Below the pieces are notes generated by a model. The model was not told where the DNA came from, ran no database searches, and worked only from the letters and a program-made list of their open reading frames with translations. Position numbers and translations under genes: made by a program. Positions 1 to 64,000 of a DNA stretch of 64,000 nt are shown here, piece after piece. The stretch's first letter is position 1, and each line of letters begins with the position of its first letter. Source of the DNA: Alphaproteobacteria bacterium (GTDB lineage: Bacteria; Pseudomonadota; Alphaproteobacteria; Sphingomonadales; Sphingomonadaceae). The DNA is taken from positions 1 to 64,000 of the forward strand of contig QBLU01000013.1 of the NCBI GenBank assembly GCA_003241875.1, written 5' to 3'.

Positions 1-1572
1 CTGCAAAAGGAACGCCAGCCGACGCTCGACCTCGGCGACAGCGCCATCCTGCCCAGCCTGTCGCTGCTGCGGCCGCCGCCGTCCGGCCCGACCCGGCGCA
101 TCGATACCGCCAGCCTGGAGCAGAACGCCCGCCTTCTCGAAGGCGTGCTGGAGGATTTCGGCGTCCGCGGCCGCATCGGAGAGGTCCGCCCCGGCCCCGT
201 CGTGACCATGTACGAGCTCGAACCCGCCCCCGGCATCAAGGCGTCGCGGGTCATCGGCCTCGCCGACGACATCGCCCGCTCGATGTCGGCGCTGTCGGCG
301 CGCGTCGCGGTCGTCCCCGGCAAGAACGTCATCGGCATCGAATTGCCCAACCAGACCCGCGAGATGGTCAGCCTGTCGGAGCTGCTGGGCTCTCAGGCCT
401 TCGAGGACCGCGGCGCCGTGCTGCCACTGATCCTCGGCAAGGACATCGCCGGCGAACCCGTCATCGCCGACCTCGCGCCGATGCCGCACCTGCTGATCGC
501 CGGCACCACCGGTTCGGGCAAGTCGGTCGGCCTCAACGCCATGATCCTGTCCTTGCTCTACCGGCTCGGCCCGGCCGACTGCCGGATGATCATGATCGAT
601 CCCAAGATGCTGGAATTGAAGACCTATGATGGTATTCCGCATCTGCTGGCGCCGGTCGTCACCGATCCGCCCAAGGCCATTCGCGCGCTGAAATGGGCGG
701 TCGAGCAGATGGAGGACCGCTATCGCCAGATGTCGGCGATCAACGTCCGCAGCCTCGCCAATTTCAACCAGAAGGTCGCCGAGGCCAAGGCCAGCGGCAA
801 GCCTTTCGTCCGCCGTGTCCAGACCGGCTGGGACCCCGACACCCAGGAACCGATCATCGAGGAGGAACTGCTCGATTTCGACAAGCTGCCGCTGATCGTG
901 GTGGTCGTCGACGAGCTCGCCGACCTGATGATGACGGCCGGCAAGGAGGTCGAATTCCTGATCCAGCGGCTGGCGCAAAAGGCCCGCGCCGCCGGCATCC
1001 ACCTGATCATGGCGACGCAGCGCCCCTCCGTCGACGTCATCACCGGCGTCATCAAGGCCAATCTGCCGACGCGCATCAGCTTCCAGGTCACCTCCAAAAT
1101 CGACAGCCGCACCATCCTCGGCGAACAGGGCGCCGAACAACTGCTCGGCAAGGGCGACATGCTGTGGATGTCGGGCGGCAAGCAGCTGATCCGCGTCCAC
1201 GGCCCCTTCGTCACCGATGACGAGGTGGAGGCCGTCGCCGACCATTGGCGCCGCCAGGGCATGCCCGCCTATGTCGAGGCGGTCACCGAGGACCCGACCG
1301 ACATCGACGGCCAATGGGGGCTTGAAAACGGCATGGGCGGCGGTGGCCGCGCCCCCACCGGCGACGACGAGGCCGACAGCTATGCCCGCGCCATCGAGAT
1401 CATCGCGGCGGCGCAAAAGGCCTCGACCAGCTATCTCCAGCGCCAGCTGCGCGTCGGCTACAACAACGCCGCACGCCTCATCGAGCGCATGGAAGCCGAT
1501 GGATTCGTTTCGAAACCCGACCATGTCGGGCGCCGCGAGGTGCTGATCGACGAGAGCGGCGCCCGGCGATAG
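1..1572 (+). CDS. ftsK: DNA translocase FtsK, C-terminal part (5' end outside window)
   Basis: The frame is open from base 1, so the start lies upstream; 523 residues are visible. FtsK is a septal, membrane-anchored ATP-driven DNA pump that clears the chromosome terminus at division; the visible part is the cytoplasmic motor. Seen here: a Walker A motif GTTGSGKS at visible residues 168-175, a Walker B stretch LPLIVVVVDELADLMM, the conserved block ATQRPSVDVITG followed by NLPTRISFQVTSKIDSRTIL, and a C-terminal winged-helix gamma domain (SYLQRQLRVGYNNAARLIE) that in this family reads KOPS sites. The next gene begins 13 bases after the stop, so they are probably co-transcribed. The membrane domain and linker cannot be judged from this window. 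Confidence 0.97.
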   Translation: MQKERQPTLDLGDSAILPSLSLLRPPPSGPTRRIDTASLEQNARLLEGVLEDFGVRGRIGEVRPGPVVTMYELEPAPGIKASRVIGLADDIARSMSALSARVAVVPGKNVIGIELPNQTREMVSLSELLGSQAFEDRGAVLPLILGKDIAGEPVIADLAPMPHLLIAGTTGSGKSVGLNAMILSLLYRLGPADCRMIMIDPKMLELKTYDGIPHLLAPVVTDPPKAIRALKWAVEQMEDRYRQMSAINVRSLANFNQKVAEAKASGKPFVRRVQTGWDPDTQEPIIEEELLDFDKLPLIVVVVDELADLMMTAGKEVEFLIQRLAQKARAAGIHLIMATQRPSVDVITGVIKANLPTRISFQVTSKIDSRTILGEQGAEQLLGKGDMLWMSGGKQLIRVHGPFVTDDEVEAVADHWRRQGMPAYVEAVTEDPTDIDGQWGLENGMGGGGRAPTGDDEADSYARAIEIIAAAQKASTSYLQRQLRVGYNNAARLIERMEADGFVSKPDHVGRREVLIDESGARR

Positions 1573-1585
1573 GAGAGCGCGCGCC

Positions 1586-2482
1586 ATGATCGACAAGCTC
1601 CGATTGCTGCTCCGAAGCCCCCGCGGCCTCGGGATCGTGGCGGCGACATTGGCGACCGGGCTGGGCATGGCGGCCATGGCGGCGGCGGGCGCCCCCCGCG
1701 CCTACCTCGTGATCAACGGCGCCGCGCTGCTGATCGGCATGGCGCTGCTGGCAATCGTGGTGCGCAGCCGCGGCGATGCCGTGTCCGGACTTGCCATGCT
1801 GGCGGCCGCGGCGGCGCTGCTGGCAACGGCGCTGTTCGGCACGACGATCGACGACACGGCGCGCTGGGCCCGGGTCGGGGCGGTGTCGCTGCAGCCGAGC
1901 CTGATCCTGCTGCCGCTGATGGTCCTGGCGTTCGTGCGGAGCCGCGACAGCGCGGCGACGGCGGCTATGCTGGTGGCGGCGCTGGCGCTGGCGCTGCAGC
2001 CCGACCGGGCCATGGCGGCGGCGCTGGTGGCCGGTCTTGCCGCCGCGCTGCTGCGCCATCGCGAGCGCCGGGTGGGGCTGGCGCTGGGCGCTGCCGTGGC
2101 GGCGTTCTTGGTGACGCTGGCGCGGCCCGACACGCTGCCGCCGACGCCCTTTGTCGAACAGGTTGTTGCCCAGGCGCTGGCCTTCTCGCCGCTGGCCGGC
2201 GTTGCGGTCATCGCCGGGGCGGCGCTGCTGCTGCTGCCGATGCTGGCGCGCGGGGATGCTACAGCGCCGGTCTTCGCCGCGGTCTGGCTGGCGATCCTCG
2301 GCGCGGCGATGATCGGCAATTATCCGACGTCGGTGCTCGGCTATGGCGGCAGCGGCATCATCGGCTACCTGCTGTGCCTCGCGGCGCTGCCCGCGGGCGT
2401 GGCGGCGGGCAGCAGCCACAGGGCGCTGCCGGGCGCGCGCCGCGGCGACGGCAGCGGCGATCTGCTGGTGGCAGCCCGCTGA
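1586..2482 (+). CDS. Uncharacterised polytopic membrane protein with an FtsW/RodA-like motif
   Basis: The 298-residue protein is almost entirely hydrophobic, with about eight or nine likely membrane segments and an Arg/Gly-rich tail. I do not recognise a named family with confidence. Residues 90-105 read DTARWARVGAVSLQPS, which resembles the conserved G-A-R-W-x-x-x-G-x-x-x-x-QPSE segment of SEDS proteins (FtsW/RodA), but the Glu after QPS is Leu here and the protein is shorter than the roughly 370-400 residues usual for SEDS. An AGGAG site lies 10 bases before the ATG. The gene follows ftsK after 13 bases, so a cell-envelope or division role is a reasonable inference, nothing more. Confidence 0.8.
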   Translation: MIDKLRLLLRSPRGLGIVAATLATGLGMAAMAAAGAPRAYLVINGAALLIGMALLAIVVRSRGDAVSGLAMLAAAAALLATALFGTTIDDTARWARVGAVSLQPSLILLPLMVLAFVRSRDSAATAAMLVAALALALQPDRAMAAALVAGLAAALLRHRERRVGLALGAAVAAFLVTLARPDTLPPTPFVEQVVAQALAFSPLAGVAVIAGAALLLLPMLARGDATAPVFAAVWLAILGAAMIGNYPTSVLGYGGSGIIGYLLCLAALPAGVAAGSSHRALPGARRGDGSGDLLVAAR

Positions 2483-2583
2483 CGACCCCCAGGGAAGCTG
2501 ACGCGCAGCTAATGCTGTTCACAGCTTGCTGGGGCGGGCCGGCACTGCAATCCGTTGAGCCGCAATGATGATCGGGGCGTGAC

Positions 2584-4278
2584 ATGCACTATGCTGAGCT
2601 CCTGAAGGCCAGGGACGAACTGACCGGCCCGGGCGGCGCCTTCGAGATCGTCGAGGCCGAGGTGCTCGGCCGCCGCATCCGCACCTTCCGCAACGCGCCG
2701 CCGACGGTGCGCGACGTCTGGCTGTCGACCGTGCAGTTCGCCGACCGCCCCTACCTCGTCTATGGCGACGAGCGCCTGAGCTATGCCGAGGCACACGCCC
2801 GGGTGAACACCGTCGCCGCCTGGCTGGCGGCGCAGGGTGTGAAGCCCGGCGACCGGGTGGCGATCGCCATGCGCAACTATCCCGAATGGATGCTGATCTA
2901 CTGGGCGTGCGTCGCCTGTGGCATCGCCGTCGTCGGCATGAACGCCTGGTGGACCAGCGCGGAGATGGCCTATGCGCTGGCGGATTCGGCACCGAAAATG
3001 CTGTTCCTCGATGCCGAGCGGCTGGAGCGGCTCCACGCCATGCCCGATCGCGACCCCGCCATGCAGGTCGTCGGCGTGCGCCTGCCGGCCGCTGCGGACG
3101 GCGTCATCCCCTGGTCGGACGTGATCGCCGGTGGCGGCGCCATGCCCGAAACCGCCGTCGATCCCGACGCCGACGCCTGTATTTTCTACACCTCGGGCAC
3201 CACCGGCCACCCCAAGGGCGCGCAGCTGACCCATCGCGGCTGTGTGTCGAACCTCTACAACATGCTCTACGCCGCCACGTCGTCGGCGCTCGCCACCCAG
3301 CGCGCGACCGGCGTCGCCCCGCCGGCACAGGCGCCGGTCCCCGTCACGCTGATCACGACGCCGCTGTTCCACGTCACCGCCAACAACTGCGGCGCCTATG
3401 CCACCACCGCGGTCGGCGGCACCATGGTGCTGATGTACCGCTGGGACGCCGGCGAGGCGCTGCGCCTGATCGTGCGCGAGCGCGTGACGGGGATGAGCGG
3501 CGTGCCGGTGATGGCCCGCGAACTGATCAACCACCCCGATTTCGCCACGTCCGATACATCGAGCCTGACGTCACTGGCCGGCGGCGGCGCCCAGGTGCCG
3601 CCCGATCTTGTCGAAAAGATCGAGGCCCGGGTGGCGACGGCACGGCCCGGCACCGGTTATGGCATGACCGAAACCTGCGGGATCATCACTTCGGTCGCGG
3701 CCGATTTCTTCGTCGACAAGCCCGACAGCGCCGGCCCGGCAATGCCGACATTCGAGGCGAAATGCGTCGATGACGACGGTAACACGGTGCCGCCGGGCGC
3801 CGTCGGCGAGCTGTGGGTCAAGGGGTCATCGGTCATCAAGGGCTATATCAACCGCCCCGAAGCCACCGCCGCCTCGATCACCGACGGCTGGCTGCACACC
3901 GGCGACATCGCCCGCATCGACGCCGACGGCTTCATCTTCATCGTCGATCGCAAGAAGGACATGGTGCTGCGCGGCGGCGAGAACGTCTATTGCGCCGAGG
4001 TCGAGGCCATCGTCTATCGCCACGCCGCGGTTGCCGAATGCTGCGTCTTCGGCGTGCCCGACGAACGGCTGGGCGAGGAAGTCGGCATCGCTGTGGTGCT
4101 GAAGGCCGGCACGACCCTCGCCGACACCGAATTGCGCGACCATTGCGCCGCGCTGATCGCTCGCCACAAGGTGCCGCGCCACGTCTGGTTCCTCGACGAC
4201 CCGCTGCCGCGCAACGCCAGCGGCAAGTTCCTGAAACGCGAGCTGCGCGACCGGCTGAGCCCCGCGGTCGCCGCCTAG
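2584..4278 (+). CDS. AMP-forming acyl-CoA synthetase (long-chain fatty acid-CoA ligase-like)
   Basis: This 564-residue enzyme of the ANL superfamily should activate a carboxylic acid to its acyl-AMP and then acyl-CoA. The AMP-binding motif YTSGTTGHPKG is at residues 202-212. Further on come GYGMTETCG, the hinge region DGWLHTGDIARIDADGF, the signature DRKKDMVLRGGENVYCAEVE, and the C-terminal catalytic lysine region PRNASGKFLKREL. It is full length for the family. The substrate cannot be read from the sequence; fatty, branched or aryl acids are all possible. The stop codon shares bases with the stop of the convergent permease (CTAG at 4275-4278), leaving no room for a terminator between them. 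Confidence 0.93.
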   Translation: MHYAELLKARDELTGPGGAFEIVEAEVLGRRIRTFRNAPPTVRDVWLSTVQFADRPYLVYGDERLSYAEAHARVNTVAAWLAAQGVKPGDRVAIAMRNYPEWMLIYWACVACGIAVVGMNAWWTSAEMAYALADSAPKMLFLDAERLERLHAMPDRDPAMQVVGVRLPAAADGVIPWSDVIAGGGAMPETAVDPDADACIFYTSGTTGHPKGAQLTHRGCVSNLYNMLYAATSSALATQRATGVAPPAQAPVPVTLITTPLFHVTANNCGAYATTAVGGTMVLMYRWDAGEALRLIVRERVTGMSGVPVMARELINHPDFATSDTSSLTSLAGGGAQVPPDLVEKIEARVATARPGTGYGMTETCGIITSVAADFFVDKPDSAGPAMPTFEAKCVDDDGNTVPPGAVGELWVKGSSVIKGYINRPEATAASITDGWLHTGDIARIDADGFIFIVDRKKDMVLRGGENVYCAEVEAIVYRHAAVAECCVFGVPDERLGEEVGIAVVLKAGTTLADTELRDHCAALIARHKVPRHVWFLDDPLPRNASGKFLKRELRDRLSPAVAA

Positions 4279-5015
4279 GCGCGGAGGAACAGGCCGATCG
4301 TCAGCGCCACGCCGATGACGATGATGCCGATCTTCAACAGCCGTTCGGGCAGCACCTTGAGCGCCCGCGCCCCCAGATAGCCGCCGATGATCGAGCCCAC
4401 GCCGATGGCCACCGCCTCGCGCCAGGCGACCGCCCCCGAGACGGCGAAGACCGCGGCAGCCGAGAGGTTCGACAGCGCCACCAGCACGTTCTTGGTGCCG
4501 CCGGCGTTGCGCACCGGCAGGCGCGCAAAGGTCAGCGAGGCGAGCGTCAGGATACCGGCGCCGCCGCCGAAAAAGCCGCTGTACAGGGCGATGCTGCTTT
4601 GGGTCAGCACCGTCGCCCAGGCCGGCGGCGGCGCGCTGCCCGGCCTTGGTCCACGGCCGAAGGTGCTCCAGGCGAACAGCGCGGTGGCGGCAAGCACCAG
4701 CCAGGGCACCATGACGGCAAAGACCTTGCTCGGTGTCGCGATGAGCAGAAAGGCGCCACCGATGCCGCCGAACAGGCTGATGATTGCCAGCGAGCGGAAC
4801 GACAGGCGATCGACGCCCGACACCAGCGATCGCCCGGCCCAGCCGGTGGTGATCTGGCCGGGGAACAGCGCGATCGTCGAGGTAATGTTGGCCAGTTTTG
4901 GATCGAGGCCCGCCGCGATCAGCGCCGGCAAGGTGATGAACGACCCGCCGCCGGCAAGGGCATTCTGGACGCCGGCCCATAGCCCGGCGGCGAACAGCAG
5001 AAGGAAAATCGTCAT
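4275..5015 (-). CDS. TauE/SafE family permease (sulfite exporter-like)
   Basis: A 246-residue hydrophobic protein of the TauE/SafE (DUF81) family, which exports or imports small sulfur-containing or organic anions across the inner membrane. The N-terminal half shows the family features AGGGSFITLPALIAAGL and ANITSTIALFPGQ; the second half repeats the topology with GFFGGGAGILTL and LIGGYLGA-like segments. The start at 5015 (MTIFLLLFAAGLWAG) was chosen because the longer frame adds 32 hydrophilic residues translated from repeat DNA upstream. The chosen ATG lies in one arm of an inverted repeat (5013-5048), so initiation may be occluded. Substrate is unknown. The gene is convergent with the acyl-CoA synthetase. 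Confidence 0.9.
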   Translation of the reverse strand: MTIFLLLFAAGLWAGVQNALAGGGSFITLPALIAAGLDPKLANITSTIALFPGQITTGWAGRSLVSGVDRLSFRSLAIISLFGGIGGAFLLIATPSKVFAVMVPWLVLAATALFAWSTFGRGPRPGSAPPPAWATVLTQSSIALYSGFFGGGAGILTLASLTFARLPVRNAGGTKNVLVALSNLSAAAVFAVSGAVAWREAVAIGVGSIIGGYLGARALKVLPERLLKIGIIVIGVALTIGLFLRA

Positions 5016-5048
5016 CCCGCCAGCGTTTCGACGCTGCAGCGCGGGATG
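5013..5048 (-). repeat. Inverted repeat covering the TauE/SafE permease start codon
   Basis: CATCCCGC at 5013-5020 pairs with GCGGGATG at 5041-5048, and CAGCG at 5021-5025 pairs with CGCTG at 5032-5036 around the six-base loop TTTCGA. In the minus-strand transcript the distal arm contains the ATG of the permease. It may be a translation-controlling hairpin or a decayed unit of the nearby interspersed repeat, which has the similar ends TCATCCCG and CGGGATGA. Confidence 0.5.
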
Positions 5049-5067
5049 GCAAGTGTTCTGCTCGATC

Positions 5068-5174
5068 CTGTCATCCCGGCACAGGCCGGGACCCATCAAC
5101 CAGTATTTCACCCACGCGGCACCGCCTGCGGCAAAGATTGGGGTTCATGGGTCCCGGCCTGCGCCGGGATGACA
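5068..5174. repeat. Paired interspersed inverted repeat, copy 1
   Basis: The left unit (5068-5098) and right unit (5144-5174) are near-perfect reverse complements, starting GTCATCCCGGC and ending GCCGGGATGAC, with about 45 bases between. Each unit also has its own short dyad (CCGGC and GCCGG around a four-base loop). The element fills the space between two minus-strand genes. Four further copies lie at 32688, 43781, 55891 and 63412. Confidence 0.9.
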
Positions 5175-5177
5175 AGC

Positions 5178-7319
5178 TTACTCGGCCGCCACCACCTCCG
5201 CCACCGCACGCACCGTCACCGGGATGGCGCTCTGCCGCGACTGGCCGGTGATCGGATCATAGTCGCTGGTCTCATCGACGAGCCGGTTGGTGCTGTTGCC
5301 ATGCGCCCGCACGCCGCCCAGCCCGGTATCGAAATCGCCGAACGCATGCGCCATCGATATCACCCCGGTCCGCACCTCCGGCGACGCCTTGGCAATGCCG
5401 AACAGGCTGCCGCGCGCGCCGGCAATCTCGATGGCGCCCTCGTCGGCGATGCCCAGCCGCGCCATGTCGTCGGGGTTCATATGGGCAAAGTTGGTGCTGC
5501 CCTTCTTCGCCAGCGCCGCATATTGATGGCCCGAGGAATTGAACACATGCTTGGTGCGCCGCGACACCAGCCGGAAACCGGCGTCGTTGTCGGGCGCCTG
5601 CGCCAGCCGATGCCGCAACTGGGCGATGACATCGTCCGGGGTCAGCGTGAACCGCGCCGCGGCCTCCGCCGGCGCCGGCTGCACCACCGGGGCAAGGTGA
5701 TCATAGACGATCGCACGGCCATCGGGGGTATCGTCGCGCACCTGTGACGGCGGCACCAAGCCCCCGGCGGCGATCAGGTCGAGGATCGTCGCCTTGTCGG
5801 GCCTGGCCGCAAGGTCCGCCTCGCCACCGGCAAAGCGCAGCGGCACGTTCATCCGGTGCGCCAGTTCCCAGAACATTTCCCATTCGTCGAGCGTGTCGCC
5901 CGGCGCCGGCACCAGCGCCCGGGCATAACGCGCATAGGGTGTTTCGTGCCACCATTCGGACAGGTTGGTGATGTCGTCGCGTTCGAGGCACATCGCCGGC
6001 GCCAGCACATAATCGGCATGCCGCGTCGTCGCCGATTCCCGGATGTCGATGCAGACCAGCAGGTCGAGCGCCTGCATCGCCGCGACCATCTTGTCCTGGT
6101 TGGGGAACGCCACCACCGGGTTGCCGCCGATGACGATCAGCGCCTTGATCTGGCCGTCGCCGGGGGTGAGGATCTCGTCGGCCAGCACGTTGCACGGCAT
6201 TTCCTCGCCCAATTGCGTCAGCCCCCGGAAACGCGAGGCGGGAAAGCCCTCCCCCCACAGCTTCATCGGCGGATTGACCGCGGCATGGCGCGGCGTCTGG
6301 GCGGTAAACACCCGCGGCGGCGATGCCGGCTCGCCCTCGCGCACGAACCGCCCACAGACGATATTAAGGCTGGCCAGCAGATATTCGATGATGGTGCCGT
6401 CGCCCGACATTTCCGGCCCGGTTCCCGACGAGGCGACGCCGCGCTTCGCATCGGCAAACATCCGCGCCGCGGCGACGATCGCATCGGCCGACACACCGGC
6501 GCGCGCCGCGGCAATCTCCGGCGTCATGCCGCGCACGGCCTCGCGCAGTTCATCGAGGCCATCGACATGCTGCTGGCAGAATGCCTGGTCGAACCGCGCT
6601 TCGGACAGGATGACGTTGAGGATGGCCGACAGCAGCGCGACATCCTCGCCCGGCTTCACTGCCAGATGGACATCGGCGTGGCGGGCGACGTCGCTGACCC
6701 GGGGATCGATGACGACCAGCTTCAGGCCCCGCGCCCGGGCGTCCTGCAGGCTGCGCGAAGGTGAAAAGGGCGACACGGCGCCGACCGGGCCATAATGCGA
6801 GGTGATGGCATTATTGCCGACGACGAGCAGCACATCGGCGGTGCTGAACGGCTGCGCGCCGCCGCTCCAATGCCCCATGCGCAGCGTCGTATAAACCTTG
6901 GCCGGCTGGTCGAGCGTCACGCTGGTGTAATAGTTGCGGGTGCCCAGCCCCTTGGCAAAGGCCTGGCCGGCGAACATCGCGGCGCTGTTCTGAAAGGCAT
7001 AGGTGCCCGAATAGACGGCCACGGCATGCGGTCCATGCTGCGCAACAAGGTCCTGCAACCGTGCAGCAATCTCGTCGAAGACCTGGGTCGTGGCGATCGG
7101 TTGCAGCCCTGCCGGCGTGCGTTTCAGATGGCGCAGCAGCCGCGTCTCGTGGTTGTGCGCATCGGCGAGCTGGCGGCCCTTGATACAGGTATAGCCATGG
7201 TATTTGGCGTCGTCGGGATCGCCGCGCACAGCGATGACGCGATTATCCTCGATATCGGCAAGCATGGCGCAGTTGGCGTGACAGAACCGGCAGAATGTCG
7301 GGTGCGTGGTGATTGCCAT
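5178..7319 (-). CDS. Molybdopterin-dependent oxidoreductase with N-terminal 4Fe-4S site
   Basis: A 713-residue protein of the DMSO reductase superfamily (bis-MGD enzymes). The N-terminus has the iron-sulfur motif C-x2-C-x3-C (CRFCHANC, from residue 10) with a fourth Cys in GYTCIKGRQL. A central molybdopterin oxidoreductase domain and a C-terminal MGD-binding domain (RTKHVFNSSGHQYAALAKKG, MNPDDMARLGI) follow. There is no Tat signal, so it is probably cytoplasmic. The start at 7319 (MAITTHPTFCRF) is preferred over an upstream ATG at 7352 because GGGG lies about 11 bases before it and family members begin close to the first Cys. No electron-transfer partner subunit or cofactor gene is adjacent, and the substrate is unknown. 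Confidence 0.92.
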   Translation of the reverse strand: MAITTHPTFCRFCHANCAMLADIEDNRVIAVRGDPDDAKYHGYTCIKGRQLADAHNHETRLLRHLKRTPAGLQPIATTQVFDEIAARLQDLVAQHGPHAVAVYSGTYAFQNSAAMFAGQAFAKGLGTRNYYTSVTLDQPAKVYTTLRMGHWSGGAQPFSTADVLLVVGNNAITSHYGPVGAVSPFSPSRSLQDARARGLKLVVIDPRVSDVARHADVHLAVKPGEDVALLSAILNVILSEARFDQAFCQQHVDGLDELREAVRGMTPEIAAARAGVSADAIVAAARMFADAKRGVASSGTGPEMSGDGTIIEYLLASLNIVCGRFVREGEPASPPRVFTAQTPRHAAVNPPMKLWGEGFPASRFRGLTQLGEEMPCNVLADEILTPGDGQIKALIVIGGNPVVAFPNQDKMVAAMQALDLLVCIDIRESATTRHADYVLAPAMCLERDDITNLSEWWHETPYARYARALVPAPGDTLDEWEMFWELAHRMNVPLRFAGGEADLAARPDKATILDLIAAGGLVPPSQVRDDTPDGRAIVYDHLAPVVQPAPAEAAARFTLTPDDVIAQLRHRLAQAPDNDAGFRLVSRRTKHVFNSSGHQYAALAKKGSTNFAHMNPDDMARLGIADEGAIEIAGARGSLFGIAKASPEVRTGVISMAHAFGDFDTGLGGVRAHGNSTNRLVDETSDYDPITGQSRQSAIPVTVRAVAEVVAAE

Positions 7320-7333
7320 GATGCCTGCCCCGC

Positions 7334-7351
7334 TGTTGCAATGCTGCAACA
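7334..7351. promoter_or_regulatory. Inverted repeat TGTTGCA-ATGC-TGCAACA upstream of the oxidoreductase
   Basis: A perfect 7-base dyad with a 4-base spacer lies 15 bases before the oxidoreductase start, in its probable 5' leader. Its TGTTGC/GCAACA core also occurs in the dyads before the phasin gene (54287-54303, with a shorter spacer), so a PhaR-like or other repressor site is possible. The binding protein is inferred, not shown. Confidence 0.4.
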
Positions 7352-7516
7352 TGCATAATCGTTCTGCACAGCGGTGCCCGCGACTGTCAGTTTTGGCGGC
7401 TTCCCGCGTGGCATGAAGCCGCGGTTAATCGCGAACAGATCGGGTCCACCCGGCAACGGCACGGCACGGGCATTCCCGGCGGTCCGCAAGCGCAGGCTTT
7501 ACGGGGAGGTCACGGC

Positions 7517-9880
7517 ATGACGTTTCGCACCATGTTGCTGCAGGGTTCGACGATACTGTTCGCGCTGGGCGCCGTACCGGCCGCGGCGGGCCAGGACCAG
7601 CCGGCGGTTGCCGACGACAGTGCGCTGCGGGAAATCGTCGTCACCGCCCAGCGCCGCCAGGATTCGGTGCAGAGCATCCCGGTTGCGGTCACCGCGCTCG
7701 ACCAGCGCACGCTCGATGCCGCCACGGTCGAGGATCTGCGCGACTTCGGTGGCCGCGTGCCCAGCCTGGTTGTCGACAATGTCGCCGCCGGGCCCAGCGC
7801 CGCGGCCATCTCGATCCGCGGCATCTCGTTCGAGGACATCGAGAAGAGCTTCGATCCCGCCGTCGGTGTCGTCGTCGATGGCGTCTTCATCGGCACCAAT
7901 ACCGGGCAGTTGCTCGACAGTTTCGACATGGAACGGCTCGAGGTCCTGCGCGGGCCGCAGGGCACGTTGTTCGGCCGCAACACCATCGGCGGCGTCATCA
8001 GCGTTACCCGCACCCGGCCGACCGAGGACTTCGGCGTCAAGGGCCAGTTCGCCTATTCGAACTTCGATACCAAACGCGGGCGCCTCGTCGTCAACAGCGG
8101 CACGCTCGGCGGCATCATCGCGCTGAAGGCCTTTGGTTTCTACGACAAGACCGATGGTTTTTACCAGAACGTCACCAAGGGCCGCCGCGAAGGCGAATAT
8201 GAGGTGCTGACCGGCGGCGTCACCGCGCTGATCACGCCGACCGACGGCATCAAGGCCCAGATCACCTATGAACACATGCGCGAACGCGGCGAAACCATCG
8301 TCGGCTCGCTGTCCGAAACCGGTCGCGACGTCATCTGCGCCGCGCCCGGCGCCCCGGGCTTTCCCCCCCGGGGCCAGTGCGACCGCAACGGCCTGCCGGG
8401 CCGCGGCCTCTACACGACCTTTTCCCAGATCGAAACGCCGGTCACCAACGACACCGATGCCATCAGCGGCAACATCGACATCGAATTGGGCAGCGGCTGG
8501 TCGCTGGCGTCGATTACCGGCTGGCGGCAGAACCGCGAATCGGTCACCCAGGATTTCGATGCTACCTCCGCGGCGTTCTTCGAAACCCTGCGCCAGCAGA
8601 AATATCGCCAGTTCAGCCAGGAACTGCGCCTCGTCGGCGACCTAACCGACACGCTCAACATCCTAGTCGGCGGCTTCTATTTCGACAGCAACTACAAGCT
8701 CGACCAGCGCACCACCCTCGGCGCGGTCCTCGCCGGCGGCGCCCCGGCGCAACTGCGCCAATATGTCGATCATTCAACCAAATCCTATGCCGGGTTCGGC
8801 GACATCCGCTGGAAGGCGACCGACCGGCTGACGATCGGCGCCGGCGCCCGCTACACCCATGACGACAAGAGGATCTTTAACAACTACGGCCGCATCGGTG
8901 CGCTGGTCGGCATCACCCTGCCCGGCTTCGACGGCCAGAGCTGCGTCGATGTCATCGGCACCATCTCGCCGCTGCCGGGCGTCGTGCTGCCGGCCTATGG
9001 TGCCGCCAACAACTGTTCCGGGCAGCAGGGTTTCGGCCAGTTCACCTGGCGCGCCAGTGTCGACTACGAGATCGCCGACGCGAAACGCGTCTATGCCTCG
9101 TACAACAAGGGCTTCCGCTCCGGCGGGTTCAACGGCCGCGCCTCCAGCCCGACCTCGCTGGGGCCCTATGATCCCGAAACCGTCGATGCCTATGAAATCG
9201 GCCTGAAGGCGGACTGGCTCGACAGGACCCTGCGCACCAACATCGCCGCCTATTACAGCAAGTACAACAACAAGCAGGAAGAGAATGTGCAGCCGGCGCC
9301 TCCGGGATCGTCCAGCCCGCAGGAAACCGTCGTCAAGAACGCGTCGTCGGCGACGATCAAGGGCGTCGAGATCGAACTGATCGCCGAGCCGATCCGCGAA
9401 CTGACCTTCAGCACCGCGCTGACCTATACCGACGCCAAGTTCGACAATTTCCTCAACGACGTGAACGGCGACAACATTCCGGACGATGTTTCGACGCTCA
9501 CGCTGCGGCGGGCGCCCAAATATCAGGCGTCGATCACGATGGATTACAGCCGGCCGCTCGGCAACGGCACCTTCGACTTCAACACCACGCTGCGCTTCAT
9601 CAGCAAATACCAGACCTGCATCGTGCCCAACCGGCCGATCGTCATCGGCGCCGTCCGCAACGACGATCGCTGCCAGACCCGCGACCGCGAGGATCTCGCC
9701 GCCCAGGTCTCCTATACCTTCAACATCGCCCCCGGCCGCGAGGTGCGCGTCGCGGTCTTTGGCCGCAACCTGACCGACTTCCGCGACATCGGCGCGACGC
9801 TTCCGGTGGCGGGGCTGTTCACCTTTGCCGGCGCCCGGCCGCCGCGCACCTATGGCGCCGAGATCGGCTTCAAGTTCTGA
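7517..9880 (+). CDS. TonB-dependent outer-membrane receptor
   Basis: A 787-residue receptor that should import a large or scarce substrate across the outer membrane using TonB-ExbBD energy. Residues 1-25 form a signal peptide ending near AAAGQ. A TonB-box-like REIVVTAQRR is near residue 38, followed by the plug domain (NTIGGVISVTRTRP) and a long beta-barrel ending in the aromatic residue F (GAEIGFKF), as expected for BAM-inserted barrels. GGGGAGGT sits 9 bases before the ATG. No ferric-siderophore or B12 genes are adjacent, so the ligand is unknown; sphingomonads carry many such receptors for sugars, aromatics and peptides. It is divergent from the molybdopterin oxidoreductase, with a 197-base shared upstream region. 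Confidence 0.94.
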   Translation: MTFRTMLLQGSTILFALGAVPAAAGQDQPAVADDSALREIVVTAQRRQDSVQSIPVAVTALDQRTLDAATVEDLRDFGGRVPSLVVDNVAAGPSAAAISIRGISFEDIEKSFDPAVGVVVDGVFIGTNTGQLLDSFDMERLEVLRGPQGTLFGRNTIGGVISVTRTRPTEDFGVKGQFAYSNFDTKRGRLVVNSGTLGGIIALKAFGFYDKTDGFYQNVTKGRREGEYEVLTGGVTALITPTDGIKAQITYEHMRERGETIVGSLSETGRDVICAAPGAPGFPPRGQCDRNGLPGRGLYTTFSQIETPVTNDTDAISGNIDIELGSGWSLASITGWRQNRESVTQDFDATSAAFFETLRQQKYRQFSQELRLVGDLTDTLNILVGGFYFDSNYKLDQRTTLGAVLAGGAPAQLRQYVDHSTKSYAGFGDIRWKATDRLTIGAGARYTHDDKRIFNNYGRIGALVGITLPGFDGQSCVDVIGTISPLPGVVLPAYGAANNCSGQQGFGQFTWRASVDYEIADAKRVYASYNKGFRSGGFNGRASSPTSLGPYDPETVDAYEIGLKADWLDRTLRTNIAAYYSKYNNKQEENVQPAPPGSSSPQETVVKNASSATIKGVEIELIAEPIRELTFSTALTYTDAKFDNFLNDVNGDNIPDDVSTLTLRRAPKYQASITMDYSRPLGNGTFDFNTTLRFISKYQTCIVPNRPIVIGAVRNDDRCQTRDREDLAAQVSYTFNIAPGREVRVAVFGRNLTDFRDIGATLPVAGLFTFAGARPPRTYGAEIGFKF

Positions 9881-9925
9881 CGCCGGGTCGTTAAACCCGG
9901 GCAATCCAACCGATTTTGCGGCATC

Positions 9926-9956
9926 CGGCCCGACTTGCCCTTGGCAAGCCGGGCCG
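9926..9956. terminator. Stem-loop after the TonB-dependent receptor
   Basis: A 14-base arm at 9926-9939 pairs with 9943-9956 (one G-T pair) around the loop CTT. There is no T-run after it, so it may act as an mRNA 3'-end stabiliser or a factor-assisted terminator rather than a classic intrinsic terminator. Confidence 0.55.
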
Positions 9957-10027
9957 CTTCGCGGTAGTTTGTCCGCTTCCATGCAAAGTCCGGGCCAAGT
10001 GGCGGGGCGTGCAGGCGGGAGTGATGG

Positions 10028-10834
10028 ATGGCCGACGTCGAAACAGTAGAGGCGCCCCGCGACACGGCCGATCCGCGCGCTGCGGAACGCGCCGCTGCCC
10101 ATGCCGGGGTCGCGCGCGGCCTGTCGGTCGACGGCATCGGCAAGCGTTATGACAAGCGCGTCGTGCTGCGCGACGTGTCGCTGTCGGTGCGCCGCGGCGA
10201 GGTCGTCGGGCTGCTCGGGCCGAACGGCGCCGGCAAGACCACCTGCTTCTATTCGATCATGGGCCTGGCGATGCCCGACAACGGCCGCATCCTTCTCGAT
10301 GGCCACGACATTACCGGCCTGCCGATGTATCGCCGCGCCGCCCTCGGCCTTGGCTATCTGCCGCAGGAGACCTCCATCTTTCGCGGCATGACCGTCGAAC
10401 AGAACATCCTGGCCGTCCTTGAAGTCGCCGAACCCGACAAGGTCGCGCGGGCCGCCCGGCTCGAATCGCTGCTCGGCGAGTTCAACATCACCCGCCTGCG
10501 CGCCGCCCCGGCGATGGCGCTGTCAGGCGGCGAACGCCGGCGTTGCGAGATCGCCAGGGCGCTGGCCGCCAGCCCGTCGATCATGCTGCTCGACGAGCCG
10601 TTTGCCGGCATCGACCCGATCTCCATCGCCGACATCCGCGCGCTCGTCGTCCAGCTCCGCGACCGCGACATCGGCGTGTTGATCACCGACCATAATGTCC
10701 GCGAGACGCTCGAGATCGTCGATCGCGCCTGCATCATCTATGATGGCCGGGTGCTGTTCGAGGGCACGCCGCAGGCGCTGGTCGCCGACGAGACGGTGCG
10801 CCGGGTGTACCTGGGCGAGGACTTCGCGCTGTGA
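10028..10834 (+). CDS. lptB: LPS export ABC transporter ATP-binding protein LptB
   Basis: LptB is the cytoplasmic ATPase of the LptB2FGC complex that drives lipopolysaccharide across the periplasm. The 268-residue protein has a Walker A motif GPNGAGKTT, a Q-loop region LPQETSIFRGMTVEQN, an ABC signature LSGGERRRCEIARAL, Walker B with IMLLDEPFAGIDP, and the switch histidine in LITDHNVRETLE. It is slightly longer than the usual 240 residues because of an N-terminal extension rich in Ala and Asp. It overlaps rpoN, the arrangement found in many proteobacteria. The usual upstream partners lptC and lptA are not present before it; instead a 147-base gap separates it from the receptor gene. Confidence 0.95.
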   Translation: MADVETVEAPRDTADPRAAERAAAHAGVARGLSVDGIGKRYDKRVVLRDVSLSVRRGEVVGLLGPNGAGKTTCFYSIMGLAMPDNGRILLDGHDITGLPMYRRAALGLGYLPQETSIFRGMTVEQNILAVLEVAEPDKVARAARLESLLGEFNITRLRAAPAMALSGGERRRCEIARALAASPSIMLLDEPFAGIDPISIADIRALVVQLRDRDIGVLITDHNVRETLEIVDRACIIYDGRVLFEGTPQALVADETVRRVYLGEDFAL

Positions 10835-12345
10835 TGGGCGCGGGCTGGCACCGCGAGTATAACGTCATGGGCCTGGGTCCGCGCCTCGAACTGCGGCAAT
10901 CGCAACAGCTGGTTATGACCCCCCAGCTGCAGCTGGCGATCAAGCTGCTGACGCTGACCAATGTCGAGCTCGAGGCCTATATCGGCGAGGAGCTCGACAA
11001 GAACCCGCTGCTCAGCACCAGCGACGGCGCCGACGCCGCCGAGGCGCCGGCCGCGCTGGAGCTCGCGGCCGATCCCAGCGCCAGCGGTCTCGACCAGCTT
11101 ATGGGCGGCGGTGACGGCAGTGCCAGCGCCACGGAATCGCCGCTCGACATCGACTATACTGGCGAAAGCTTCCAGCACGACACCGCCGGCGACAGCGCCG
11201 ACTGGGGTGCCGCCGCCGCCGGCAGCGATGCCGAGGATACCGATTTCGACCGCTTCGCCGCCGCCGAGGCCTCATTGGCCGAGGTGCTGGTGACCCAGGC
11301 CAGCGCGGCGTTCAGCGGCGCCGACCTGATCATCGCCCGCCATATCATCGATCTCATCGACGAATCGGGCTATCTGACCGAACCGCTGGAGGACATCGCC
11401 GACCGGCTCGGCGTCGACGTCGGGGTGGTAGCGACAGTGCTCGCCGGCATCCAGCGCTTCGAGCCGACCGGCGTCGGCGCCCGCAACCTGGCCGAGTGCA
11501 TCGCCCTCCAAGCCCGCGAGGCCGACCGCTACGACCCGGCGATGGCGTGCCTCATCGAGCATCTCGACCTCGTCGCGCGCGGCGATGTCGCGGCGCTGGT
11601 GCGGCTGTGCCGCGTCGACCGCGAGGACGTCGGCGACATGATCCGCGAGCTGCGCCGCTATGACCCCAAGCCGGGACTGCGCTATGGCGGCGAGCGTTCG
11701 GCACCGGTGGTCGCCGATGTCTTCATAACCAAGGGCGCCGACGGCGAATGGCATATCGAGCTCAACCAGGGCACCCTGCCCCGGCTGCTCATCGATCGCG
11801 ACTATCACGCCGTGCTCGAACATGGCGCCGACAAGGCGACCGCCAACTTCCTCAGCGAATGCGTGCACAGCGCCAACTGGCTGCTGAAGGCGCTCGACCA
11901 GCGTGCGCGGACCATCGTCAAGGTGGCGAGCGAGCTGGTCAAGCACCAGCGCGGCTTTTTCGATCACGGCGTCGGCCAGTTGAAGCCGCTGACCCTGCGC
12001 ACCATCGCCGACGCCATCGAGATGCATGAATCGACCGTCAGCCGCGTCACCTCCAACAAATACATCCAGTGCGAGCGCGGCCTGTTCGAGCTGCGCTATT
12101 TCTTCACCAGCGGCATCGGCTCGTCGGACGGCGGCGAAGCCTCGTCGGCGCTGGCGGTCAAGGACCGCATCGCCCGGCTGATCGCCGCCGAGACCGACGA
12201 CACGCTGTCAGATGACAAGCTCGTCGAGATCCTGCAGCGCGAAGGTTTCGATATCGCCCGGCGCACCGTGGCGAAATACCGCGAGGCGCTCGGGCTCGGC
12301 AGCAGCGTCGCGCGGCGCCGGGCAAGGCTGCTCAAGGCGGCCTGA
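10831..12345 (+). CDS. rpoN: RNA polymerase sigma-54 factor RpoN
   Basis: Sigma-54 directs RNA polymerase to -24/-12 promoters that need AAA+ activators. The protein has the N-terminal activator-interaction region (LRQSQQLVMTPQLQLAIKLL), an acidic region II of variable sequence, the core-binding domain, and the C-terminal RpoN box ARRTVAKYREALGLGSS. The frame begins at a GTG (10831) that overlaps the lptB stop. Family members usually begin MALGPRL, so ATG 10867 (MGLGPRLELRQSQ) is the more likely true start; ATG 10834 is also possible. No AAA+ enhancer-binding protein, hpf or ptsN gene follows, which differs from the gammaproteobacterial layout. Confidence 0.95.
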   Translation: MMGAGWHREYNVMGLGPRLELRQSQQLVMTPQLQLAIKLLTLTNVELEAYIGEELDKNPLLSTSDGADAAEAPAALELAADPSASGLDQLMGGGDGSASATESPLDIDYTGESFQHDTAGDSADWGAAAAGSDAEDTDFDRFAAAEASLAEVLVTQASAAFSGADLIIARHIIDLIDESGYLTEPLEDIADRLGVDVGVVATVLAGIQRFEPTGVGARNLAECIALQAREADRYDPAMACLIEHLDLVARGDVAALVRLCRVDREDVGDMIRELRRYDPKPGLRYGGERSAPVVADVFITKGADGEWHIELNQGTLPRLLIDRDYHAVLEHGADKATANFLSECVHSANWLLKALDQRARTIVKVASELVKHQRGFFDHGVGQLKPLTLRTIADAIEMHESTVSRVTSNKYIQCERGLFELRYFFTSGIGSSDGGEASSALAVKDRIARLIAAETDDTLSDDKLVEILQREGFDIARRTVAKYREALGLGSSVARRRARLLKAA

Positions 12346-12351
12346 CTCCTT

Positions 12352-12447
12352 TCTCCCCTCCCTGGAAGGCAGGGGTCGGGGTGTGGGTGTCTCAGCAAAC
12401 ACCGACCTGACCAACCGAGCCTGCCGCCCGCAGGGGAGCGCAAGATG
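12352..12447. repeat. Short hairpin-rich intergenic element after rpoN
   Basis: The gap contains small dyads: CCCCT with AGGGG around 12360-12376, and CCTGC with GCAGG around 12420-12438. Its G/C-homopolymeric composition resembles dispersed intergenic repeats of sphingomonads. No second copy is visible in this window. It may provide the rpoN 3' end. Confidence 0.35.
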
Positions 12448-12493
12448 CCCCGCTTCACCACGCATTCACCTGTGCTAGGACACGGCAGTGCCG

Positions 12494-13840
12494 ATGCGTT
12501 CCCTCCAAAAATTTGCCGCCGCATTCGCCGTGCTGGCGCTCGCTGTCCCCGCCTCGGCGCAATCGATCCTGCGCGATGCCGAGACCGAGGCGTTCTTCCG
12601 CGATATCTCTCGCGACATGATTATCGCCGCTGGGCTCGAACCCAAATCGGTGCAGATCATCCTGGTCGGGGACTCCAGCATCAACGCATTCGTCACCGGC
12701 GGGCAGAACATCTTCATCCATTCGGGGCTGATCAGCCGCGCCGAAAGCGTCAACGACCTGCAGGGCGTCATCGCGCACGAGATCGGGCACATCTCCGGCG
12801 GCCATATCGTGCGGTTCAACGAAGGCGCCGGGCCAGCGACCAACATCTCGCTGCTGTCGCTGGTCGGCGCCGCCGCCGCCATCGCGGTCGGTGCGGGCGA
12901 GGCCGGCATGGCGATCCTGGGGTTGGGCACCGCCGTGGCTCAGGGCAAGTTCCTCAGCTTCACCCGCGACCAGGAAAGCCGCGCCGACCAGGCCGGCGCC
13001 GTCTATCTGTCGAAGGCGCATCTGTCGGGGCGCGGCTCGATCGCGTTCTTCAAGCGGTTGCAGGGCGAGGAATATCGCTACGCCGTGCCGCAGGACAATG
13101 AATACAACCGCACCCACCCGCTCTCCAGCACCCGCATCGCCAATTTGGAATCGGTGTACCAGGCCGATCCCGCCTGGGATGCCAAGCCCGACCCGACGCT
13201 GGAGGCCCGTTTCAAGCGGGTGAAGGCCAAGCTGATCGGCTTTGTCGACGAACCCCAGCAGGTGCTGCGGCTCTATCCCGAAAGCGACCAGTCCGTCCCC
13301 GGCCGCTATGCCCGGGCCTATGCCTGGCATCGCAGTGCCTATCCCGAGCAGGCGGTCGGCGAGGTCGACAAGCTGCTGAAGACCGCGCCGGGCGATCCCT
13401 ATTATCTCGAGCTCAAGGGCCAGATCCTGCTCGAATCGGGCAAGCCGCAGGAGGCGGTGCCAGTGCTGCGCGCCGCCGTCCGCGCCAAGCCCGACGAACC
13501 GTTGATCATGACATTGCTCGGTCATGCGCTGATTTCCGACGAGAACAAGGTGGATCTCGCCGAGGCCGAGCCGTTGCTGAAGCGCGCCATCGCCCGCGAC
13601 CGCGAAAATCCCTTTGCCTGGTATCAATTGGGCGTCATCTATGACCGCAAGGGTGACGAACCCCGCGCCGCGCTGGCCGCGGCGGAACGGTTCAACCTCG
13701 AGGGCAATGCCACGGGCGCCGCCGCCAATGCGCGGATTGCGCTGAACGGCCTGCCGCGCGGCACGCCCGACTGGATCCGCGCCGACGACATCGCGCTGCT
13801 GGCAGCCGATGAACTGGGCAAGAAGAAGAGGCGTCGATGA
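12494..13840 (+). CDS. M48-family periplasmic metalloprotease with TPR repeats (BepA-like)
   Basis: This zinc protease is likely periplasmic and involved in quality control of outer-membrane proteins, by analogy with BepA/YfgC. A signal peptide ends at ASAQ (about residue 23). The zinc-binding motif HEIGH is at residues 95-99, and the downstream ESRADQAG supplies the third ligand. The C-terminal half has TPR-like repeats (AYPEQAVGEVDKLLKTAPGDPYYLELKGQILLE and onwards), giving a length near 450, typical of this subfamily. ATG 12494 is preferred; an in-frame GTG at 12488 would add two residues. The stop overlaps the next gene's ATG (ATGA), so it is the first gene of a coupled five-gene operon. 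Confidence 0.93.
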   Translation: MRSLQKFAAAFAVLALAVPASAQSILRDAETEAFFRDISRDMIIAAGLEPKSVQIILVGDSSINAFVTGGQNIFIHSGLISRAESVNDLQGVIAHEIGHISGGHIVRFNEGAGPATNISLLSLVGAAAAIAVGAGEAGMAILGLGTAVAQGKFLSFTRDQESRADQAGAVYLSKAHLSGRGSIAFFKRLQGEEYRYAVPQDNEYNRTHPLSSTRIANLESVYQADPAWDAKPDPTLEARFKRVKAKLIGFVDEPQQVLRLYPESDQSVPGRYARAYAWHRSAYPEQAVGEVDKLLKTAPGDPYYLELKGQILLESGKPQEAVPVLRAAVRAKPDEPLIMTLLGHALISDENKVDLAEAEPLLKRAIARDRENPFAWYQLGVIYDRKGDEPRAALAAAERFNLEGNATGAAANARIALNGLPRGTPDWIRADDIALLAADELGKKKRRR

Positions 13841-14625
13841 CGATGGCGGACGCCCGGGCGACACTGGCAAAGATCATGGAGACACGCGTGCGGGCAATCT
13901 GGTTGGCGGCAGCGGTGGCACTGGCCGGGGTCGGCGGCGCCGTGCTGGCGGCGCCCGGCGCCGGGGTCCCCGCCGACAAGGCGGCGATCGAAAAGATCGT
14001 CCGCGATTATATCCTCGCCCACCCCGAGATCATTCCCGAGGCGATGAGCCGGCTGCAGAACCGCGAGGTCTCCGCGCTGCTGAAAAGCAATCGTGCCGCC
14101 ATCGAGACGCCATTCGCCGGCGCCGTTGCCGGCAACCCGCAAGGCGATGTGTCGGTCGTCGTGTTCTTCGATTATGCCTGCCCCTATTGCCGCCAGGGCC
14201 ATGCCGACACGGTGAAGCTCGCCGCCGCCGACAGAGGCGTCCGCATCGTCTACCGCGACTTTCCGGTGCTGTCGCCGGCCAGCGACGAGGCCGCGATGGC
14301 CAGCCTGTCGGCCGCGCAGCAGGGCAAGTACAGCCGCTTTCACAACGCCATGTTCGAAAATGCCGGCAAGGTCAGCCACGAGCGCACCGTCGCCATGGTG
14401 CGCACGGCGGGCCTCGACGAGGTGCGCACCGCGAAGGACCTGAACGCTCCGTCGCTCAAGGCCGAGATCAAGCGCAACCTCGAACTCGGCCGGGCGCTCG
14501 GGCTGACCGGCACGCCGAGCTATGTCGTCGGCGACCGCATCCTGTCGGGCGCTGTCGGGTTCGACGCGTTGCAGGCGGCGGTCGTGGAGGCGCGGCAGGC
14601 TCGGAAGGAAGGCGCAGCGGGATGA
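13837..14625 (+). CDS. DsbA-family thiol:disulfide oxidoreductase
   Basis: A periplasmic thioredoxin-fold protein likely to oxidise or isomerise disulfides in exported proteins. The CPYC active site lies at residues 115-118, preceded by the strand VVVFFDYA, and the cis-Pro loop is visible as GTPSYVVGD. An N-terminal helical region (IEKIVRDYILAHPEIIPEAM) is typical of the DsbA/ScsC-like subgroup. The first ATG overlaps the preceding stop as ATGA; an internal ATG at 13876 would give a cleaner signal peptide (METRVRAIWLAAAVALAG), so the true N-terminus is uncertain by 13 residues. Coupling to the M48 protease suggests a shared envelope-folding role. Confidence 0.93.
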   Translation: MTMADARATLAKIMETRVRAIWLAAAVALAGVGGAVLAAPGAGVPADKAAIEKIVRDYILAHPEIIPEAMSRLQNREVSALLKSNRAAIETPFAGAVAGNPQGDVSVVVFFDYACPYCRQGHADTVKLAAADRGVRIVYRDFPVLSPASDEAAMASLSAAQQGKYSRFHNAMFENAGKVSHERTVAMVRTAGLDEVRTAKDLNAPSLKAEIKRNLELGRALGLTGTPSYVVGDRILSGAVGFDALQAAVVEARQARKEGAAG

Positions 14626-15335
14626 GCGGGACCGAGGGCACACAACCGCTCGACGTGGCGCTGGCGATCCGGCGCACCTGCCGGGTGTTCGCCAGCGATT
14701 TCGCCGGCGTCGTGCTCGCCGGCCTTGCGCTCGTTACCCTGCCCGGCCTGGTCAGCCACGGCATCGCCGGCGGTGATAGCGGCACGCTGCTGATCACGCT
14801 GCGCAGCGTCTGCGCCTTGCTGTATGTCGCGCTGGTCAGTTGGGGTGTCGTCGCCCGGCTGCGCGGCCGTGCGCTGCCGCCGCGGCTGTTCCTGCGGGAG
14901 GGGCTGGTCCGCGCTACACCCGGCCTGCGCGTGGCGCTGCTCGCCGGTGCTGCGGTGGTCTTCGGCCTGATCATTCAGCTGTTCGCACAGCACGGGACGC
15001 TTGCCGGCTGGCTGCTTGATGTGTCGCTGCTGGCGCTCGGGCTGTGGGCGATCGCCGCAATGATGCCGCTGGTGCCGGTTGCCGTGGTCGAACGGCTGGG
15101 GCCGATCGCGGCCATGCGGCGGGCCCTGGCGCTGACCGAGGGCAACCGCAACCGCACGCTGGCGCTGGCGCTGCTGGTCGGGCTGACGCTGGCGCCATCC
15201 GCGGCGCTGGTGGCGGGCGTCGCCGGCCCGGGTGGCGGCGGCCTGCTGCTGCGATCGCTGTTCGAATTGCTCGCGTGGAGCCTGGTCGCGACGGTCCCCG
15301 CCGTTGTCTATGCCGGGCTAAAGGCGACGCCATGA
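14622..15335 (+). CDS. Uncharacterised multi-pass membrane protein
   Basis: A 237-residue hydrophobic protein with about five or six likely membrane segments and a short hydrophilic N-terminus. It contains the segment VPVAVVERLGPIAAMRRALALTEGNR, which resembles the loop of glycerophosphoryl-diester-phosphodiesterase membrane domains and related YciC-like proteins, although I cannot assign a family with confidence. The start ATG overlaps the dsbA-like stop (ATGA) and its stop overlaps the next gene in the same way, so it is made in step with its neighbours. Function unknown. Confidence 0.82.
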   Translation: MSGTEGTQPLDVALAIRRTCRVFASDFAGVVLAGLALVTLPGLVSHGIAGGDSGTLLITLRSVCALLYVALVSWGVVARLRGRALPPRLFLREGLVRATPGLRVALLAGAAVVFGLIIQLFAQHGTLAGWLLDVSLLALGLWAIAAMMPLVPVAVVERLGPIAAMRRALALTEGNRNRTLALALLVGLTLAPSAALVAGVAGPGGGGLLLRSLFELLAWSLVATVPAVVYAGLKATP

Positions 15336-15769
15336 TCGATGTCACCGGCGGCTGCGCCTGCGGCCAGGTCCGCTATCGCGCTCGCGTCGAGCCCGACGGT
15401 TACTGGTGTCACTGCCGCATGTGCCAGCGCGCGGTTGGCAACGTCGCGGCGGCGTTCGTCAATGCGCTGCAGGCCGATGTCGAATGGACCGCCGGGGCAC
15501 CCGCCGAGTGGCGATCCTCACCTATCGCCCTGCGTGGCCATTGCGGCACCTGCGGCACGCCGTTGACCTTTCGCTACCATGACGGCGACCGCATGGACTT
15601 GACCGTCGGCAGCCTCGATGACCCCGCGGCGGCCCGGCTGACCAGCCATTTCGCTGTCGAGAGCAAGGTGCCGGGCTGGATTCACGACGATGCGCTGCCG
15701 ACGCTGCGCAGCCAGGACCATCAACCGCTCCAGGATCGCTGGGCCAAGGCCAAGGACGCCCCCGAATGA
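15332..15769 (+). CDS. GFA family protein (glutathione-dependent formaldehyde-activating enzyme-like)
   Basis: A 145-residue zinc-binding protein of the GFA/CENP-V fold. The ligand set is clear: GCACGQVRY near residue 8, then CHCRMCQRAVG and GHCGTCGTPLTF. Founding members were proposed to help form S-hydroxymethylglutathione, but most family members have no proven reaction. Length and domain are complete. It is joined by ATGA overlaps to genes on both sides. The operon gives no hint of formaldehyde metabolism, so the name should be read as a family label only. Confidence 0.9.
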   Translation: MIDVTGGCACGQVRYRARVEPDGYWCHCRMCQRAVGNVAAAFVNALQADVEWTAGAPAEWRSSPIALRGHCGTCGTPLTFRYHDGDRMDLTVGSLDDPAAARLTSHFAVESKVPGWIHDDALPTLRSQDHQPLQDRWAKAKDAPE

Positions 15770-16524
15770 CACTGGTGACCGACGAGTTCATGTCGTTCGA
15801 CGCGACGCGCATCGCCTGGGCGGAACTGGGCAGCGGCCCCCCGGTCGTACTGCTGCACGGCCTGTTCAGCAGCGGCGACATGAACTGGCGCCGCTATGGC
15901 GCCGCCACCGAAATCGCCGGCGCCGGCTTTCGCGTCATCATGCCCGATTTCCGCGCCCATGGCGCCAGCGCCGCGCCGCACGATCCGGCGCATTACCCGG
16001 CCGATGTGCTGGCGATGGATATCGAGGCGCTGGTCAAGCATCTGGAATTGGGCAAATTCGACCTTGGCGGCTATTCGCTGGGCGCGCGCACCTGCGTGCG
16101 GCTGCTGGCGCGGGGCATGCGGCCGCGGCGCGCCGTTCTGGGCGGCATGGGCCTGATGGGCCTTACCGGTGGTGCCGAGCGCGCCGCCTGGTTCCTCAAC
16201 GTCATTGCCAATCCCGATAGCTTTGCCGCCGGCACGGCCGAAGCGAACGCGGCGGCCTTCATGAAGCAGAACAAGATCGACGGCGAAGCGGTGGCCCATG
16301 TGCTGCGGTCGCAGCAGGCGACGCCGCTCGACGTGCTGCGCACGCTGGAAACCCCGACGCTGGTGGTGTGCGGCGTCGCCGACCAGGACAATGGCTCGGC
16401 CGCCGATCTCGCGATGGAGCTGCCCCGCGCCAGCTATGTCGAGATCCCAGGCAATCACATGAGCGCAGTCACCAAGCCCGATTTCGGCACCGCCATCGCG
16501 GCGTGGCTGCAGCACGCGATCTAG
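15766..16524 (+). CDS. Alpha/beta-fold hydrolase
   Basis: A 252-residue cytoplasmic hydrolase. The oxyanion region VVLLHGLFSSG is near residue 28, and the nucleophile elbow GYSLG places the catalytic Ser at residue 104. A late strand VVCGVADQDNG offers the acid, and GNHMS near the C-terminus supplies the His. It resembles the YbfF/esterase group, but the substrate is not predictable. It is the last gene of the ATGA-coupled operon that begins at the M48 protease, and 74 bases separate it from the M2 peptidase. Confidence 0.9.
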   Translation: MTLVTDEFMSFDATRIAWAELGSGPPVVLLHGLFSSGDMNWRRYGAATEIAGAGFRVIMPDFRAHGASAAPHDPAHYPADVLAMDIEALVKHLELGKFDLGGYSLGARTCVRLLARGMRPRRAVLGGMGLMGLTGGAERAAWFLNVIANPDSFAAGTAEANAAAFMKQNKIDGEAVAHVLRSQQATPLDVLRTLETPTLVVCGVADQDNGSAADLAMELPRASYVEIPGNHMSAVTKPDFGTAIAAWLQHAI

Positions 16525-16598
16525 GACGTGCTGGCAACTTGACGGCTACGCCTGTCGGGGCGCATTCCCCGCGGCATAAACGCCCCCGGGAGGTCATA

Positions 16599-18413
16599 AT
16601 GAAAACCGCCGTTTCCGCGCTGGCGCTGGCCGCCGCGCTGCTGCTCGCCCCCGCTGCCGAGGCCGCCACGCCGGCGGAGGCCGACGCTTTTGTCGCCAGC
16701 GCCGAACAGCAACTGTCGAGCTACAGCGACTATGCCGCCCGCGTCGCCTGGGTGAATGCCACCTACATCACCGACGATACCGATGCGCTCAACGCCCGCG
16801 CCGGTGCCGAGGGCACCTTGCTGTCGGTCAAGCTCGCCAAGGAAGCCGCGACGTTCAACGACACGGCGGGGTTGAGCTTCGATACTCGCCGCAAGCTCGG
16901 TTTCCTGAAGCAGGGCCTCGTCCTCCCCGCCCCCGACAGCCCGGGGGCCGCCGACGAACTCAACACTATCGCGACCCGGCTGCAATCGACCTATGGCAAG
17001 GGCAAGGGCAGCTTCAAGGGCAAGGAGACCGCCGGCACCGACCTCGAGGCCCTGATGGGCACCACCCGCGACCCGGAATTGACCAAGGAGATGTGGGCCA
17101 GCTGGCACAAGGTCGGCCAGCCGATGCGCGCCGACTATGCCCGCATGGTGGAGATCGCCAACGCCGGTGCCAAGGAGCTGGGCTTTGCCGACACCGGCGC
17201 CATGTGGCGGTCGGGCTATGACATGCCGGCGGACGATTTCGCCAAGTTGATCGACACGCTGCTGGCGGAGGTCAACCCGCTCTTTACCGACCTTCATTGC
17301 TACACGCGCACCAAGCTGAACCAGAAATACGGCGATGCGGTGCAGCCGAGGACCGGGCCCATCCGCGCCGACCTGCTCGGCAACATGTGGGCGCAGGACT
17401 GGAGCGACATCTATGACGTCGTTGCCCCCGCCGGCGCCGGCGATATCGGTTATGACGTCGGCGCGCTGTTGAAGGCCAAGGGCTATGACGCGGTGAAGAT
17501 GGTCCGCGCCGGCGAGGGCTTTTACTCGTCGCTCGGCTTCGCGCCGCTGCCCGAAACCTTCTGGCAACGCTCGATGATCACCAAGCCGGCCGATCGCGAG
17601 GTCGTCTGCCACGCCAGCGCCTGGAATCTCGACAACAAGGACGATCTGCGCATCAAGATGTGCACCAAGGTCAACGCCTCGGACTTCGTGACTGTCCACC
17701 ACGAACTGGGCCACAACTACTACCAGCGCGCCTATAACAAGCAGCCGCTGCTCTACATGAACAGCGCCAACGACGGCTTTCACGAGGCCATCGGCGATTT
17801 CGTGGCGCTGAACGTGACGCCGGATTATCTGGGCAAGATCAACCTGCTCGATGCCGGCAAGGTGCCCGACCCGTCGAAGGACATCGGGTTGCTGCTGCGC
17901 CAGGCCATGGAGAAGGTGCCCGGCATGCCGTGGACCGCGCTGGTCGACAAGTGGCGCTGGGGCGTGTTTTCGGGCGCGACGCCGCCGACCGGGTACAACA
18001 AGGCCTGGACCGACCTGCGCCTGCAATACCAGGGCATCATCCCGCCGGTGGCGCGCACCGAGGCCGATTTCGACCCCGGCGCCAAGTTCCATATTCCCGG
18101 CAACACGCCCTATGCGCGCTATTTCCTCGCCCGCATCCTGCAGTTCCAGTTCTACCATGCGGCGTGCCAGCAGGCCGGCTGGAAGGGCCCGCTGCACCGC
18201 TGCTCGATCTATGGCGACAAGGCTGTCGGCGAGAAGCTGAACGCGATGCTCGCGATGGGCGCGTCGAAGCCCTGGCCGGAGGCACTGCAGGCGTTCACCG
18301 GCACGAAGCAGATGAGCGGCAAGGCGATGCTGGCTTACTTCGCGCCGTTGCAGGCGTGGTTGAAGGTGCAGAACAAGGGGCAGCAATGCGGGTGGGCCGC
18401 AGCGCGGCCGTAA
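16599..18413 (+). CDS. M2-family metallopeptidase (angiotensin-converting-enzyme homologue)
   Basis: A 604-residue exported zinc dipeptidyl carboxypeptidase-like protein. The signal peptide ends near AEAA (residue 22). The catalytic motif is HHELGH: the zinc ligands are H368 and H372 with general base E369, and the third ligand is E396 in HEAIGD, exactly the HExxH-x23-E spacing of ACE. The family motif LLYMNSANDGFHEAIGDF is intact. GGGAGGT lies 6 bases before the ATG. Bacterial M2 enzymes are periplasmic and trim dipeptides from peptide C-termini, which fits a peptide-scavenging lifestyle also suggested by DUF885 and pepN in this window. Confidence 0.96.
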   Translation: MKTAVSALALAAALLLAPAAEAATPAEADAFVASAEQQLSSYSDYAARVAWVNATYITDDTDALNARAGAEGTLLSVKLAKEAATFNDTAGLSFDTRRKLGFLKQGLVLPAPDSPGAADELNTIATRLQSTYGKGKGSFKGKETAGTDLEALMGTTRDPELTKEMWASWHKVGQPMRADYARMVEIANAGAKELGFADTGAMWRSGYDMPADDFAKLIDTLLAEVNPLFTDLHCYTRTKLNQKYGDAVQPRTGPIRADLLGNMWAQDWSDIYDVVAPAGAGDIGYDVGALLKAKGYDAVKMVRAGEGFYSSLGFAPLPETFWQRSMITKPADREVVCHASAWNLDNKDDLRIKMCTKVNASDFVTVHHELGHNYYQRAYNKQPLLYMNSANDGFHEAIGDFVALNVTPDYLGKINLLDAGKVPDPSKDIGLLLRQAMEKVPGMPWTALVDKWRWGVFSGATPPTGYNKAWTDLRLQYQGIIPPVARTEADFDPGAKFHIPGNTPYARYFLARILQFQFYHAACQQAGWKGPLHRCSIYGDKAVGEKLNAMLAMGASKPWPEALQAFTGTKQMSGKAMLAYFAPLQAWLKVQNKGQQCGWAAARP

Positions 18414-18495
18414 GCAAGGCAACGATTGCGCAGCAATCGTCACTTGCGCGCGGACTCGGCGCCAGGCCGGCCAGCGAGGCGGACAGCTTTGCTGA

Positions 18496-18533
18496 CCGAA
18501 CTCGTCTGACGTCAGCGCGGGCTTTGCCCGCGC
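18496..18533. repeat. Dispersed 'GACGTCAG + hairpin' element, copy A
   Basis: A 20-base leader (18496-18515) is followed by an 8-base perfect stem GCGCGGGC/GCCCGCGC with loop TTT. The leader matches 18 of 20 bases of the leader at 46313-46332, where a similar hairpin with loop TTT is followed by a T-run. Here no T-run follows on either strand. The element lies between the convergent M2 peptidase and SnoaL-like genes. Confidence 0.6.
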
Positions 18534-18548
18534 CCCTGCCTTCGAGCG

Positions 18549-18938
18549 TCAGCCAGCCTTCGCCAGCATCTCCCCCATCATCTGGTGCAGCATGTTCACC
18601 GCCTTCAGCGGCCGCACCATCACCTTGAAGTGCGTGATCTGTCCCGCGTCATTCCAGGTGATCATGTCGATGCCGTCGACGGCGATGCCATTGATGACGT
18701 TGGTGAACTCCAGCACCACAGAATTCGGCGCTTCCCATTCCCCGACATAGGCGAAGCCCGCCCCGCCGAGCACCTTGTCGGCGCTGGCGAGATATTTGTG
18801 GACGATGTCGCGCCCGCGCTGCGGCGTGTGGACCACCGGGCTTTCGAACACCGCATCGGGGTGCAACATGTCCCAAAGCACCTTGTGGTCGGGCGCCTTG
18901 ATATAGCTGTGCCAGCGCTCGAGGCCGGGGTTGCTCAT
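18549..18938 (-). CDS. SnoaL/NTF2-like small protein
   Basis: A 129-residue protein with the cone-shaped NTF2/SnoaL fold, judged from the N-terminal helix ERWHSYIKAPDHKVLWDMLHPDAVFESP and the strand-rich remainder (VVLEFTNVINGIAVDGIDMITWNDAGQITHFKVMVRP). Such proteins act as hydrolases, isomerases or ligand-binding subunits. The start MSNPGLERW at 18938 has a GAGGAG site 8 bases upstream; an in-frame ATG six codons earlier lacks one. It lies 48 bases after the stop of the carotenoid oxygenase on the same strand and may be co-transcribed with it. Function unknown. Confidence 0.87.
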   Translation of the reverse strand: MSNPGLERWHSYIKAPDHKVLWDMLHPDAVFESPVVHTPQRGRDIVHKYLASADKVLGGAGFAYVGEWEAPNSVVLEFTNVINGIAVDGIDMITWNDAGQITHFKVMVRPLKAVNMLHQMMGEMLAKAG

Positions 18939-18986
18939 GCTGTCGCTCCTCGCCAATTGTTCAAGATGCCGCTCCGCGCCGGTTGC

Positions 18987-20390
18987 TTAAGATGGCGCTC
19001 CGCGCCAGTGGCAGTGAAATCCGCCCGGGACCCGCGCCGGCATGCGCACCGTTGCCACCGGGCCATCGGCGAGGTGCCCGGCGTCCATGACCAGCAGCGC
19101 GCTTTCGTTCCTGACCGAATCCCATTTCAGCGCCAGCAGCCAGCCGTCGGTCTCGCCGGGCCCGTTGGCCACGAACACCGGCTCCCCGAAATAGGCGCCG
19201 TCGCCGCCGTCATAGCTGTCGCGGGCACCGCCGTTCATGTCGATGCGCGCCAGCGATTCAAAGCCGTCGAGCCGCCCCGCCGTCGGCCGCGTCGTGCAGT
19301 TGATGTAGGTGCTGCCATAGGCCTTGCCCTGGCGGCGGTCGTCGATGCGCGGGAACTGCATGTCGAGGTCGTCGATGACTTCCTCGCGCACGCCCCCCGG
19401 CGACACGATCCAGCGCTTCATCGTGAAGCGCGTGTCCTCGTGGCGCGGCAGGTTGCCGTCGGCATCGGGCATCAGCGGCGCCCGCGCGCTGCCGGCGACA
19501 TCGATAACGATGTCGTCGCCGACTTCATAACTGTTCGACGAATGGAACATGAAACGCGGGTCGCTTTCGACCCAGCGCAGGTCCTGCGCTGTGCCGCCCT
19601 TGGGCATGATGCCAAAGGCCGTGGCGCGCCCGGCCTCCCACGCCGCCATCGGCTTGCCCGACATCGCCCGCGCCATGTCGAGCACCACCGGCATGACCGG
19701 GAACACGACGTGCCGGTCGGTCATCAGGAAATCGTGCATCATGCTGGGATAGGGCTGGTCGATGAAGGTCGTGTGCTTCGGCCGCCCCTGCGCATCGATG
19801 ATGTTGTAGCGCACTGCCGTCGATCCCGGCCCCTTCGCCGAATAGCCGAAGGCGTGGAGGTCGCCATTGTCGGGGTCGGTCTTCGGATGCGCGGTAAAGG
19901 GCCCGCTGACAGCGCCGCCAAAGGTCTCGCTTCCCAGCGTCGCCAGGCTGTCGGGATCGAGCTCGACCGGCGGGCAGCCCTCCATCAGCGCGAACAGCCG
20001 GCCGGCGTGCGGCCAGATATGCGTGTTGGCGATGTTGTAGTCGGTGAAATTGACCGACGGATCGGTGAAGCGCGGATTGCCGAACACGCCGAACAGCCGC
20101 TTGCCGGCGGCCCGCTCGGCCTTCAGCTTTTCGGTCTGCACCCAGCGGTTCTTCATGGTGGCGCGACCGCCGCCGAGCGTGATCGCATAGATCATGCCGT
20201 CGCCATCGAAGACGTGGTAGCGATCGCCGTCGCGGATCGGGAAGGCCGGGTTGGGGCCGTTCCGGTAAAAGGTGCCGGCCAGAGCCGCCGGCAGCGTCCC
20301 CTCGATCACCAGGTCGGGCGCATCGAGTTCGGCGAGGAACGGCGCATAATAGCCGTTCATGTACGGATCAGGACCAAAGGGGGCGACCAT
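18987..20390 (-). CDS. Carotenoid oxygenase (apocarotenoid/stilbene-cleaving dioxygenase family)
   Basis: A 467-residue seven-bladed propeller non-heme iron enzyme of the RPE65/CCD family that cleaves polyene or stilbene double bonds. Conserved pieces include GTFYRNGPNPAF, HVFDGDGM, and the four iron-ligand histidine regions ANTHIWPHAGR, FTAHPKTD, MMHDFLMTDRH and GGFHCHWRG near the C-terminus. AGGAG stands 6 bases before the ATG at 20390; the open frame runs far upstream but that part is antisense to the regulator gene. It is divergent from the XRE/IrrE regulator across 255 bases. Cleavage site and substrate are not predictable. Confidence 0.94.
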   Translation of the reverse strand: MVAPFGPDPYMNGYYAPFLAELDAPDLVIEGTLPAALAGTFYRNGPNPAFPIRDGDRYHVFDGDGMIYAITLGGGRATMKNRWVQTEKLKAERAAGKRLFGVFGNPRFTDPSVNFTDYNIANTHIWPHAGRLFALMEGCPPVELDPDSLATLGSETFGGAVSGPFTAHPKTDPDNGDLHAFGYSAKGPGSTAVRYNIIDAQGRPKHTTFIDQPYPSMMHDFLMTDRHVVFPVMPVVLDMARAMSGKPMAAWEAGRATAFGIMPKGGTAQDLRWVESDPRFMFHSSNSYEVGDDIVIDVAGSARAPLMPDADGNLPRHEDTRFTMKRWIVSPGGVREEVIDDLDMQFPRIDDRRQGKAYGSTYINCTTRPTAGRLDGFESLARIDMNGGARDSYDGGDGAYFGEPVFVANGPGETDGWLLALKWDSVRNESALLVMDAGHLADGPVATVRMPARVPGGFHCHWRGAPS

Positions 20391-20633
20391 CAGCAGCTCC
20401 TGCGCAGAAAGCGGGAATGGTAGCGACTTTGTGCGGGTCGCGCGCCTGTCGCAAATGGCAAGCCGGGACCCTAAAATGGCTGTGGCGGGGCGCGTTTTCC
20501 GCTGCCTCCGCCACATCCTCCCCTCAGCTGTCACGCTGTTGTCATCGCTCTGCGCCTGCGCTAGGCGCACGTCAATCGACGCGGTCAAACATTCGTGTCG
20601 AAATGTCGTGCTTTCGCTTGCCCCGTCGGTCAT

Positions 20634-20653
20634 ATTGTAAAAATCTTGACAAT
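20634..20653. promoter_or_regulatory. AT-rich dyad ATTGT-N10-ACAAT before the XRE/IrrE regulator
   Basis: This is a rare AT-rich patch in the divergent gap, with 5-base arms at 20634-20638 and 20649-20653. It overlaps the proposed TTG start of the regulator. It could be an autoregulatory operator of the regulator, or an AT-rich promoter region (it contains TTGACA at 20647-20652). Confidence 0.35.
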
Positions 20654-22073
20654 CCAGCCCGCCAACGATCCGCCACAGCGCGACAGCAACGGCCACAAGC
20701 TGTTTGCCGGCGCGCGTATACGGCGGCTGCGCATCGCGCGCGGGTTGACCCAGACCCGGATGGCGTCGGACCTCGGCGTTTCGATTTCCTATCTCAACCT
20801 CATCGAGCGCGACCAGCGGCCGCTTTCCGCCGCGTTCCTGCTCAAGCTCGCGAGCAGCTATGATCTCGACCTGAAAAGCCTGACCGGCGACGATGGCAAT
20901 GCCGTCGCCGACGAGCTGGTGCGCGCCTTTGGCGACCCGCGGCTCGCCGGGATCGACGTGTCGCGCGCCGAACTGCGCGACCTCGCCGCCCGCTCGCCCG
21001 GCATCGCCCAGGCGCTGCTGAGGCTGCACCAGTCGGCGCCGGCGGGCCCGGCCGAGGCGCCGCCGCCGGGACCGCTCGATACCGTCATCCGGATGATCGA
21101 CACGGCCGGCAATTATTTTCACGACCTCGACATTGCCGCCGAAACGCTTTCCGACGACCTGCGGCTGTCGGGTCCGGACCTCAACGCCGCGGTTGTCGAG
21201 CGACTGCGCGCCCGCCACGCCATCACCGTCGTCGCGATGCCTGCCGATGTGCTGTCGAACGCCCTGCGCCGGCTCAACCTTCATGGCCGCCAGCTGCAAT
21301 TGTCGGAAAGCCTCGACGCCGCCTCGCGCGGTTTCGCCGCCGCCGTCCAGCTGGCGCTGATCGAGCTGAAGCCGGCGATCGAGGCGACCATCACCGCCGC
21401 CGGCATCGACGACCCGCAGCACCGCCAGGCCGCGACAGTCCATCTCGGCAAATACGCCGCCGGCGCGCTGATGATGCCCTATGGTCGCTTCCTCGCCGCC
21501 TGCGAGGCCACCGGCTATGATGTCGAGCTGCTGCAAGCGCGTTTCGGCCGCGGGCTGGAGCAGGTCGCGCACCGCATGGCGACGCTGGCGCGGCCGGGCG
21601 CGCGCGGCGTGCCGTTCTTCTTCCTCCGGGTCGATCGCGCCGGCGTCATCTCCAAATCCTTTGCGCCGGGCCCGTCGCCGATTCCGGCGACGCCGATCGG
21701 TGGCGGCGGCTGCGCGCTCTGGTCGCTGCACGCCGCCTTCGATCGCCCCGGCGACGTGCGCCGCCAGCTCGTCGAGATGGAGGACGGCAGCCGGTTCCTG
21801 ACCATCGCCCGCACCGTCCGGCCGGTCGCGACCTTCTGGGGCTCCCCGCGCGCCGAATTCGCCATCGGCCTCGGCTGCGACGCCCGCCATGCCGCGCAAC
21901 TGGCCTGGGCCGCGGGCCTCGACCTCGGCCGGCCGGCGACACCGATCGGCCCCGGCTGCGCCGCCTGTCATCGCGCCTCTTGCCGTCAGCGCGGTTTGCC
22001 GCCAGCAGGGGCGCGTCTGACCTTTGACGAGCGCCAGCGCGGGCTGGTGCCGTTCCGTTTCACCGAAGATTGA
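20646..22073 (+). CDS. XRE-type regulator with IrrE/ImmA domain (short-chain fatty acyl regulator family)
   Basis: A transcription factor of the ScfR/RamB-like group, known elsewhere to control propionate, acetate or glyoxylate-cycle genes in response to acyl-CoA. The N-terminal helix-turn-helix is clear (RRLRIARGLTQTRMASDLG, then SISYLNLIERDQRPLS). A central IrrE-like domain follows, though its metal motif is degenerate (HLGKYAAGALMMPYGRF, no HExxH). The C-terminal DUF2083 region ends with GCAACHRASCRQRG, a C-x2-C-x4-C cluster. The malate synthase gene starts 10 bases downstream, supporting control of C2 metabolism. The start is uncertain: TTG 20646 gives a normal N-terminus; GTG 20595 would add 17 atypical residues; neither has a clear ribosome site. 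Confidence 0.9.
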   Translation: MTIQPANDPPQRDSNGHKLFAGARIRRLRIARGLTQTRMASDLGVSISYLNLIERDQRPLSAAFLLKLASSYDLDLKSLTGDDGNAVADELVRAFGDPRLAGIDVSRAELRDLAARSPGIAQALLRLHQSAPAGPAEAPPPGPLDTVIRMIDTAGNYFHDLDIAAETLSDDLRLSGPDLNAAVVERLRARHAITVVAMPADVLSNALRRLNLHGRQLQLSESLDAASRGFAAAVQLALIELKPAIEATITAAGIDDPQHRQAATVHLGKYAAGALMMPYGRFLAACEATGYDVELLQARFGRGLEQVAHRMATLARPGARGVPFFFLRVDRAGVISKSFAPGPSPIPATPIGGGGCALWSLHAAFDRPGDVRRQLVEMEDGSRFLTIARTVRPVATFWGSPRAEFAIGLGCDARHAAQLAWAAGLDLGRPATPIGPGCAACHRASCRQRGLPPAGARLTFDERQRGLVPFRFTED

Positions 22074-22083
22074 AGGAAATCGC

Positions 22084-23670
22084 ATGGCCGACAACGGCAT
22101 TCAGATCACCGGCGAGATGCGCACCGGCTACGACACGATCCTGACCGAAGCCGCGCTGCACTTCGTTGCGCATCTCCACCGCATGTACGAGCCGACGCGC
22201 CGGGCGCTGCTGACGGCGCGCGAATCGCACCAGGGCTGGGCCGACGCCGGCAACGGCATCGATTTTGCCGCCGAGACATCGGCGGTGCGCGACGACCCGA
22301 CCTGGCAGGTCCGCCCCGCCCCGCACGACCTGACCGACCGGCGTGTCGAAATCACCGGGCCATGCGACCGCAAGATGGTCATCAACGCGCTCAATTCCGG
22401 CGCGCAGTGCTTCATGGCCTGCCTGGAGGACGCCTCGGCGCCGACCTGGCAGGTGATGATGGACGGCCAAGTCAATCTGCGCGACGCCGCCGCCGGCACG
22501 ATCAGCCTGGAAGACAAAGGCAAAAGCTACAGCCTCAACGACAAGACCGCGACGCTGATCGCCCGGCCGCGCGGCTGGCATCTCGACGAAGCGCACATGA
22601 TCGTCGATGGCGAGCGCGTCTGCGGGCCGATCTTCGATTTCGGGCTATATTTCTTCCATAATGCCAAAGCGCTGATCGCCCGCGGCTCGGGGCCCTATTT
22701 CTACCTGCCCAAGATGGAGCATTATCTCGAGGCGCGGTTGTGGAACAACATCTTCACCACCGCCCAGTCGATCATGGGCCTGCCGCTCGGCACCATCCGT
22801 GCCACCGTGCTCATCGAAACGCTGCCCGGCGCGTTCATGGCCGACGAGATCCTGTATGAACTGCGGGATCACATCACCGCGCTCAACTGCGGCCGCTGGG
22901 ATTACATCTTCAGCTACATCAAGACCTTCCGCAACGACCCGAGCAAGGTACTGCCCGATCGCGCCGCCGTCACCATGACGGTGCCGTTCATGGCGAAATA
23001 TGCCGCCCATGTCGTCCGCACCTGCCACCGCCGCGGCGCCCATGCGATGGGCGGCATGTCGGCGTTCATCCCGGTCAAGGACGACGAGGCCGCCAACGAG
23101 CGCGCCTTTGCCGCCGTCCGCGCCGACAAGGAGCGCGAGGCCGGCATCGGTCATGACGGTACCTGGGTCGCGCACCCGGGCCTCGTCGGCATCGCGCGGG
23201 AGGTTTTCGATCGCCTGATGCCCGGCCCTAACCAGCTGTTGGTGATCCCCGAAGGCACCGCGACCGCCGCGGACCTGACGACGCCGCCGCCGGGGCCGAA
23301 GACGCTCGCCGGGCTGACCAACAACATCAACGTCGGCATCGGTTATATCGCCGCCTGGCTGCGCGGCCAGGGCGCCGTGCCGCTGCACAATCTGATGGAG
23401 GACGCCGCCACCGCCGAGATCAGCCGCACGCAATTGTGGCAATGGCGCAAGGCCGGCGTGACGCTCGACGGCGGCGAGGCGGTCGACGCGGCGCTCGTCA
23501 CCAGGGTGACCGACGAGCAGCTGGGGGTATGGCGGGACCAGGTCGGCGACAATTTCTTCGCTGCCGGCAAATACACGGAGGCCGCCGACGTGTTCCGCAC
23601 GCTGGTGCTGTCTGACCGGCTGGAAAACTTCCTGACCGTGCCGGCCTATGAGCATTATTTCGCCCGCTAG
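22084..23670 (+). CDS. aceB: Malate synthase A
   Basis: Condenses glyoxylate with acetyl-CoA to malate, the second step of the glyoxylate bypass. The 528-residue protein is full length for isoform A, and contains the signature PYFYLPKMEHYLEARLWNN, the acidic active-site region CFMACLEDASAPTW, the segment TVLIETLPGAFMADEILYEL, and the C-terminal catalytic region PLHNLMEDAATAEISRTQLW. AGGAAA precedes the ATG at 22084; the 20 codons upstream in the same frame belong to the end of the regulator gene region. Coupling to the XRE/IrrE regulator suggests control by acetate or acyl-CoA supply. Isocitrate lyase is not in this window. Confidence 0.97.
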   Translation: MADNGIQITGEMRTGYDTILTEAALHFVAHLHRMYEPTRRALLTARESHQGWADAGNGIDFAAETSAVRDDPTWQVRPAPHDLTDRRVEITGPCDRKMVINALNSGAQCFMACLEDASAPTWQVMMDGQVNLRDAAAGTISLEDKGKSYSLNDKTATLIARPRGWHLDEAHMIVDGERVCGPIFDFGLYFFHNAKALIARGSGPYFYLPKMEHYLEARLWNNIFTTAQSIMGLPLGTIRATVLIETLPGAFMADEILYELRDHITALNCGRWDYIFSYIKTFRNDPSKVLPDRAAVTMTVPFMAKYAAHVVRTCHRRGAHAMGGMSAFIPVKDDEAANERAFAAVRADKEREAGIGHDGTWVAHPGLVGIAREVFDRLMPGPNQLLVIPEGTATAADLTTPPPGPKTLAGLTNNINVGIGYIAAWLRGQGAVPLHNLMEDAATAEISRTQLWQWRKAGVTLDGGEAVDAALVTRVTDEQLGVWRDQVGDNFFAAGKYTEAADVFRTLVLSDRLENFLTVPAYEHYFAR

Positions 23671-23731
23671 ACCGGGGACCGACGACCGTGCCCGGCACGG
23701 CCGCCGCACATGATATCGAAAAGGGTTTGCC

Positions 23732-25534
23732 ATGCATCGCCGCCAGTTCCTGAAATCCACGGCGCTGGTCGGCGCCACGGCCGCGGTGCCCCAGGCGGTC
23801 TGGGCCGCGACCGCCGAGGATGCGAAGCTGAGTGTGCTGTTCGATGCGTTCTTCAACGAAGGCGTCGATGAAAGCCCGCAGCAGGCCTCGTCGCTGGGCC
23901 TCGACAAGGGGGCCCGCGCCGGGCTGAAGTCCCGGCTCAACGACTATTCGGCGGCCGGCAAGGCGCAACGACTGGTGCGGGTCAAGGATCGCCTGGCGCG
24001 GTTGCACGGCATCGGTCGCGCGGCGCTGTCGCCCAAGGCGGCGCTAGATTACGACATCGTCGATTACGACCTGTCGCGCTCGGTGGCGTCGGAAACCCGC
24101 TTCAGCTTCGGATCGGCGCGGGGCAATTTCCAGCCCTATGTCATTACCCAGCAGCAGGGCCCCTATCGCGACATTCCCGACTTTCTCGATTCGACGCACA
24201 AGATCGTTACCGCCGACGATGCCGAGGCCTATCTTGCCCGGCTGTCGGCGTTCCCCAAGGCGCTCGACGACAGCCTCGATCGCCAGATGGCCGATGCGGC
24301 GCGCGGTATCTTCGCGCCGGATTTCGCGCTCGACATCACGTTGCAGCAGCTGGCGGCGCTGCGAAACCAGCCGGCCGACCGGACCGTGCTGGCCGAATCC
24401 ATCGTCCGCCGCGCCAAGGCCGCCGGCCTGACCGCCGATTACGGCCCACGCGCCGTCGCCATTGTCGACACCCAGGTGTTCCCGGCGCTCGATCGCCACG
24501 TCGCCGCGATCACGGCGCTGCGTGCCAAGGCCAGCAGCGAGGCCGGCGTGTGGCGCCTGCCCGACGGCGACGCCTATTACGCCGCCGGCGTCAAAAGCTC
24601 GACGACCACCGAACTGACGCCCGACGAGGTCCACCGCCTCGGCCTCGCCCAGGTGGCGGAGATCAGCGGACGGCTCGATGTCATGCTGAAGGCACAGGGG
24701 CTGACCAAGGGCACCGTCGGCGAACGGCTGACGGCGCTCAACAACCGCGCCGACCAGGTGTTCCCCAATACCGATGCCGGCCGCACGGCGCTGATCGCCC
24801 AGCTCAATGCGCAGATCAAGGACGCCTATCCGCGCCTGCCCCAACTGTTCAACACGCTGCCCAAGGCAATCGTCGAGGTCCGCCGCGTGCCGGCGTTCAT
24901 CCAGGATGGCGCCGCCAACGGCTATTACCAGTCCGCCGCCACCGACGGCTCGCGCCCCGCGGCCTTCTACATCAACCTCAAGGACACGGCCGAATGGCCG
25001 AAATACGGCCTGGCGAGCCTGACCTATCACGAGGCCGTGCCCGGCCATCACATGCAGGTCAGCATCGCGCAGGAATCGACCGACATTCCGATGCTGCGCC
25101 GGCGCGGCGGCTATTCGGCCTATAGCGAGGGCTGGGCGCTGTATGCCGAACAGGTTGCCGACGAGCTCGGCGTCTATGACCAGGATCCGCTCGGACGCAT
25201 CGGCTATCTGCAAAGCTTCCTGTTCCGCGCCGCGCGGCTCGTCTGCGATACCGGCATCCATTACAAGCGCTGGGGCCGCGACAAGGCGACGGACTATCTG
25301 GTCGGCGCCACCGGCTTTCCGCGCGGCCGTTCGCAACGCGAGGTCGAGCGCTATTGCGTCGGCCCGGCCCAGGCGCTCAGCTACAAGGTCGGCCATACGC
25401 AATGGGCAAAGCTGCGCGATGCGGTGCGGGCCAAGCAGGGCGCCGCCTTCGATCCGCGCCAGTTCCACGAGGTGCTGCGACAGGGGGCGATGCCGCTCGT
25501 CATCCTGGAGCGCGTGGTGATGGCGCGGGCATAG
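23732..25534 (+). CDS. DUF885 family protein (putative exported metallopeptidase)
   Basis: A 600-residue protein with a twin-arginine-like signal (MHRRQFLKSTALVGATAAV), so it is probably exported folded. The DUF885 hallmark HEAVPGHH is at residues 433-440, resembling a zinc-binding HExxxxHH arrangement; a later acidic motif YSEGWALYAEQ is also typical. Family members are believed to be metallopeptidases or related hydrolases, but reactions are mostly unproven. Five bases after its stop begins a DUF969-DUF979-DUF2891 set, so it is likely the first gene of that operon: a periplasmic hydrolase feeding a transporter. The N-terminus lacks a lipobox. Confidence 0.93.
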   Translation: MHRRQFLKSTALVGATAAVPQAVWAATAEDAKLSVLFDAFFNEGVDESPQQASSLGLDKGARAGLKSRLNDYSAAGKAQRLVRVKDRLARLHGIGRAALSPKAALDYDIVDYDLSRSVASETRFSFGSARGNFQPYVITQQQGPYRDIPDFLDSTHKIVTADDAEAYLARLSAFPKALDDSLDRQMADAARGIFAPDFALDITLQQLAALRNQPADRTVLAESIVRRAKAAGLTADYGPRAVAIVDTQVFPALDRHVAAITALRAKASSEAGVWRLPDGDAYYAAGVKSSTTTELTPDEVHRLGLAQVAEISGRLDVMLKAQGLTKGTVGERLTALNNRADQVFPNTDAGRTALIAQLNAQIKDAYPRLPQLFNTLPKAIVEVRRVPAFIQDGAANGYYQSAATDGSRPAAFYINLKDTAEWPKYGLASLTYHEAVPGHHMQVSIAQESTDIPMLRRRGGYSAYSEGWALYAEQVADELGVYDQDPLGRIGYLQSFLFRAARLVCDTGIHYKRWGRDKATDYLVGATGFPRGRSQREVERYCVGPAQALSYKVGHTQWAKLRDAVRAKQGAAFDPRQFHEVLRQGAMPLVILERVVMARA

Positions 25535-25539
25535 CCGCC

Positions 25540-26199
25540 ATGTGGCCGCTGATCGGCATCGTCGTCATCGTCATCGGCTTTGCGCTGCGGTTCAATCCGC
25601 TGCTGGTGGTGGTTGTGGCGGCGCTGGCCAGCGGCATCGCGGCGGGGATGGATCCGCTGTCGGTGGTCGCGACGTTCGGCAAGGCGTTCAATACCAATCG
25701 CTATGTCAGCGCACCGTGGATCATTTTGCCGGTCATCGGCATGCTCGAACGTGCCGGCCTGCGCGAGCGGGCGCGTGACCTGATCGCCGCCACCGCGGCG
25801 GCGACCATCGGGCGCATCCTCATCGCCTATCTGCTGCTGCGCCAGGCGACATCGGCGCTGGGGCTGACGGCGATTGCCGGCCACGCCCAGACGGTGCGCC
25901 CGCTGCTGGCACCGATGGCCGAGGCCGCCGCCGAACGCGCCGACCCGGCGATCACCGATGCCGGCCGGCAGAAGATCCGCGCCATGGCCGCCGCCACCGA
26001 CAATGTCGGCATGTTCTTTGGCGAGGACATCTTTCTCGCCGTCGCCTCGATCCTGCTGATCAAGGGCTTCCTCGAAGCCAACGGCATCGTCGTCGCGCCG
26101 CTGCAGCTTTCAGTCTGGGCGATCCCCACCGCTGTCGCGGCCTTTGTCGTCCATGGCGCCCGGCTGTGGCGAATGGACCGCCGGCTGGCGCGGCGATGA
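25540..26199 (+). CDS. DUF969 family membrane protein (putative transporter subunit)
   Basis: A 219-residue protein with about five hydrophobic segments starting directly at the N-terminus (MWPLIGIVVIVIGFALRF). The conserved segments FNTNRYVSAPWIILPVIGMLERAGLRERA and ATDNVGMFFGEDIFLAVASILL mark DUF969. DUF969 and DUF979 nearly always occur as a pair and have been linked to 5-oxoproline uptake in genomes where they sit with pxpABC; those genes are not here. The stop overlaps the DUF979 start (ATGA), so the two are likely made in equal amounts as one complex. Confidence 0.9.
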   Translation: MWPLIGIVVIVIGFALRFNPLLVVVVAALASGIAAGMDPLSVVATFGKAFNTNRYVSAPWIILPVIGMLERAGLRERARDLIAATAAATIGRILIAYLLLRQATSALGLTAIAGHAQTVRPLLAPMAEAAAERADPAITDAGRQKIRAMAAATDNVGMFFGEDIFLAVASILLIKGFLEANGIVVAPLQLSVWAIPTAVAAFVVHGARLWRMDRRLARR

Positions 26200-27146
26200 T
26201 CGGGCTGCCGTTCCTCTACACGATCGCCGGCGTGCTGTTCGCCGGCTGGGCGGCGTTGACGCTGGCCGATCGAACCCACCCCAAGCGCCTCGGCAGTGCC
26301 GCCTTCTGGGGGCTGCTGGCGTTGAGCTTTCTCGCCGGCGACATGCTCGGCGACCTCGGCAACGGCGTCCTCGTTCTGGCGCTGGTCGCCATCGCCGGCA
26401 CCGGCAACCTGGCGCGGGGCAGCGTGCCGACGAGCAGCGTGGCGGAGCGCGAGGCCAGCGCGACGCGGCATCGCAACCGGCTGTTCCTGCCGGCGCTGGT
26501 GGTGCCGGCGGTGGCATTGATCGGCACCTTCTTGTTCAAATATGTGACACTGGCGGGCGCGCCGCTGGTCGACCCGAAACAGGTGACGCTGGTCAGCCTC
26601 GGCTTCGGCATGATCATCGCCGTGGTCCTGCTCATCGCCTGGCTGCGGCCGCCGGCGGCGGCCCCCTTCCACGAAGGTCGCCGACTGGCCGAAGCGATCG
26701 GCTGGCCGATCATCCTGCCGCAGATGCTGGCCAGCCTCGGCGCGGTGTTCGCTGCCGCCGGGGTCGGGCAGATCGTCGGCGGGCTCGCCGGGCAGGTCAT
26801 CCCCGATGGCTCGGTGTTCCTCGCCGTGCTGGTGTTCACGCTGGGCATGGCGGGGTTCACGATGATCATGGGCAATGCCTTTGCCGCCTTTCCGGTGATG
26901 ATGGCGGCGGTCGGCCTGCCGGTGCTGATCGGCACGCTGCACGGCAACCCGGTCATCGTCGCCGCCGTCGGCATGCTGTCGGGCTTTTGCGGCACGTTGC
27001 TGACGCCGATGGCGGCCAACTTCAACATCGTGCCGGCGGTGCTGCTCGAGCTCGATGACCGTAACGCCGTCATCCGGGCGCAGGTGGCGACCGCCATCTC
27101 GCTGTTCGTCTTCAACACGCTACTGATCTGGGGATTTGCCTTTTGA
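26196..27146 (+). CDS. DUF979 family membrane protein (putative transporter subunit)
   Basis: A 316-residue membrane protein with eight or nine hydrophobic segments; DUF979 features include FAGWAALTLADRTHPKRLGSA-like and LAGDMLGDLGNGVLVLALV near the N-terminus, and AGFTMIMGNAFAAFPVMMAAVGLP and GFCGTLLTPMAANFNIVPA near the C-terminus. ATG 26196, overlapping the DUF969 stop, is preferred over 26166 because coupling is the rule here. It presumably forms a secondary transporter with DUF969. The last base of its stop codon is the first base of the DUF2891 start (TGATG). Confidence 0.9.
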   Translation: MIGLPFLYTIAGVLFAGWAALTLADRTHPKRLGSAAFWGLLALSFLAGDMLGDLGNGVLVLALVAIAGTGNLARGSVPTSSVAEREASATRHRNRLFLPALVVPAVALIGTFLFKYVTLAGAPLVDPKQVTLVSLGFGMIIAVVLLIAWLRPPAAAPFHEGRRLAEAIGWPIILPQMLASLGAVFAAAGVGQIVGGLAGQVIPDGSVFLAVLVFTLGMAGFTMIMGNAFAAFPVMMAAVGLPVLIGTLHGNPVIVAAVGMLSGFCGTLLTPMAANFNIVPAVLLELDDRNAVIRAQVATAISLFVFNTLLIWGFAF

Positions 27147-28132
27147 TGCTCGATGAAGCGCTCGCCGGCCGCATGGCGCGCATCGCGCTCGGGCATGTGA
27201 CTCGCGAATATCCGCACAAGCTCGACCATGTGCTCGATGGCCCCGCCGACGCCCGCACCCCGCGCGACCTGCACCCGATCTTCTTCGGCAGTTTCGACTG
27301 GCACAGCTGCGTCCATGGCTGGTGGCTGCTGCTGCGGCTGCTGCGCCGCTTTCCGGGCCATGCCGCCGCCGCCGACGCCCGGCGGCTGGCGGAGACGCTG
27401 TTCACCCCCGGCAATGTCGCCGCCGAATGCGCCTATCTCGACCGGCCGTCGTCGCGCGGCTTTGAACGGCCTTATGGCTGGGCCTGGTTGCTGGCACTTC
27501 ATGACGAAGCGTCGCAGCACGACGATGCCACCCTCGAACAGGTGCTGGCGCCGCTGGCCCAGGCCTTTGCCGCGCGCTTCCACGCCTTCCTGCCGCTGCA
27601 GACCTATCCGATCCGCACCGGCGCCCATGGCAATTCGGCATTCGCGCTGGCGCTGCTTGCCGGCTGGGCACGGCGCCACGATCCGGCGCTGCTGGCGCTG
27701 GCGACGGCCCGCGCGCGGGACTGGTTCGGCACCGATTCCGACGCCCAGGCGTGGGAGCCCGATGGCGACGCGTTCCTGTCACCGACACTGGTCGAGGCCC
27801 TGGCGATGGCGCGGTTGCTGCCGGCGGCGGCGTTTTGCGACTGGTTCGCCGCGTTCCTGCCCGACGCGGCAGACGGTCGGCCGGCGAGCCTGTTCACACC
27901 CGCGACCGTGACCGATCGCAGCGACGGCAAGATCGCCCATCTCGACGGCCTCAACCTCAGCCGCGCCTGGTGCTGGCGGATCATCGCGGCGACGCTGGGT
28001 GGGCCGGTCGCGCCGGCTCTGCGGGAGGCCGCGGCGACCCATCTCCAGGCCGGCCTGCCGCACATTGCCGGCGACTATGCCGGTGAACACTGGCTGGCGA
28101 GCTTTGCATTGCTGGCGCTCGACGACGCCTGA
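27146..28132 (+). CDS. DUF2891 family protein, last gene of the DUF885-969-979 unit
   Basis: A 328-residue soluble protein of DUF2891, predicted mostly helical. Conserved parts seen are HPIFFGSFDWHSCVHGWW near residues 43-60, SRGFERPYGWAWLLAL, RTGAHGNSAFALALL, and the C-terminal EHWLASFALLALD. The many conserved His, Trp, Asp and Arg residues and the helical-toroid look suggest an enzyme acting on a small polar or sugar-like substrate, but no reaction is known to me. There is no signal peptide, so it would act in the cytoplasm on what DUF969/979 imports. Its start shares one base with the DUF979 stop. Confidence 0.9.
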   Translation: MLDEALAGRMARIALGHVTREYPHKLDHVLDGPADARTPRDLHPIFFGSFDWHSCVHGWWLLLRLLRRFPGHAAAADARRLAETLFTPGNVAAECAYLDRPSSRGFERPYGWAWLLALHDEASQHDDATLEQVLAPLAQAFAARFHAFLPLQTYPIRTGAHGNSAFALALLAGWARRHDPALLALATARARDWFGTDSDAQAWEPDGDAFLSPTLVEALAMARLLPAAAFCDWFAAFLPDAADGRPASLFTPATVTDRSDGKIAHLDGLNLSRAWCWRIIAATLGGPVAPALREAAATHLQAGLPHIAGDYAGEHWLASFALLALDDA

Positions 28133-28251
28133 TATACTCGGTCGGTCGAGAGTGATGGCCGCACCGGCTCCGGCACTATGTCCCCCGCCCCCCGACAAAG
28201 GCGGCCTGGTAGCCGGTGCGACCATTAGCGTGCGAAAGTTCCGGCGAACGC

Positions 28252-28303
28252 TATAATCTTCGATAGCATAACGATTTACCGAAAATTGCACCTTGTGATG
28301 CAA
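28252..28303 (+). promoter_or_regulatory. Promoter -10 and dyad before the Crp/Fnr regulator
   Basis: A perfect TATAAT lies at 28252-28257, although no good -35 is seen at the usual distance. Downstream, TTGCA (28286-28290) and TGCAA (28299-28303) form a dyad with an 8-base spacer, in the size range of Crp/Fnr sites, about 24 bases before the start codon. Autoregulation by the gene product is plausible. Confidence 0.45.
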
Positions 28304-28326
28304 ACTCAAGGAGAAAGGACAATATT

Positions 28327-29040
28327 TTGCACTCGGGTCCGGCGACGAAAAGCGAGATCGAAGCGGCCAATGCCCGCATGTTCGCGGACAGCTGGATCAG
28401 TGCCTCGCCCCCGGAATTTCGTCATGCCCTGCTCGCCCGCTGCCAATGGCGCCGCCACGAGGCCGGCGCGATCCTGTCCCACATCGGCACCGAGCAGAGC
28501 ACGGTCTATGGCCTTGCATCGGGAACGATGGCCTTTGCCACGCCGCACGCCGGCGCCGAACTGCGCTTGTCGCACATCATGCACAGCGGCGATTGGGTCG
28601 GCGTCGGGCCGGCACTGACCGGGCGCCAGCGCACCGGGCAGATCAGCGTCCGGGCGCCGAGCCTGGTGGCGCATCTGTCCGCCAGCGCCATCGATGCCAT
28701 TGTGGCGATCGAGCCATCATGGTGGCGGGAATTCGGCCGCCTGGGGGTCATCTATGGCGATATCGCCTCCATCATCGTCGGCGACCTGATGATCGCCGAC
28801 AATCGCCAGCGCTGTGCCGCGACGCTGTTGCGGCTGGCCGGCATCCGCCACCGCAACCGCGACGATCTACCCGCCGTGGTGCAGGTCGGCCAGGATGAGC
28901 TCGGCGCCATCGCCAACCTGTCGCGCAATTCGGTCAACCGCATCCTCGGGTTTCTGGAGGCGCGGGACCTCGTGCGCGTCGGCTACCGCACCATCACCCT
29001 GCCCGATCCGGCCGCGCTGCGTCGGCTGATCGACAGCTAG
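28327..29040 (+). CDS. Crp/Fnr family transcriptional regulator
   Basis: A 237-residue regulator with an N-terminal cyclic-nucleotide-binding-like beta domain (HEAGAILSHIGTEQSTVYGLASGTMAF) and a C-terminal Crp-type helix-turn-helix (VGQDELGAIANLSRNSVNRILGFLEARDLV). The usual cAMP phosphate-binding RxS motif is not evident and no N-terminal Cys cluster is present, so the signal is neither clearly cAMP nor an iron-sulfur cluster. The TTG start at 28327 has AAAGGA 7 bases upstream and is preferred over ATG 28378. It lies 194 bases after the DUF2891 gene on the same strand, and might control that operon, but this is inference. Confidence 0.88.
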   Translation: MHSGPATKSEIEAANARMFADSWISASPPEFRHALLARCQWRRHEAGAILSHIGTEQSTVYGLASGTMAFATPHAGAELRLSHIMHSGDWVGVGPALTGRQRTGQISVRAPSLVAHLSASAIDAIVAIEPSWWREFGRLGVIYGDIASIIVGDLMIADNRQRCAATLLRLAGIRHRNRDDLPAVVQVGQDELGAIANLSRNSVNRILGFLEARDLVRVGYRTITLPDPAALRRLIDS

Positions 29041-29041
29041 G

Positions 29042-29491
29042 CTAGGGTCTTCCCAGCTTGACCAGCGCGGTGTCGAGCGCCTGCAGGAAGCGGGAGCGAT
29101 CGGCCTTCACAAATCCTGCCGGCCCGCCGACGACATCGCCGCCGGCGCGCAGGTCGGCCATGATGGCGCGGGTGGCGATCGCGGCGCCGATCGAGCTGGT
29201 CGTGAACGGCTTGCCGGTATGCGACAGCACTGTCGCCCCGGCCTTCAGACACCGATCGGCGAGCAGGATATCGCCGGTGACCACCAGGGTGGCCGCGTCG
29301 GAATTCGCCGCGATCCAGTCATCGGCGGCGTCGAAGGCATCGCTGACGACCGTCTGTGTCACCAGCGGGTGGCCCGGCAGCCGCATGCCGCTGTTCGACA
29401 CCACGACGACCGGCACGCCGTGGCGGATGGCGACTCGATAGATATCGTCCTTCACCGGGCAGGCGTCGGCATCGACAAGGATGCGCGTCAC
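29042..29491 (-). CDS. UPF0178 (YaiI/YqxD, DUF188) family protein
   Basis: A 149-residue PIN-like NYN-type domain protein. It starts with the family motif RILVDADACPVKDDIYRVA and carries VVTGDILLADRCLKAGATVLSHTG and the terminal FLQALDTALVKL. The acidic residues in DADACP match the metal-binding site of nuclease-like folds; members are suspected RNases with no proven target. The gene lies 3 bases after the stop of the DEAD-box helicase on the same strand, so co-expression with an RNA helicase fits an RNA-processing role. It is convergent with the Crp/Fnr gene, with a single base between the stops. Confidence 0.92.
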   Translation of the reverse strand: MTRILVDADACPVKDDIYRVAIRHGVPVVVVSNSGMRLPGHPLVTQTVVSDAFDAADDWIAANSDAATLVVTGDILLADRCLKAGATVLSHTGKPFTTSSIGAAIATRAIMADLRAGGDVVGGPAGFVKADRSRFLQALDTALVKLGRP

Positions 29492-29494
29492 GGC

Positions 29495-31297
29495 TCAGCC
29501 CTGGCGAAACTTGCCCCGCTGCTGCGGGTTGGCAGGGCCGGGCCGGGGCCCGCGCGGGCCGCTCGGCGGCCCCTTGCGCTCATAGCCGCCGCCCGGTGCC
29601 ACCGGGCGGACCAGCACCGGCCGGTTGGGTCGGCCGCCGGGGCCGCCAGGACGCGGTCCACTCCGCTGCGGCGGCGGTGGGCCATCGGCGGGGATGATGC
29701 GGATGCCGCCCTCGGGGGAACGGTCCTCGCCTTCGGTCCGGTGCAGCGCGTCGGCGAACCGGTGCGCGATGGCCCGCGGGATCTCGAACATCGTCTCTTC
29801 GGGCATGATGCGGATCGCGCCGATTTCGGTCTTGGTGACGTGGCCGCGGCGGCAGATCAGCGGCAGCAGCCAGCGCGGATCGGCGTTCAGGCGGCGGCCG
29901 ACATCCATGCGGAACCACACGGTGTCTTCAAAACCGTCGCGCGGACCGTCATTGGACGGGCGCTCGGCGCGTGGTGCCGGGCCGTTGTTGTCGATCAGTT
30001 CCTCGACGCCGGGCATCTTTGACCGGTGCATGCGGACCAGCGCCGCGGCAATGTCCTGCGGCGAACGCTCGAGCAGCAGCCGATCGGCCAGGGCGCGATC
30101 CTCCTCGTCGATCTCGACCGGCACTTCCATCAGCGCCGTCAGCAGCCGCTCATGGTCGTTGCGGCGAATATCGGCGGGGCCGGGAACGTTCATCCATTCG
30201 GCGTTGATGCGGGCACCACGTAGCATGCCCTCCACCCGCCGCCGGGCCGGATAGGGCACGACGAGCACGGCGGTACCCTTTTTGCCGGCGCGGCCGGTGC
30301 GGCCCGACCGGTGCTGGAGCGTTTCGGCATCGCGTGGCAGCTCGACATGGATGACCAGCGACAGCGTCGGCAGATCGATGCCGCGCGAGGCGACATCGGT
30401 GGCGACGCAGATGCGGGCGCGGCGATCCCGCAGCGCCTGCAGCGCCTGGTTGCGCTCGTTCTGGCTGTGCTCGCCCGACAGCGCCACGGCATCGAAGCCG
30501 CGCTCGATCAGGCTGGCGTGGAGATGGCGGACATTGTCGCGCGTGGCGCAGAACAGCATCGCCGTCGGCGCCTCGTGGAAACGCAGCAGGTTGACGACGG
30601 CATTCTCGATGTCGGCCGGCGCGACGGTGACGGCCTGGTAGGCGATGTCGCCATGGCCGCGATCCTCGCCGACGGTCGAGATGCGCAGCGCGTCCTTCTG
30701 GTACCGCTTGGCCAGCGCGACGATCGGCTTGGGCATCGTCGCCGAGAACATGAAGGTGCGCCGCGCCTCGGGCGTCGCGTCGAGGATCTGCTCGAGGTCG
30801 TCGCGGAAGCCCATGTCGAGCATCTCGTCGGCTTCGTCGAGGATGGCGACCTTGATCTGCGCGAGATTGAGGGCGCCGCGCTCGAGGTGGTCACGCAGGC
30901 GGCCGGGCGTGCCGACGACGATATGCGCGCCCTGGTTGAGCAGCTTGCGTTCCTTCGACGCATCCATGCCGCCGACGCAGGTGGCGATGCGGGCGCCGGT
31001 CTTGCCGTACAGCCAGACGAGTTCGCGGCTGACCTGCAGCGCCAGCTCGCGGGTCGGGGCGATGACCAGCGCCAATGGCGCGCCGGCGCGATCGGCGCGG
31101 CCGTCCTCGTTCAGCAGCTGCGGCGCCATGGCGACCCCGAACGCCACGGTCTTGCCCGAACCGGTCTGGGCGGAAACGATAAGGTCCCGGCCTTCGGCAT
31201 CGGGCTGCAGGACGGCGGCCTGCACAGGGGTGGGCGCGGCATAGCCACGAGCGGATAGCGCTTCGGCGAGAAGCGGCGGCAGGGATGTAAATGACAT
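29495..31297 (-). CDS. DEAD-box ATP-dependent RNA helicase with DbpA-like C-terminal domain
   Basis: A 600-residue RNA helicase. All helicase motifs are seen: Q-motif (APTPVQAAVLQP), I (AQTGSGKT), Ia (PTREL), II (LDEADEMLDMGF), III (SAT), V (TDVASRGIDLPTL) and VI (HRSGRTGRAGKKG). A DbpA/CsdA-type RNA-binding domain follows (VWFRMDVGRRLNADPRWLL, GAIRIMPEETMFEIP), which in relatives directs the enzyme to ribosomal RNA. The C-terminal tail is rich in Gly, Pro and Arg. The start at 31297 (MSFTSLPPLL) has GGAG before it; an earlier in-frame ATG adds 13 poorly placed residues. Probable roles are ribosome assembly or cold-stress RNA remodelling. Confidence 0.95.
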   Translation of the reverse strand: MSFTSLPPLLAEALSARGYAAPTPVQAAVLQPDAEGRDLIVSAQTGSGKTVAFGVAMAPQLLNEDGRADRAGAPLALVIAPTRELALQVSRELVWLYGKTGARIATCVGGMDASKERKLLNQGAHIVVGTPGRLRDHLERGALNLAQIKVAILDEADEMLDMGFRDDLEQILDATPEARRTFMFSATMPKPIVALAKRYQKDALRISTVGEDRGHGDIAYQAVTVAPADIENAVVNLLRFHEAPTAMLFCATRDNVRHLHASLIERGFDAVALSGEHSQNERNQALQALRDRRARICVATDVASRGIDLPTLSLVIHVELPRDAETLQHRSGRTGRAGKKGTAVLVVPYPARRRVEGMLRGARINAEWMNVPGPADIRRNDHERLLTALMEVPVEIDEEDRALADRLLLERSPQDIAAALVRMHRSKMPGVEELIDNNGPAPRAERPSNDGPRDGFEDTVWFRMDVGRRLNADPRWLLPLICRRGHVTKTEIGAIRIMPEETMFEIPRAIAHRFADALHRTEGEDRSPEGGIRIIPADGPPPPQRSGPRPGGPGGRPNRPVLVRPVAPGGGYERKGPPSGPRGPRPGPANPQQRGKFRQG

Positions 31298-31435
31298 GTT
31301 GGGCTCTCCATGCCCGATATTGCGGCAAATGGCCAATCCTCAGGTGCAGTGCAACAAAAGCATGGATATTCGCGCGGCCATGCGGCAGGGGTTCGGGCGG
31401 CCCGCGATCGGGGCAGGCGGGGATCCGGGCGACAC

Positions 31436-32641
31436 ATGCTGGCAGACATCGTGGAGACAGTGCAGCAGTCGCGCCTGCGCGGCATCTACCTGATGCTGAT
31501 GCTGATGACCGTCGCCTTCATGGTCATCAACGGCGGCATCTCGCATTTCGGCGTGGTCGGCAAACCCACGGCTTCCGACTTCGATGCCTTCTACATGGCG
31601 TCGCGGCTGGCGCTGCGCGGCGACATCGTCGCCTCCTATGATTATGCCCAATATGTCCAGCAGCAGATCGAGCTGATGGGCAAGAACTACCGGCTGACCT
31701 GGAGCTACCCGCCGCCCTATGACCTGGTCGTCGCGCCGCTGGCGTTGCTGCCGCGCGGGCTGTCGTTCGGCGTCTTCTTCGCGGTCACCGCCGGCGCCTA
31801 TCTGCTGATGCTGCGCCGCGCCGCCGGAAACCAGTTCCTCACCATGCTGCTGCTGATGCTCGGGCCGATCTGCGCCAACATGTTCTTTGGCCAGAACGGA
31901 TTGCTCACCGGCACGCTGATCGGGCTGACGGTCATCGGCCTGCGCGATCGTCGCGGCTGGGCCGGCATTCCGCTCGGGCTGATGATCATCAAGCCGCACC
32001 TGGCGCTGGCGCTGGCGCTCTATGTCGTCATCGACCGGCGCTGGCAGGTGTTCTTCGTCGCCGCACTCACCGTCGGCATCGCGTCGCTGCTGCCGCTGCT
32101 GCTGCTGTCACCCGACATCTGGGACGCGTTCCTCGCCGGCATCCGTAACACCGCGGGGTTCCTGCAGGGCCGATTTTACCCGTTCTGCCGCATGGTGTCG
32201 GCCTATGCGTCGCTGCGGTCGGCAGGGCTGCCGGCTGATGTCGCGCTGGCCGGGCAAGGCGTCGTCGCGGTGACCGCGCTGGCGGCGATCGTCCTCGCCC
32301 AGCGGCGCCTGCCGACGGTCCAGGCGCTGGGCTTTGCCGCCTGTGCGTCGCTGGTCCTCAGTCCCTATGCCTATGACTATGACATGCCGGTGATCGGTGC
32401 CGGGCTGGCGCTGCTGCTGCCGACGCTGCTGGCCAACGGCGGTCGTTGGGAACGCTCGCTGCTTTATGCCAATTTCTTCGTCATCTGCGGCTGGGGGGCG
32501 TTCCACACCCGCTATTACGGCCCGTCCCAGGTCGGGCGGACGGCGGCCGGTTTGCTGCTGGTACTGCTGCTGGTGCAGCTGTGGGTGATCATCAACCGGC
32601 CCGCGCAGGGCGAAGCGGCGGACGTCCCGGCGACGTCGTGA
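31436..32641 (+). CDS. GT87-family glycosyltransferase (DUF2029), membrane protein
   Basis: A 401-residue polytopic membrane protein of the GT87 family, which uses polyprenyl-phosphate sugars and acts on the periplasmic side. The N-terminal catalytic loop is visible after the first membrane segment: KPTASDFDAFYMASRLALRG has the DFDAFY acidic motif, followed by the periplasmic motif TWSYPPPYDLVVAPLALLP and the NGLLTGTLIGL segment. About ten hydrophobic stretches follow. ATG 31436 is chosen because the 42 codons before it are hydrophilic and antisense to helicase leader DNA. The gene is divergent from the helicase. Acceptor unknown. Confidence 0.88.
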   Translation: MLADIVETVQQSRLRGIYLMLMLMTVAFMVINGGISHFGVVGKPTASDFDAFYMASRLALRGDIVASYDYAQYVQQQIELMGKNYRLTWSYPPPYDLVVAPLALLPRGLSFGVFFAVTAGAYLLMLRRAAGNQFLTMLLLMLGPICANMFFGQNGLLTGTLIGLTVIGLRDRRGWAGIPLGLMIIKPHLALALALYVVIDRRWQVFFVAALTVGIASLLPLLLLSPDIWDAFLAGIRNTAGFLQGRFYPFCRMVSAYASLRSAGLPADVALAGQGVVAVTALAAIVLAQRRLPTVQALGFAACASLVLSPYAYDYDMPVIGAGLALLLPTLLANGGRWERSLLYANFFVICGWGAFHTRYYGPSQVGRTAAGLLLVLLLVQLWVIINRPAQGEAADVPATS

Positions 32642-32687
32642 CGCCGATCCCGAGCGGCTGCCAGCGCGCGCGGCGCCCACAACCAGG

Positions 32688-32808
32688 CTGTCACCCCGGC
32701 GAAGGCTGGGGCCCATGGACCACCGGCCATCGCCACTGCAGACGAAACTTCGCACGTCCGCGCCCAAGGCTGGTGATTTATGGGCCCCGGCCTTCGCCGG
32801 GGTGACAG
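32688..32808. repeat. Paired interspersed inverted repeat, copy 2
   Basis: The left unit is 32688-32716 and the right unit 32779-32808, separated by 62 bases, with ends GTCACCCCGGC and GCCGGGGTGAC. The central triplet is GAA on the left and TTC on the right, a matched pair. The inner flanks (ACCGGC near 32722 and GGCTGGTG near 32768) are themselves partly complementary and resemble those of copy 5. The element sits between the convergent GT87 and thiolase genes. Confidence 0.9.
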
Positions 32809-32837
32809 CGGTTACGGCCTCTGCCGCGCGGCCGCGC

Positions 32838-34013
32838 TCAGTAGACCTCGAACAGCCCCGCCGCGCCCATGCCGCCGCCGACGCACATCGTCACCACGAC
32901 ATACTTCGCCCCGCGACGCTTGCCCTCGATCAGCGCGTGGCCGGTGCAGCGGGCGCCGGTCATGCCATAGGGATGCCCGATCGAGATCGCGCCGCCGTTG
33001 ACGTTGAGCAGTTCGGGATCGATGCCGAGCACATCGGCGCAGTGAATGACCTGCACCGCAAACGCCTCGTTGAGCTCCCACAGGCCGATGTCGTTCATCG
33101 TCAGCCCGTTGGCCTTGAGCAGCTTGGGCACGGCATAGATCGGCCCGATGCCCATTTCGTCGGGTTCCAGGCCCGCCACCGCCATGCCGCGATAGGCCCC
33201 CAGCGGCGTCAGCCCGCGCCGTGCCGCCTCGCCGGCTTCCATCAGCACGCTGGCCGAGGCGCCGTCCGAAAGCTGCGACGCGTTGCCGGCGGTGATGACG
33301 CCGCCCTCGATGACCGGCTTCAGGCCCTTCAGGCTCTCCAGCGTCGTTTCCGGCCGGTTGCCCTCGTCCTTCGACAACGTCACCTCGTGGCTGGTGACCT
33401 CCTTGGTCTCCTTGTTGACCATCTGCATCGTCGTGGTCATCGCCACGATCTCGTCGTCGAACTTGCCGGCCTGCTGGGCGGCCGCCGTCCGCATCTGCGA
33501 CTGATAACCATATTCGTCCTGGCGATCGCGGCTGACGTTGTAACGCTTGGCAACGATCTCGGCGGTCTGCAGCATCGGCATATAGATGGCGGGGTGCATG
33601 GCGACGAGGCTGGGGTCGGCACCGACCCGCATCTTGTCGTTCTGCACCATCGAGATCGAATCGATGCCGGCGCCCACGGCGATCTGCATGCCGTCGACGA
33701 TGATCTGCTTGGCGGCGGTGGCGATGGCCATCACGCCCGACGAGCACTGGCGGTCCATCGACTGGCCCGAGACGGTGACCGGAAGACCGGCGCGGAGCAG
33801 CGCGGTGCGGGCGATGTTGCCGCCTTGGACACCCTGCTGCAGCGCCGCGCCCATGACGACGTCGTCGATTTCGCCGCCTTCCAGCTTGGCGCGGGCGACG
33901 GCGTGCTTGATGGCATGGCCGCCCAGCGTCGGCGACGGCGTGGCGTTGAAGGCGCCGCGATAGGCCTTGCCGATGGGGGTACGGGCAGTCGAAACGATGA
34001 CGGCTTCACGCAT
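32838..34013 (-). CDS. Acetyl-CoA C-acyltransferase (thiolase)
   Basis: A 391-residue thiolase. The nucleophilic Cys90 lies in DRQCSSG, the His in [16 protein letters not shown], and the second catalytic Cys377 in [13 protein letters not shown]. These match degradative thiolase I and biosynthetic thiolase II about equally; length 391 fits both. AAGGAC precedes the ATG. It is the last gene of a three-gene operon behind a MaoC-like hydratase and an AhpD-like protein, so beta-oxidation of a particular acyl chain is the likely setting. No acyl-CoA dehydrogenase is adjacent. Confidence 0.95.
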
Positions 34014-34040
34014 GGGAATGTCCTTTTTTGCAGCTGTGGC

Positions 34041-34586
34041 TCAGGCGGTCGGAAACCGCCCCATGCCGGGTTCGGATGGCAGGTCGATGGCGCCGGTGAT
34101 CAGGGCGACGCCGTGGTAAAAAGCGATGAGCTGGATGATCTCCAGGATCGCGGCGGTGTCGAAATGCGCCGCCAGCCGCGCGAACTCGGCATCGGTCAGT
34201 TTCTTGTTGGCGAGCAGTGCATCGACGCTGGCGATGACCGCGGCGTCCGCGGCCTCCCAATTGCCGTCGTCGGCATGGCCGTCGAAGGTCGACCGCACCT
34301 GGGCGTCGGACAATCCGGCCTTGGCGGCGAACAGCTTCGAATGGATGCCCCATTCATATTCGCAGCCGGTCTGCGCGGTGGTGCGCTGGATGACGATCTC
34401 GCGGGTATGGAAATCGATGGCACCCTTGCCGGCGACGGCACCGCCGAGAAAGCGATCGAGCGCCTTCTGGCTTTGCCCGACCGAGGTGAACAGCGCCAGG
34501 GGCTCGGTGCCCGCCGGCACGATCTTCTCGATCGTCGCGGCAAAGGCTTCGGGCCAGGGTTTCTGCAACAGTCCGATACGGCTCAT
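34041..34586 (-). CDS. Carboxymuconolactone decarboxylase/AhpD-like protein with degenerate CxxC
   Basis: A 181-residue all-helical AhpD-fold protein. The motif region is REIVIQRTTAQTGCEYEWGIH: E63, C75 and H82 stand where AhpD has Glu, the first Cys and the His, but the second Cys of CxxC is Glu78 (CEYE). It therefore cannot run the usual dithiol peroxidase cycle and is more likely a decarboxylase, hydrolase or binding protein. A GAGGAG site overlaps the end of the MaoC gene 10 bases upstream, so the two are probably co-translated. Found often in acyl-CoA operons, but its reaction here is unknown. Confidence 0.9.
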   Translation of the reverse strand: MSRIGLLQKPWPEAFAATIEKIVPAGTEPLALFTSVGQSQKALDRFLGGAVAGKGAIDFHTREIVIQRTTAQTGCEYEWGIHSKLFAAKAGLSDAQVRSTFDGHADDGNWEAADAAVIASVDALLANKKLTDAEFARLAAHFDTAAILEIIQLIAFYHGVALITGAIDLPSEPGMGRFPTA

Positions 34587-34596
34587 CGCTTGCTCC

Positions 34597-35055
34597 TCAA
34601 ACGTAGGTCAGCGTGATCCACTCGGCGGCGAGCGCGGGCTTGGTCTCGCCCTCGACCTCGACCGTCACGTTGCTCGTCGTCTGCCAGGCACCGTCGGGGC
34701 GCTGGGTGACATCGACCAGCGCAAAGCGGCCGCGGACCCGGCTGCCGGACTTTACCGGCGCCATGAAGCGCACCTTGTTAAGGCCGTAGTTCACGCCCAT
34801 CCGCGCGCCGGCGATGCCCGGCATGGCGCCATAGGCAAAGACCGAGCACAGGCTGAGCGTCAGGTAACCATGGGCGATGGTGGTGCCGAACGGCGTCTGC
34901 TTGGCCAGCTCGGGATTGACGTGGATGAACTGGTGGTCGCCGGTCACTTCGGCAAAGGCATCGATCTTGGCCTGGTCGACCAGGATCCAGTCGCTGACAC
35001 CGACTTCCGTCCCCACCAGCGCCCGATAATCGTCGAGCGGAACTGCTTTCGCCAT
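34597..35055 (-). CDS. MaoC-like (R)-specific enoyl-CoA hydratase
   Basis: A 152-residue hot-dog-fold protein. The hydratase 2 catalytic motif is present as AEVTGDHQFIHVNPELA (Asp and His of the catalytic dyad), with the following TPFGTTIAHGYLTLSL typical of the PhaJ/NodN group. It should hydrate a trans-2-enoyl-CoA to the (R)-3-hydroxyacyl-CoA, which can feed polyhydroxyalkanoate synthesis; a phasin elsewhere in this window shows that PHA granules are likely. ATG 35055 (MAKAVPLDDY) is chosen over one 10 codons earlier. First gene of the operon with the AhpD-like protein and thiolase. Confidence 0.93.
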   Translation of the reverse strand: MAKAVPLDDYRALVGTEVGVSDWILVDQAKIDAFAEVTGDHQFIHVNPELAKQTPFGTTIAHGYLTLSLCSVFAYGAMPGIAGARMGVNYGLNKVRFMAPVKSGSRVRGRFALVDVTQRPDGAWQTTSNVTVEVEGETKPALAAEWITLTYV

Positions 35056-35127
35056 TGCGGATACCCCAAGGTTGTTTTGCGGCAACCTAGGCGCGGGGTG
35101 ACGTAAGCGTCAACCGCATTGCGGCGC

Positions 35128-36693
35128 TCAGCCGATCGGCGCCGCCAGTTCGCGGTCGCTTTCGGCAATCGCCTCGTCGAGCCCTTGCAGTGCCTCGCGG
35201 CGGGCCTCGTCGGCGAGGCCATGGCTGGCGGCAACGCTGATCCGGGCGGCCTGCAGCGAATGTCGGACCGTCTCCCGGATGTGGCTGCGGAACTGGGCAT
35301 CGCAGGTGGCCGGATCGGTGTCGCGGGTGGCGGCGATCCCGGCGGCGGCGCAGCGCGAGACCATGCCGACCCGCGCCGCGGCGAGCGCACGGCGGACGGT
35401 GCCTTCGATATCCATGGCGCGCACCGCGGCCTCGGCGTGGCGCCCGGCTTCGCGGCCGGCGCGGCCGGCGGCCTCCCCGGCGCGACGGGCTTCCACGCCG
35501 GCCCGCCGGGCCTCGCGCTCGGCAGCGCGCAGTTCGCGGCGATCGGCGGCCGACAGGTCGCTGCGATGGATGACGATCGCCTGGCTGCGGGGCGCCACGG
35601 GCGCGGGCGCCGAAACGGGCGCCACGGGCGCCGGCGGGACGACCGGCGTGACCGCAGGCACCGGAGCAACAGGCGCGACCGGCGCATCGGGCGAAGTCGG
35701 CGGCATCGGGGCGACCGGCGGCATGTCATCGGGGCCATAGGCGCTGCCGGATGCCGACAACAGCAGACCGCCGGCGATGGCGACGACGGCGAACAGGCCG
35801 CCGGACACGGCGCGCGCGGCGCCTTCGTGGCTCGATTTCATCATGGCGATCCTCTGCTTGAGATGGCTCTTGTGGTTCATGGCGCAGGCGGCGGCGGGGG
35901 TGCGGCTGCACGCCGACTTGATCACGGCCCGGCCATAGGCGACCCGGGTATCGGCGTTGCTGCCGGCCAGCACGGTGGCGTCGCAGGCGAGTTCCTGGTC
36001 GCGGCGAAAGGCGCGATAGGCGAGGTGCGCGACCGGGTTCCACCAGTGCACGGCGACGACAGCCAGCCCGGCAAGGTTGGCAACCAGGTCACCGCGATCA
36101 TGGTGGGCGCCTTCGTGGAGCAGCGCCAGCCGGCGTTCGTCGGCGGTGTAGCGGCTGGTGAAATCGGCGGGCAGCAGGATGCGGCGATGGCGGATGCCGG
36201 CGGCCATCGGTCCGGCGACGGCGGGGGTCATCAGCACCTCGACCCCGCCGACCCGCGTCAACGGTTCGGCAGTTGCCAGCGCGTCGGCCAGAAACCGGCG
36301 ATAGCGCAACATCTGCCAGCCGAACCAGGCAACCGCGCCGACCGCCCACAACGTGACGACGAGGGTCAAGGCCAGGCCCGCGTCGAAGCTGAATATGGAC
36401 GACGCGGCCGCCACGGCCGGCAACGGCACGGCGGTATCGGCAAGCAGCTGGGCCGCGGTGGCTCGATCGACGAACCCCAGTGTCAGCGGATGGGCCGGGC
36501 TGTGATGGGCGACCGGCACGTACAGCGTTGTCCAACCCGGCAGCGGCGGCAGCAGCAGCCGCAGTGCCGGCAGCGCCCATAGCGCATAGGCGGTGCGCGC
36601 ACCCAGCAGCCGCGCCACCGGTCGGCGCATGGCAAGCACCAGCAGCATCAGCGCCGTCGACGACGCCAGCGTTTCGATGACCCAGCTGTTCAT
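35128..36693 (-). CDS. M56-family (BlaR1-like) membrane sensor protease with Pro-rich and coiled-coil tail
   Basis: A 521-residue membrane protein. Four membrane segments surround a cytoplasmic M56 zinc protease: HEGAH at residues 193-197 and a third ligand in RRDQELACDAT (E234), as in BlaR1/MecR1. After a further membrane segment (about 295-315) comes a tail with a Pro/Val/Ala-rich stretch (about 325-375) and a charged Ala/Arg/Glu-rich helical region (about 385-520). There is no penicillin-binding-like sensor domain, so beta-lactams are unlikely to be the signal. The start overlaps the blaI-like stop (ATGA), giving the classic repressor-protease pair; proteolysis of the repressor is the expected output. 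Confidence 0.92.
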   Translation of the reverse strand: MNSWVIETLASSTALMLLVLAMRRPVARLLGARTAYALWALPALRLLLPPLPGWTTLYVPVAHHSPAHPLTLGFVDRATAAQLLADTAVPLPAVAAASSIFSFDAGLALTLVVTLWAVGAVAWFGWQMLRYRRFLADALATAEPLTRVGGVEVLMTPAVAGPMAAGIRHRRILLPADFTSRYTADERRLALLHEGAHHDRGDLVANLAGLAVVAVHWWNPVAHLAYRAFRRDQELACDATVLAGSNADTRVAYGRAVIKSACSRTPAAACAMNHKSHLKQRIAMMKSSHEGAARAVSGGLFAVVAIAGGLLLSASGSAYGPDDMPPVAPMPPTSPDAPVAPVAPVPAVTPVVPPAPVAPVSAPAPVAPRSQAIVIHRSDLSAADRRELRAAEREARRAGVEARRAGEAAGRAGREAGRHAEAAVRAMDIEGTVRRALAAARVGMVSRCAAAGIAATRDTDPATCDAQFRSHIRETVRHSLQAARISVAASHGLADEARREALQGLDEAIAESDRELAAPIG

Positions 36694-37064
36694 GACTTCA
36701 GCTCCCGGACCAAGGCTTCGAGTTCGGCGATGTCGCCGGCGGACAACTGCCCCGATTCGGCGAGATGGGCGACCAGCGGCGCCGCGCGGCCGCCGAACAG
36801 CCGATCGACCAGCCGCCCCGATTCATGCGCGACATAGGCCGCGCGCTCGACGAGCGGCCGGTAGAGATAACGGCGGCCATCCTCGACATGGGCGAGCACG
36901 CCCTTGGCCAGCAGCCGGCCGAGCAAGGTCTTCACGGTGCGGTCGCTCCAGGCCCGGCCGCCATCGATGCGCGCCACGACATCGGCGGCGCTGAGCGGCG
37001 CCTCGCGCCACAGCACCTCCATCACCACCAGTTCGGCCTCGCTGATTCGCTCGCTCACGCCCAT
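36690..37064 (-). CDS. BlaI/MecI/CopY-family transcriptional repressor
   Basis: A 124-residue winged-helix repressor. The N-terminal DNA-binding domain is ISEAELVVMEVLWREAPLSAADVVARI followed by WSDRTVKTLLGRLLAKGVL; the C-terminal helices give dimerisation. In relatives the M56 partner cleaves the repressor between these parts. CGGAG lies directly before the ATG at 37064. Two GATTAC-type dyads overlap its promoter, so the pair is probably autorepressed. There is no beta-lactamase or copper gene beside it, and the regulon beyond this operon is unknown. Confidence 0.94.
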   Translation of the reverse strand: MGVSERISEAELVVMEVLWREAPLSAADVVARIDGGRAWSDRTVKTLLGRLLAKGVLAHVEDGRRYLYRPLVERAAYVAHESGRLVDRLFGGRAAPLVAHLAESGQLSAGDIAELEALVRELKS

Positions 37065-37068
37065 CTCC

Positions 37069-37111
37069 GATTACGGGTGTAATCAATATAGATTACGCGT
37101 GTAGTCGTCAA
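37069..37111 (-). promoter_or_regulatory. Promoter with two BlaI-type operators
   Basis: Two 16-base dyads, GATTACGGGTGTAATC (37069-37084) and GATTACGCGTGTAGTC (37091-37106), are centred 22 bases apart, about two helical turns. Reading leftward, TTGACG (37111-37106) and TATATT (37090-37085) can serve as -35 and -10. One operator lies between the two boxes and the other covers the expected start point. The TAC...GTA core is typical of BlaI/MecI/CopY sites. Confidence 0.75.
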
Positions 37112-37404
37112 GCGCGGTTTCACCAGCGGGAGCGGCGCCATGACCGCTGGAGGTCGGCGCGCTATCGTATCGAACTGCTAGAGTACGGCACGGCGACCCT
37201 GGAAACCGCAGCCGCGGCGATCTGTGCCTGGCTTGCAGACGCGTACCCCGGCGCCGTGCCCGGCGCGGCCGTTGTTCACGCCCTAAGCGGGGCGCTGCGA
37301 GGCGCGGCCGGCGCGCCATCGAAATCGACCATACGCCGATCGCCGACGCCGGCTGAGGCGTCGATTCGCTTTCCCCGACGCGGCACCATCGCTAAAGGCC
37401 GGAC
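37112..37404. other. Intergenic region between blaI-like gene and putA
   Basis: About 290 bases with no convincing gene. The only structure I see is a 7-base dyad CGACGCC/GGCGTCG at 37344-37363 with a 6-base spacer, 41 bases before putA, which could be a regulatory site. AAAGG stands just before the putA start. Short open frames here have no ribosome site or recognisable product. Confidence 0.5.
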
Positions 37405-40400
37405 ATGACCAGCCTTGCCACCGCACGCGCCACCATGCGCACCCTCCACCGCGCGCCGGAGCCCGAGGTGCTGGCCGGCCTGTTGCCCACCGCGACGCTG
37501 CCGCCGGCGACGCGCGAGGCCGTCGTCGGCCGCGCGCTCGGGCTATTGGCGGACCTGCGCGCCGCGCAGACGGAGGGCTGGGTCAATCGCTTCCTCCAGC
37601 AATATCGCCTTAACACCGCCGAGGGCGTGGCGCTGCTCAGCCTTGCCGAGGCGTTCCTGCGGGTCCCCGATACCGAGACCGCCGACGCGCTGATCCGCGA
37701 CAAGATCGGCACCGCCGACTGGTCGGCACACGCTGGCGAATCGGATTCGGCACTGGTCAATTCGGCGACCTGGGGGCTGGTGATGACCCGGGCGCTGCTG
37801 GGCGATGAGGGCAAGGCGTCGGTGCTCAAGCGCCTCGTCGCCCGCGCCGGGGAGCCGTTCGTCCGCCAGGCCGTCGGCGCCGCGATGCGCATGATGGGCC
37901 AGGTGTTCGTCATGGGCCGCACCATCGACGAGGCGCTGGTCCGCGCCGGGGACAAGGACAATCGCGGCTTCACCGCCAGCTTCGACATGCTCGGCGAGGC
38001 GGCGCGGACGTATGAGGACGGCGCGCGCTATTTCGCCAGCTATCAGGCCGCTATCCGCGACACCGCCAAGGCGGCAAAGGCCAATCACATCACCGATCGG
38101 CACTCCGTCTCGGTCAAGCTCTCCGCCCTCCACCCGCGCTATGAAACCGCCCATGCCGCCACTGCCGTCCCGGCGCTGACCGAGATGGTTCGGCAATTGG
38201 CGCACGAGGCCGCCGCCAGCGGCATCGGGCTGACCGTCGACGCCGAGGAGTCCGAACGCCTGATGATGAGCCTCGACATCATCGAGGCCGTCGCTCGCGA
38301 CCCGCAGCTGAAGGGCTGGGACGGCTTCGGCATGGCGGCGCAGGGCTATGGCAAGCGCGCCCGCGCTGTTATCGCCTGGGCCCAGGCGCTCGGCGCCGAC
38401 ACCGGCCAGCGGCTGACCGTGCGGCTGGTCAAGGGCGCCTATTGGGACAGCGAGATCAAGCGCACGCAGGAGGGTGGCCTGACGGGCTACCCGCTGTTCA
38501 CCCGCAAGGCGGCGACCGACGTCTCCTACCTCGCCTGCGCCCACGACATGCTGGCGGCGCCCAACATCTACCCGGCCTTTGCCAGCCACAATGCGCTGAC
38601 CGTGGCGACCATCCTCGAATGGGCCGGCGAGAACCGCGACTTCGAATTCCAGCGGCTGCACGGCATGGGCGAAGGCCTGTTCGAGCGGCTGGTGCGCGAG
38701 GACGGCTATAAATGCCGGACCTATGCCCCCGTCGGCGGCCATCGCGACCTGCTCGCCTATCTGGTCCGGCGACTGCTCGAAAACGGCGCCAATTCGAGTT
38801 TTGTCCACCAGCTTGCCGATGCCAGCATCAGCGACGAGACGCTGCTCGCCGACCCGGCGGCCAGGATCGCCGGCGTCGGCGGCACGCCGCACCCGTCGAT
38901 CCCGCTGCCGGTCCGGCTCTATGGCGACAGCCGCGACAACAGCGCCGGCATCGACCTCGCCGACGAGATCGTGCTGGCGCGCGTGGCCAAGGACATCCTG
39001 CTGTTCGACGAGGCCGACGCGCTGTTCGGCAAGCGCGGCGACATCCAGGACGCGCACGACCGCCACGCCGTCGCCGAGGCTGTCGATGCCGCCGATCGCG
39101 CCTTTCCGGCCTGGTCGGGCACGCCGGTTGCCGTACGCGCCGCGGCCCTCGACCGGCTCGCCGATCTCCTTGAGCGTGACCGCGAAAAGCTGATGGCGAT
39201 CTGCGTCCATGAAGCGCGCAAGACCATCCCCGACGCCCTTGCCGAGGTTCGCGAGGCGGTCGATTTCTGCCGCTATTACGCCGCCGAAGCGCGCGCCAAA
39301 TTCGTGCCGCAACTTCTGCCCGGCCCCACCGGCGAGCGCAACGAACTGCGGCTCGAAGGTCGCGGCGTCTTTGCCTGCATCGCGCCGTGGAACTTCCCGC
39401 TCGCCATCTTCCTCGGCCAGGTCAGCGCCGCGCTGGTCGCCGGCAACACCGTCGTCGCCAAGCCGGCGCCGCAGACCCCGGCCATCGCCGCCGCCGCGGT
39501 CAGGCTGGCGCACGAGGCCGGCATTCCCAGGGACGCGCTGCGCCTCATCACGGGCGGCGGCGAGACCGGCGATGCGCTGGTTCGCCACCCGCGCGTCATG
39601 GGCGTCGCCTTCACCGGCAGCACCGCCACCGCGCGCCGCATTGCCCGGGCGCTGCTCGACGACGACAACCGCCCACTGGTGCCGCTGATCGCCGAAACCG
39701 GCGGCATCAACGCGATGATCGTCGATTCGACTGCGCTCACCGAACAGGTCGTGCAGGACGTCATCACCAGCGCCTTCCGCAGCGCCGGGCAGCGCTGTTC
39801 CGCACTGCGCCTGCTGCTGGTGCAGGACGACGTCGCCGAGCGCACGCTCGATATGCTGAAGGGCGCCATGGACACGCTGGTCATCGGCGCGCCCGTCGAC
39901 CCGGCGACCGACGTCGGCCCGGTGATCGACACGGCGTCGTACGACCGGCTGGAGACCTATCGCCAGTCGCAGCGCAGCCGCTGGGTGCATGCCCTCGACG
40001 CGCCCGCCACAGGCGACTTCATCGCACCGACGGTGATCCGCCTAGACCGCATCGCCGAGCTGACCCAGGAATGGTTCGGGCCGATCCTGCACGTCGTGAC
40101 CTGGCAGGCCGGCACCCTGCCCGAAACCATCGGCGCGGTGAACGCGCTGGGCTATGGCCTGACCATGGGGCTGCACAGCCGCATCGCCTCGGTGGCGGCG
40201 GCGGTGGCGGAGACCGCCCATGTCGGCAACCTCTATATCAACCGCTCGATGATCGGCGCCGTCGTCGGCAGCCAGCCGTTTGGCGGCGAAGGCCGCTCGG
40301 GCACCGGCTTCAAGGCCGGCGGACCGCATTACCTGCTGCGCTTCGTCCACGAACGCACGGTGAGCACGGACACCACGAGCGCCGGCGGCAATGCCAGTTT

Positions 40401-40431
40401 ACTGAGCATCGAGGACGTCGTGGGGGTCTGA
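37405..40431 (+). CDS. putA: Bifunctional proline dehydrogenase / L-glutamate gamma-semialdehyde dehydrogenase PutA
   Basis: Oxidises proline to glutamate in two steps with channelling of the intermediate. The 1008-residue protein is the short (minimalist) PutA: the N-terminal ribbon-helix-helix DNA-binding domain of enteric PutA is absent. The proline dehydrogenase barrel shows VKGAYWDSEIKRTQEGG, FASHNALT and RTYAPVGGHRDLLAYLVRRLLENG. The aldehyde dehydrogenase half has CIAPWNFPLAIF, AFTGSTATARRIA, AETGGINAMIVD and the catalytic Cys798 in SAGQRCSALR. The C-terminus ends soon after the PFGGEGRSGTGFKAGG block, with a short extension. Without the DNA-binding domain another regulator must control it, but none is adjacent. 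Confidence 0.97.
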   Translation: MTSLATARATMRTLHRAPEPEVLAGLLPTATLPPATREAVVGRALGLLADLRAAQTEGWVNRFLQQYRLNTAEGVALLSLAEAFLRVPDTETADALIRDKIGTADWSAHAGESDSALVNSATWGLVMTRALLGDEGKASVLKRLVARAGEPFVRQAVGAAMRMMGQVFVMGRTIDEALVRAGDKDNRGFTASFDMLGEAARTYEDGARYFASYQAAIRDTAKAAKANHITDRHSVSVKLSALHPRYETAHAATAVPALTEMVRQLAHEAAASGIGLTVDAEESERLMMSLDIIEAVARDPQLKGWDGFGMAAQGYGKRARAVIAWAQALGADTGQRLTVRLVKGAYWDSEIKRTQEGGLTGYPLFTRKAATDVSYLACAHDMLAAPNIYPAFASHNALTVATILEWAGENRDFEFQRLHGMGEGLFERLVREDGYKCRTYAPVGGHRDLLAYLVRRLLENGANSSFVHQLADASISDETLLADPAARIAGVGGTPHPSIPLPVRLYGDSRDNSAGIDLADEIVLARVAKDILLFDEADALFGKRGDIQDAHDRHAVAEAVDAADRAFPAWSGTPVAVRAAALDRLADLLERDREKLMAICVHEARKTIPDALAEVREAVDFCRYYAAEARAKFVPQLLPGPTGERNELRLEGRGVFACIAPWNFPLAIFLGQVSAALVAGNTVVAKPAPQTPAIAAAAVRLAHEAGIPRDALRLITGGGETGDALVRHPRVMGVAFTGSTATARRIARALLDDDNRPLVPLIAETGGINAMIVDSTALTEQVVQDVITSAFRSAGQRCSALRLLLVQDDVAERTLDMLKGAMDTLVIGAPVDPATDVGPVIDTASYDRLETYRQSQRSRWVHALDAPATGDFIAPTVIRLDRIAELTQEWFGPILHVVTWQAGTLPETIGAVNALGYGLTMGLHSRIASVAAAVAETAHVGNLYINRSMIGAVVGSQPFGGEGRSGTGFKAGGPHYLLRFVHERTVSTDTTSAGGNASLLSIEDVVGV

Positions 40432-40446
40432 AATTCGCCTATGTAA

Positions 40447-40489
40447 TCAATGTTGTAGCCTTAAGGCTACACTAAGGCTACACCATTGA
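40447..40489. terminator. Large stem-loop between convergent putA and dienelactone hydrolase
   Basis: A 17-base arm (40447-40463) pairs with 40473-40489 with one mismatch around a 9-base loop that holds a second copy of AGGCTAC, so two alternative hairpins can form (TGTAGCC-TTAA-GGCTACA at 40454-40471 is perfect). It is unusually AT-rich for the region and suits a bidirectional transcription end. Confidence 0.65.
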
Positions 40490-40534
40490 CGGGATGAGAA
40501 CGGCTATCCACCTCTGCCTGCAGGAGAGGCACGA

Positions 40535-41269
40535 TCAGCCCAGTGTCTTCTCGAACAACGCCAGCATCTCCCGCCATCCCCGCTCCGCCGCCGCTTCGTC
40601 GTAGACAGGAAAATCCGGCATCATCCAGCCGTGCGCCGCACCTTCGTATACCTCGGCGCGATAGGTCACCCCCGCCGCGTCCAGCGCCGCTTCGAACCGC
40701 GCCGCCATCTCGGGCGGGTAGCTGTTGTCGTTGTCGGCGGCCGCGACATAGACCTCGGCCTGCAGGCGCGGCGCACAGCCGTGCGGGCTGTCGGGCGCGT
40801 TGGTGGCAAGGTTGCCGCCGTGGAAGCTGGCAGCAGCGGCGATGCGATCGGGCCGGGTGCCGGCGGCGGCGATGGCCATGCCGGCGCCCATGCAGAAGCC
40901 GACGGTGCCGACCTTACGGCCGACGACATCGTCGCGGCTGTCGAGATAGCCCAGGAACGCATCGGTATCCGCCGCCGCCCTGGCATTGTCGGTCGTCGCC
41001 ATCAACGGCCCGAGGATGGCACGAAAATCGCCCTTGAAGACCTCGACCGGATCGAACGGGCCATAGGCGCCATAGCGGTAGAACGGATCGGGCAGCAGCA
41101 CGACATGACCGGCGTCCGCCAGGCGTTCGGCCATCGCCAGCGCGCCCGGCCGGATGCCGCCGGCGTCCATGTACATGATGACAGCGGGGCCGCTGCCGGT
41201 CGGGGGCGTGAATACATGCGCCGGGCAATCGCCGTCGCTGGCGGCGATTGCCAGTTGCTCGTGCGGCAT
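40535..41269 (-). CDS. Dienelactone hydrolase family protein
   Basis: An alpha/beta hydrolase of about 244 residues with a Cys nucleophile: GFCMGAG (Cys126 from the chosen start), acid in AADNDNSYP and His in EGAAHGWMMPDFP. This Cys-Asp-His triad is the dienelactone hydrolase signature; the founding enzyme opens dienelactone in chloroaromatic breakdown, but most members have other ester substrates. The second of two ATGs (41269) is preferred because GGGAG lies 8 bases before it but only 2 bases before the first (41275). No catechol pathway genes are nearby. It is convergent with putA. Confidence 0.92.
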   Translation of the reverse strand: MPHEQLAIAASDGDCPAHVFTPPTGSGPAVIMYMDAGGIRPGALAMAERLADAGHVVLLPDPFYRYGAYGPFDPVEVFKGDFRAILGPLMATTDNARAAADTDAFLGYLDSRDDVVGRKVGTVGFCMGAGMAIAAAGTRPDRIAAAASFHGGNLATNAPDSPHGCAPRLQAEVYVAAADNDNSYPPEMAARFEAALDAAGVTYRAEVYEGAAHGWMMPDFPVYDEAAAERGWREMLALFEKTLG

Positions 41270-41354
41270 GGTCATGTCTCCCGAAAACGATCGCGACTAA
41301 TTAACCGATTGGGTTCTTTTTGTCAAGCTGCGCGATGGCCAAGGGCGGGACAGG

Positions 41355-42026
41355 CTAGCTGTTCGGGGCCCCCTTGGCCACGGCTGTGCGACGGCGCAAC
41401 GTCGTCCCGACGATGCCGAAGCCGGCGATGAACATCGCCCATGTTGCCGCCTCGGGAACCGCCGCGCCGACCAGTGAGACGTTGGTGAAATACTGCTGCG
41501 GTGTATTACTGGCGAGGAACGGGCGGACCGCGCGCAATTCGATGGTGTTGGTCCCGACGAGCAGGGCATCGGTAAACGACAGCGTCGAGCGGACGATCGC
41601 GTTCACGTTGATCAAACCCACCGTGAAACTGTCTTTCTCGACCCCGTTCAGCAGGACGCTGAAGATGCCGCCCTGAATGTTGTTGTCGCTGCCCCCCAGT
41701 GCGGCGATCGACGCGCTGAACACGCCCGGACCGCCAGTCGAGGTGAAACTCTGCAGAAAGCCGCCGCCCGCGGGCGGAACGTCAAAGTTGAAGTCGACCA
41801 CGCCCACCTTGAGTTCGCCTGCGCTCTGCACACCCGAGCCGGTGACATCGAAGGTCGCGGCGGCGTGATTCGCCACACCATTTGCGGTCGTTGTCAGCGT
41901 CCAGCCGGCCAATCCGGCGGCAAAGTCGCCGTTGGTGAGCAATTGCGCCGCCTGTACCGGCGTTGAAACGACCATGGCAGCCGCAAAAGCCGCAAGCATG
42001 AACCTTGAAGTGTTTCCGATACCCAT
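41355..42026 (-). CDS. PEPxxWA-CTERM sorting-domain protein
   Basis: A 223-residue exported protein. The signal peptide ends at TPVQAAQ (about residue 27); the body is a beta-rich domain starting LLTNGDFAAGLAGW, as in carbohydrate-binding-like surface proteins. The C-terminus has the sorting signal VPEAATWAMFIAGFGIVG then the basic cluster TLRRR. The motif is the PEPxxWA variant with Ala in place of the second Pro, and ten residues follow the Arg cluster where most stop within a few. It should be processed by an exosortase, whose gene is not in this window, and end up in exopolysaccharide or on the surface. AAGGGGG precedes the ATG. Confidence 0.92.
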   Translation of the reverse strand: MGIGNTSRFMLAAFAAAMVVSTPVQAAQLLTNGDFAAGLAGWTLTTTANGVANHAAATFDVTGSGVQSAGELKVGVVDFNFDVPPAGGGFLQSFTSTGGPGVFSASIAALGGSDNNIQGGIFSVLLNGVEKDSFTVGLINVNAIVRSTLSFTDALLVGTNTIELRAVRPFLASNTPQQYFTNVSLVGAAVPEAATWAMFIAGFGIVGTTLRRRTAVAKGAPNS

Positions 42027-42189
42027 GATTTTGCCCCCTTGACGCCCGGTGCCGAAAACAAACCCGACGCGAAGTCGGAGTCAAATACAAAGTTGTTCCT
42101 GCGTTGGTAAGTGCAGTAAAACGTGGTTGCCATCCCCGCCTGAACATCTCTAGTGTCGGCCCTGCAACAGACTGCAAAGGCTGCCGTAA
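42027..42189. other. Divergent intergenic region between PEP-CTERM and lipoprotein genes
   Basis: It holds both leaders. On the minus strand a TTGACT is followed by a small dyad CCGAC/GTCGG. This AT-richer stretch is likely the PEP-CTERM promoter, but no -10 is convincing. Confidence 0.4.
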
Positions 42190-42378
42190 ATGATCAGGAC
42201 AGGCGCGCTGGTACTTCTGCTCGGCCTCGGCGGCTGTGCCTATGATCATTATGCCGGCAACCAGCAGTGCGCCCAGCAGGCCGGCTGCGTCTCCAGCTTT
42301 CCCGACAGCGGCTATGGCCCGATCCAGGCCCAGGCGGTGGCGCCCGACAATTCGGCGATGAGCGTGCCGCGAGACTGA
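42190..42378 (+). CDS. Small putative lipoprotein
   Basis: A 62-residue protein with a type II signal sequence: MIRTGALVLLLGLGGC contains the lipobox LGGC, so the mature protein would be a 47-residue lipid-anchored peptide. It has two further Cys residues (QQCAQQAGC) and no recognisable domain. AAAGG lies about 9 bases upstream. The role is unknown; similar small lipoproteins are common in sphingomonads. It is divergent from the PEP-CTERM gene. Confidence 0.75.
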   Translation: MIRTGALVLLLGLGGCAYDHYAGNQQCAQQAGCVSSFPDSGYGPIQAQAVAPDNSAMSVPRD

Positions 42379-42413
42379 AGCGGGGCCGACACGCCAGTCC
42401 ACATGGCACGACC

Positions 42414-42454
42414 TTGACTTTGCTGTGTTGGTGAACTAACTCACCAATACAGCA
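42414..42454 (+). promoter_or_regulatory. Promoter-operator with a 14-base dyad
   Basis: TTGACT (42414-42419) can be a -35. The dyad 42421-42434/42441-42454 has 14-base arms with one mismatch and a 6-base centre; its inner part TTGGTGA-ACTAAC-TCACCAA is perfect and would cover the -10 region. The shape is typical of TetR-family operators. No TetR gene is in this window. Confidence 0.55.
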
Positions 42455-42471
42455 GCCACGGATCATGCCCG

Positions 42472-42969
42472 ATGATTTTTCATGTTTCGATTGCCGCCGG
42501 TGAACCGCAGCGTGTCGCTGGGGTCATCGCCGAACTGTGGCGCGGTGCCGCCCTGCCCGTCCCCCCGCTTGCCGATGGCTCGTGGATCGCCATGGCCGGC
42601 GACGCCCGCAACAGCGCCATCGAGGTCTATCCCTTCGGATCGGTGCTGGTGCCGGCCGATGGCGATGATGGCGATGGCGATGCGCGGGCGGTGCTCGACC
42701 CGGTGCCGAGCGCCCGCACCGCCACCCATGTCGCGATCGCCACCGACCTCAGCGCCGAGGAGGTGTACGCCATCGGCCGCCGTGAAGGCTGGCTGACCCG
42801 CTATCGCCTGCGCGGCGCGCTGTTCGGCGTCATCGAATTCTGGCTCGAAAACGCCGTGATGATCGAGGTGCTGACACCCTCGATGCAGCGCGAATATCTG
42901 ACGGGCGTGTCGATCGAGCAGTGGCGCGACCTGGTTGCCGCGGCGCCGGAACAAGCCGATCCCGAATAG
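42472..42969 (+). CDS. Uncharacterised conserved protein, VOC-fold-like
   Basis: A 165-residue soluble protein. It starts MIFHVSIAAGEPQRVAGVIAELW and includes GSWIAMAGDARNSAIEVYPFG, THVAIATDLSAEEVYAIGRREGW and FGVIEFWLENAVMIEVLTP. The beta-alpha pattern with H and E at the expected places resembles vicinal-oxygen-chelate proteins, but I cannot name a family. It stands directly behind a dyad operator (42421-42454), so it is probably an inducible or repressible single gene. Function unknown. Confidence 0.8.
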   Translation: MIFHVSIAAGEPQRVAGVIAELWRGAALPVPPLADGSWIAMAGDARNSAIEVYPFGSVLVPADGDDGDGDARAVLDPVPSARTATHVAIATDLSAEEVYAIGRREGWLTRYRLRGALFGVIEFWLENAVMIEVLTPSMQREYLTGVSIEQWRDLVAAAPEQADPE

Positions 42970-43011
42970 CAGGCGTTTACTTCCCGGCAGTTTTGCGTAC
43001 AGCTACTCCGC

Positions 43012-43764
43012 ATGAATGCCCAGACCGCCATCATCGCCGAACCCCGGCACCTGCCTGTCCCCAAAAAGGAATGGGGCGCCGCCTTTCGCGCCCTGCAGCG
43101 CCTGCTGCATGACAAGGACGACACCCGTGAGGTGTTCGAGATCATGCGCGCCCTCAACGGCGATTCGACCCGCGAGGGCTATCATCGACTGCTCGCCACC
43201 GCCGAGGGCGGGCGCCTCGCCTACCAGCGCGAGGAACTGGCGGAAAAACTGTCCGATCGCGCCTGGCTGGCGACGCTGCCGCCGGGCAGCCTGGGCGCCG
43301 TCTATCGCGATTTCACCGATACCGGCGGCGTTACCCCGCAGGGCCTCGTCGAGGTGTCGAACCAGACGATGATCGGCCTCGAGCACCCGGTCGCCTGGTT
43401 CGGCCGTCGCATCCGCGATTCGCACGACCTGTGGCACGTCACCACCGGCTATGGCCTCGATTCGCTCGGCGAAGCCTGCCTTGTCGCCTTTTCCTATGCC
43501 CAGACGCGCGCACTCGGCTGGGCGTTCATCGCCGTCGGCGCGGCCTTTAAGAGCCGCAAGGCGCCGACCCGCCAGCCCTATGTCGCCGCTATCCGCGAAG
43601 GCTATGCCCGCGGCCGCGCCGCACGCTGGCTGCCGGCACAGGACTGGGTGGCGCTGCTGCCGCTGCCGATCGAGGATGTCCGCGCCCGGCTGGGCCTTGG
43701 CCCCGCGCCGATCTATGGATCGATCCCGGTGGCGCTGCGCGGCGAGGCCGTGCCCAAGGGCTGA
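43012..43764 (+). CDS. Coq4-family protein (ubiquinone biosynthesis-like)
   Basis: A 250-residue protein of the Coq4 family. The zinc motif HDLWHVTTGYGLDSLGEA (H-D-x2-H-x11-E) is intact in the middle of the protein. Eukaryotic Coq4 is needed for ubiquinone synthesis, recently tied to C1 decarboxylation and hydroxylation of the ring; bacterial members are less studied and can also be coupled to polyprenyl-binding roles. The length and motif are complete. It is a single gene with 42 bases before it and a paired repeat after it. Confidence 0.9.
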   Translation: MNAQTAIIAEPRHLPVPKKEWGAAFRALQRLLHDKDDTREVFEIMRALNGDSTREGYHRLLATAEGGRLAYQREELAEKLSDRAWLATLPPGSLGAVYRDFTDTGGVTPQGLVEVSNQTMIGLEHPVAWFGRRIRDSHDLWHVTTGYGLDSLGEACLVAFSYAQTRALGWAFIAVGAAFKSRKAPTRQPYVAAIREGYARGRAARWLPAQDWVALLPLPIEDVRARLGLGPAPIYGSIPVALRGEAVPKG

Positions 43765-43780
43765 TCGACGGCGTGCGATC

Positions 43781-43936
43781 CTGTCACCCCGGCGCAGGCC
43801 GGGGCCCATGAGCCACGATCGTCGGCGCCCTGGTGCGCTATGTCCGTCATCCCCGCGATGAACGGAAGGACGACAAGCGTCCATAGCCGTCCCCAGGCAT
43901 GTGGTTCATGGGCCCCGGCCTACGCCGGGGTGACAG
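43781..43936. repeat. Paired interspersed inverted repeat, copy 3 (runs into mscS)
   Basis: The left unit is 43781-43810 and the right unit 43905-43936, 94 bases apart, with ends GTCACCCCGGC and GCCGGGGTGAC. The right unit overlaps the last codons and stop of mscS: the terminal residues TVTPA and the stop TAG come from repeat sequence. The central triplet is GCA on the left and TAC on the right, so this copy is mismatched there. Confidence 0.9.
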
Positions 43937-45113
43937 TTTCATCGCCCGCCCCACCCGCGGGGGCCGGCAGCTCCATCACCGGGCGCGGGTCGATCATCGT
44001 GCCGTCGGGCGCGGCGGTGAATGTCGTCTGCGTCGGATAGGCGAATTCGACCTTCAATTCGGCGAGGCGCTGCATGATGCCGAGGCAGATCGCCTGCCGC
44101 CGATCCATCATCATGTTGTAATCCGGCTCGGTGACGAAGAACACGAACTCGAAATCCAGCGACGACGCGCCGAAATTGAAGAAATGCGCCCGGTCGAAAC
44201 GCACGTTGGCCTGCGCCTTGATGATTGCCTCGATCTCGCCGGGCAGCCTTGCCACGACGTCGGGCGGGGTCTGGTAGATGATGCCGATCTGCATGACGAT
44301 GCGGCGTTCCTCGATGCGCCGCATGTTCGACACCTGCTGTTCGAGCAGCTTGGTATTGGCCATCACCAGCTGCTCGCCCGATAGCGCGCGGATGCGGGTG
44401 GTCTTCAGCCCGATCGCCTCCACCTTGCCGGTGTTGCCGGCATAGGAGATGACGTCGCCGACGCGGAACGGCCGGTCGAACAGGATCGCCAGCGCGGCGA
44501 ACAGGTCGCTGAAGATGCCCTGGGCGGCAAGGCCGATGGCGATGCCGCCGACGCCGAGCCCCGCGACCAGCGCCGTCACGTTGACGCCGATATTGTCGAG
44601 AATGAGGATCAGCGCGAGGATCCAGACGATGACGTTCACCAGCACGGTGATGACGTTCATCGCGTCCTTCAGCGATTCGCTTTCTTCGGCGCTGGTGCGG
44701 CGCTCGACCAGCGACAGCACGATCTCGCGCACCCAGATGGCACCCTGTACGGCAAAGGCGATGGTGAAGACGAAGCCGATGGCACGCAGCAGCGGCGCCG
44801 GCGCATCGCTGAGGTTGCCGACGGCCTGCATGGCCAGCACGGCCAGGAACGGGCTGCGCGTCTTCCTGACGATACGACGGACAAAGCCGCGCCAGGTGGT
44901 GACGTCATGGCCTTCGCCGAGGACCCGGCAGATCCCCCAGCGCAGCGTCCAGAACACGGCATAGAGCGCGGCGCCGACGGCGAGCGCCAGCAGCGCCTGG
45001 CGGCTGTCGTAGCGCAGCCAGTTGAAGGTATCGAGAGTGACCGCGCCAACATGATCGGGCAGGTTGCCCAGCGGCCCCGCATCGGGCTTTGCGGTCGGGG
45101 CTGCAGCCATCAT
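43920..45113 (-). CDS. MscS-family mechanosensitive ion channel
   Basis: A 397-residue protein that should open under membrane tension to release solutes. It has about five hydrophobic segments, the last being the pore helix ALVAGLGVGGIAIGLAAQGIF followed by the family signature DLFAALAILFDRPFRVGDVI and the cytoplasmic beta and alpha-beta vestibule domains. The start ATG at 45113 overlaps the ygfZ stop (ATGA); a second ATG follows directly. The C-terminal PAPAGGAGDETVTPA is low-complexity, and its last residues are encoded by a unit of the interspersed repeat. Confidence 0.94.
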   Translation of the reverse strand: MMAAAPTAKPDAGPLGNLPDHVGAVTLDTFNWLRYDSRQALLALAVGAALYAVFWTLRWGICRVLGEGHDVTTWRGFVRRIVRKTRSPFLAVLAMQAVGNLSDAPAPLLRAIGFVFTIAFAVQGAIWVREIVLSLVERRTSAEESESLKDAMNVITVLVNVIVWILALILILDNIGVNVTALVAGLGVGGIAIGLAAQGIFSDLFAALAILFDRPFRVGDVISYAGNTGKVEAIGLKTTRIRALSGEQLVMANTKLLEQQVSNMRRIEERRIVMQIGIIYQTPPDVVARLPGEIEAIIKAQANVRFDRAHFFNFGASSLDFEFVFFVTEPDYNMMMDRRQAICLGIMQRLAELKVEFAYPTQTTFTAAPDGTMIDPRPVMELPAPAGGAGDETVTPA

Positions 45114-45919
45114 GCGCCGGCCACCGCGGCGGCCAGGGCCGGTTCCAGCCACGCCGGGCGCCCTACGGTGAGCGCGGCGCCGCCTGCGGTGAGCGGGCCT
45201 GCGGCCGCCTCCAGCCGCAGATGGGCGATGCCAAGGCCGCCGGCATGGCTGCGCAGCGTGCCGGCGGTGCGGCCGGCGGCATCGCGGACCACGCCGTCGC
45301 CGGGGTCGCCGGCGATGCTGACGGGCACCAGGCGGCGGCGGACCTTGTCACGATGGTGCATGCGGGCGGTGTTTTCCTGGCCGACGTAGCAGCCCTTGGT
45401 GAAGCTGACGCCGCCGAGCAGGTCGGCCCCGGTTTCGAGCCACAACAATTCGTCCTCGCCGATGTCGGCGCTGTCGGGCACGCCGACCTGGAGGCGGTGG
45501 GCGTCATAGGCCGCGGACCCGGGGGTAGCGCCGTCGGCAAGCCAGCGCGCGCCGAGCGCGGCAAAGCGCGGATCGGCGGGGTGGCCGGCCTCGGCGCCGT
45601 TCCAGCCGGCCAGCACCCGCAGCGGGCTGGGCGCGATCGTCACCGCCTTGCGCAGCCGGTACATCGACAGCCGCCGCGCCAGCGCCGGGCCGCGGGCGGC
45701 AGCGACGTCGACCAGCACGCCATCGGGATCGGCAAACAGGATCATGTCGAACAGGGCCTTGCCCTGGGGTGACAGCAGGCCGGCATAGAGCGGGCAGTCG
45801 ACGGCGAGCTGGTCGAGGTCGTTGGTCAGCAACCCCTGAAGGAAGCTGCGCGCATCGGCACCGGTGACGGCAAGCACGGCACGGTCGTCGAGTTCGACGA
45901 TGGTCGGGGACGGGTTCAT
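45110..45919 (-). CDS. ygfZ: YgfZ/GcvT-like folate-binding protein (iron-sulfur cluster repair)
   Basis: A 269-residue GcvT-fold protein that helps maintain certain 4Fe-4S enzymes, such as MiaB. The YgfZ signature K-G-C-x-x-G-Q-E is present as [14 protein letters not shown], with the catalytic Cys. The N-terminal half carries [19 protein letters not shown] 45919 ([12 protein letters not shown]) is preferred; an in-frame GTG at 45928 adds three residues. Its stop overlaps the mscS start. It is divergent from rpmG. Confidence 0.92.
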
Positions 45920-46068
45920 GCGCCACAATTAGGGGCTTGGCGCCCGTCTGCCAAATCGGGACCGATCCGCAGGCGCGGCTTGACTTTTGCCGGGCGTCCC
46001 GCCATTGGACGCCGCTTCTCGTGCCCGGCCTGCCGCGCGCGTCCAATCGCATTACTTCGGGACCTGTC

Positions 46069-46236
46069 ATGGCCAAGCCGACAACCATCAAGATCAAGCT
46101 CGTGTCGACCGCGGACACCGGTTATTATTATGTGACCAAGAAGAACCCGCGCACGCAGACCGAGAAGCTGAACTTCCGCAAGTACGACCCGGTCGCGCGC
46201 AAGCACGTCGAGTTCAAGGAAGCGAAGATCAAGTGA
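46069..46236 (+). CDS. rpmG: Ribosomal protein L33
   Basis: The 55-residue large-subunit protein L33. [18 protein letters not shown] and [12 protein letters not shown] are nearly identical to other alphaproteobacterial L33. The zinc-binding Cys pairs of the C+ form are absent, so this is the zinc-independent C- type. The frame extends upstream, but MAKPTT is the universal start. TTGACT at 45980-45985 may be the -35 of its promoter, with only a poor -10 (CATTGG) at 46003. A strong intrinsic terminator ends the unit about 95 bases after the stop. Confidence 0.97.
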
Positions 46237-46312
46237 AGCGCCGCGCGCGCGCAGCCTAGCTGCGCGCCGACAGGCGCGAACTCGGACGGCGAGGCGGTCG
46301 GCCTCGAGCCGG

Positions 46313-46355
46313 CCGAACTCGACCGACGTCAGCCGCGGCTTTGCCGCGGCTTTTT
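46313..46355 (+). terminator. Intrinsic terminator of rpmG (dispersed element, copy B)
   Basis: A perfect 9-base stem AGCCGCGGC/GCCGCGGCT (46331-46339 and 46343-46351) with loop TTT is followed by TTTTC. The 20-base leader CCGAACTCGACCGACGTCAG (46313-46332) matches copy A at 18496 in 18 of 20 positions, so the terminator is part of a dispersed element. Confidence 0.85.
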
Positions 46356-46377
46356 CTTTGCCGACCGAATCACCCCG

Positions 46378-47292
46378 CTAAGCCGCCTCCGCCACCCGGT
46401 TCCGCCCGGCGCGCTTGGCATCGTACAGCGCCGCATCGGCGCGCATCAGCAGCGTTTCGGCACTGCTGTCGCCATCGTTCATGACCGCCAGCCCGATGCT
46501 GATCGTGACATGGATCGGGCCATCGACGGCCCTGCCGATCGGCGTTCGCGCGACGGCATGCACCAGCCGGCCGGCGACCGCGCCGGCGATCGCGTGATCG
46601 GTATCGGGCATCACGACGACAATCTCGTCGCCGCCGAAGCGGGCGATGGTGTCGGTCGGTCGCAGCCCCGCCTGCAACGCCTCTGCCACGCTGCGCAGCA
46701 CGCGGTCGCCGGCGGCATGGCCCCAGCGATCGTTGAACGGCTTCAGCGCATCGAGATCGATCATCAGCAGCGCCAGCGAGCGGCGACCGCTGCGCGCCGA
46801 ATCGAACGCAGCCGGCAGGGTCGCATCGAGATGGTTGCGGTTGAACAGCCCGGTCACCGGGTCGATCACCGCCAGTCGCCAGACCGCGCGGGTTTCGGCG
46901 GCACGCGCCATCGCCACCTGGCGGCGCCGGACCAGGGCGGCGATCCGGGCGCGGATTTCATGAGGGTCGATCGGCAGCCCGGCGACATCGGCAACACGCA
47001 GGTCGAACGCCTTGACCAGCGCCGCCGGGTCGTCGCGCGGCACCAGCGCGAATACCGGCAGCGGAAACTGTTCGGCGGCCGGCTGCAATTCGAGCAACCG
47101 CGCCAACGCATCGGGTGACGACGGCCCGTCTAGGGCGACGATCAGCACCGTCAGCGCGCGTTCGGCGATGAGTTCGATGGCGCCGGCGATGGTCAGCACC
47201 TCGAGCGTGCCCTCGGCGGGGATCAGCGGCAGCAGCGCCTCGGCGAGGTCGCCGGCGCTGTCGCTTCCCACAAAACCGATTCGCACGGTCAT
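46378..47292 (-). CDS. GGDEF-domain diguanylate cyclase with degenerate receiver-like N-terminus
   Basis: A 304-residue protein predicted to make cyclic di-GMP. The C-terminal domain starts DPVTGLFNRNHLD and has the active site RFGGDEIVVVMPD (GGDEI, an active variant). An inhibitory I-site RPTD stands five residues before GGDE. The N-terminal 115 residues look like a response-regulator fold (VRIGFVGSDSAGD, LTVLIVALDGPSSP) but I do not see a clear phosphoacceptor setting, similar to the second receiver of PleD. ATG 47292 has AAGGGA upstream; earlier in-frame codons have no support. It is divergent from the DUF3572 gene. Confidence 0.93.
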   Translation of the reverse strand: MTVRIGFVGSDSAGDLAEALLPLIPAEGTLEVLTIAGAIELIAERALTVLIVALDGPSSPDALARLLELQPAAEQFPLPVFALVPRDDPAALVKAFDLRVADVAGLPIDPHEIRARIAALVRRRQVAMARAAETRAVWRLAVIDPVTGLFNRNHLDATLPAAFDSARSGRRSLALLMIDLDALKPFNDRWGHAAGDRVLRSVAEALQAGLRPTDTIARFGGDEIVVVMPDTDHAIAGAVAGRLVHAVARTPIGRAVDGPIHVTISIGLAVMNDGDSSAETLLMRADAALYDAKRAGRNRVAEAA

Positions 47293-47445
47293 TGGAATCC
47301 CTTGTCCCCCGGCACCCGGTACGGCTGCGGGCGGCATTCTGCCCGCTGACGCCCTTCGTGTCCCTGGCTGGCGTAGCGTGATTGTGCCATCGCAGCCAGT
47401 AACGATTGCCGCATCGCGGGCGGCAACGCTTGGCAAGGCACCATC

Positions 47446-47778
47446 ATGCCCCGTAGGGAAGCATGGTCTCCAGCCGATCGGTCCTTACGCTTGTTGCACG
47501 AACGAAAGACTAACAGCGGCGATTCGCCGGCGGTCATCGGCCTGATGGCGCTGGCGCATGTTGCCGGCGATGCCGATCTGGGGCCGCGCTTCCTGGCGCT
47601 GTCGGGCCTCGACGCGGCGACACTGCGGACGCGCGCCGGCGACCCGGTGGTGCTGGCGGCGGTCGTCGATTTCCTGACCGGCCGCGAGTCCGACCTGGTC
47701 GCCTGTGCCGAGGCCATCGGCGTCAAGCCCGCGGCGCTGGTCGCGGCCGGCGCGGCGCTGGCGGAGGGCCGGGCATGA
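47446..47778 (+). CDS. DUF3572 family protein
   Basis: A small helical protein, up to 110 residues. The family core is ALAHVAGDADLGPRFLALSGLDAATLRTRA followed by FLTGRESDLVACAEAIGVKP. Such proteins are restricted to alphaproteobacteria and have no known role. The start is uncertain: ATG 47446 has a weak AAGG, while the family core only begins near codon 30, and TTG codons at 47491 and 47494 are possible. The stop overlaps the HAD gene start (ATGA), making it the first gene of a four-gene operon. Confidence 0.85.
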   Translation: MPRREAWSPADRSLRLLHERKTNSGDSPAVIGLMALAHVAGDADLGPRFLALSGLDAATLRTRAGDPVVLAAVVDFLTGRESDLVACAEAIGVKPAALVAAGAALAEGRA

Positions 47779-48389
47779 ACCGGCCGCTGATCATTTCGGA
47801 CTGCGATGGCGTGCTCCTCGAGTTCATCGACCCGTTCATTGCCTATCTGAAGGCTGAACACGCGCTGACTTTGCGGCTCGACAGCTTTGCGCTGACCGGT
47901 AATGTCCGCGACGCGAGCGGCAACGCGATCGCCGCCGAGGCGTTTCCGCCGCTGCTCGACGGGTTTTTCACCACCCACATGCCGACGCAGATCCCGGTGG
48001 CCGGCGCGGTCGATGCCCTGGCGCGGCTGGCGACGAGCTGCGACGTCGTCGTGCTGACCAACATCGCCGACCATCACGCCGTTGCCCGCACCGCCGAGCT
48101 GGCCCGCATGGGGATGCCGTACCGCGTCATCGGCAACAACGGCCCCAAGGGGGCGCCGATCCGCGCCCTGCTCGACGAGTTCCAGCCGTCGACGGCGGTG
48201 TTCATCGACGACCTGCCGCCGCACCACAGCTCGGCGAAAAAGCATGTGCCGCACGTCCACCGCCTGCACATGGTCGCCGAGGCACCGCTGCGCGCCCTGA
48301 TCCCGGCCGCCCCCGATGCCGACGCGCGCATCGACGACTGGGCCGAGGCGATCGAGCATATCATCAGCATCCTGGAGACCGAACGATGA
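47775..48389 (+). CDS. HAD-superfamily hydrolase
   Basis: A 204-residue phosphatase-like protein. Motif I is DCDGV (D9, D11), motif II VVVLTN, motif III the Lys in NNGPKGAPIRALL, and motif IV FIDDLPPHH. This set is complete, so it should be an active phosphohydrolase; a substrate cannot be named. It is linked by ATGA overlaps to the genes on both sides, and its partner RidA suggests a metabolite-repair context. Confidence 0.92.
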   Translation: MNRPLIISDCDGVLLEFIDPFIAYLKAEHALTLRLDSFALTGNVRDASGNAIAAEAFPPLLDGFFTTHMPTQIPVAGAVDALARLATSCDVVVLTNIADHHAVARTAELARMGMPYRVIGNNGPKGAPIRALLDEFQPSTAVFIDDLPPHHSSAKKHVPHVHRLHMVAEAPLRALIPAAPDADARIDDWAEAIEHIISILETER

Positions 48390-48853
48390 CCGATACCCCC
48401 GCCGACCGGCTCGCCGCGCTCGGGATCACGCTGCCGACCGCGGCAGCACCCGCCGCCAATTATGTGCCGGGGGTCATCATCGACGGCCTGCTGCACATTT
48501 CGGGGCAGATCCCGTTCGACGAGGCCGGCGCGCTGATCAAGGGCCGGCTCGGCGATAGCGTCGAAGTCGCCGGCGGCCAGGTCGCGGCGCGGCGCTGCGC
48601 GGTGGGGCTGATCGCCCAGATGCAGGCGGCGCTGGGGGATCTCGGCCGCGTCCGCCGCATCGTCAAGCTGGGCGTCTTCGTCGCCTCCCACCCCGATTTC
48701 ACCGACCAGCCCGAGGTCGGCAATGGCGCATCGGACCTGATGGTCGCGGTGTTCGGCGATGCCGGGCGCCATGCCCGGTCGGCGGTCGGCGTCGCCGTGC
48801 TGCCGCGCGGCGTCGCGGTGGAGATCGACGCGATCGTCGCCATCCGGGATTGA
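48386..48853 (+). CDS. RidA-family reactive enamine/imine deaminase
   Basis: A 155-residue YjgF/YER057c/UK114 protein. Typical features are YVPGVIIDGLLHISGQIPFD, LGRVRRIVKLGVFVASHPDF, and the C-terminal ARSAVGVAVLPRGVAVEIDAIVA with the catalytic Arg in the position of RxxV. It belongs to the longer subgroup (about 150 residues) whose function may differ from canonical RidA, which hydrolyses 2-aminoacrylate. It lies between the HAD and FemAB-like genes, and its TGA shares one base with the next ATG. Confidence 0.92.
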   Translation: MTDTPADRLAALGITLPTAAAPAANYVPGVIIDGLLHISGQIPFDEAGALIKGRLGDSVEVAGGQVAARRCAVGLIAQMQAALGDLGRVRRIVKLGVFVASHPDFTDQPEVGNGASDLMVAVFGDAGRHARSAVGVAVLPRGVAVEIDAIVAIRD

Positions 48854-49986
48854 TGGCGGAGGTACGCGCCCGGGTGCTGACCGCCGCCACCGACGTATCC
48901 GCGGCGGATTGGAACGCCTGCGCCGGGCCCGACAATCCGTTCGTCCAGCACGCGTTCTTCACCAGCCTCGAAAGCTCGGGCAGCGCCTGCGCGCGCACCG
49001 GCTGGCAACCGGCGCATATCGTCGTCGATGATGTGGACGGGCGCCCGGCGGGCATCATGCCGGCCTATCTGAAGACCCATAGCCAGGGCGAATATGTCTT
49101 CGACCATGGCTGGGCCGATGCCTGGGAACGCGCCGGCGGGCGCTATTATCCCAAGCTGCAATGCGCGGTGCCGTTCACGCCCGCCACCGGGCCAAGGTTG
49201 CTGCTGCGCGACCCGGCGGCGGCGCCGGTGCTGCTGGCGGCGGCCGAGACGCTGGCGGTGCAGAACAAGCTGTCTTCGGTGCACGCCACCTTCATCACAC
49301 CCCAACAACAGCCCTTGTTCGAGGCGCAAGGCTGGCTGATGCGGGTCGGCGAGCAGTTCCATTGGTCGAACGACGGCTATGCCGATTTCGGCGATTTTCT
49401 AGCGGCGCTGTCGTCGCGCAAGCGGAAGGCGATCCGCAAGGAGCGCGAGGGGGCACTGGCCAGCGGTGTCGAGATCGTCCACCTGACTGGGGTGGAGATC
49501 ACCGAGGCGCATTGGGATGCGTTCTGGACCTTCTACCAGGACACCGGCATGCGGAAATGGGGCCGGCCGTACCTGACACGGTCGTTCTTCTCGATGCTGG
49601 GGGAGAGCATGGGCGATCGGGTGCTGCTGATGCTGGCGCTGCGCAATGGCCGGCCGGTGGCGGGGGCGCTGAACCTGATCGGCGGCGACTGCCTCTATGG
49701 CCGCTACTGGGGGTCGACCGAGGACATTCCCTTCCTGCATTTCGAGCTCTGCTATTACCAGGCGATCGACTGGGCCATCACGCACGGCCTGGCGCGGGTC
49801 GAGGCCGGGGCACAGGGGTCGCACAAGCTCGCGCGCGGCTATCGCCCGGTGGCGACGGTGTCGGCGCATTACATCCCCAATGCGGCGTTCCGCGAGGCGG
49901 TCGGCGATTTCGTGGCGCGCGAGGGCGAGATGGTTGCTGCCGATATCGAGGCGATGGACATGGCAACCCCGTTCAGGCGCAGCTAA
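48853..49986 (+). CDS. GNAT/FemAB-like family protein (PF04339-type, 'peptidogalycan' acyltransferase-like)
   Basis: A 377-residue cytoplasmic protein of the tandem-GNAT group often labelled 'peptidogalycan biosynthesis protein'. Marker segments are NPFVQHAFFTSLESSGS, YVFDHGWADAWERAGG, YYPKLQCAVPFTPATGPR, QFHWSNDGYADFGDFLAAL SSRKRK-like and GRYWGSTEDIPFLHFELCYYQ. The family is widespread in proteobacteria but no substrate has been shown to my knowledge; aminoacyl transfer is inferred from FemAB similarity. The ATG overlaps the RidA stop by one base (TGATG). Last gene of the DUF3572 operon. Confidence 0.9.
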   Translation: MAEVRARVLTAATDVSAADWNACAGPDNPFVQHAFFTSLESSGSACARTGWQPAHIVVDDVDGRPAGIMPAYLKTHSQGEYVFDHGWADAWERAGGRYYPKLQCAVPFTPATGPRLLLRDPAAAPVLLAAAETLAVQNKLSSVHATFITPQQQPLFEAQGWLMRVGEQFHWSNDGYADFGDFLAALSSRKRKAIRKEREGALASGVEIVHLTGVEITEAHWDAFWTFYQDTGMRKWGRPYLTRSFFSMLGESMGDRVLLMLALRNGRPVAGALNLIGGDCLYGRYWGSTEDIPFLHFELCYYQAIDWAITHGLARVEAGAQGSHKLARGYRPVATVSAHYIPNAAFREAVGDFVAREGEMVAADIEAMDMATPFRRS

Positions 49987-50027
49987 GGTTGCATGGCGCC
50001 CCAGTGGGGCGGAAGGACGAATTCTCG

Positions 50028-50543
50028 ATGATGTTGCGCGCCCTGACCATCGCCGCCCTGCTCGCCGGCACCGCTGCCGCCGCCGAACCGCAGGTCTATC
50101 GCCTGTCGCCGGCGGAGCGCGATGCCGCGATCGCGGCGGGCGCCCGGCGCACCGACACCGACACGCCGGCGCTGCTGCCGTCGCGGCTGTCGGCGGGCAG
50201 CATCACCGACCTCAACGGCCCGTCGCTCTATGCCGACGAGGAGGGCAAGCGCGACAAGAAGATCCATGGCGAGGTCGGCATGTTCGTCGGCACCGGCGGT
50301 GCCCGCGGGCTGTTCGGCACCGCGGTGGTGCCGCTCGGCGACCAGGCCACGGCCGTGTTGTCGTTCAGCCAGGCGGAAGGCCGCGGCTTCGGCTATGGGC
50401 CGTATGGCGGTTTCGGGGGCGGTTTTGGTGGCGGTTTCGGTGGCGGCTTCGGCGGCGGTTTCGGTGGGCCTGGCTATGGCTATGGCTCGCCGTACGATTA
50501 CCCGTTTGCCGGCTCTTCGTCCGGGCGGCGCCCGGTCCGCTAG
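50028..50543 (+). CDS. Small exported Gly-rich protein
   Basis: A 171-residue protein with a signal peptide (MMLRALTIAALLAGTAAAAEP). The middle has SRLSAGSITDLNGPSLY and EVGMFVGTGGARGLFGTAVVPLGDQATAVLSFSQ, which look like beta-strands, and the C-terminal third is Gly/Phe/Tyr-rich with four GGGF repeats (50409-50465). GGAAGGA is 10 bases before the first of two ATGs. I do not recognise a family; a surface or periplasmic structural role is a guess. It follows the FemAB-like gene by 41 bases. Confidence 0.82.
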   Translation: MMLRALTIAALLAGTAAAAEPQVYRLSPAERDAAIAAGARRTDTDTPALLPSRLSAGSITDLNGPSLYADEEGKRDKKIHGEVGMFVGTGGARGLFGTAVVPLGDQATAVLSFSQAEGRGFGYGPYGGFGGGFGGGFGGGFGGGFGGPGYGYGSPYDYPFAGSSSGRRPVR

Positions 50544-50567
50544 CAGTTTACGCGAACCACAAAGCCC

Positions 50568-50640
50568 GCTCAGGCTGAGCTTGTCGAAGCCGGTTCGCAA
50601 TGCGGTGCTGGCGGGGGCTTCAACAAGCTCAGCCTGAGCC
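50568..50640. repeat. 24-base inverted repeat between convergent genes
   Basis: Arms at 50568-50591 and 50616-50639 have a single mismatch and a 24-base spacer. The arm contains GCTCAGGCTGAGC (itself a dyad) and CTTGTCGAAG, a motif I recall as a dispersed intergenic repeat in many sphingomonad and other proteobacterial genomes. It sits between the Gly-rich protein and panC and could act as a bidirectional 3' end. Confidence 0.8.
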
Positions 50641-50661
50641 GACAAATTTGGGGGAGGAAAC

Positions 50662-51510
50662 TCACACCGCCAGATTGTCGATCAATCGCGTCGTCCCCAT
50701 CACCGCCGCCGCCATCAGCCGCGCCCCCGGTGTCACCGCGCGCAGCGGGGTCAGCCGCTCGCCGTCGACCAGTTCGAAATAATCGATCCGGGCAAAGCCG
50801 GCGCCGGCGATCTTGCGCTCGGCCGCCGCCAGTGCCGGGGCGACGTCACCGCCGGCGAGCAGCGCCTCGCGGGCCCGCGACAGCGCCTGCGGCAGCGCCA
50901 CGGCGCGGGCGCGTTCCTCGGCGGTCAGGTAGAGATTGCGCGACGACAGCGCGAGGCCGTCGTCGTCGCGAACGATGTGGCAGCCGATGATCTCGGTGCC
51001 GAGGTCGAGGTCCTCCGCCATGCGCCGCACGATCGCCAGCTGCTGCCAGTCCTTTTCGCCGAACACCGCGACATCGGCACGCGCCGCCGCCAGCAGTTTC
51101 GACACCACCGTCGCGACACCGTCGAAATGCCCCGGCCGGGCAGCGCCGCACAACAGGTCCGGCAGCGCGGCGACGCGTACGTAGGATGCAAACCCCGGCG
51201 GGTACATCGTCGCCACTGTCGGCGCGTAAAGCAGCTCGCAACCCGCGGCGCGCAGCTTGGCGCCGTCGCCGGCCTCGTCGCGCGGATAGCGCTCGAGATC
51301 CTCCGTCGGCCCGAACTGCTTTGGGTTGACGAAGATCGACGCCGTCACCTTGTCGGCGTGCTTCAGTCCTTCGGCGACCAGCGCCAGGTGCCCGGCGTGG
51401 AGCGCGCCCATCGTCGGCACAAAGGCGACGCGGTGGCCGGCGCGCTTCCACGCCTCCATCGCAGCGGTGAGCTCGAGGGGGGTGCGGACGATGCGCAGCG
51501 GTCCCGTCAT
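50662..51510 (-). CDS. panC: Pantothenate synthetase
   Basis: Joins pantoate and beta-alanine with ATP to give pantothenate, the precursor of CoA. The 282-residue protein has the nucleotidyl-transferase motif PTMGALHAGHLALV, then FVNPKQFGPTEDLERYPR, GEKDWQQLAIVRRM and the SSRNLYL loop that serves as the KMSKS equivalent. ATG 51510 gives the usual N-terminus; upstream in-frame codons have no family match. panB is not adjacent. It is divergent from mipZ across 95 bases. Confidence 0.96.
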   Translation of the reverse strand: MTGPLRIVRTPLELTAAMEAWKRAGHRVAFVPTMGALHAGHLALVAEGLKHADKVTASIFVNPKQFGPTEDLERYPRDEAGDGAKLRAAGCELLYAPTVATMYPPGFASYVRVAALPDLLCGAARPGHFDGVATVVSKLLAAARADVAVFGEKDWQQLAIVRRMAEDLDLGTEIIGCHIVRDDDGLALSSRNLYLTAEERARAVALPQALSRAREALLAGGDVAPALAAAERKIAGAGFARIDYFELVDGERLTPLRAVTPGARLMAAAVMGTTRLIDNLAV

Positions 51511-51605
51511 GGGCGGCCTTTCGGTTGCGTCACCATTGACTCTGGCTTGACACTGTCGCGCGGCTGTGTGCGAAACCGACGCGATTGGCAAGGTTCGGGG
51601 CAACG

Positions 51606-52415
51606 ATGGCGGGGGCAGATTTGGCGGCAGGAAAATCCGCGCACATCATCGTGCTCGGCAACGAAAAGGGCGGGTCCGGAAAATCGACGACCGCCGTCCA
51701 CATCGGCGTCGCCCTGGCCCATGCCGGCTTCAAGGTGGCCATGATCGATCTCGATTCGCGGCAGCGCACCGTCGCCCGCTATCTCGAAAATCGCGCCGCC
51801 TTTGCCGCATCGCGCGACCTGGCGCTGCCAACCCCAGATGTCGCGGTGATCGCCGACGGGCCGGAGGCCGCGGCGGAACTGGAGCTGCGGCTCGACCAAG
51901 CCCGGGGGCTCGACTTCATCGTCATCGACACGCCGGGCCGTGACAGCGAGCTCGCCCGGGCGGCGCTGGCCCGCGCCGACACCATCGTCACCCCGATCAA
52001 CGACAGCTTCGTCGATTTCGACCTGATCGGCCAGGTCGATCCCGAGACCTTCGCCGTCAAGCGGCCGAGCTTCTATGCCGAGCTGATCTGGGACGCCCGC
52101 CGCGCCCGCGCCAAGGTCGATGGCGTCCAGGTCGACTGGGTCGTGCTGCGCAACCGCCTGTCGACGCTGGAGGCGCGCAACCGCAAGCGCGTCGGCGCGG
52201 CGCTGGATGCCCTCGCGAAGCGCGTCGGCTTTCGCGTCGTCGGCGGGCTGGCCGAGCGCGTCATCTTCCGCGAATTCTTCCCGCGCGGGCTGACCCTGCT
52301 CGACCGTTCGGCGCTGGAGGATTTCAGCCTCAGCCATGTCGGTGCCCGGGCCGAGCTGCGGGCGCTGCTCGCCGGCCTCAACCTGCCGGGCTGGGACCCG
52401 GCGATGCTGGCCTAG
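51606..52415 (+). CDS. mipZ: Division-plane positioning ATPase MipZ
   Basis: MipZ is a ParA/MinD-type ATPase that binds ParB at the poles and forms a gradient that inhibits FtsZ, leaving midcell free. The 269-residue protein starts with a deviant Walker A VLGNEKGGSGKST, followed by MIDLDSRQRTVARYLENR, the Walker B region FIVIDTPGRDSELAR, and the MipZ-specific blocks TPINDSFVDFDLIGQVDP and DWVVLRNRLSTLEARNRKR with GFRVVGGLAERVIFREFFPRG-like ending. These blocks follow Caulobacter MipZ closely. ATG 51606 is chosen; TTG 51585 would add seven residues. A J-domain gene follows one base after its stop. Confidence 0.95.
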   Translation: MAGADLAAGKSAHIIVLGNEKGGSGKSTTAVHIGVALAHAGFKVAMIDLDSRQRTVARYLENRAAFAASRDLALPTPDVAVIADGPEAAAELELRLDQARGLDFIVIDTPGRDSELARAALARADTIVTPINDSFVDFDLIGQVDPETFAVKRPSFYAELIWDARRARAKVDGVQVDWVVLRNRLSTLEARNRKRVGAALDALAKRVGFRVVGGLAERVIFREFFPRGLTLLDRSALEDFSLSHVGARAELRALLAGLNLPGWDPAMLA

Positions 52416-52416
52416 C

Positions 52417-52812
52417 TTGGGTATCGCGCTCATCCTGGCGGCAGCGCTGGCCTGGTGGCTGCACAAGCGCGGCGAGCTGGTGCCCAATCTGGTCCGGCTC
52501 GGCGGCAGCGGCGTTGCGGCGCTGTTCGCCATCCGCATGCTGGAGACCGGGCATCTGCTGATGGCAGCGATCGCGGCGGCGTTTGGCTGGTACTGGTGGA
52601 AATCGCAGGCGCCCAAGGCGGCGGCCGGCGATGCCAGAAAGGCCCGGGCGCTGCTCGGCGTGCCTCCTAATGCCGATGCCGAGGCCATTCAGGCGGCCTG
52701 GCGCCAGCGTATCGCCGCCGCCCACCCCGATGCCGGCGGCAGCGACGCCGCGGCCAGCGCGGTCACGGCGGCGCGCGACCTGCTGCTGGCCGAGCTGCGG
52801 CAACGAAACTAG
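52417..52812 (+). CDS. Membrane-anchored J-domain protein
   Basis: A 131-residue protein with two short N-terminal hydrophobic segments (LGIALILAAALAWWLH; MAAIAAAFGWYWW) and a C-terminal J-domain: KARALLGVPPNADAEAIQAAWRQRIAAAHPDAGGS, with the HPD tripeptide needed to stimulate Hsp70. The layout is that of Pam18/TIM14-like proteins. The TTG start lies one base after the mipZ stop, so translation depends on coupling. It would recruit DnaK to the inner membrane; the link with MipZ is known only as gene order. Confidence 0.88.
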   Translation: MGIALILAAALAWWLHKRGELVPNLVRLGGSGVAALFAIRMLETGHLLMAAIAAAFGWYWWKSQAPKAAAGDARKARALLGVPPNADAEAIQAAWRQRIAAAHPDAGGSDAAASAVTAARDLLLAELRQRN

Positions 52813-52877
52813 ACAGTGCACGTAATGAGTTGTTGAGGATTGGCGGCTAGAGCGCGCCAAAGTTACGGAGTTTGCCG

Positions 52878-54257
52878 GTGTCCCATCAGTTCCATGCCAC
52901 GTCCCTGCGCGAATACGACATTCGCGGCCTTGTCGGAGATACGCTGACCGAGGCCGACGCCCATGCCATCGGCCGCAGCTTCGGCACGGTCATCCGGCGC
53001 GCCGGCGGCAGCAAGGTAGCCGTCGGCTATGACGGCCGCACATCGTCGCCGGTGTTCGAGACGGCACTGGTGCGCGGCCTCAACGAGGCCGGGGTCGAGG
53101 CCTGGCGGGTCGGCCTGGGGCCGACGCCGATGCTCTATTATTCGGTCTACGAGCTCGGGTGCGACGGCGGCATCATGATTACCGGCAGCCATAATCCGCC
53201 GGCGTACAACGGTTTCAAGATGATGCTGAAGGACCGGCCGTTCTTTGGCGCCGACATCCGCGCGCTGGGCGAAATGGCGGCGGCCGGCGACTGGGAAACC
53301 GGGACCGCCGGGGAACGCAGCATTGAGATCATGGATCGTTATGTCGACAGGCTGGCGCAGGGCTTCGACGGCCAGGCCTTCACCATCGCCTGGGATTGCG
53401 GCAACGGCGTCGCCGGGCCGGTGGTCGAAAAGCTGGTGAAAAAGCTGCCCGGCACCCATTACCTGCTGTTCACCGAGGTCGACGGCAATTTCCCCAACCA
53501 CCACCCCGATCCGACCGAGGAAAAGAACCTCGTCGACCTGAAGCGCGCCGTGGCCGAGCATGGCTGCGATTTCGGCGTGGCCTTCGATGGCGATGCCGAC
53601 CGGCTGGGGGCTGTCGACGGCCAGGGCCGGGTCGTCTGGGGCGACCAGCTGCTCGGCATCCTCGCCGAACCGGTGCTGAAGGCGCTGCCCGGCGCCACCA
53701 TCATCGCCGATGTGAAGGCCAGCCAGGCGCTGTACGACCGCATCGCCGAACTGGGCGGCAAGCCGCTGATGTGGAAGACCGGCCACAGCCTGATCAAGGC
53801 CAAGATGAAGGAAGTCGATTCGCCGCTCGCCGGGGAAATGAGCGGCCACATCTTTTTCAAGCACGAATGGTATGGCTTCGACGACGGCATCTACGCCGCG
53901 GTGCGCCTGATCCGCGCCGTGTCGGCGCTCGGCGGCTCGCTGACCGCGCTGAAGGACGCCATGCCGGCGATGGTCAACACGCCGGAGTTGCGCTTCCAAT
54001 CGTCGGAGGATCGCAAGTTCGTGGTCGTCAGCGAAGTCCTGGGGCGCCTGAAAGCGGCCGGGGCGACGGTCGACGAGACCGACGGTGCGCGGGTGACGAC
54101 GCCCGACGGCTGGTGGCTGCTGCGCGCTTCCAACACCCAGGATGTGCTGGTGGCGCGCGTCGAGGCGCGCAGCACGGCGGCGCTGGAGCGCCTGCAGGGC
54201 GATCTCAATGCCGCGCTCGCCGAGTCGGGCGTGGCGCCGGTGGTCGTCGGGCATTAA
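52878..54257 (+). CDS. Phosphomannomutase/phosphoglucomutase
   Basis: A 459-residue alpha-D-phosphohexomutase that interconverts the 6- and 1-phosphates of mannose or glucose for nucleotide-sugar and polysaccharide synthesis. The phosphoserine loop is [15 protein letters not shown], the metal site DGDADRLG, and the sugar-binding loop [19 protein letters not shown]; the C-terminal domain closes with [15 protein letters not shown]. The GEMSGH loop favours dual PMM/PGM (AlgC/ManB) activity. ACGGAG lies 7 bases before GTG 52878, preferred over TTG 52872, which is only one base from it. It stands alone with a 65-base leader. Confidence 0.95.
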
Positions 54258-54258
54258 G

Positions 54259-54350
54259 ATGTTGCGGTAACAGCAGTTTCACGGCGATGTTGCAGCGCAA
54301 CATGAGGCCTTGAAAGTCGTTGTGGTTTCGACTATGTTGCACCGCAGCAT
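54259..54350 (+). promoter_or_regulatory. Tandem PhaR-like dyads before the phasin gene
   Basis: ATGTTGC-AGC-GCAACAT (54287-54303) is perfect. ATGTTGC-ACC-GCAGCAT (54334-54350) has one mismatch. A weaker third site, TGTTGC-G-GTAACA, is at 54260-54272. PhaR, the repressor of phasin and PHA genes in alphaproteobacteria, binds TGC-rich dyads of this kind and releases them when PHA granules bind it. Confidence 0.6.
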
Positions 54351-54366
54351 GAACGTGGAGCCAGCA

Positions 54367-55398
54367 ATGCCTGCCAAGACGAACACCGCATCGAAGAAGC
54401 CCGCAGCGCGTCGCGGCGAGGCCAAGGTTGCGCCTGTTGCGTCGAAGCCTGTTGCCAAGGCGGCCGCGCCGGCCACCAAGCCGGTGGCGTCCGCCGCCGC
54501 AAAGCCGACCCCGCGTCCGGTCTCGGCAAAGCCGGCGCCCAAGCCCGTCAAGGCTGCGGTGCCGGCCAAGGCTGCGGTGCCTGCAAAGGCTGCTGCGCCC
54601 AAGGTCACGGCCGCGCCGGTCGCTGCGCCGAAGGCCGTGGCGCCCCAGCCGGCAGCGCCGAAGCCCGATGCGCCGAAACCTGCCGCACCGAAGCTCGTGG
54701 CATCAGCCCCGCCAGCCGCAGAGGTCGTCGCCCCCGTCGCGCCGGAAGCCCCCGTCGCGCCGGCGGCCCCTGTTGCAGCGCCCGTAGCGCCGGCCGCAGT
54801 GGCCGTGCCGCCCGTTGCCCCGGCCGCCCCGCGTCCGCCGCTCTACGTCGTCCCCACCCCGTTCAACCTGCCCACCTCCCTCAACCTCAAGGAAACTCCC
54901 ATGGCTGCTGCCTTTGAAACTACCCAGGAAAACGTCAAGAACACCGTCAGCCAGATGAACAAGTCGGCTGAAGACGCGATGACCACCGGCAAGGCCGCGA
55001 TGGAACAGATCACCGCCAAGTCGAAGGAAGCCGTCGAGCAGAGCATGAAGTCGCTCGACGAAATCACCGACATGGCCCGTGGCAATGTCGAAGCGCTGCT
55101 GGCCTCGGCCCGCGCCGCCACCGCCGGCATCGAGCAGATCGCCACCCACGTCGCCGAAGTGTCGCGCAAGAGCTTTGAAGAAGCCTCGACGGCGATGAAG
55201 GCGATCACGGCCGCCAAGACGCCGAACGAGCTGATGCAGCTGCAGAGCGACTATGCCAAGGGCCAGTTCGACCATGCCGTTTCGGAATTCTCGAAGCTTT
55301 CGGAAATGATGGTCAAGCTCGCCGGTGAAGTGTTCGAGCCGGTCCAGAACCGCGCCGCGATCGCCACCGACAAGATGAAGTCGACCTTCAACAAGTAA
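54367..55398 (+). CDS. Phasin-family protein with long Lys/Pro/Ala-rich N-terminus
   Basis: A protein of about 343 residues. Residues 1-175 are low-complexity Ala/Pro/Lys (many AAPK and PAKA repeats), reminiscent of the histone H1-like parts of PhaF-type phasins but N-terminal here. The phasin core begins near residue 179 ([27 protein letters not shown]) and continues [41 protein letters not shown]. Phasins coat PHA granules. GTGGAG precedes ATG 54367; ATG 54352 is possible but abuts the operator. An internal ATG at 54901 with AAGGAA could give the core alone, about 165 residues. Confidence 0.92.
54889..54903 (+). promoter_or_regulatory. Internal ribosome site and ATG at the phasin core
   Basis: AAGGAA (54889-54894) is followed 6 bases later by ATG 54901, exactly where the conserved phasin domain begins ([12 protein letters not shown]). 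The site is stronger than the one before the long frame, so a short phasin isoform from the same mRNA is plausible. Confidence 0.5.
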
Positions 55399-55424
55399 GG
55401 TCGATTGCGATCGAACGCCAGAAG

Positions 55425-55454
55425 GGGCGGGTGCGGCGACGCGCCCGCCCTTTT
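55425..55454 (+). terminator. Intrinsic terminator of the phasin gene
   Basis: An 11-base stem GGGCGGGTGCG (55425-55435) with CGCGCCCGCCC (55440-55450), one T-G pair, a GCGA tetraloop of the stable GNRA type and a following TTTTC. Confidence 0.88.
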
Positions 55455-55516
55455 CTGTGCGCGCATTCCGCCCTATATTGGCCGTTCGCCCCTGCCCGCC
55501 GGAGCCGACCCCTTTG

Positions 55517-55879
55517 ATGAACCTCGTGCCGTTGCTTAGCGATGACGATTCCCAGGACGGCAAGCCGGGCGGCCCCGGCGGCGGCACCGGCGTCGGCGTC
55601 GCCACCAAGACCCGCACCCGCACCGCTAAGCCGGCGCTGTACAAGGTGTTGATGTTGAACGACGATTACACGCCGATGGAATTCGTCGTGCTGACGTTGC
55701 AGCGTTTCTTCAAGATGACCATCGAGGACGCCACCCGCGTCATGCTGCATGTCCACCAGCGCGGCGTGGGCGTCTGCGGCATCTTCACCTATGAAGTCGC
55801 CGAGACCAAGGTCAACCAGGTCATCGATTTCGCCCGCGAGCACCAGCATCCGCTGCAATGCACGATGGAAAAGGACTAG
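55517..55879 (+). CDS. clpS: ATP-dependent Clp protease adaptor ClpS
   Basis: ClpS delivers N-degron substrates to ClpAP. The 120-residue protein has a disordered Gly/Thr-rich N-terminus and then the core: [47 protein letters not shown], and the terminal [10 protein letters not shown]. The N-degron pocket residues N-D-D-Y-T-P-M and the H-x-x-G segment are intact. ATG 55517 fits the family length; the longer frame runs back into the phasin terminator. clpA is not downstream: a paired repeat and an SDR gene follow instead. Confidence 0.96.
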
Positions 55880-55890
55880 GCGGTCCAACC

Positions 55891-56052
55891 CGTCACCCCG
55901 GCGAAGGCCGGGGCCCATGAACGTCTGGCTGGGGCAACCGAAGGACCCGTCGTCTCGGTGAGCGGCCTTTAACGAATGGCCGACGATCGGATAGGGTGCC
56001 CGAACGCGCCAGAGATTGTGGTTCATGGGCCCCGGCCTTCGCCGGGGTGACG
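55891..56052. repeat. Paired interspersed inverted repeat, copy 4
   Basis: The left unit is 55891-55919 and the right unit 56022-56052, 102 bases apart, with ends GTCACCCCGGC and GCCGGGGTGAC. The central triplets GAA and TTC are complementary. The spacer between the units holds no gene. It lies between clpS and the SDR gene, both on the plus strand. Confidence 0.9.
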
Positions 56053-56141
56053 GGTTTTATTCGTCACAACGTCGTATTGGCCCGCCCGCTGCGCCACCGC
56101 GTCCACTGGCGCGCGACCGCCATCGCGGTTAGCCGGGCGGC

Positions 56142-56840
56142 ATGACCCGCCTCCCCTCGTTCACCCCTGCGGCCCATGCCGTCGTCATCGGCGCCAGTGG
56201 CGGCATCGGCGCCGCGCTGGCCGACCTGTTCGACGCCGACCCGCAGTTCCGCCATGTGACACGACTGTCGCGCGCCACCGGCCTCGATCTTACCGATCCT
56301 GCCAGCATCATTGCCGCGGCCACGGCGCTGCCATCGCCGCCCGACCTCGTCATCTGCGCGACCGGCTTGCTCCACGCCGACGGCATCGCTCCCGAACGCG
56401 ACCTGCGCATGGTGTCGGCCGACGCCTTCGCCCGCGCCTTCGCCGTCAACGCCACCGGTCCGGCGCTGGTCGCGCAGGCGTTCCTGCCGCTGCTGCCCAA
56501 GGGGCGCAAGACGCTGTTCGCGGCGCTGTCGGCGCGGGTCGGCTCGATCGGCGACAATCGGCTCGGCGGCTGGCACGCCTATCGCGCGTCCAAGGCCGCG
56601 CTCAACCAGATCCTGCGCACCATGGCGATCGAGCAGGCCCGCAAGAACCCCGACAGCATCGTCATCGGCCTGCACCCCGGCACCGTCGATACCGACCTGT
56701 CAAAGCCGTTCCAGCGCAATGTCCGGACGCTGTTCACCCCAGCGCAATCGGCCGCCCACCTGATCGACGTCATCGAGAGGATGACGCCGGCGGTGAGCGG
56801 CCGGGTGTACGACTGGCAGGGTGCCGAGATTACGCCTTAG
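56142..56840 (+). CDS. Short-chain dehydrogenase/reductase
   Basis: A 232-residue SDR enzyme. The cofactor motif is VVIGASGGIGAALADLF, followed by ICATGLLH and the active site Tyr-Lys pair in WHAYRASKAALNQIL, then LHPGTVDTDLSKPF. The C-factor (CsgA)-like subgroup is suggested by this arrangement and the length. Substrate unknown. Its stop overlaps the stop of the small convergent gene (shared bases 56838-56839). Confidence 0.92.
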   Translation: MTRLPSFTPAAHAVVIGASGGIGAALADLFDADPQFRHVTRLSRATGLDLTDPASIIAAATALPSPPDLVICATGLLHADGIAPERDLRMVSADAFARAFAVNATGPALVAQAFLPLLPKGRKTLFAALSARVGSIGDNRLGGWHAYRASKAALNQILRTMAIEQARKNPDSIVIGLHPGTVDTDLSKPFQRNVRTLFTPAQSAAHLIDVIERMTPAVSGRVYDWQGAEITP

Positions 56841-57052
56841 ATCGACGGCACCGCATTCGGGATGGTGTTTTCGTCGGCAATGCCGGCGCCGTATGACAGC
56901 GACGCGTCACGGCCGTCGGGCGTATGCGCGCCGCCGCGGTTGTTCGAGCTGTCCTGGCCCATGCCGAGTTCGTTCTTGATGCCGCCGGCGGCGCGGTTGC
57001 CGAGCCAGACGGCGAGGCCAGCGAGGCCGAGGCCGATGATGATGGATTTCAT
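56837..57052 (-). CDS. Small membrane-anchored hypothetical protein
   Basis: A 71-residue protein with a single hydrophobic N-terminal segment (MKSIIIGLGLAGLAVWLG) and a polar tail rich in Gly, Asn and Asp (GMGQDSSNNRGGAHTPDGRD). AGGAGA lies 6 bases before the ATG at 57052, which makes it a convincing small gene. I see no known domain. It converges with the SDR gene with overlapping stops. Confidence 0.78.
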   Translation of the reverse strand: MKSIIIGLGLAGLAVWLGNRAAGGIKNELGMGQDSSNNRGGAHTPDGRDASLSYGAGIADENTIPNAVPSI

Positions 57053-57204
57053 GGTGTTTCTCCTTTGCCTGACCAACCCTGCAACGCCGCCGGGGTTCCG
57101 CCAAAAGCGGCGAGTGGACAGGCCGGAGGCGGTGTCCTAGCGTCGCCACCCATGGCCGTCACGATCCGCCACGCCCGCACCCTGATCGCCGCCTGACGGT
57201 CGCC

Positions 57205-58494
57205 GTGACCCGCCGCGACGCCGGCCTGGTGGCGAGCATCGGTCTTGGCGGCCTTGTCGGCAATTTCCTCGGGCTCATCATCGGCGCCGGCATCTTTGCC
57301 GTGCCGCGCGACATCGCCGCCGCCATGGGCCCCTGGGGGCCGCTGAGCTATGTCGCCGGTGCGATCACCATGGGCGCCATCATGCTGTGCTTTGCGGAAG
57401 CCGCGGCGCGGGTGCCGACCAGCGGCGGCATCTATGGCATCGCGACCACCGCCTTCGGCCCCTATTGGGGGTGGCTGAGCGGCATCCTGCTGTGGGCGGG
57501 CAACACCCTGTCGAGCGCCGCCGGCGCCGTCGCGGCGGTTGCCGCGGCAAGCCTGTTCGTGCCGGCACTGGGTGCCGGCCTGGCCCAGTCGCTGGCCATC
57601 GTCGCGCTCTATGTTGCGCTGGTGCTGATGAACATCCGCAGCGTTGCCACCGCATCGCGGCTCATCTCGGCGGCGACGCTGCTGAAGCTGATCCCGATCG
57701 TGTTGTTCCTCGCCATCGGCGCGGCCTATGTCTCGCCGGTCAACCTGCAGGCGGCGCTGCCCGCCGGCGGCAGCCCCGATATCGGCCGCGCCGCCATCCT
57801 CGGCCTGTTCATGTTCACCGGTATCGAGGTCGGGCTGGGGGTCGCCGGCGAAGTGCGCGACCCGGCGCGCACCATCCCGCGCGCCATCGCCATCGCCCTG
57901 TCGGCGGCAGCGCTGCTCTACATCGGCATCCAGGTCGTCGCCCAGGGACTGATTGGCAACGCCCTCGCCGACGCCCCGGCACCGCTCGCCGCCGCGCTCG
58001 GCAGCGTGTCGCCGGCGCTGGGGGCGATGATGGCGATCGGGGCGATGGTGTCGATTATCGGTTATCTGGCCGGCGACATGATGAGCTCACCACGGACGCT
58101 GTTCGCGGCGGCGCGCGACGGCTATCTGCCGGCGCTGTTCGGGCGGGTCGATACCCGCTACCACGCGCCGCAACTGGCGATCATCGTCCATGCCGCCGTG
58201 GCCGGGGCGCTGGCCCTGTCGGGCAGTTTCCAGGCGCTGGTCATCGCGTCGACGCTGATCACGCTGATCGTCTATGTCATCGGCTGCGCGGCGGCGCTGC
58301 GGCTGCGCGCCCGCGACGTGGCTCTGGCCGGGCCGGTGGCGCGTGTCTGGGGGCTGTGGCCGGCGGCGATCATGGCCTTTGCCGCCAGCGCCTGGCTGGC
58401 GGCGCAATCGACACGGGCGGAGGCGGTGGCGATCGCGGCGCTGATCGGCGTGGCGACGCTGCTGCACGTCCTGCGCCGCAAGGCGGTTCCCTAG
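57205..58494 (+). CDS. APC-family amino acid permease
   Basis: A 429-residue transporter with about 12 membrane segments. The N-terminal unwound-helix motif IIGAGIFAVPRDIAAAMGPWG and the following SYVAGAITMGAIMLCFAEAAARVPTSGG are typical of the APC superfamily, which moves amino acids or amines with protons. The start is a GTG (57205) placed directly before the first hydrophobic segment. No amino-acid enzyme is adjacent. The stop shares the CTAG sequence with the convergent photolyase (58491-58494). Confidence 0.93.
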   Translation: MTRRDAGLVASIGLGGLVGNFLGLIIGAGIFAVPRDIAAAMGPWGPLSYVAGAITMGAIMLCFAEAAARVPTSGGIYGIATTAFGPYWGWLSGILLWAGNTLSSAAGAVAAVAAASLFVPALGAGLAQSLAIVALYVALVLMNIRSVATASRLISAATLLKLIPIVLFLAIGAAYVSPVNLQAALPAGGSPDIGRAAILGLFMFTGIEVGLGVAGEVRDPARTIPRAIAIALSAAALLYIGIQVVAQGLIGNALADAPAPLAAALGSVSPALGAMMAIGAMVSIIGYLAGDMMSSPRTLFAAARDGYLPALFGRVDTRYHAPQLAIIVHAAVAGALALSGSFQALVIASTLITLIVYVIGCAAALRLRARDVALAGPVARVWGLWPAAIMAFAASAWLAAQSTRAEAVAIAALIGVATLLHVLRRKAVP

Positions 58495-59882
58495 CCCCGC
58501 GCCGCCGCATAGGCCGCCAGCGCCCGCGCCCGGCCCTCGGCATGATCGATGATCGGGCGCGGATAGGTTCGGCCCAGCGTCACCCCGGCGGCGCGCAGCA
58601 GCATCGGCTCCGCCGCCGCGGGGTCGTGGATCACCGAATCGGGCAGCTGCGCCAGTTCGGGCACCCAGCGCCGAATATAGCCCGCGGCGTCGAACTTGGC
58701 GCTTTGCGACAGCGGCGCGAACACCCGGTTGAACGGCGATGAATCGACGCCCGAGCCCATCACCCATTGCCAGCCCAGCGAATTGGCATTGAGATCGGCA
58801 TCGACGAGGCAATCCCAGAACCAGCGCTGGCCGACCCGCCAGTCGACCAGCAAATGCTTCACCAGGAACGAGGCGGCGATCATGCGGACGCGATTGTGCA
58901 TCCAGCCGGTCGTCCACAACTGGCGCATGCCGGCATCGACGATCGGATAGCCGGTGCGCCCACGCTGCCAGGCCTCGAGATCGTCGGGCGCGCTGCGAAA
59001 GCCCATGTCGTCGAACTGCGCACGTCCCGGCACATCGGCGTGATCGGGGAATTGGTCGAGGATGTTGGCGGCGAAGTCGCGCCAGCCGAGCTCGCGCAGA
59101 TAAGGCTCCGCCTGCGCGGCCGGGATGGCGTCGGCAACGGCGTGCCAGATGCTGCGCACCGAAATTTCGCCGAGCGCCAGGTGCGGCGACAGCCGGGAGG
59201 AGCCCTCCTGCGACGGCAGGTTGCGCGCCGTGTCATAGCCGGTGGCGACGTCGAGGAAGGTGGCCAGCCGCGCCGCGGCCCCGGCCTCGCCCGGCGTCCA
59301 GATGTCGAAACCGCCCGACCAGTCGGGCCTGGTCGGCAGCAGGTTCCAATCGGCCAGGTTGTCGCCGGCCGGCGCCGCGGCGAACGTCATCTCCGGCACC
59401 GGCTGCGGCTCCGGCGGCGGCAGTTGCTCCTGCAATTTCTTCCACCATGGCGTGAAGATGCGGTAGCGCCCGCCGCCGCCGGCGAGCACGCTCGCCGGCG
59501 GGGCGAGCAGCGCGCCGTGATAGCGTTTCAGCGTAACCGCGCGCGCCACCTCGGCGTCCTGCGCCTTGGCCCAGGGCTCGTAATGGGTCAGCGTATGGAC
59601 CGCGGCGGCGCCGATCGCCTGGGCGAACTCGGGCACGACGCTGCCGGCACGGCCACGCCGCAGCACCAGCCCGCCACCGCGCGTGGCCAGGTCACGACCC
59701 AGCACGGCCAGGCTGTGATGCAGCCACCAGCGTTGCGCCGCGCCCATCCGCCAATGGCCCGGCGTGTCGTCGTCGAGAACGTAGAGCGCCACCAGCGGGC
59801 CTTGACGGGCGGCGCCGATCAGGGCGGCATGGTCGGCAAGGCGCAGGTCGTTGCGGAACCAGATGAGATGCGGTGCTGACAT
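58491..59882 (-). CDS. phr: Deoxyribodipyrimidine photolyase (class I, FAD-dependent)
   Basis: Repairs cyclobutane pyrimidine dimers with blue light. The 463-residue protein has the N-terminal antenna-binding Rossmann domain (MSAPHLIWFRNDLRLADHAAL) and the FAD-binding half with GYPIVDAGMRQLWTTGWMHN, RMIAASFLVKHLLVDWRVG, DLNANSLGWQWVMGSGVDS and FNRVFAPLSQSAKFDAAGYI. These blocks are complete and the active-site Trp residues (GWMHN, GWQW) are in place. A pigmented, light-exposed lifestyle would fit with the carotenoid oxygenase in this window. The gene is divergent from the transaminase gene across 66 bases. Confidence 0.95.
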   Translation of the reverse strand: MSAPHLIWFRNDLRLADHAALIGAARQGPLVALYVLDDDTPGHWRMGAAQRWWLHHSLAVLGRDLATRGGGLVLRRGRAGSVVPEFAQAIGAAAVHTLTHYEPWAKAQDAEVARAVTLKRYHGALLAPPASVLAGGGGRYRIFTPWWKKLQEQLPPPEPQPVPEMTFAAAPAGDNLADWNLLPTRPDWSGGFDIWTPGEAGAAARLATFLDVATGYDTARNLPSQEGSSRLSPHLALGEISVRSIWHAVADAIPAAQAEPYLRELGWRDFAANILDQFPDHADVPGRAQFDDMGFRSAPDDLEAWQRGRTGYPIVDAGMRQLWTTGWMHNRVRMIAASFLVKHLLVDWRVGQRWFWDCLVDADLNANSLGWQWVMGSGVDSSPFNRVFAPLSQSAKFDAAGYIRRWVPELAQLPDSVIHDPAAAEPMLLRAAGVTLGRTYPRPIIDHAEGRARALAAYAAARG

Positions 59883-59948
59883 GGGGCCCCCTATGCCGCT
59901 AAAGGCCGATCATGTCGCGGCCTTCGCCGCCGGAGGGGACGCGCCCGA

Positions 59949-60815
59949 ATGCCGCAACTGGCCTATGTCGACGGCAGGATGGTGCCGCTCCGCGATGCGA
60001 TGATCCATGTCGAGGATCGAGGGCTGCAATTCGCCGATTCCTTGTACGAAGTCTGCGCCATACTGAACGGCCGGCTGCTCGACTGGCCGGGCCATCTGGC
60101 GCGGCTGCGGCGCGGGCTGGCGGCGCTGTTCATCGATTTTCCGATGAGCGACGCGGCGCTCGGCATCGTCGCGCGGCGGCTGTTGGCGGTGAACGGCCAG
60201 CGCGAGGGGCTGCTCTATCTCCAGCTGACCCGCGGCAGCGCCCGCCGCGACCATGGCTTTCCAACGACACCGTCGCCGAGCCTGATCATGACCGTCCGCC
60301 GCTTCGATTTCGCCCAGCGCGTGCGCCAGCAGGCGACCGGTGTCAGCGTCGTCACCGTCAACGACATGCGCTGGCGCCGCGTCGACCTGAAGACCACCGG
60401 CCTCCTCGCCAACGTCCTCGCCAAGCAGGATGCTCGCGCCGCCGGCGCCTTCGAAGCCTGGCTGGTCGCCGAGGACGGCACCCTGCGCGAAGGCAGCTCG
60501 ACGAATGCCTGGATCGTCAAGGACGGCCGGCTGCTCACCCACCCCCTGTCGGAATCGATCCTGCCCGGCATCGCCCGCAGCGCGCTGATCGACCTCGCCC
60601 GCGGCGCCCAGATCGCCGTCGACGAGCGGCCGTTCAGCCTTGCCGAGGCGCTCGCCGCCGACGAGGCGCTGCTGACATCGACCACCGCGCCGCTGCTCCC
60701 GGTCGTGCGCATCGACGGCCAGGCCATCGGCACCGGCACGCCGGGGCCGGTCGCCGCCCGCCTCGCGCCGCTGGTCTGGGACGAGATCGAGCGCCAGACC
60801 GGCTGGCGCGCCTGA
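59949..60815 (+). CDS. Class IV aminotransferase, D-amino-acid transaminase-like
   Basis: A 288-residue PLP enzyme of fold type IV. MPQLAYVDGRMVPLRDAMIHVEDRGLQFADSLYEV is typical of D-alanine transaminases (Dat). The PLP lysine is in RRVDLKTTGLLANVLAKQ, the PLP-phosphate loop in REGSSTNAWIV, and SESILPGIAR follows. It would convert D-amino acids, such as D-Ala and D-Glu, to 2-oxo acids and provide them for peptidoglycan. Branched-chain or aminodeoxychorismate lyase activity is possible in this family but the N-terminus favours Dat. Confidence 0.92.
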   Translation: MPQLAYVDGRMVPLRDAMIHVEDRGLQFADSLYEVCAILNGRLLDWPGHLARLRRGLAALFIDFPMSDAALGIVARRLLAVNGQREGLLYLQLTRGSARRDHGFPTTPSPSLIMTVRRFDFAQRVRQQATGVSVVTVNDMRWRRVDLKTTGLLANVLAKQDARAAGAFEAWLVAEDGTLREGSSTNAWIVKDGRLLTHPLSESILPGIARSALIDLARGAQIAVDERPFSLAEALAADEALLTSTTAPLLPVVRIDGQAIGTGTPGPVAARLAPLVWDEIERQTGWRA

Positions 60816-60819
60816 CACG

Positions 60820-60847
60820 AAAAAGGGCGACGCCGCAGCGCCGCCCT
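60820..60847 (-). terminator. Intrinsic terminator of the sigma/anti-sigma/Spy-like operon
   Basis: In the minus-strand direction AGGGCG (60847-60842) pairs with CGCCCT (60829-60824), with an inner GCGC-type stem and loop TGCG, followed by TTTTTCG. The stem lies 20 bases after the Spy-like stop and 5 bases after the transaminase stop, and may serve both directions. Confidence 0.75.
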
Positions 60848-60867
60848 CCTGCGTTTGGCTGCAGTCC

Positions 60868-61416
60868 TTAAAGGCTCGACGGCGGCGTCGGCACTTCGCC
60901 GTCACGGCCACCCATCCCGCGCATCGGACGCTTGCTGCGCCATTGCTGCATCCGCGCTTCCATGCGGCTCTTCATCGCCCGGCTGTCGGCGACAAAGGCC
61001 TTACGATCGGCGACCGACAGCTTGCCGAAAGCGGTCAGCATGGCGGCTTGATGGCGTTCACGGCTGACGGTGGCGGCATTGCGCTCGTCATCCATCGCAC
61101 GCTTCAGCGCGTTGGTGTCGAGCCGGTCGGCGTCGAGGATCGTCAGCATCCGGTCGCGCGCGGCCTTTACCGCCTGGCGATTTTCCTTGCGGTCCTCGTT
61201 ACCGCGCATCGCTTCCCACATCGTCTTGCGGCCGGCTTCGCTCATCGATGCAAAGGCCTTGCCATGGCCCATGCGACCCCGACCGCGAAACTCGGGACCG
61301 GCCATCATGCCGGCACCCGGGGCGGGCGGCGGCGGGGGCGCCGCCTGGGCCAGGACCGGGGCAGCGGTCAGCAGCACCGCGCCCAGCGCGGCAGCGCGCA
61401 GTGAAAACTTGATCAT
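60868..61416 (-). CDS. Spy/CpxP-like periplasmic protein (heavy-metal-sensor/LTXXQ family-like)
   Basis: A 182-residue exported protein with a signal peptide ending at VLAQAAP, a Pro-run (PPPPPAPG), a Met/Gly/His-rich stretch (MMAGPEFRGRGRMGHGKAF), then a helical domain rich in Arg, Lys, Ala and Met (ARDRMLTILDADRLDTNALKRAMDDERNAATVSRERHQAAMLTAFGKLSVADRKAF). That matches periplasmic heavy-metal sensor or Spy-type chaperones (DUF/PF13801 type). The start overlaps the anti-sigma-like gene's stop (ATGA); as the last member of the sigma operon it is likely the stress effector or the signal sensor. Confidence 0.88.
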   Translation of the reverse strand: MIKFSLRAAALGAVLLTAAPVLAQAAPPPPPAPGAGMMAGPEFRGRGRMGHGKAFASMSEAGRKTMWEAMRGNEDRKENRQAVKAARDRMLTILDADRLDTNALKRAMDDERNAATVSRERHQAAMLTAFGKLSVADRKAFVADSRAMKSRMEARMQQWRSKRPMRGMGGRDGEVPTPPSSL

Positions 61417-61886
61417 ATCAGTTCGTCCTCATCGGCAGTCGGCGTGAACACATAGGCAAAGGCTTCGGCATCGCTGCCGTCGCCCGTTGCCGCCACCGTG
61501 GCCGACGGCACGGCGGTATTGGAAAGGCCGGCAACCCGGCTTGTGGTATCGTTGCGGAACGGCGCGAGCGCGATGATGCCGGCCAAGGCCGCCGCCATGG
61601 CGCCGCCCATGATCCAGCCGCGGTTGCGCGGGCGAAGCGACGCCGCCGATGCCTGCGGCGGAGCCTGCTGCGGCAGCCGGGCAATGGCGGCGAGATCGAT
61701 GCGGCCGGCGACCGGTGTGGCGGCCCAATCGTCCAGCAACGCATCGACCTCGCGCGCCGTCGCCAGCGCGGCGGCGACCCGGGGATCGGCCGTCAGCGCC
61801 TGCACGGCGGCCCGGTCACCGGCCGGCCAGCGGTGCGCATCGGCCCCGTGGCTTTCGATGATTTCGATGGCGCGCTCGACGTTCAC
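61413..61886 (-). CDS. Putative anti-sigma factor, single-pass membrane protein
   Basis: A 157-residue protein with a GTG start that overlaps the sigma-factor stop (GTGA). It has a cytoplasmic N-terminal helical part (VERAIEIIESHGADAHRWPAGDRAAVQAL, TAREVDALLDDWA), a single membrane segment (WIMGGAMAAALAGIIALAPF at about residues 92-110) and a short periplasmic tail of about 45 residues. The position after an ECF sigma gene and the topology indicate an anti-sigma factor. There is no HxxxCxxC zinc motif (ZAS), so it would not be a redox ZAS type. Confidence 0.8.
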   Translation of the reverse strand: MNVERAIEIIESHGADAHRWPAGDRAAVQALTADPRVAAALATAREVDALLDDWAATPVAGRIDLAAIARLPQQAPPQASAASLRPRNRGWIMGGAMAAALAGIIALAPFRNDTTSRVAGLSNTAVPSATVAATGDGSDAEAFAYVFTPTADEDELI

Positions 61887-62479
61887 GGCTGTTTGTCCAT
61901 TCCCAAAAGGTTTCGTAACTCCATACGAGCCCGGCCGAGCAATCCCTCGACAGCCTTGGGCGTCGCGTCGATCAGCAGGGCGATTTCGGCCATGCTCATC
62001 CCCTCCCCGTGGAACATCGCCAGCGCTGCGCGCTGCCGCGGCGCCAGGTGCGCCATCGCGGCATCGAGCCGCCGGCGCTGGTCGCTGGCGACCGCGACCT
62101 GATAGGGATCGGGCTCGCTGCTTGCGACATGCTCGGCGGCCTCCAGCGGCACCACCAGCTTCAGCGAACGCCGCCGATCGAGGCACAGGTTGACGACGAT
62201 GCGCCGGAACCAGCCCTCCACCGATCCCCGCGCGGGGTCATAGCGCTCGGCGAGCGTCCACAGCCGGGTCAGCGCGACCTGGACGACATCCTCCGCCGCG
62301 GCGCGATCGTTGAGGGTGCGATCGGCGAGGCGCAGCCCGGGGCCTTGCAACGCGCGAGCGAGCTGGTTGAAGGCGACGACATCGCCCGCCGTCACCTGCA
62401 CCATCAGCGGCGACAGCCCGCCGGCGGGCGCGATCGCGCCGTCTTCAGCGACCGGTGGCGGAACGGGCTTGCTGCTCAT
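61883..62479 (-). CDS. ECF-family RNA polymerase sigma factor
   Basis: A 198-residue extracytoplasmic-function sigma factor. Region 2 reads FNQLARALQGPGLRLADRTLNDRAAAEDVVQVALTRLW and GWFRRIVVNLCLDRRR; region 4 reads LAPRQRAALAMFHGEGMSMAEIALLIDATPKAVEGLLGRARMELRNLL. There is no long C-terminal extension. It starts a coupled operon with the anti-sigma-like and Spy-like genes, which suggests envelope or metal stress control. The upstream deacetylase gene ends only 9 bases before it, so read-through transcription is also possible. Confidence 0.93.
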   Translation of the reverse strand: MSSKPVPPPVAEDGAIAPAGGLSPLMVQVTAGDVVAFNQLARALQGPGLRLADRTLNDRAAAEDVVQVALTRLWTLAERYDPARGSVEGWFRRIVVNLCLDRRRSLKLVVPLEAAEHVASSEPDPYQVAVASDQRRRLDAAMAHLAPRQRAALAMFHGEGMSMAEIALLIDATPKAVEGLLGRARMELRNLLGMDKQP

Positions 62480-62488
62480 CTACGGCGA

Positions 62489-63406
62489 TCATACGCCGGT
62501 ACGCTGGAAATCCCTCGCCGCCTGCCACTGCGCCACCAGCCCGGCGGCGTGGCGGCGCGCCACCGCCATGCGATCGACAGCATAGCCGCCGCCCAGGGTC
62601 GAGGCGATGGCGATGCCGCGCGCCCGGGTTTCGCGCACGACATAGGCGTCGCGCGCCACCAGCCCGGCGTCGCTCAGCGCCAGCCGGCCGAGCCGATCAT
62701 CGGTGTGCGGATCGACCCCGGCCTGGAACAGCACCAGATCGGGACGGAGGTCGAGCAGCGCCGGCAGCTCGGTCGCCAGCAGCGCCAGATACGCGGCGTC
62801 GTCGGTGCCGTCGGGCAGCTCGACATCGCGAAAGCTGCGCGCCTTGCGCACCGGAAAGTTCCTGGCGGCGTGCATCGAAAAGGTCAGCACATCGTCGCGC
62901 CCGGCAAAGATCACCGCCGTGCCGTCGCCCTGATGGACATCGAGATCGACGACGAGCACGCGTCGCGCCGCGCCTTCGGCGACCAGCCGGTTGGCGGCGA
63001 TGGCGAGATCATTGGTGACGCAATAGCCGGCGCCGCCATCGGGCAGCGCATGGTGACTGCCACCGGCGCCGTTGGCGGCATAGCCGTGGCGGAGGGCGTG
63101 GAGAGCGGCGCCATGGGTGCCGCCGGCGACCGCGAGGGTCCGCCGCGCGACCTCGAGCGTGACCGGGAAGCCGATGCGGCGCTCGCGGTCGGGCGCCACC
63201 TGGGCCGACAGCACGGCATCGACGTAATCGGGGTCGTGGACCGCCTCCAGCCATTCCCGCGGCATCGGCGGCGCGGCGGTGACGGCAACAGGCTGGTCGG
63301 CCTCGGCCAAGGCATCGAGCAGCAGCGCGTATTTCGACATCGGGAAGCTGTGGCCGACGGGCAGCGCGGCGACATAGTCGGTATGGTGGAAGAGCGGGAG
63401 CGGCAT
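62489..63406 (-). CDS. Histone-deacetylase-family protein (acetoin utilisation/polyamine deacetylase-like)
   Basis: A 305-residue zinc amidohydrolase of the arginase/HDAC fold. The zinc ligands are in LVVDLDVHQGDG (Asp, His) and FQAGVDPHTDDRLG (Asp); the catalytic His pair is in GGSHHALPDGGAGYC. It belongs to the bacterial class II/AcuC-like group acting on acetylated lysines, polyamines or small amides. ATG 63406 (MPLPLFHHTDYVAALP) is chosen: the longer frame reads 22 residues out of an interspersed repeat. Its end is 9 bases from the ECF sigma start. Confidence 0.93.
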   Translation of the reverse strand: MPLPLFHHTDYVAALPVGHSFPMSKYALLLDALAEADQPVAVTAAPPMPREWLEAVHDPDYVDAVLSAQVAPDRERRIGFPVTLEVARRTLAVAGGTHGAALHALRHGYAANGAGGSHHALPDGGAGYCVTNDLAIAANRLVAEGAARRVLVVDLDVHQGDGTAVIFAGRDDVLTFSMHAARNFPVRKARSFRDVELPDGTDDAAYLALLATELPALLDLRPDLVLFQAGVDPHTDDRLGRLALSDAGLVARDAYVVRETRARGIAIASTLGGGYAVDRMAVARRHAAGLVAQWQAARDFQRTGV

Positions 63407-63411
63407 GTCAC

Positions 63412-63521
63412 CTGTCATCCCGGCGCAGGCCGGGGCCCATGGCCCACCGGCTGTCGGCACACGGGTGCTCATGTGGCCAAGGCCGGTGGTTCATGGGTCC
63501 CGGCCTGCGCCGGGATGACAG
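63412..63521. repeat. Paired interspersed inverted repeat, copy 5
   Basis: The left unit is 63412-63440 and the right unit 63490-63521, 49 bases apart, with ends GTCATCCCGGC and GCCGGGATGAC as in copy 1. The central triplets GCA and TGC are complementary. The inner flanks CCACCGGC and GCCGGTGG extend the dyad. It lies between pepN and the HDAC-like gene, both on the minus strand. Confidence 0.9.
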
Positions 63522-63529
63522 ACTCCTGC

Positions 63530-64000
63530 TCACGCCAGCGCGCGCGACGCCATTTCCAGCACGTCCTTGCTGACCCCCGGCGCCGCCACGATGCGTTCGA
63601 GCTGGCGGCGCATCAGCGCGCCGCGCGCGGTGTCGAAGCGGCGCCAGCGGCCGAGCGGCACCGCCAGTCGCGCCGCCGATTGCGGATTGACGCGATCGAC
63701 CGCCAGCAGTTGGTCGGCGAGCAGCGCATAGCCGGCGCCATCGCCCGAATGGAAATGCCGCTGATTGGCGCCGAACGCCCCGACCAGCGAGCGCAGGCGA
63801 TTGGGGTTGGTCAGGCTGAAGTCCTTGTGGTCGAGCAACGCCTGCACGCGCGCGATGGTGTCCGCCCGCGTCGCCAGCGCCTGCACGGTAAACCATTTGT
63901 CGATGACATCGTTGTTGCCGGCAAACCGCGCGTGGAAATCGGCCAGGCAGGCGTCGCGATCGGGCGTGTCGGTGTTGATCAGCGCCTGCAGCGCCCCCAT
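63530..64000 (-). CDS. pepN: Aminopeptidase N, C-terminal end (5' part outside window)
   Basis: The last 156 or so residues of a PepN-type M1 alanyl aminopeptidase. This region is the C-terminal helical domain, seen as FAGNNDVIDKWFTVQALATRADTIARV, HKDFSLTNPNRLRSLVGAFGANQRHFH and GRWRRFDTARGALMRRQLERI. The HExxH catalytic part lies beyond base 64000. The protein removes N-terminal residues from peptides, consistent with the peptide-using gene set here. The frame is open to the window edge. Confidence 0.95.
   Translation of the reverse strand: MGALQALINTDTPDRDACLADFHARFAGNNDVIDKWFTVQALATRADTIARVQALLDHKDFSLTNPNRLRSLVGAFGANQRHFHSGDGAGYALLADQLLAVDRVNPQSAARLAVPLGRWRRFDTARGALMRRQLERIVAAPGVSKDVLEMASRALA

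Follow-up and report, generated by a model that had tools for sequence, protein, structure and literature searches.

The run of four genes at positions 23732–28132 of the 64,000-nucleotide stretch of sphingomonad DNA analysed here (the window) raises the question of whether these genes form one functional unit, and of what that unit does. An earlier note had read them as a single, undescribed four-gene system in which a DUF885 peptidase frees a small product, DUF969 and DUF979 import it and DUF2891 processes it. Coordinates and Pfam matches agreed with the head-to-tail order and the gaps that it gave, all genes lying on the plus strand. The DUF885 gene (23732–25534; 600 aa; PF05960, E 2.8e-160), whose N-terminus matches the Pfam TAT_signal family at 25.5 bits against a cut-off of 22.7, is followed after 5 bases by DUF969 (25540–26199; 219 aa; PF06149, E 4e-89), which overlaps its adjoining same-strand partner DUF979 (26196–27146; 316 aa; PF06166, E 5.1e-112) in an ATGA, and DUF979 in turn shares one base with DUF2891 (27146–28132; 328 aa; PF11199, E 2.2e-124) in a TGATG. 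The DUF2891 match reaches 415 bits against a cut-off of 25 and covers model positions 2–325 of 325. Upstream, malate synthase A (22084–23670, plus strand; TIGR01344, 746 bits against 594.5) ends 61 bases before DUF885, and downstream a Crp/Fnr-like gene (28327–29040, plus strand; HTH_Crp_2, E 1.1e-12), with a cNMP domain slightly below its cut-off (27.2 against 27.5 bits), starts after a 194-base gap. Between 23500 and 28400 no sigma-70 consensus promoter was found, and terminator-like sites numbered 3 against 2.2 expected.

To see which of these neighbours stay together, we compared 113 DUF2891 loci, namely 26 from phylum genomes, 7 from plasmids and 80 from named contigs, the last being the best 80 of 587 confirmed matches and biased towards close relatives. 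DUF969 lies upstream of DUF979-DUF2891 in 65 of the 113 loci, these best 80 of 587 contigs included; DUF969-DUF979-DUF2891 is a conserved trio, and the proposed linkage of DUF2891 to the DUF969/DUF979 pair is borne out. Likewise, in a survey of 299 phylum genomes (26 with DUF969, 27 with DUF2891), DUF969 is co-present in 15 of the 27 DUF2891 genomes versus 11 of 272 others (p 1e-11). While conserved linkage upheld the trio, it refuted the membership of DUF885, which was found by tblastn (E <= 1e-8) in the flanks of none of the 113 loci, the best 80 of 587 contigs again included. Among 79 relatives, 26 of which carry DUF969, the gene just upstream of DUF969 is a fused oxoprolinase in 20, MutS in 2, unrecognised in 3, and DUF885 in the window's genome alone (0 of the 25 others). 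Homologues of DUF885 (E <= 1e-100) are present in 14 of 17 genus-mates searched, never adjoining DUF969; this search covered 18 of the 24 genus genomes, the window's own included. DUF885, a metallopeptidase-like family, has a solved relative (3o0y), and no function for it was found in the literature listing.

Several observations speak for the four-gene scheme: the five-base gap and shared strand, the Tat signal that puts DUF885 outside the membrane, and a halotolerance gene list in which, as far as the source was available, the oxoprolinase and the trio appear together with a DUF885 gene, yet one with a distant cluster number (PMC10040529). The scheme could even merge with the 5-oxoproline pathway proposed below if DUF885 releases N-terminal pyroglutamate. 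However, DUF885 adjoins DUF969 in no other genome examined, and the window's genome holds four additional DUF885 paralogues at E <= 1e-100. Because conserved linkage is lacking, we reject a DUF885 peptidase feeding the importer and regard the single four-gene system as highly improbable. A Crp/Fnr gene was found near DUF2891 in 0 of the 113 loci (best 80 of 587 contigs included), and its suggested role as regulator of the unit was not upheld either. Both DUF885 and Crp/Fnr are likely chance neighbours in this genome.

The genes that do recur beside the trio point to 5-oxoproline (pyroglutamate) as its substrate. This compound is a ring-closed waste form of glutamate that arises spontaneously from glutamine and glutamate. 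A fused oxoprolinase stands directly before the trio in 36 of the 113 loci (phylum genomes 5/26, plasmids 1/7, best 80 of 587 contigs 30/80), and at another locus the trio sits behind pxpBCA (L032). In the 299 phylum genomes, PxpA or the fused enzyme (E <= 1e-150) is present in 25 of 26 DUF969 genomes versus 118 of 273 without DUF969 (p 4.5e-8). A new association is that an oxoprolinase so defined is found in 26 of 27 DUF2891 genomes versus 117 of 272 others (p 2e-8); counted by family, the phylum association is 13 of 14 (p 5e-4). By the same search, neither oxoprolinase was found in G285, which has DUF2891, or in G011, which has DUF969, and in a further genome (G256) the fused-enzyme match is partial with an internal stop. 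Bacterial 5-oxoprolinase genes had been noted next to DUF969/DUF979 (Niehaus et al. 2017, as cited in the accessible text of PMC12795558 and PMC11467057), and the Clostridioides difficile pair has been modelled as a heterodimer, with DUF979 put in an ion-transporter superfamily, in the part of the report at hand (PMC11467057). In Campylobacter jejuni, a mutant of the trio cj0552-cj0553-cj0554 lost 5-oxoproline use according to the available text, a phenotype of the whole trio in an experiment that its authors label preliminary (PMC12795558). The description of the system as new thus did not hold, since the same trio is needed there for growth on 5-oxoproline.

We consider, with a probability of about 0.7 for the reading together with its whole proposed pathway, that the three genes DUF969-DUF979-DUF2891 make up the functional unit and serve as a cassette for acquiring 5-oxoproline. 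The importer, with one half from DUF969 and the other from DUF979, would bring 5-oxoproline into the cell, and in the cytoplasm an ATP-dependent 5-oxoprolinase would open the ring to give L-glutamate. In most relatives, the ring would be opened by the fused oxoprolinase (OPLAH type) encoded by the first gene of the same operon; in the window's organism, where substrate and inward direction would be the same, this enzyme is missing and pxpABC from another contig would serve. DUF2891 would not belong to the transporter but assist the pathway as an accessory enzyme, working without ATP or NAD to supply usable L-5-oxoproline. The part of the earlier note that saw DUF969/DUF979 as the importer of a scavenging pathway is supported at the level of sequence.

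The same note had recorded pxp genes as absent. This is correct for the window, which is contig C16, but not for the genome: contig C21 carries the genes pxpABC in a row, so that the absence is true only locally and a 5-oxoprolinase to accompany the importer is encoded there. PxpA, whose sole copy found in the genome is on C21, scores 328.7 against a subfamily cut-off of 226 bits; PxpB (126.6 against 145.55 bits) and PxpC (164.7 against 500), which are joined to PxpA via GTGA and ATGA overlaps, are both under their equivalog cut-offs. The fused OPLAH-type enzyme gave no match at E <= 1e-100 in this genome. Of 32 of the 79 relatives (the 24 genus members listed and 8 DUF969-positive family members), 6 have PxpA, 25 have the fused enzyme (E <= 1e-100) and none has both, and each of the 26 genomes with DUF969 encodes one type and no more (Fisher two-sided p 8e-6 in the 32-genome set). 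Since the two oxoprolinases never co-occur and each DUF969 genome has exactly one, we infer that the cassette was retained while its enzyme was swapped, so that one oxoprolinase would have been lost and replaced by the other. This is a clean natural exclusion of two unrelated oxoprolinases within one genus.

The name 5-oxoprolinase was given to the fused enzyme on the basis of its architecture, of the annotation in its records and of its mutual exclusion with PxpA; the closest relative with a solved structure, 7hk5, is named N-methylhydantoinase, and the enzyme stays below the cut-off of every NCBIfam model. In Caulobacter vibrioides, taken as a control genome, matches were found for DUF2891, DUF969 and the hydantoinase/oxoprolinase B family, and none for PxpA. 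Two other candidates for the missing fused enzyme were considered. Contig C72 carries a split HyuA/HyuB pair of a different type, with genes for HMG-CoA lyase and CoA-transferase next to it. We hold this role unlikely for the pair, because its similarity, below cut-off, is to caprolactamase subunits and the genes around it belong to CoA metabolism. DUF2891 itself as an oxoprolinase substitute is rejected because 26 of 27 DUF2891 genomes have an oxoprolinase too.

DUF2891 is also found apart from the importer. At 44 of the 113 loci (phylum genomes 14/26, plasmids 4/7, best 80 of 587 contigs 26/80) it lies without DUF969/DUF979, often among unrelated genes. At one locus it follows the fused oxoprolinase with a 4-base overlap and no transporter in between (L049), and another locus holds a run of DUF2891-Nramp-pxpABC with DUF2891 first (L035), where the Nramp protein passes a metal-transporter model; the Corynebacterium transporter PxpT is likewise of Nramp type. 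That DUF2891 accompanies 5-oxoproline genes of differing transporter and oxoprolinase types is a new observation. It is not a fixed member of all 5-oxoproline loci, because in the 10 of 26 DUF969 genomes where DUF969 adjoins PxpA it is adjacent in 1 and present anywhere in the genome in 3.

What reaction DUF2891 might carry out was approached through its structure. The predicted model superimposes on solved C. jejuni CJ0554 (8ieu) with 43% identity and a TM of 0.91. Residues 10–326 of the window's protein align with CJ0554 at E 2.7e-82. DUF2891 probably folds as an (alpha/alpha)6 barrel and acts as an enzyme that needs no cofactor. Outside the family, the barrel matches unsaturated glucuronyl hydrolase 2fv0 (Z 15.2, rmsd 4.0, 273 aligned), cellobiose 2-epimerase 5zig (Z 15.1, rmsd 4.1, 276 aligned) and the GH76 enzyme 4d4b (Foldseek E 0.036); unsaturated glucuronyl hydrolases, a GH76 enzyme and GH127 enzymes have similar scores, none prominent among the matches listed. 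The fold does not pick a reaction, because complement domains (Z about 14) and other alpha-alpha folds without relationship to it score nearly the same. Among 27 members, 32 columns are invariant, including five histidines (H53, H57, H161, H265 and H315) that sit where predicted helices start or close by. AGE-type sugar 2-epimerases use a catalytic His pair. Comparison of profiles with 21 such epimerases gave hhalign probabilities of 0.4% and 0.7%, and a Pfam scan of the 27 members gave no PF07221, so that DUF2891 shares the fold class only and is rejected as a member of the AGE epimerase family. Forms at six loci (L031, L035, L036, L037, L043 and L048) are apparently exported, a new feature of the family in some bacteria. 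The available literature on DUF2891 yielded no measured activity or reaction.

Our guesses at the reaction, weakly supported as they are, are D/L interconversion and release of 5-oxoproline from a conjugate. A racemase or epimerase that converts D-5-oxoproline to the L form, on which the oxoprolinase acts, would be cofactor-free and sensible in both cytoplasm and periplasm, and would fit the invariant histidines and the epimerases with the same barrel among the top matches; against it stand the profile probabilities below 1% and, by title and abstract, the lack of any 5-oxoproline racemase among the literature matches listed, and we hold it rather unlikely. Also on the unlikely side we place a hydrolase that frees 5-oxoproline from, for example, a sugar or acyl pyroglutamate adduct, the importer taking up either the free compound or the conjugate. 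It shares the genomic evidence of the cassette reading, glycoside hydrolases are among the best non-family structural matches, and exported forms would act prior to uptake, but the nearly equal Z of unrelated folds weakens the structural argument, and no sugar-utilisation genes were recognised by eye, from first residues, among recurring neighbours. The co-presence of DUF2891 with DUF969 would also suit a protein that serves the transporter as chaperone or regulates it. However, 12 of 27 DUF2891 genomes lack DUF969 and 11 of 26 DUF969 genomes lack DUF2891, some bacteria apparently export the protein, and at L035 and L049 it belongs to an oxoprolinase run from which the pair is missing, which makes such a role very unlikely. 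Returning to the accessory enzyme of the cassette, we put forward tentatively that DUF2891 may found a new enzyme class, a cofactor-free (alpha/alpha)6-barrel, cytoplasmic or exported according to the bacterium, that would give access to D-5-oxoproline or a conjugate, forms otherwise of no use to the cell, and is paired with two unrelated transporters and with two unrelated, mutually replacing ATP-dependent oxoprolinases. A family with a solved structure thereby gains a definite pathway in which to search for its reaction, at a time when bacterial recovery of 5-oxoproline is only now being elucidated.

Compared with known systems, the window has the trio in the same order as the accessible account of C. 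jejuni, whereas here DUF885 precedes it and pxpABC is on another contig; the oxoprolinase adjoins DUF969/DUF979 in the pairing of Niehaus et al. 2017, as cited in the text at hand. A Sphingomonas parapaucimobilis plasmid carries the sphingomonad oxoprolinase-DUF969-DUF979-DUF2891 operon, with the same trio, short overlaps and a DUF2891 62% identical to that of the window, but its first gene is the fused HyuA-HyuB oxoprolinase that the window's genome lacks. Corynebacterium glutamicum pxpTABC has in common 5-oxoproline import and ATP-dependent ring opening by PxpABC, and differs in its Nramp-type transporter PxpT, required for growth on 5-oxoproline, and its GntR regulator PxpR; the accessible main text nowhere contains 'DUF' (PMC13274462).

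Clustering of neighbours at 114 DUF2891 loci, with a simple gene caller that picked false frames in GC-rich DNA, gave no family beyond the trio and the oxoprolinase in more than 12 loci, and the minor families were judged by eye to be spurious frames on the reverse strand, housekeeping genes or genes particular to one lineage. At two Roseomonas-type loci (L058 and L074), a P1-family peptidase gene lies immediately upstream of DUF2891.

The four genes and their joints proved to be as the earlier note had described them, to the base. A DUF885 protein with a Tat signal (23732-25534) is followed after five bases by DUF969 (25540-26199), which shares an ATGA overlap with DUF979 (26196-27146), and this in turn overlaps DUF2891 (27146-28132) by one base. 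A Crp/Fnr-like gene (28327-29040) begins 194 bases past DUF2891. On the other side, 61 bases separate the end of malate synthase A from the start of DUF885, and a promoter scan found no promoter consensus within the stretch. Directly before malate synthase A lies a regulator gene (20595-22073) whose product has an ScfRs domain and an M78 domain of the IrrE-like kind and resembles RamB at 340 bits, under the RamB model cut-off of 700; our likely guess is that its product is an acetate or glyoxylate regulator.

The earlier note had proposed all four genes as one scavenging unit, with Crp/Fnr as a possible regulator. DUF2891 neighbourhoods were compared in 26 same-phylum genomes (DUF2891 occurs in 27 of 299 sampled, the window's own included), seven of 55 plasmid records with a match, and 80 named contigs that were the best 80 of at least 587 confirmed matches, neighbours being called by tblastn at E <= 1e-8 in flanks of mostly ~8-9 kb per side, some much shorter. 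The DUF969-DUF979-DUF2891 trio was found in 12 of the 26 genomes, three of the seven plasmids and 50 of these best 80 contigs, and partially in three further contigs, two of which end early; no trio stood beside DUF2891 in 14 genomes, four plasmids and 26 contigs, and one more contig was too short to judge. Directly upstream of the trio we found a fused hydantoinase-A/B oxoprolinase (OPLAH type, unrelated to PxpABC) in five phylum genomes, one plasmid and 30 of the best 80 contigs, and near it on the opposite strand in three more contigs; that of locus L059 has 1191 residues (Pfam domains). Within the same flanks and threshold, neither DUF885 nor a Crp/Fnr protein occurred at any of the 113 DUF2891 loci. 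Among 79 close relatives, DUF969 was present in 26 genomes. Of these, 20 had the fused oxoprolinase as the upstream gene, two had MutS, three an unidentified gene and the window's genome alone DUF885; DUF2891 stood behind DUF969/DUF979 in 24, the remaining two loci ending early. A search that covered 18 of the genus's 24 genomes, own included, found DUF885 homologues (E <= 1e-100) in 14 of the 17 others, none adjoining DUF969, and the window's genome carries four additional DUF885 paralogues. The linkage of the trio is conserved but that of DUF885 was seen at no other locus compared, and since DUF885 is missing from the 113 loci and never lies beside DUF969 in other relatives, the trio is the conserved unit; the four-gene unit was seen in the window's genome alone, and neither DUF885 as a cassette member nor Crp/Fnr as a linked part could be upheld.

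The guess that 5-oxoproline is the substrate gained support from both the literature and oxoprolinase co-occurrence. One study reports that cj0552-4 of C. jejuni encode DUF969, DUF979 and DUF2891, that a mutant lacked growth on 5-oxoproline, a result its authors call preliminary, and that on glutamine or glutamate it had no significant phenotype (PMC12795558). The trio, part of what the earlier note proposed as a candidate undescribed system, is already known from this one organism. In other reports, DUF979 is assigned to the ion-transporter superfamily and a DUF969-DUF979 heterodimer is predicted (PMC11467057), and hydantoinase B/oxoprolinase, DUF969, DUF979 and DUF2891 are among halotolerance-associated genes under near-consecutive cluster numbers (113, 115-117), a DUF885 protein in the same list being number 12 (PMC10040529). 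As far as these texts go, the literature supports 5-oxoproline as the substrate of the trio. When the 299 phylum genomes were scored for PxpA (E <= 0.001) and the fused enzyme (E <= 1e-150), one or the other was present in 25 of 26 genomes with DUF969 versus 118 of 273 without it, and in 26 of 27 with DUF2891 versus 117 of 272 without it, the fused match of G256 being partial with an internal stop; G011 and G285 were the exceptions with neither. Kinship among the genomes makes the p values look stronger than they should, and the count by family (13/14) is safer. In 10 of the 26 DUF969 genomes that gene and PxpA are no more than 4 kb apart; only one of the ten (G170) has DUF2891 adjoining and three have it anywhere in the genome, which speaks against a strict rule.

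DUF2891 is tied to the 5-oxoproline pathway and not to a single transporter. At L049 it comes straight after the fused oxoprolinase, overlapping it by four bases, and no transporter is present; it stands after pxpBCA-DUF969-DUF979 at L032; and at L035 the run DUF2891-Nramp-pxpA-pxpB-pxpC opens with a DUF2891 form whose leader resembles that of a lipoprotein. This Nramp protein passes a general metal-transporter model and is likened by type alone to PxpT, the Nramp-type transporter that C. glutamicum is reported to require for growth on 5-oxoproline (PMC13274462). An oxoprolinase was present in 11 of the 12 DUF2891 genomes without DUF969 (p = 0.002). Six of 27 aligned DUF2891 proteins (L031, L035, L036, L037, L043 and L048) bear a hydrophobic leader, judged by hydropathy alone with start codons of our choosing (1.68-2.62 versus <=1.48 in the others); PxpA is present in five of their six genomes, G285 being the exception. 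Judging from these leaders, some DUF2891 forms are apparently exported, and an enzyme active both inside and outside the membrane would probably not depend on ATP or NAD.

Other settings of the gene were also seen. At two Roseomonas-type loci (L058, 6970-8990, and L074, 7982-9972) a P1-family peptidase gene lies directly before DUF2891 in the place of the transporter pair, with a four-base overlap at L058, and on a Novosphingobium plasmid (L060, 3328-8984) the genes before DUF2891 encode a TonB-dependent receptor and two MBL-fold hydrolases. Very divergent forms at L054 and L055, with 27% identity to that of the window and other gene settings, could have a different function.

The oxoprolinase itself appears to have been exchanged. 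The earlier note held pxp genes to be absent, which is true beside the trio, but on another contig (C21) pxpA, pxpB and pxpC follow one another, joined by GTGA and ATGA overlaps; this PxpA is the only one of the genome, and the PxpB and PxpC score under their equivalog cut-offs; a search of the genome found no fused oxoprolinase. Among 32 genomes (24 genus members, own included, and eight DUF969-positive family members), PxpA was found in six, the fused enzyme in 25 (fragmented or partial in G300, G310, G315 and G317), both in none and neither in G320 (p = 8e-6). All 26 DUF969 genomes have exactly one oxoprolinase, fused in 22 and PxpA in four (G000, the window's own, G304, G319 and G321), while the six genus members without DUF969 have the fused enzyme in three and PxpA in two. 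In the trios nearest that of the window (L065, L154 and L170), MutS lies directly upstream, where the fused gene would be; L065 and L154, whose MutS proteins are 100% identical, are probably one organism, and PxpA without the fused enzyme is found in both the L154 and the L170 genome. On the plain reading, the fused oxoprolinase would have been lost from the operon in the sub-lineage of the window's genome, pxpABC elsewhere in the genome would have taken over, and the importer and DUF2891 would have been kept throughout; in a later step, the cassette of the window's genome may have acquired its present position downstream of malate synthase and DUF885. This swap, the apparently exported forms and the assignment of DUF2891 to the 5-oxoproline pathway across transporter and oxoprolinase types are new, none having been met in the literature surveyed, which subscription papers lay outside. 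Contig C72 of the same genome (L057, 12100-18396) carries a split HyuA/HyuB pair that resembles caprolactamase subunits below cut-off and sits among genes for HMG-CoA lyase and CaiB-type CoA-transferase; it may belong to a distinct pathway for lactams or acyl-CoA.

A model of DUF2891 (pLDDT 89.5), for which the window's protein was aligned with those of 39 among the 80 named loci, matched the solved structure of C. jejuni CJ0554 (8ieu) at TM 0.91. Further matches, at the level of the fold alone, were to (alpha/alpha)6 barrels, namely glucuronyl hydrolases and sugar 2-epimerases (Z ~15); unrelated complement domains reached Z ~14. A homology test of DUF2891 against AGE epimerases was negative. 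The 27-member alignment in which the leaders were counted, drawn from 34 DUF2891 proteins with truncated L053 and divergent L054 and L055 excluded, has 32 invariant columns, including D51, H53, S54, H57, E94, E107, R108, H161, E204, D260, H265, N270, R273 and H315. Active sites of (alpha/alpha)6 barrels lie at or near helix starts, and many of the invariant residues are at or near the starts of predicted helices. As modelled, the pattern is enzyme-like and names no reaction. DUF2891 might racemise 5-oxoproline, or it might free 5-oxoproline from a conjugate; both suggestions fit these features, and we would give each the same rather low probability.

The trio also occurs on enterobacterial plasmids, 35 of the 55 plasmid records with DUF2891 being from Klebsiella, of which two were inspected. 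One of the three plasmid trios, on Klebsiella quasipneumoniae pKqu-1 (L063, 6281-7985), looks degraded: its DUF969 match falls into two frames, a stop breaks the frame of DUF979, and the annotation lists neither as a gene. A Kosakonia plasmid (L234) carries an annotated DUF969-DUF979-DUF2891 run.
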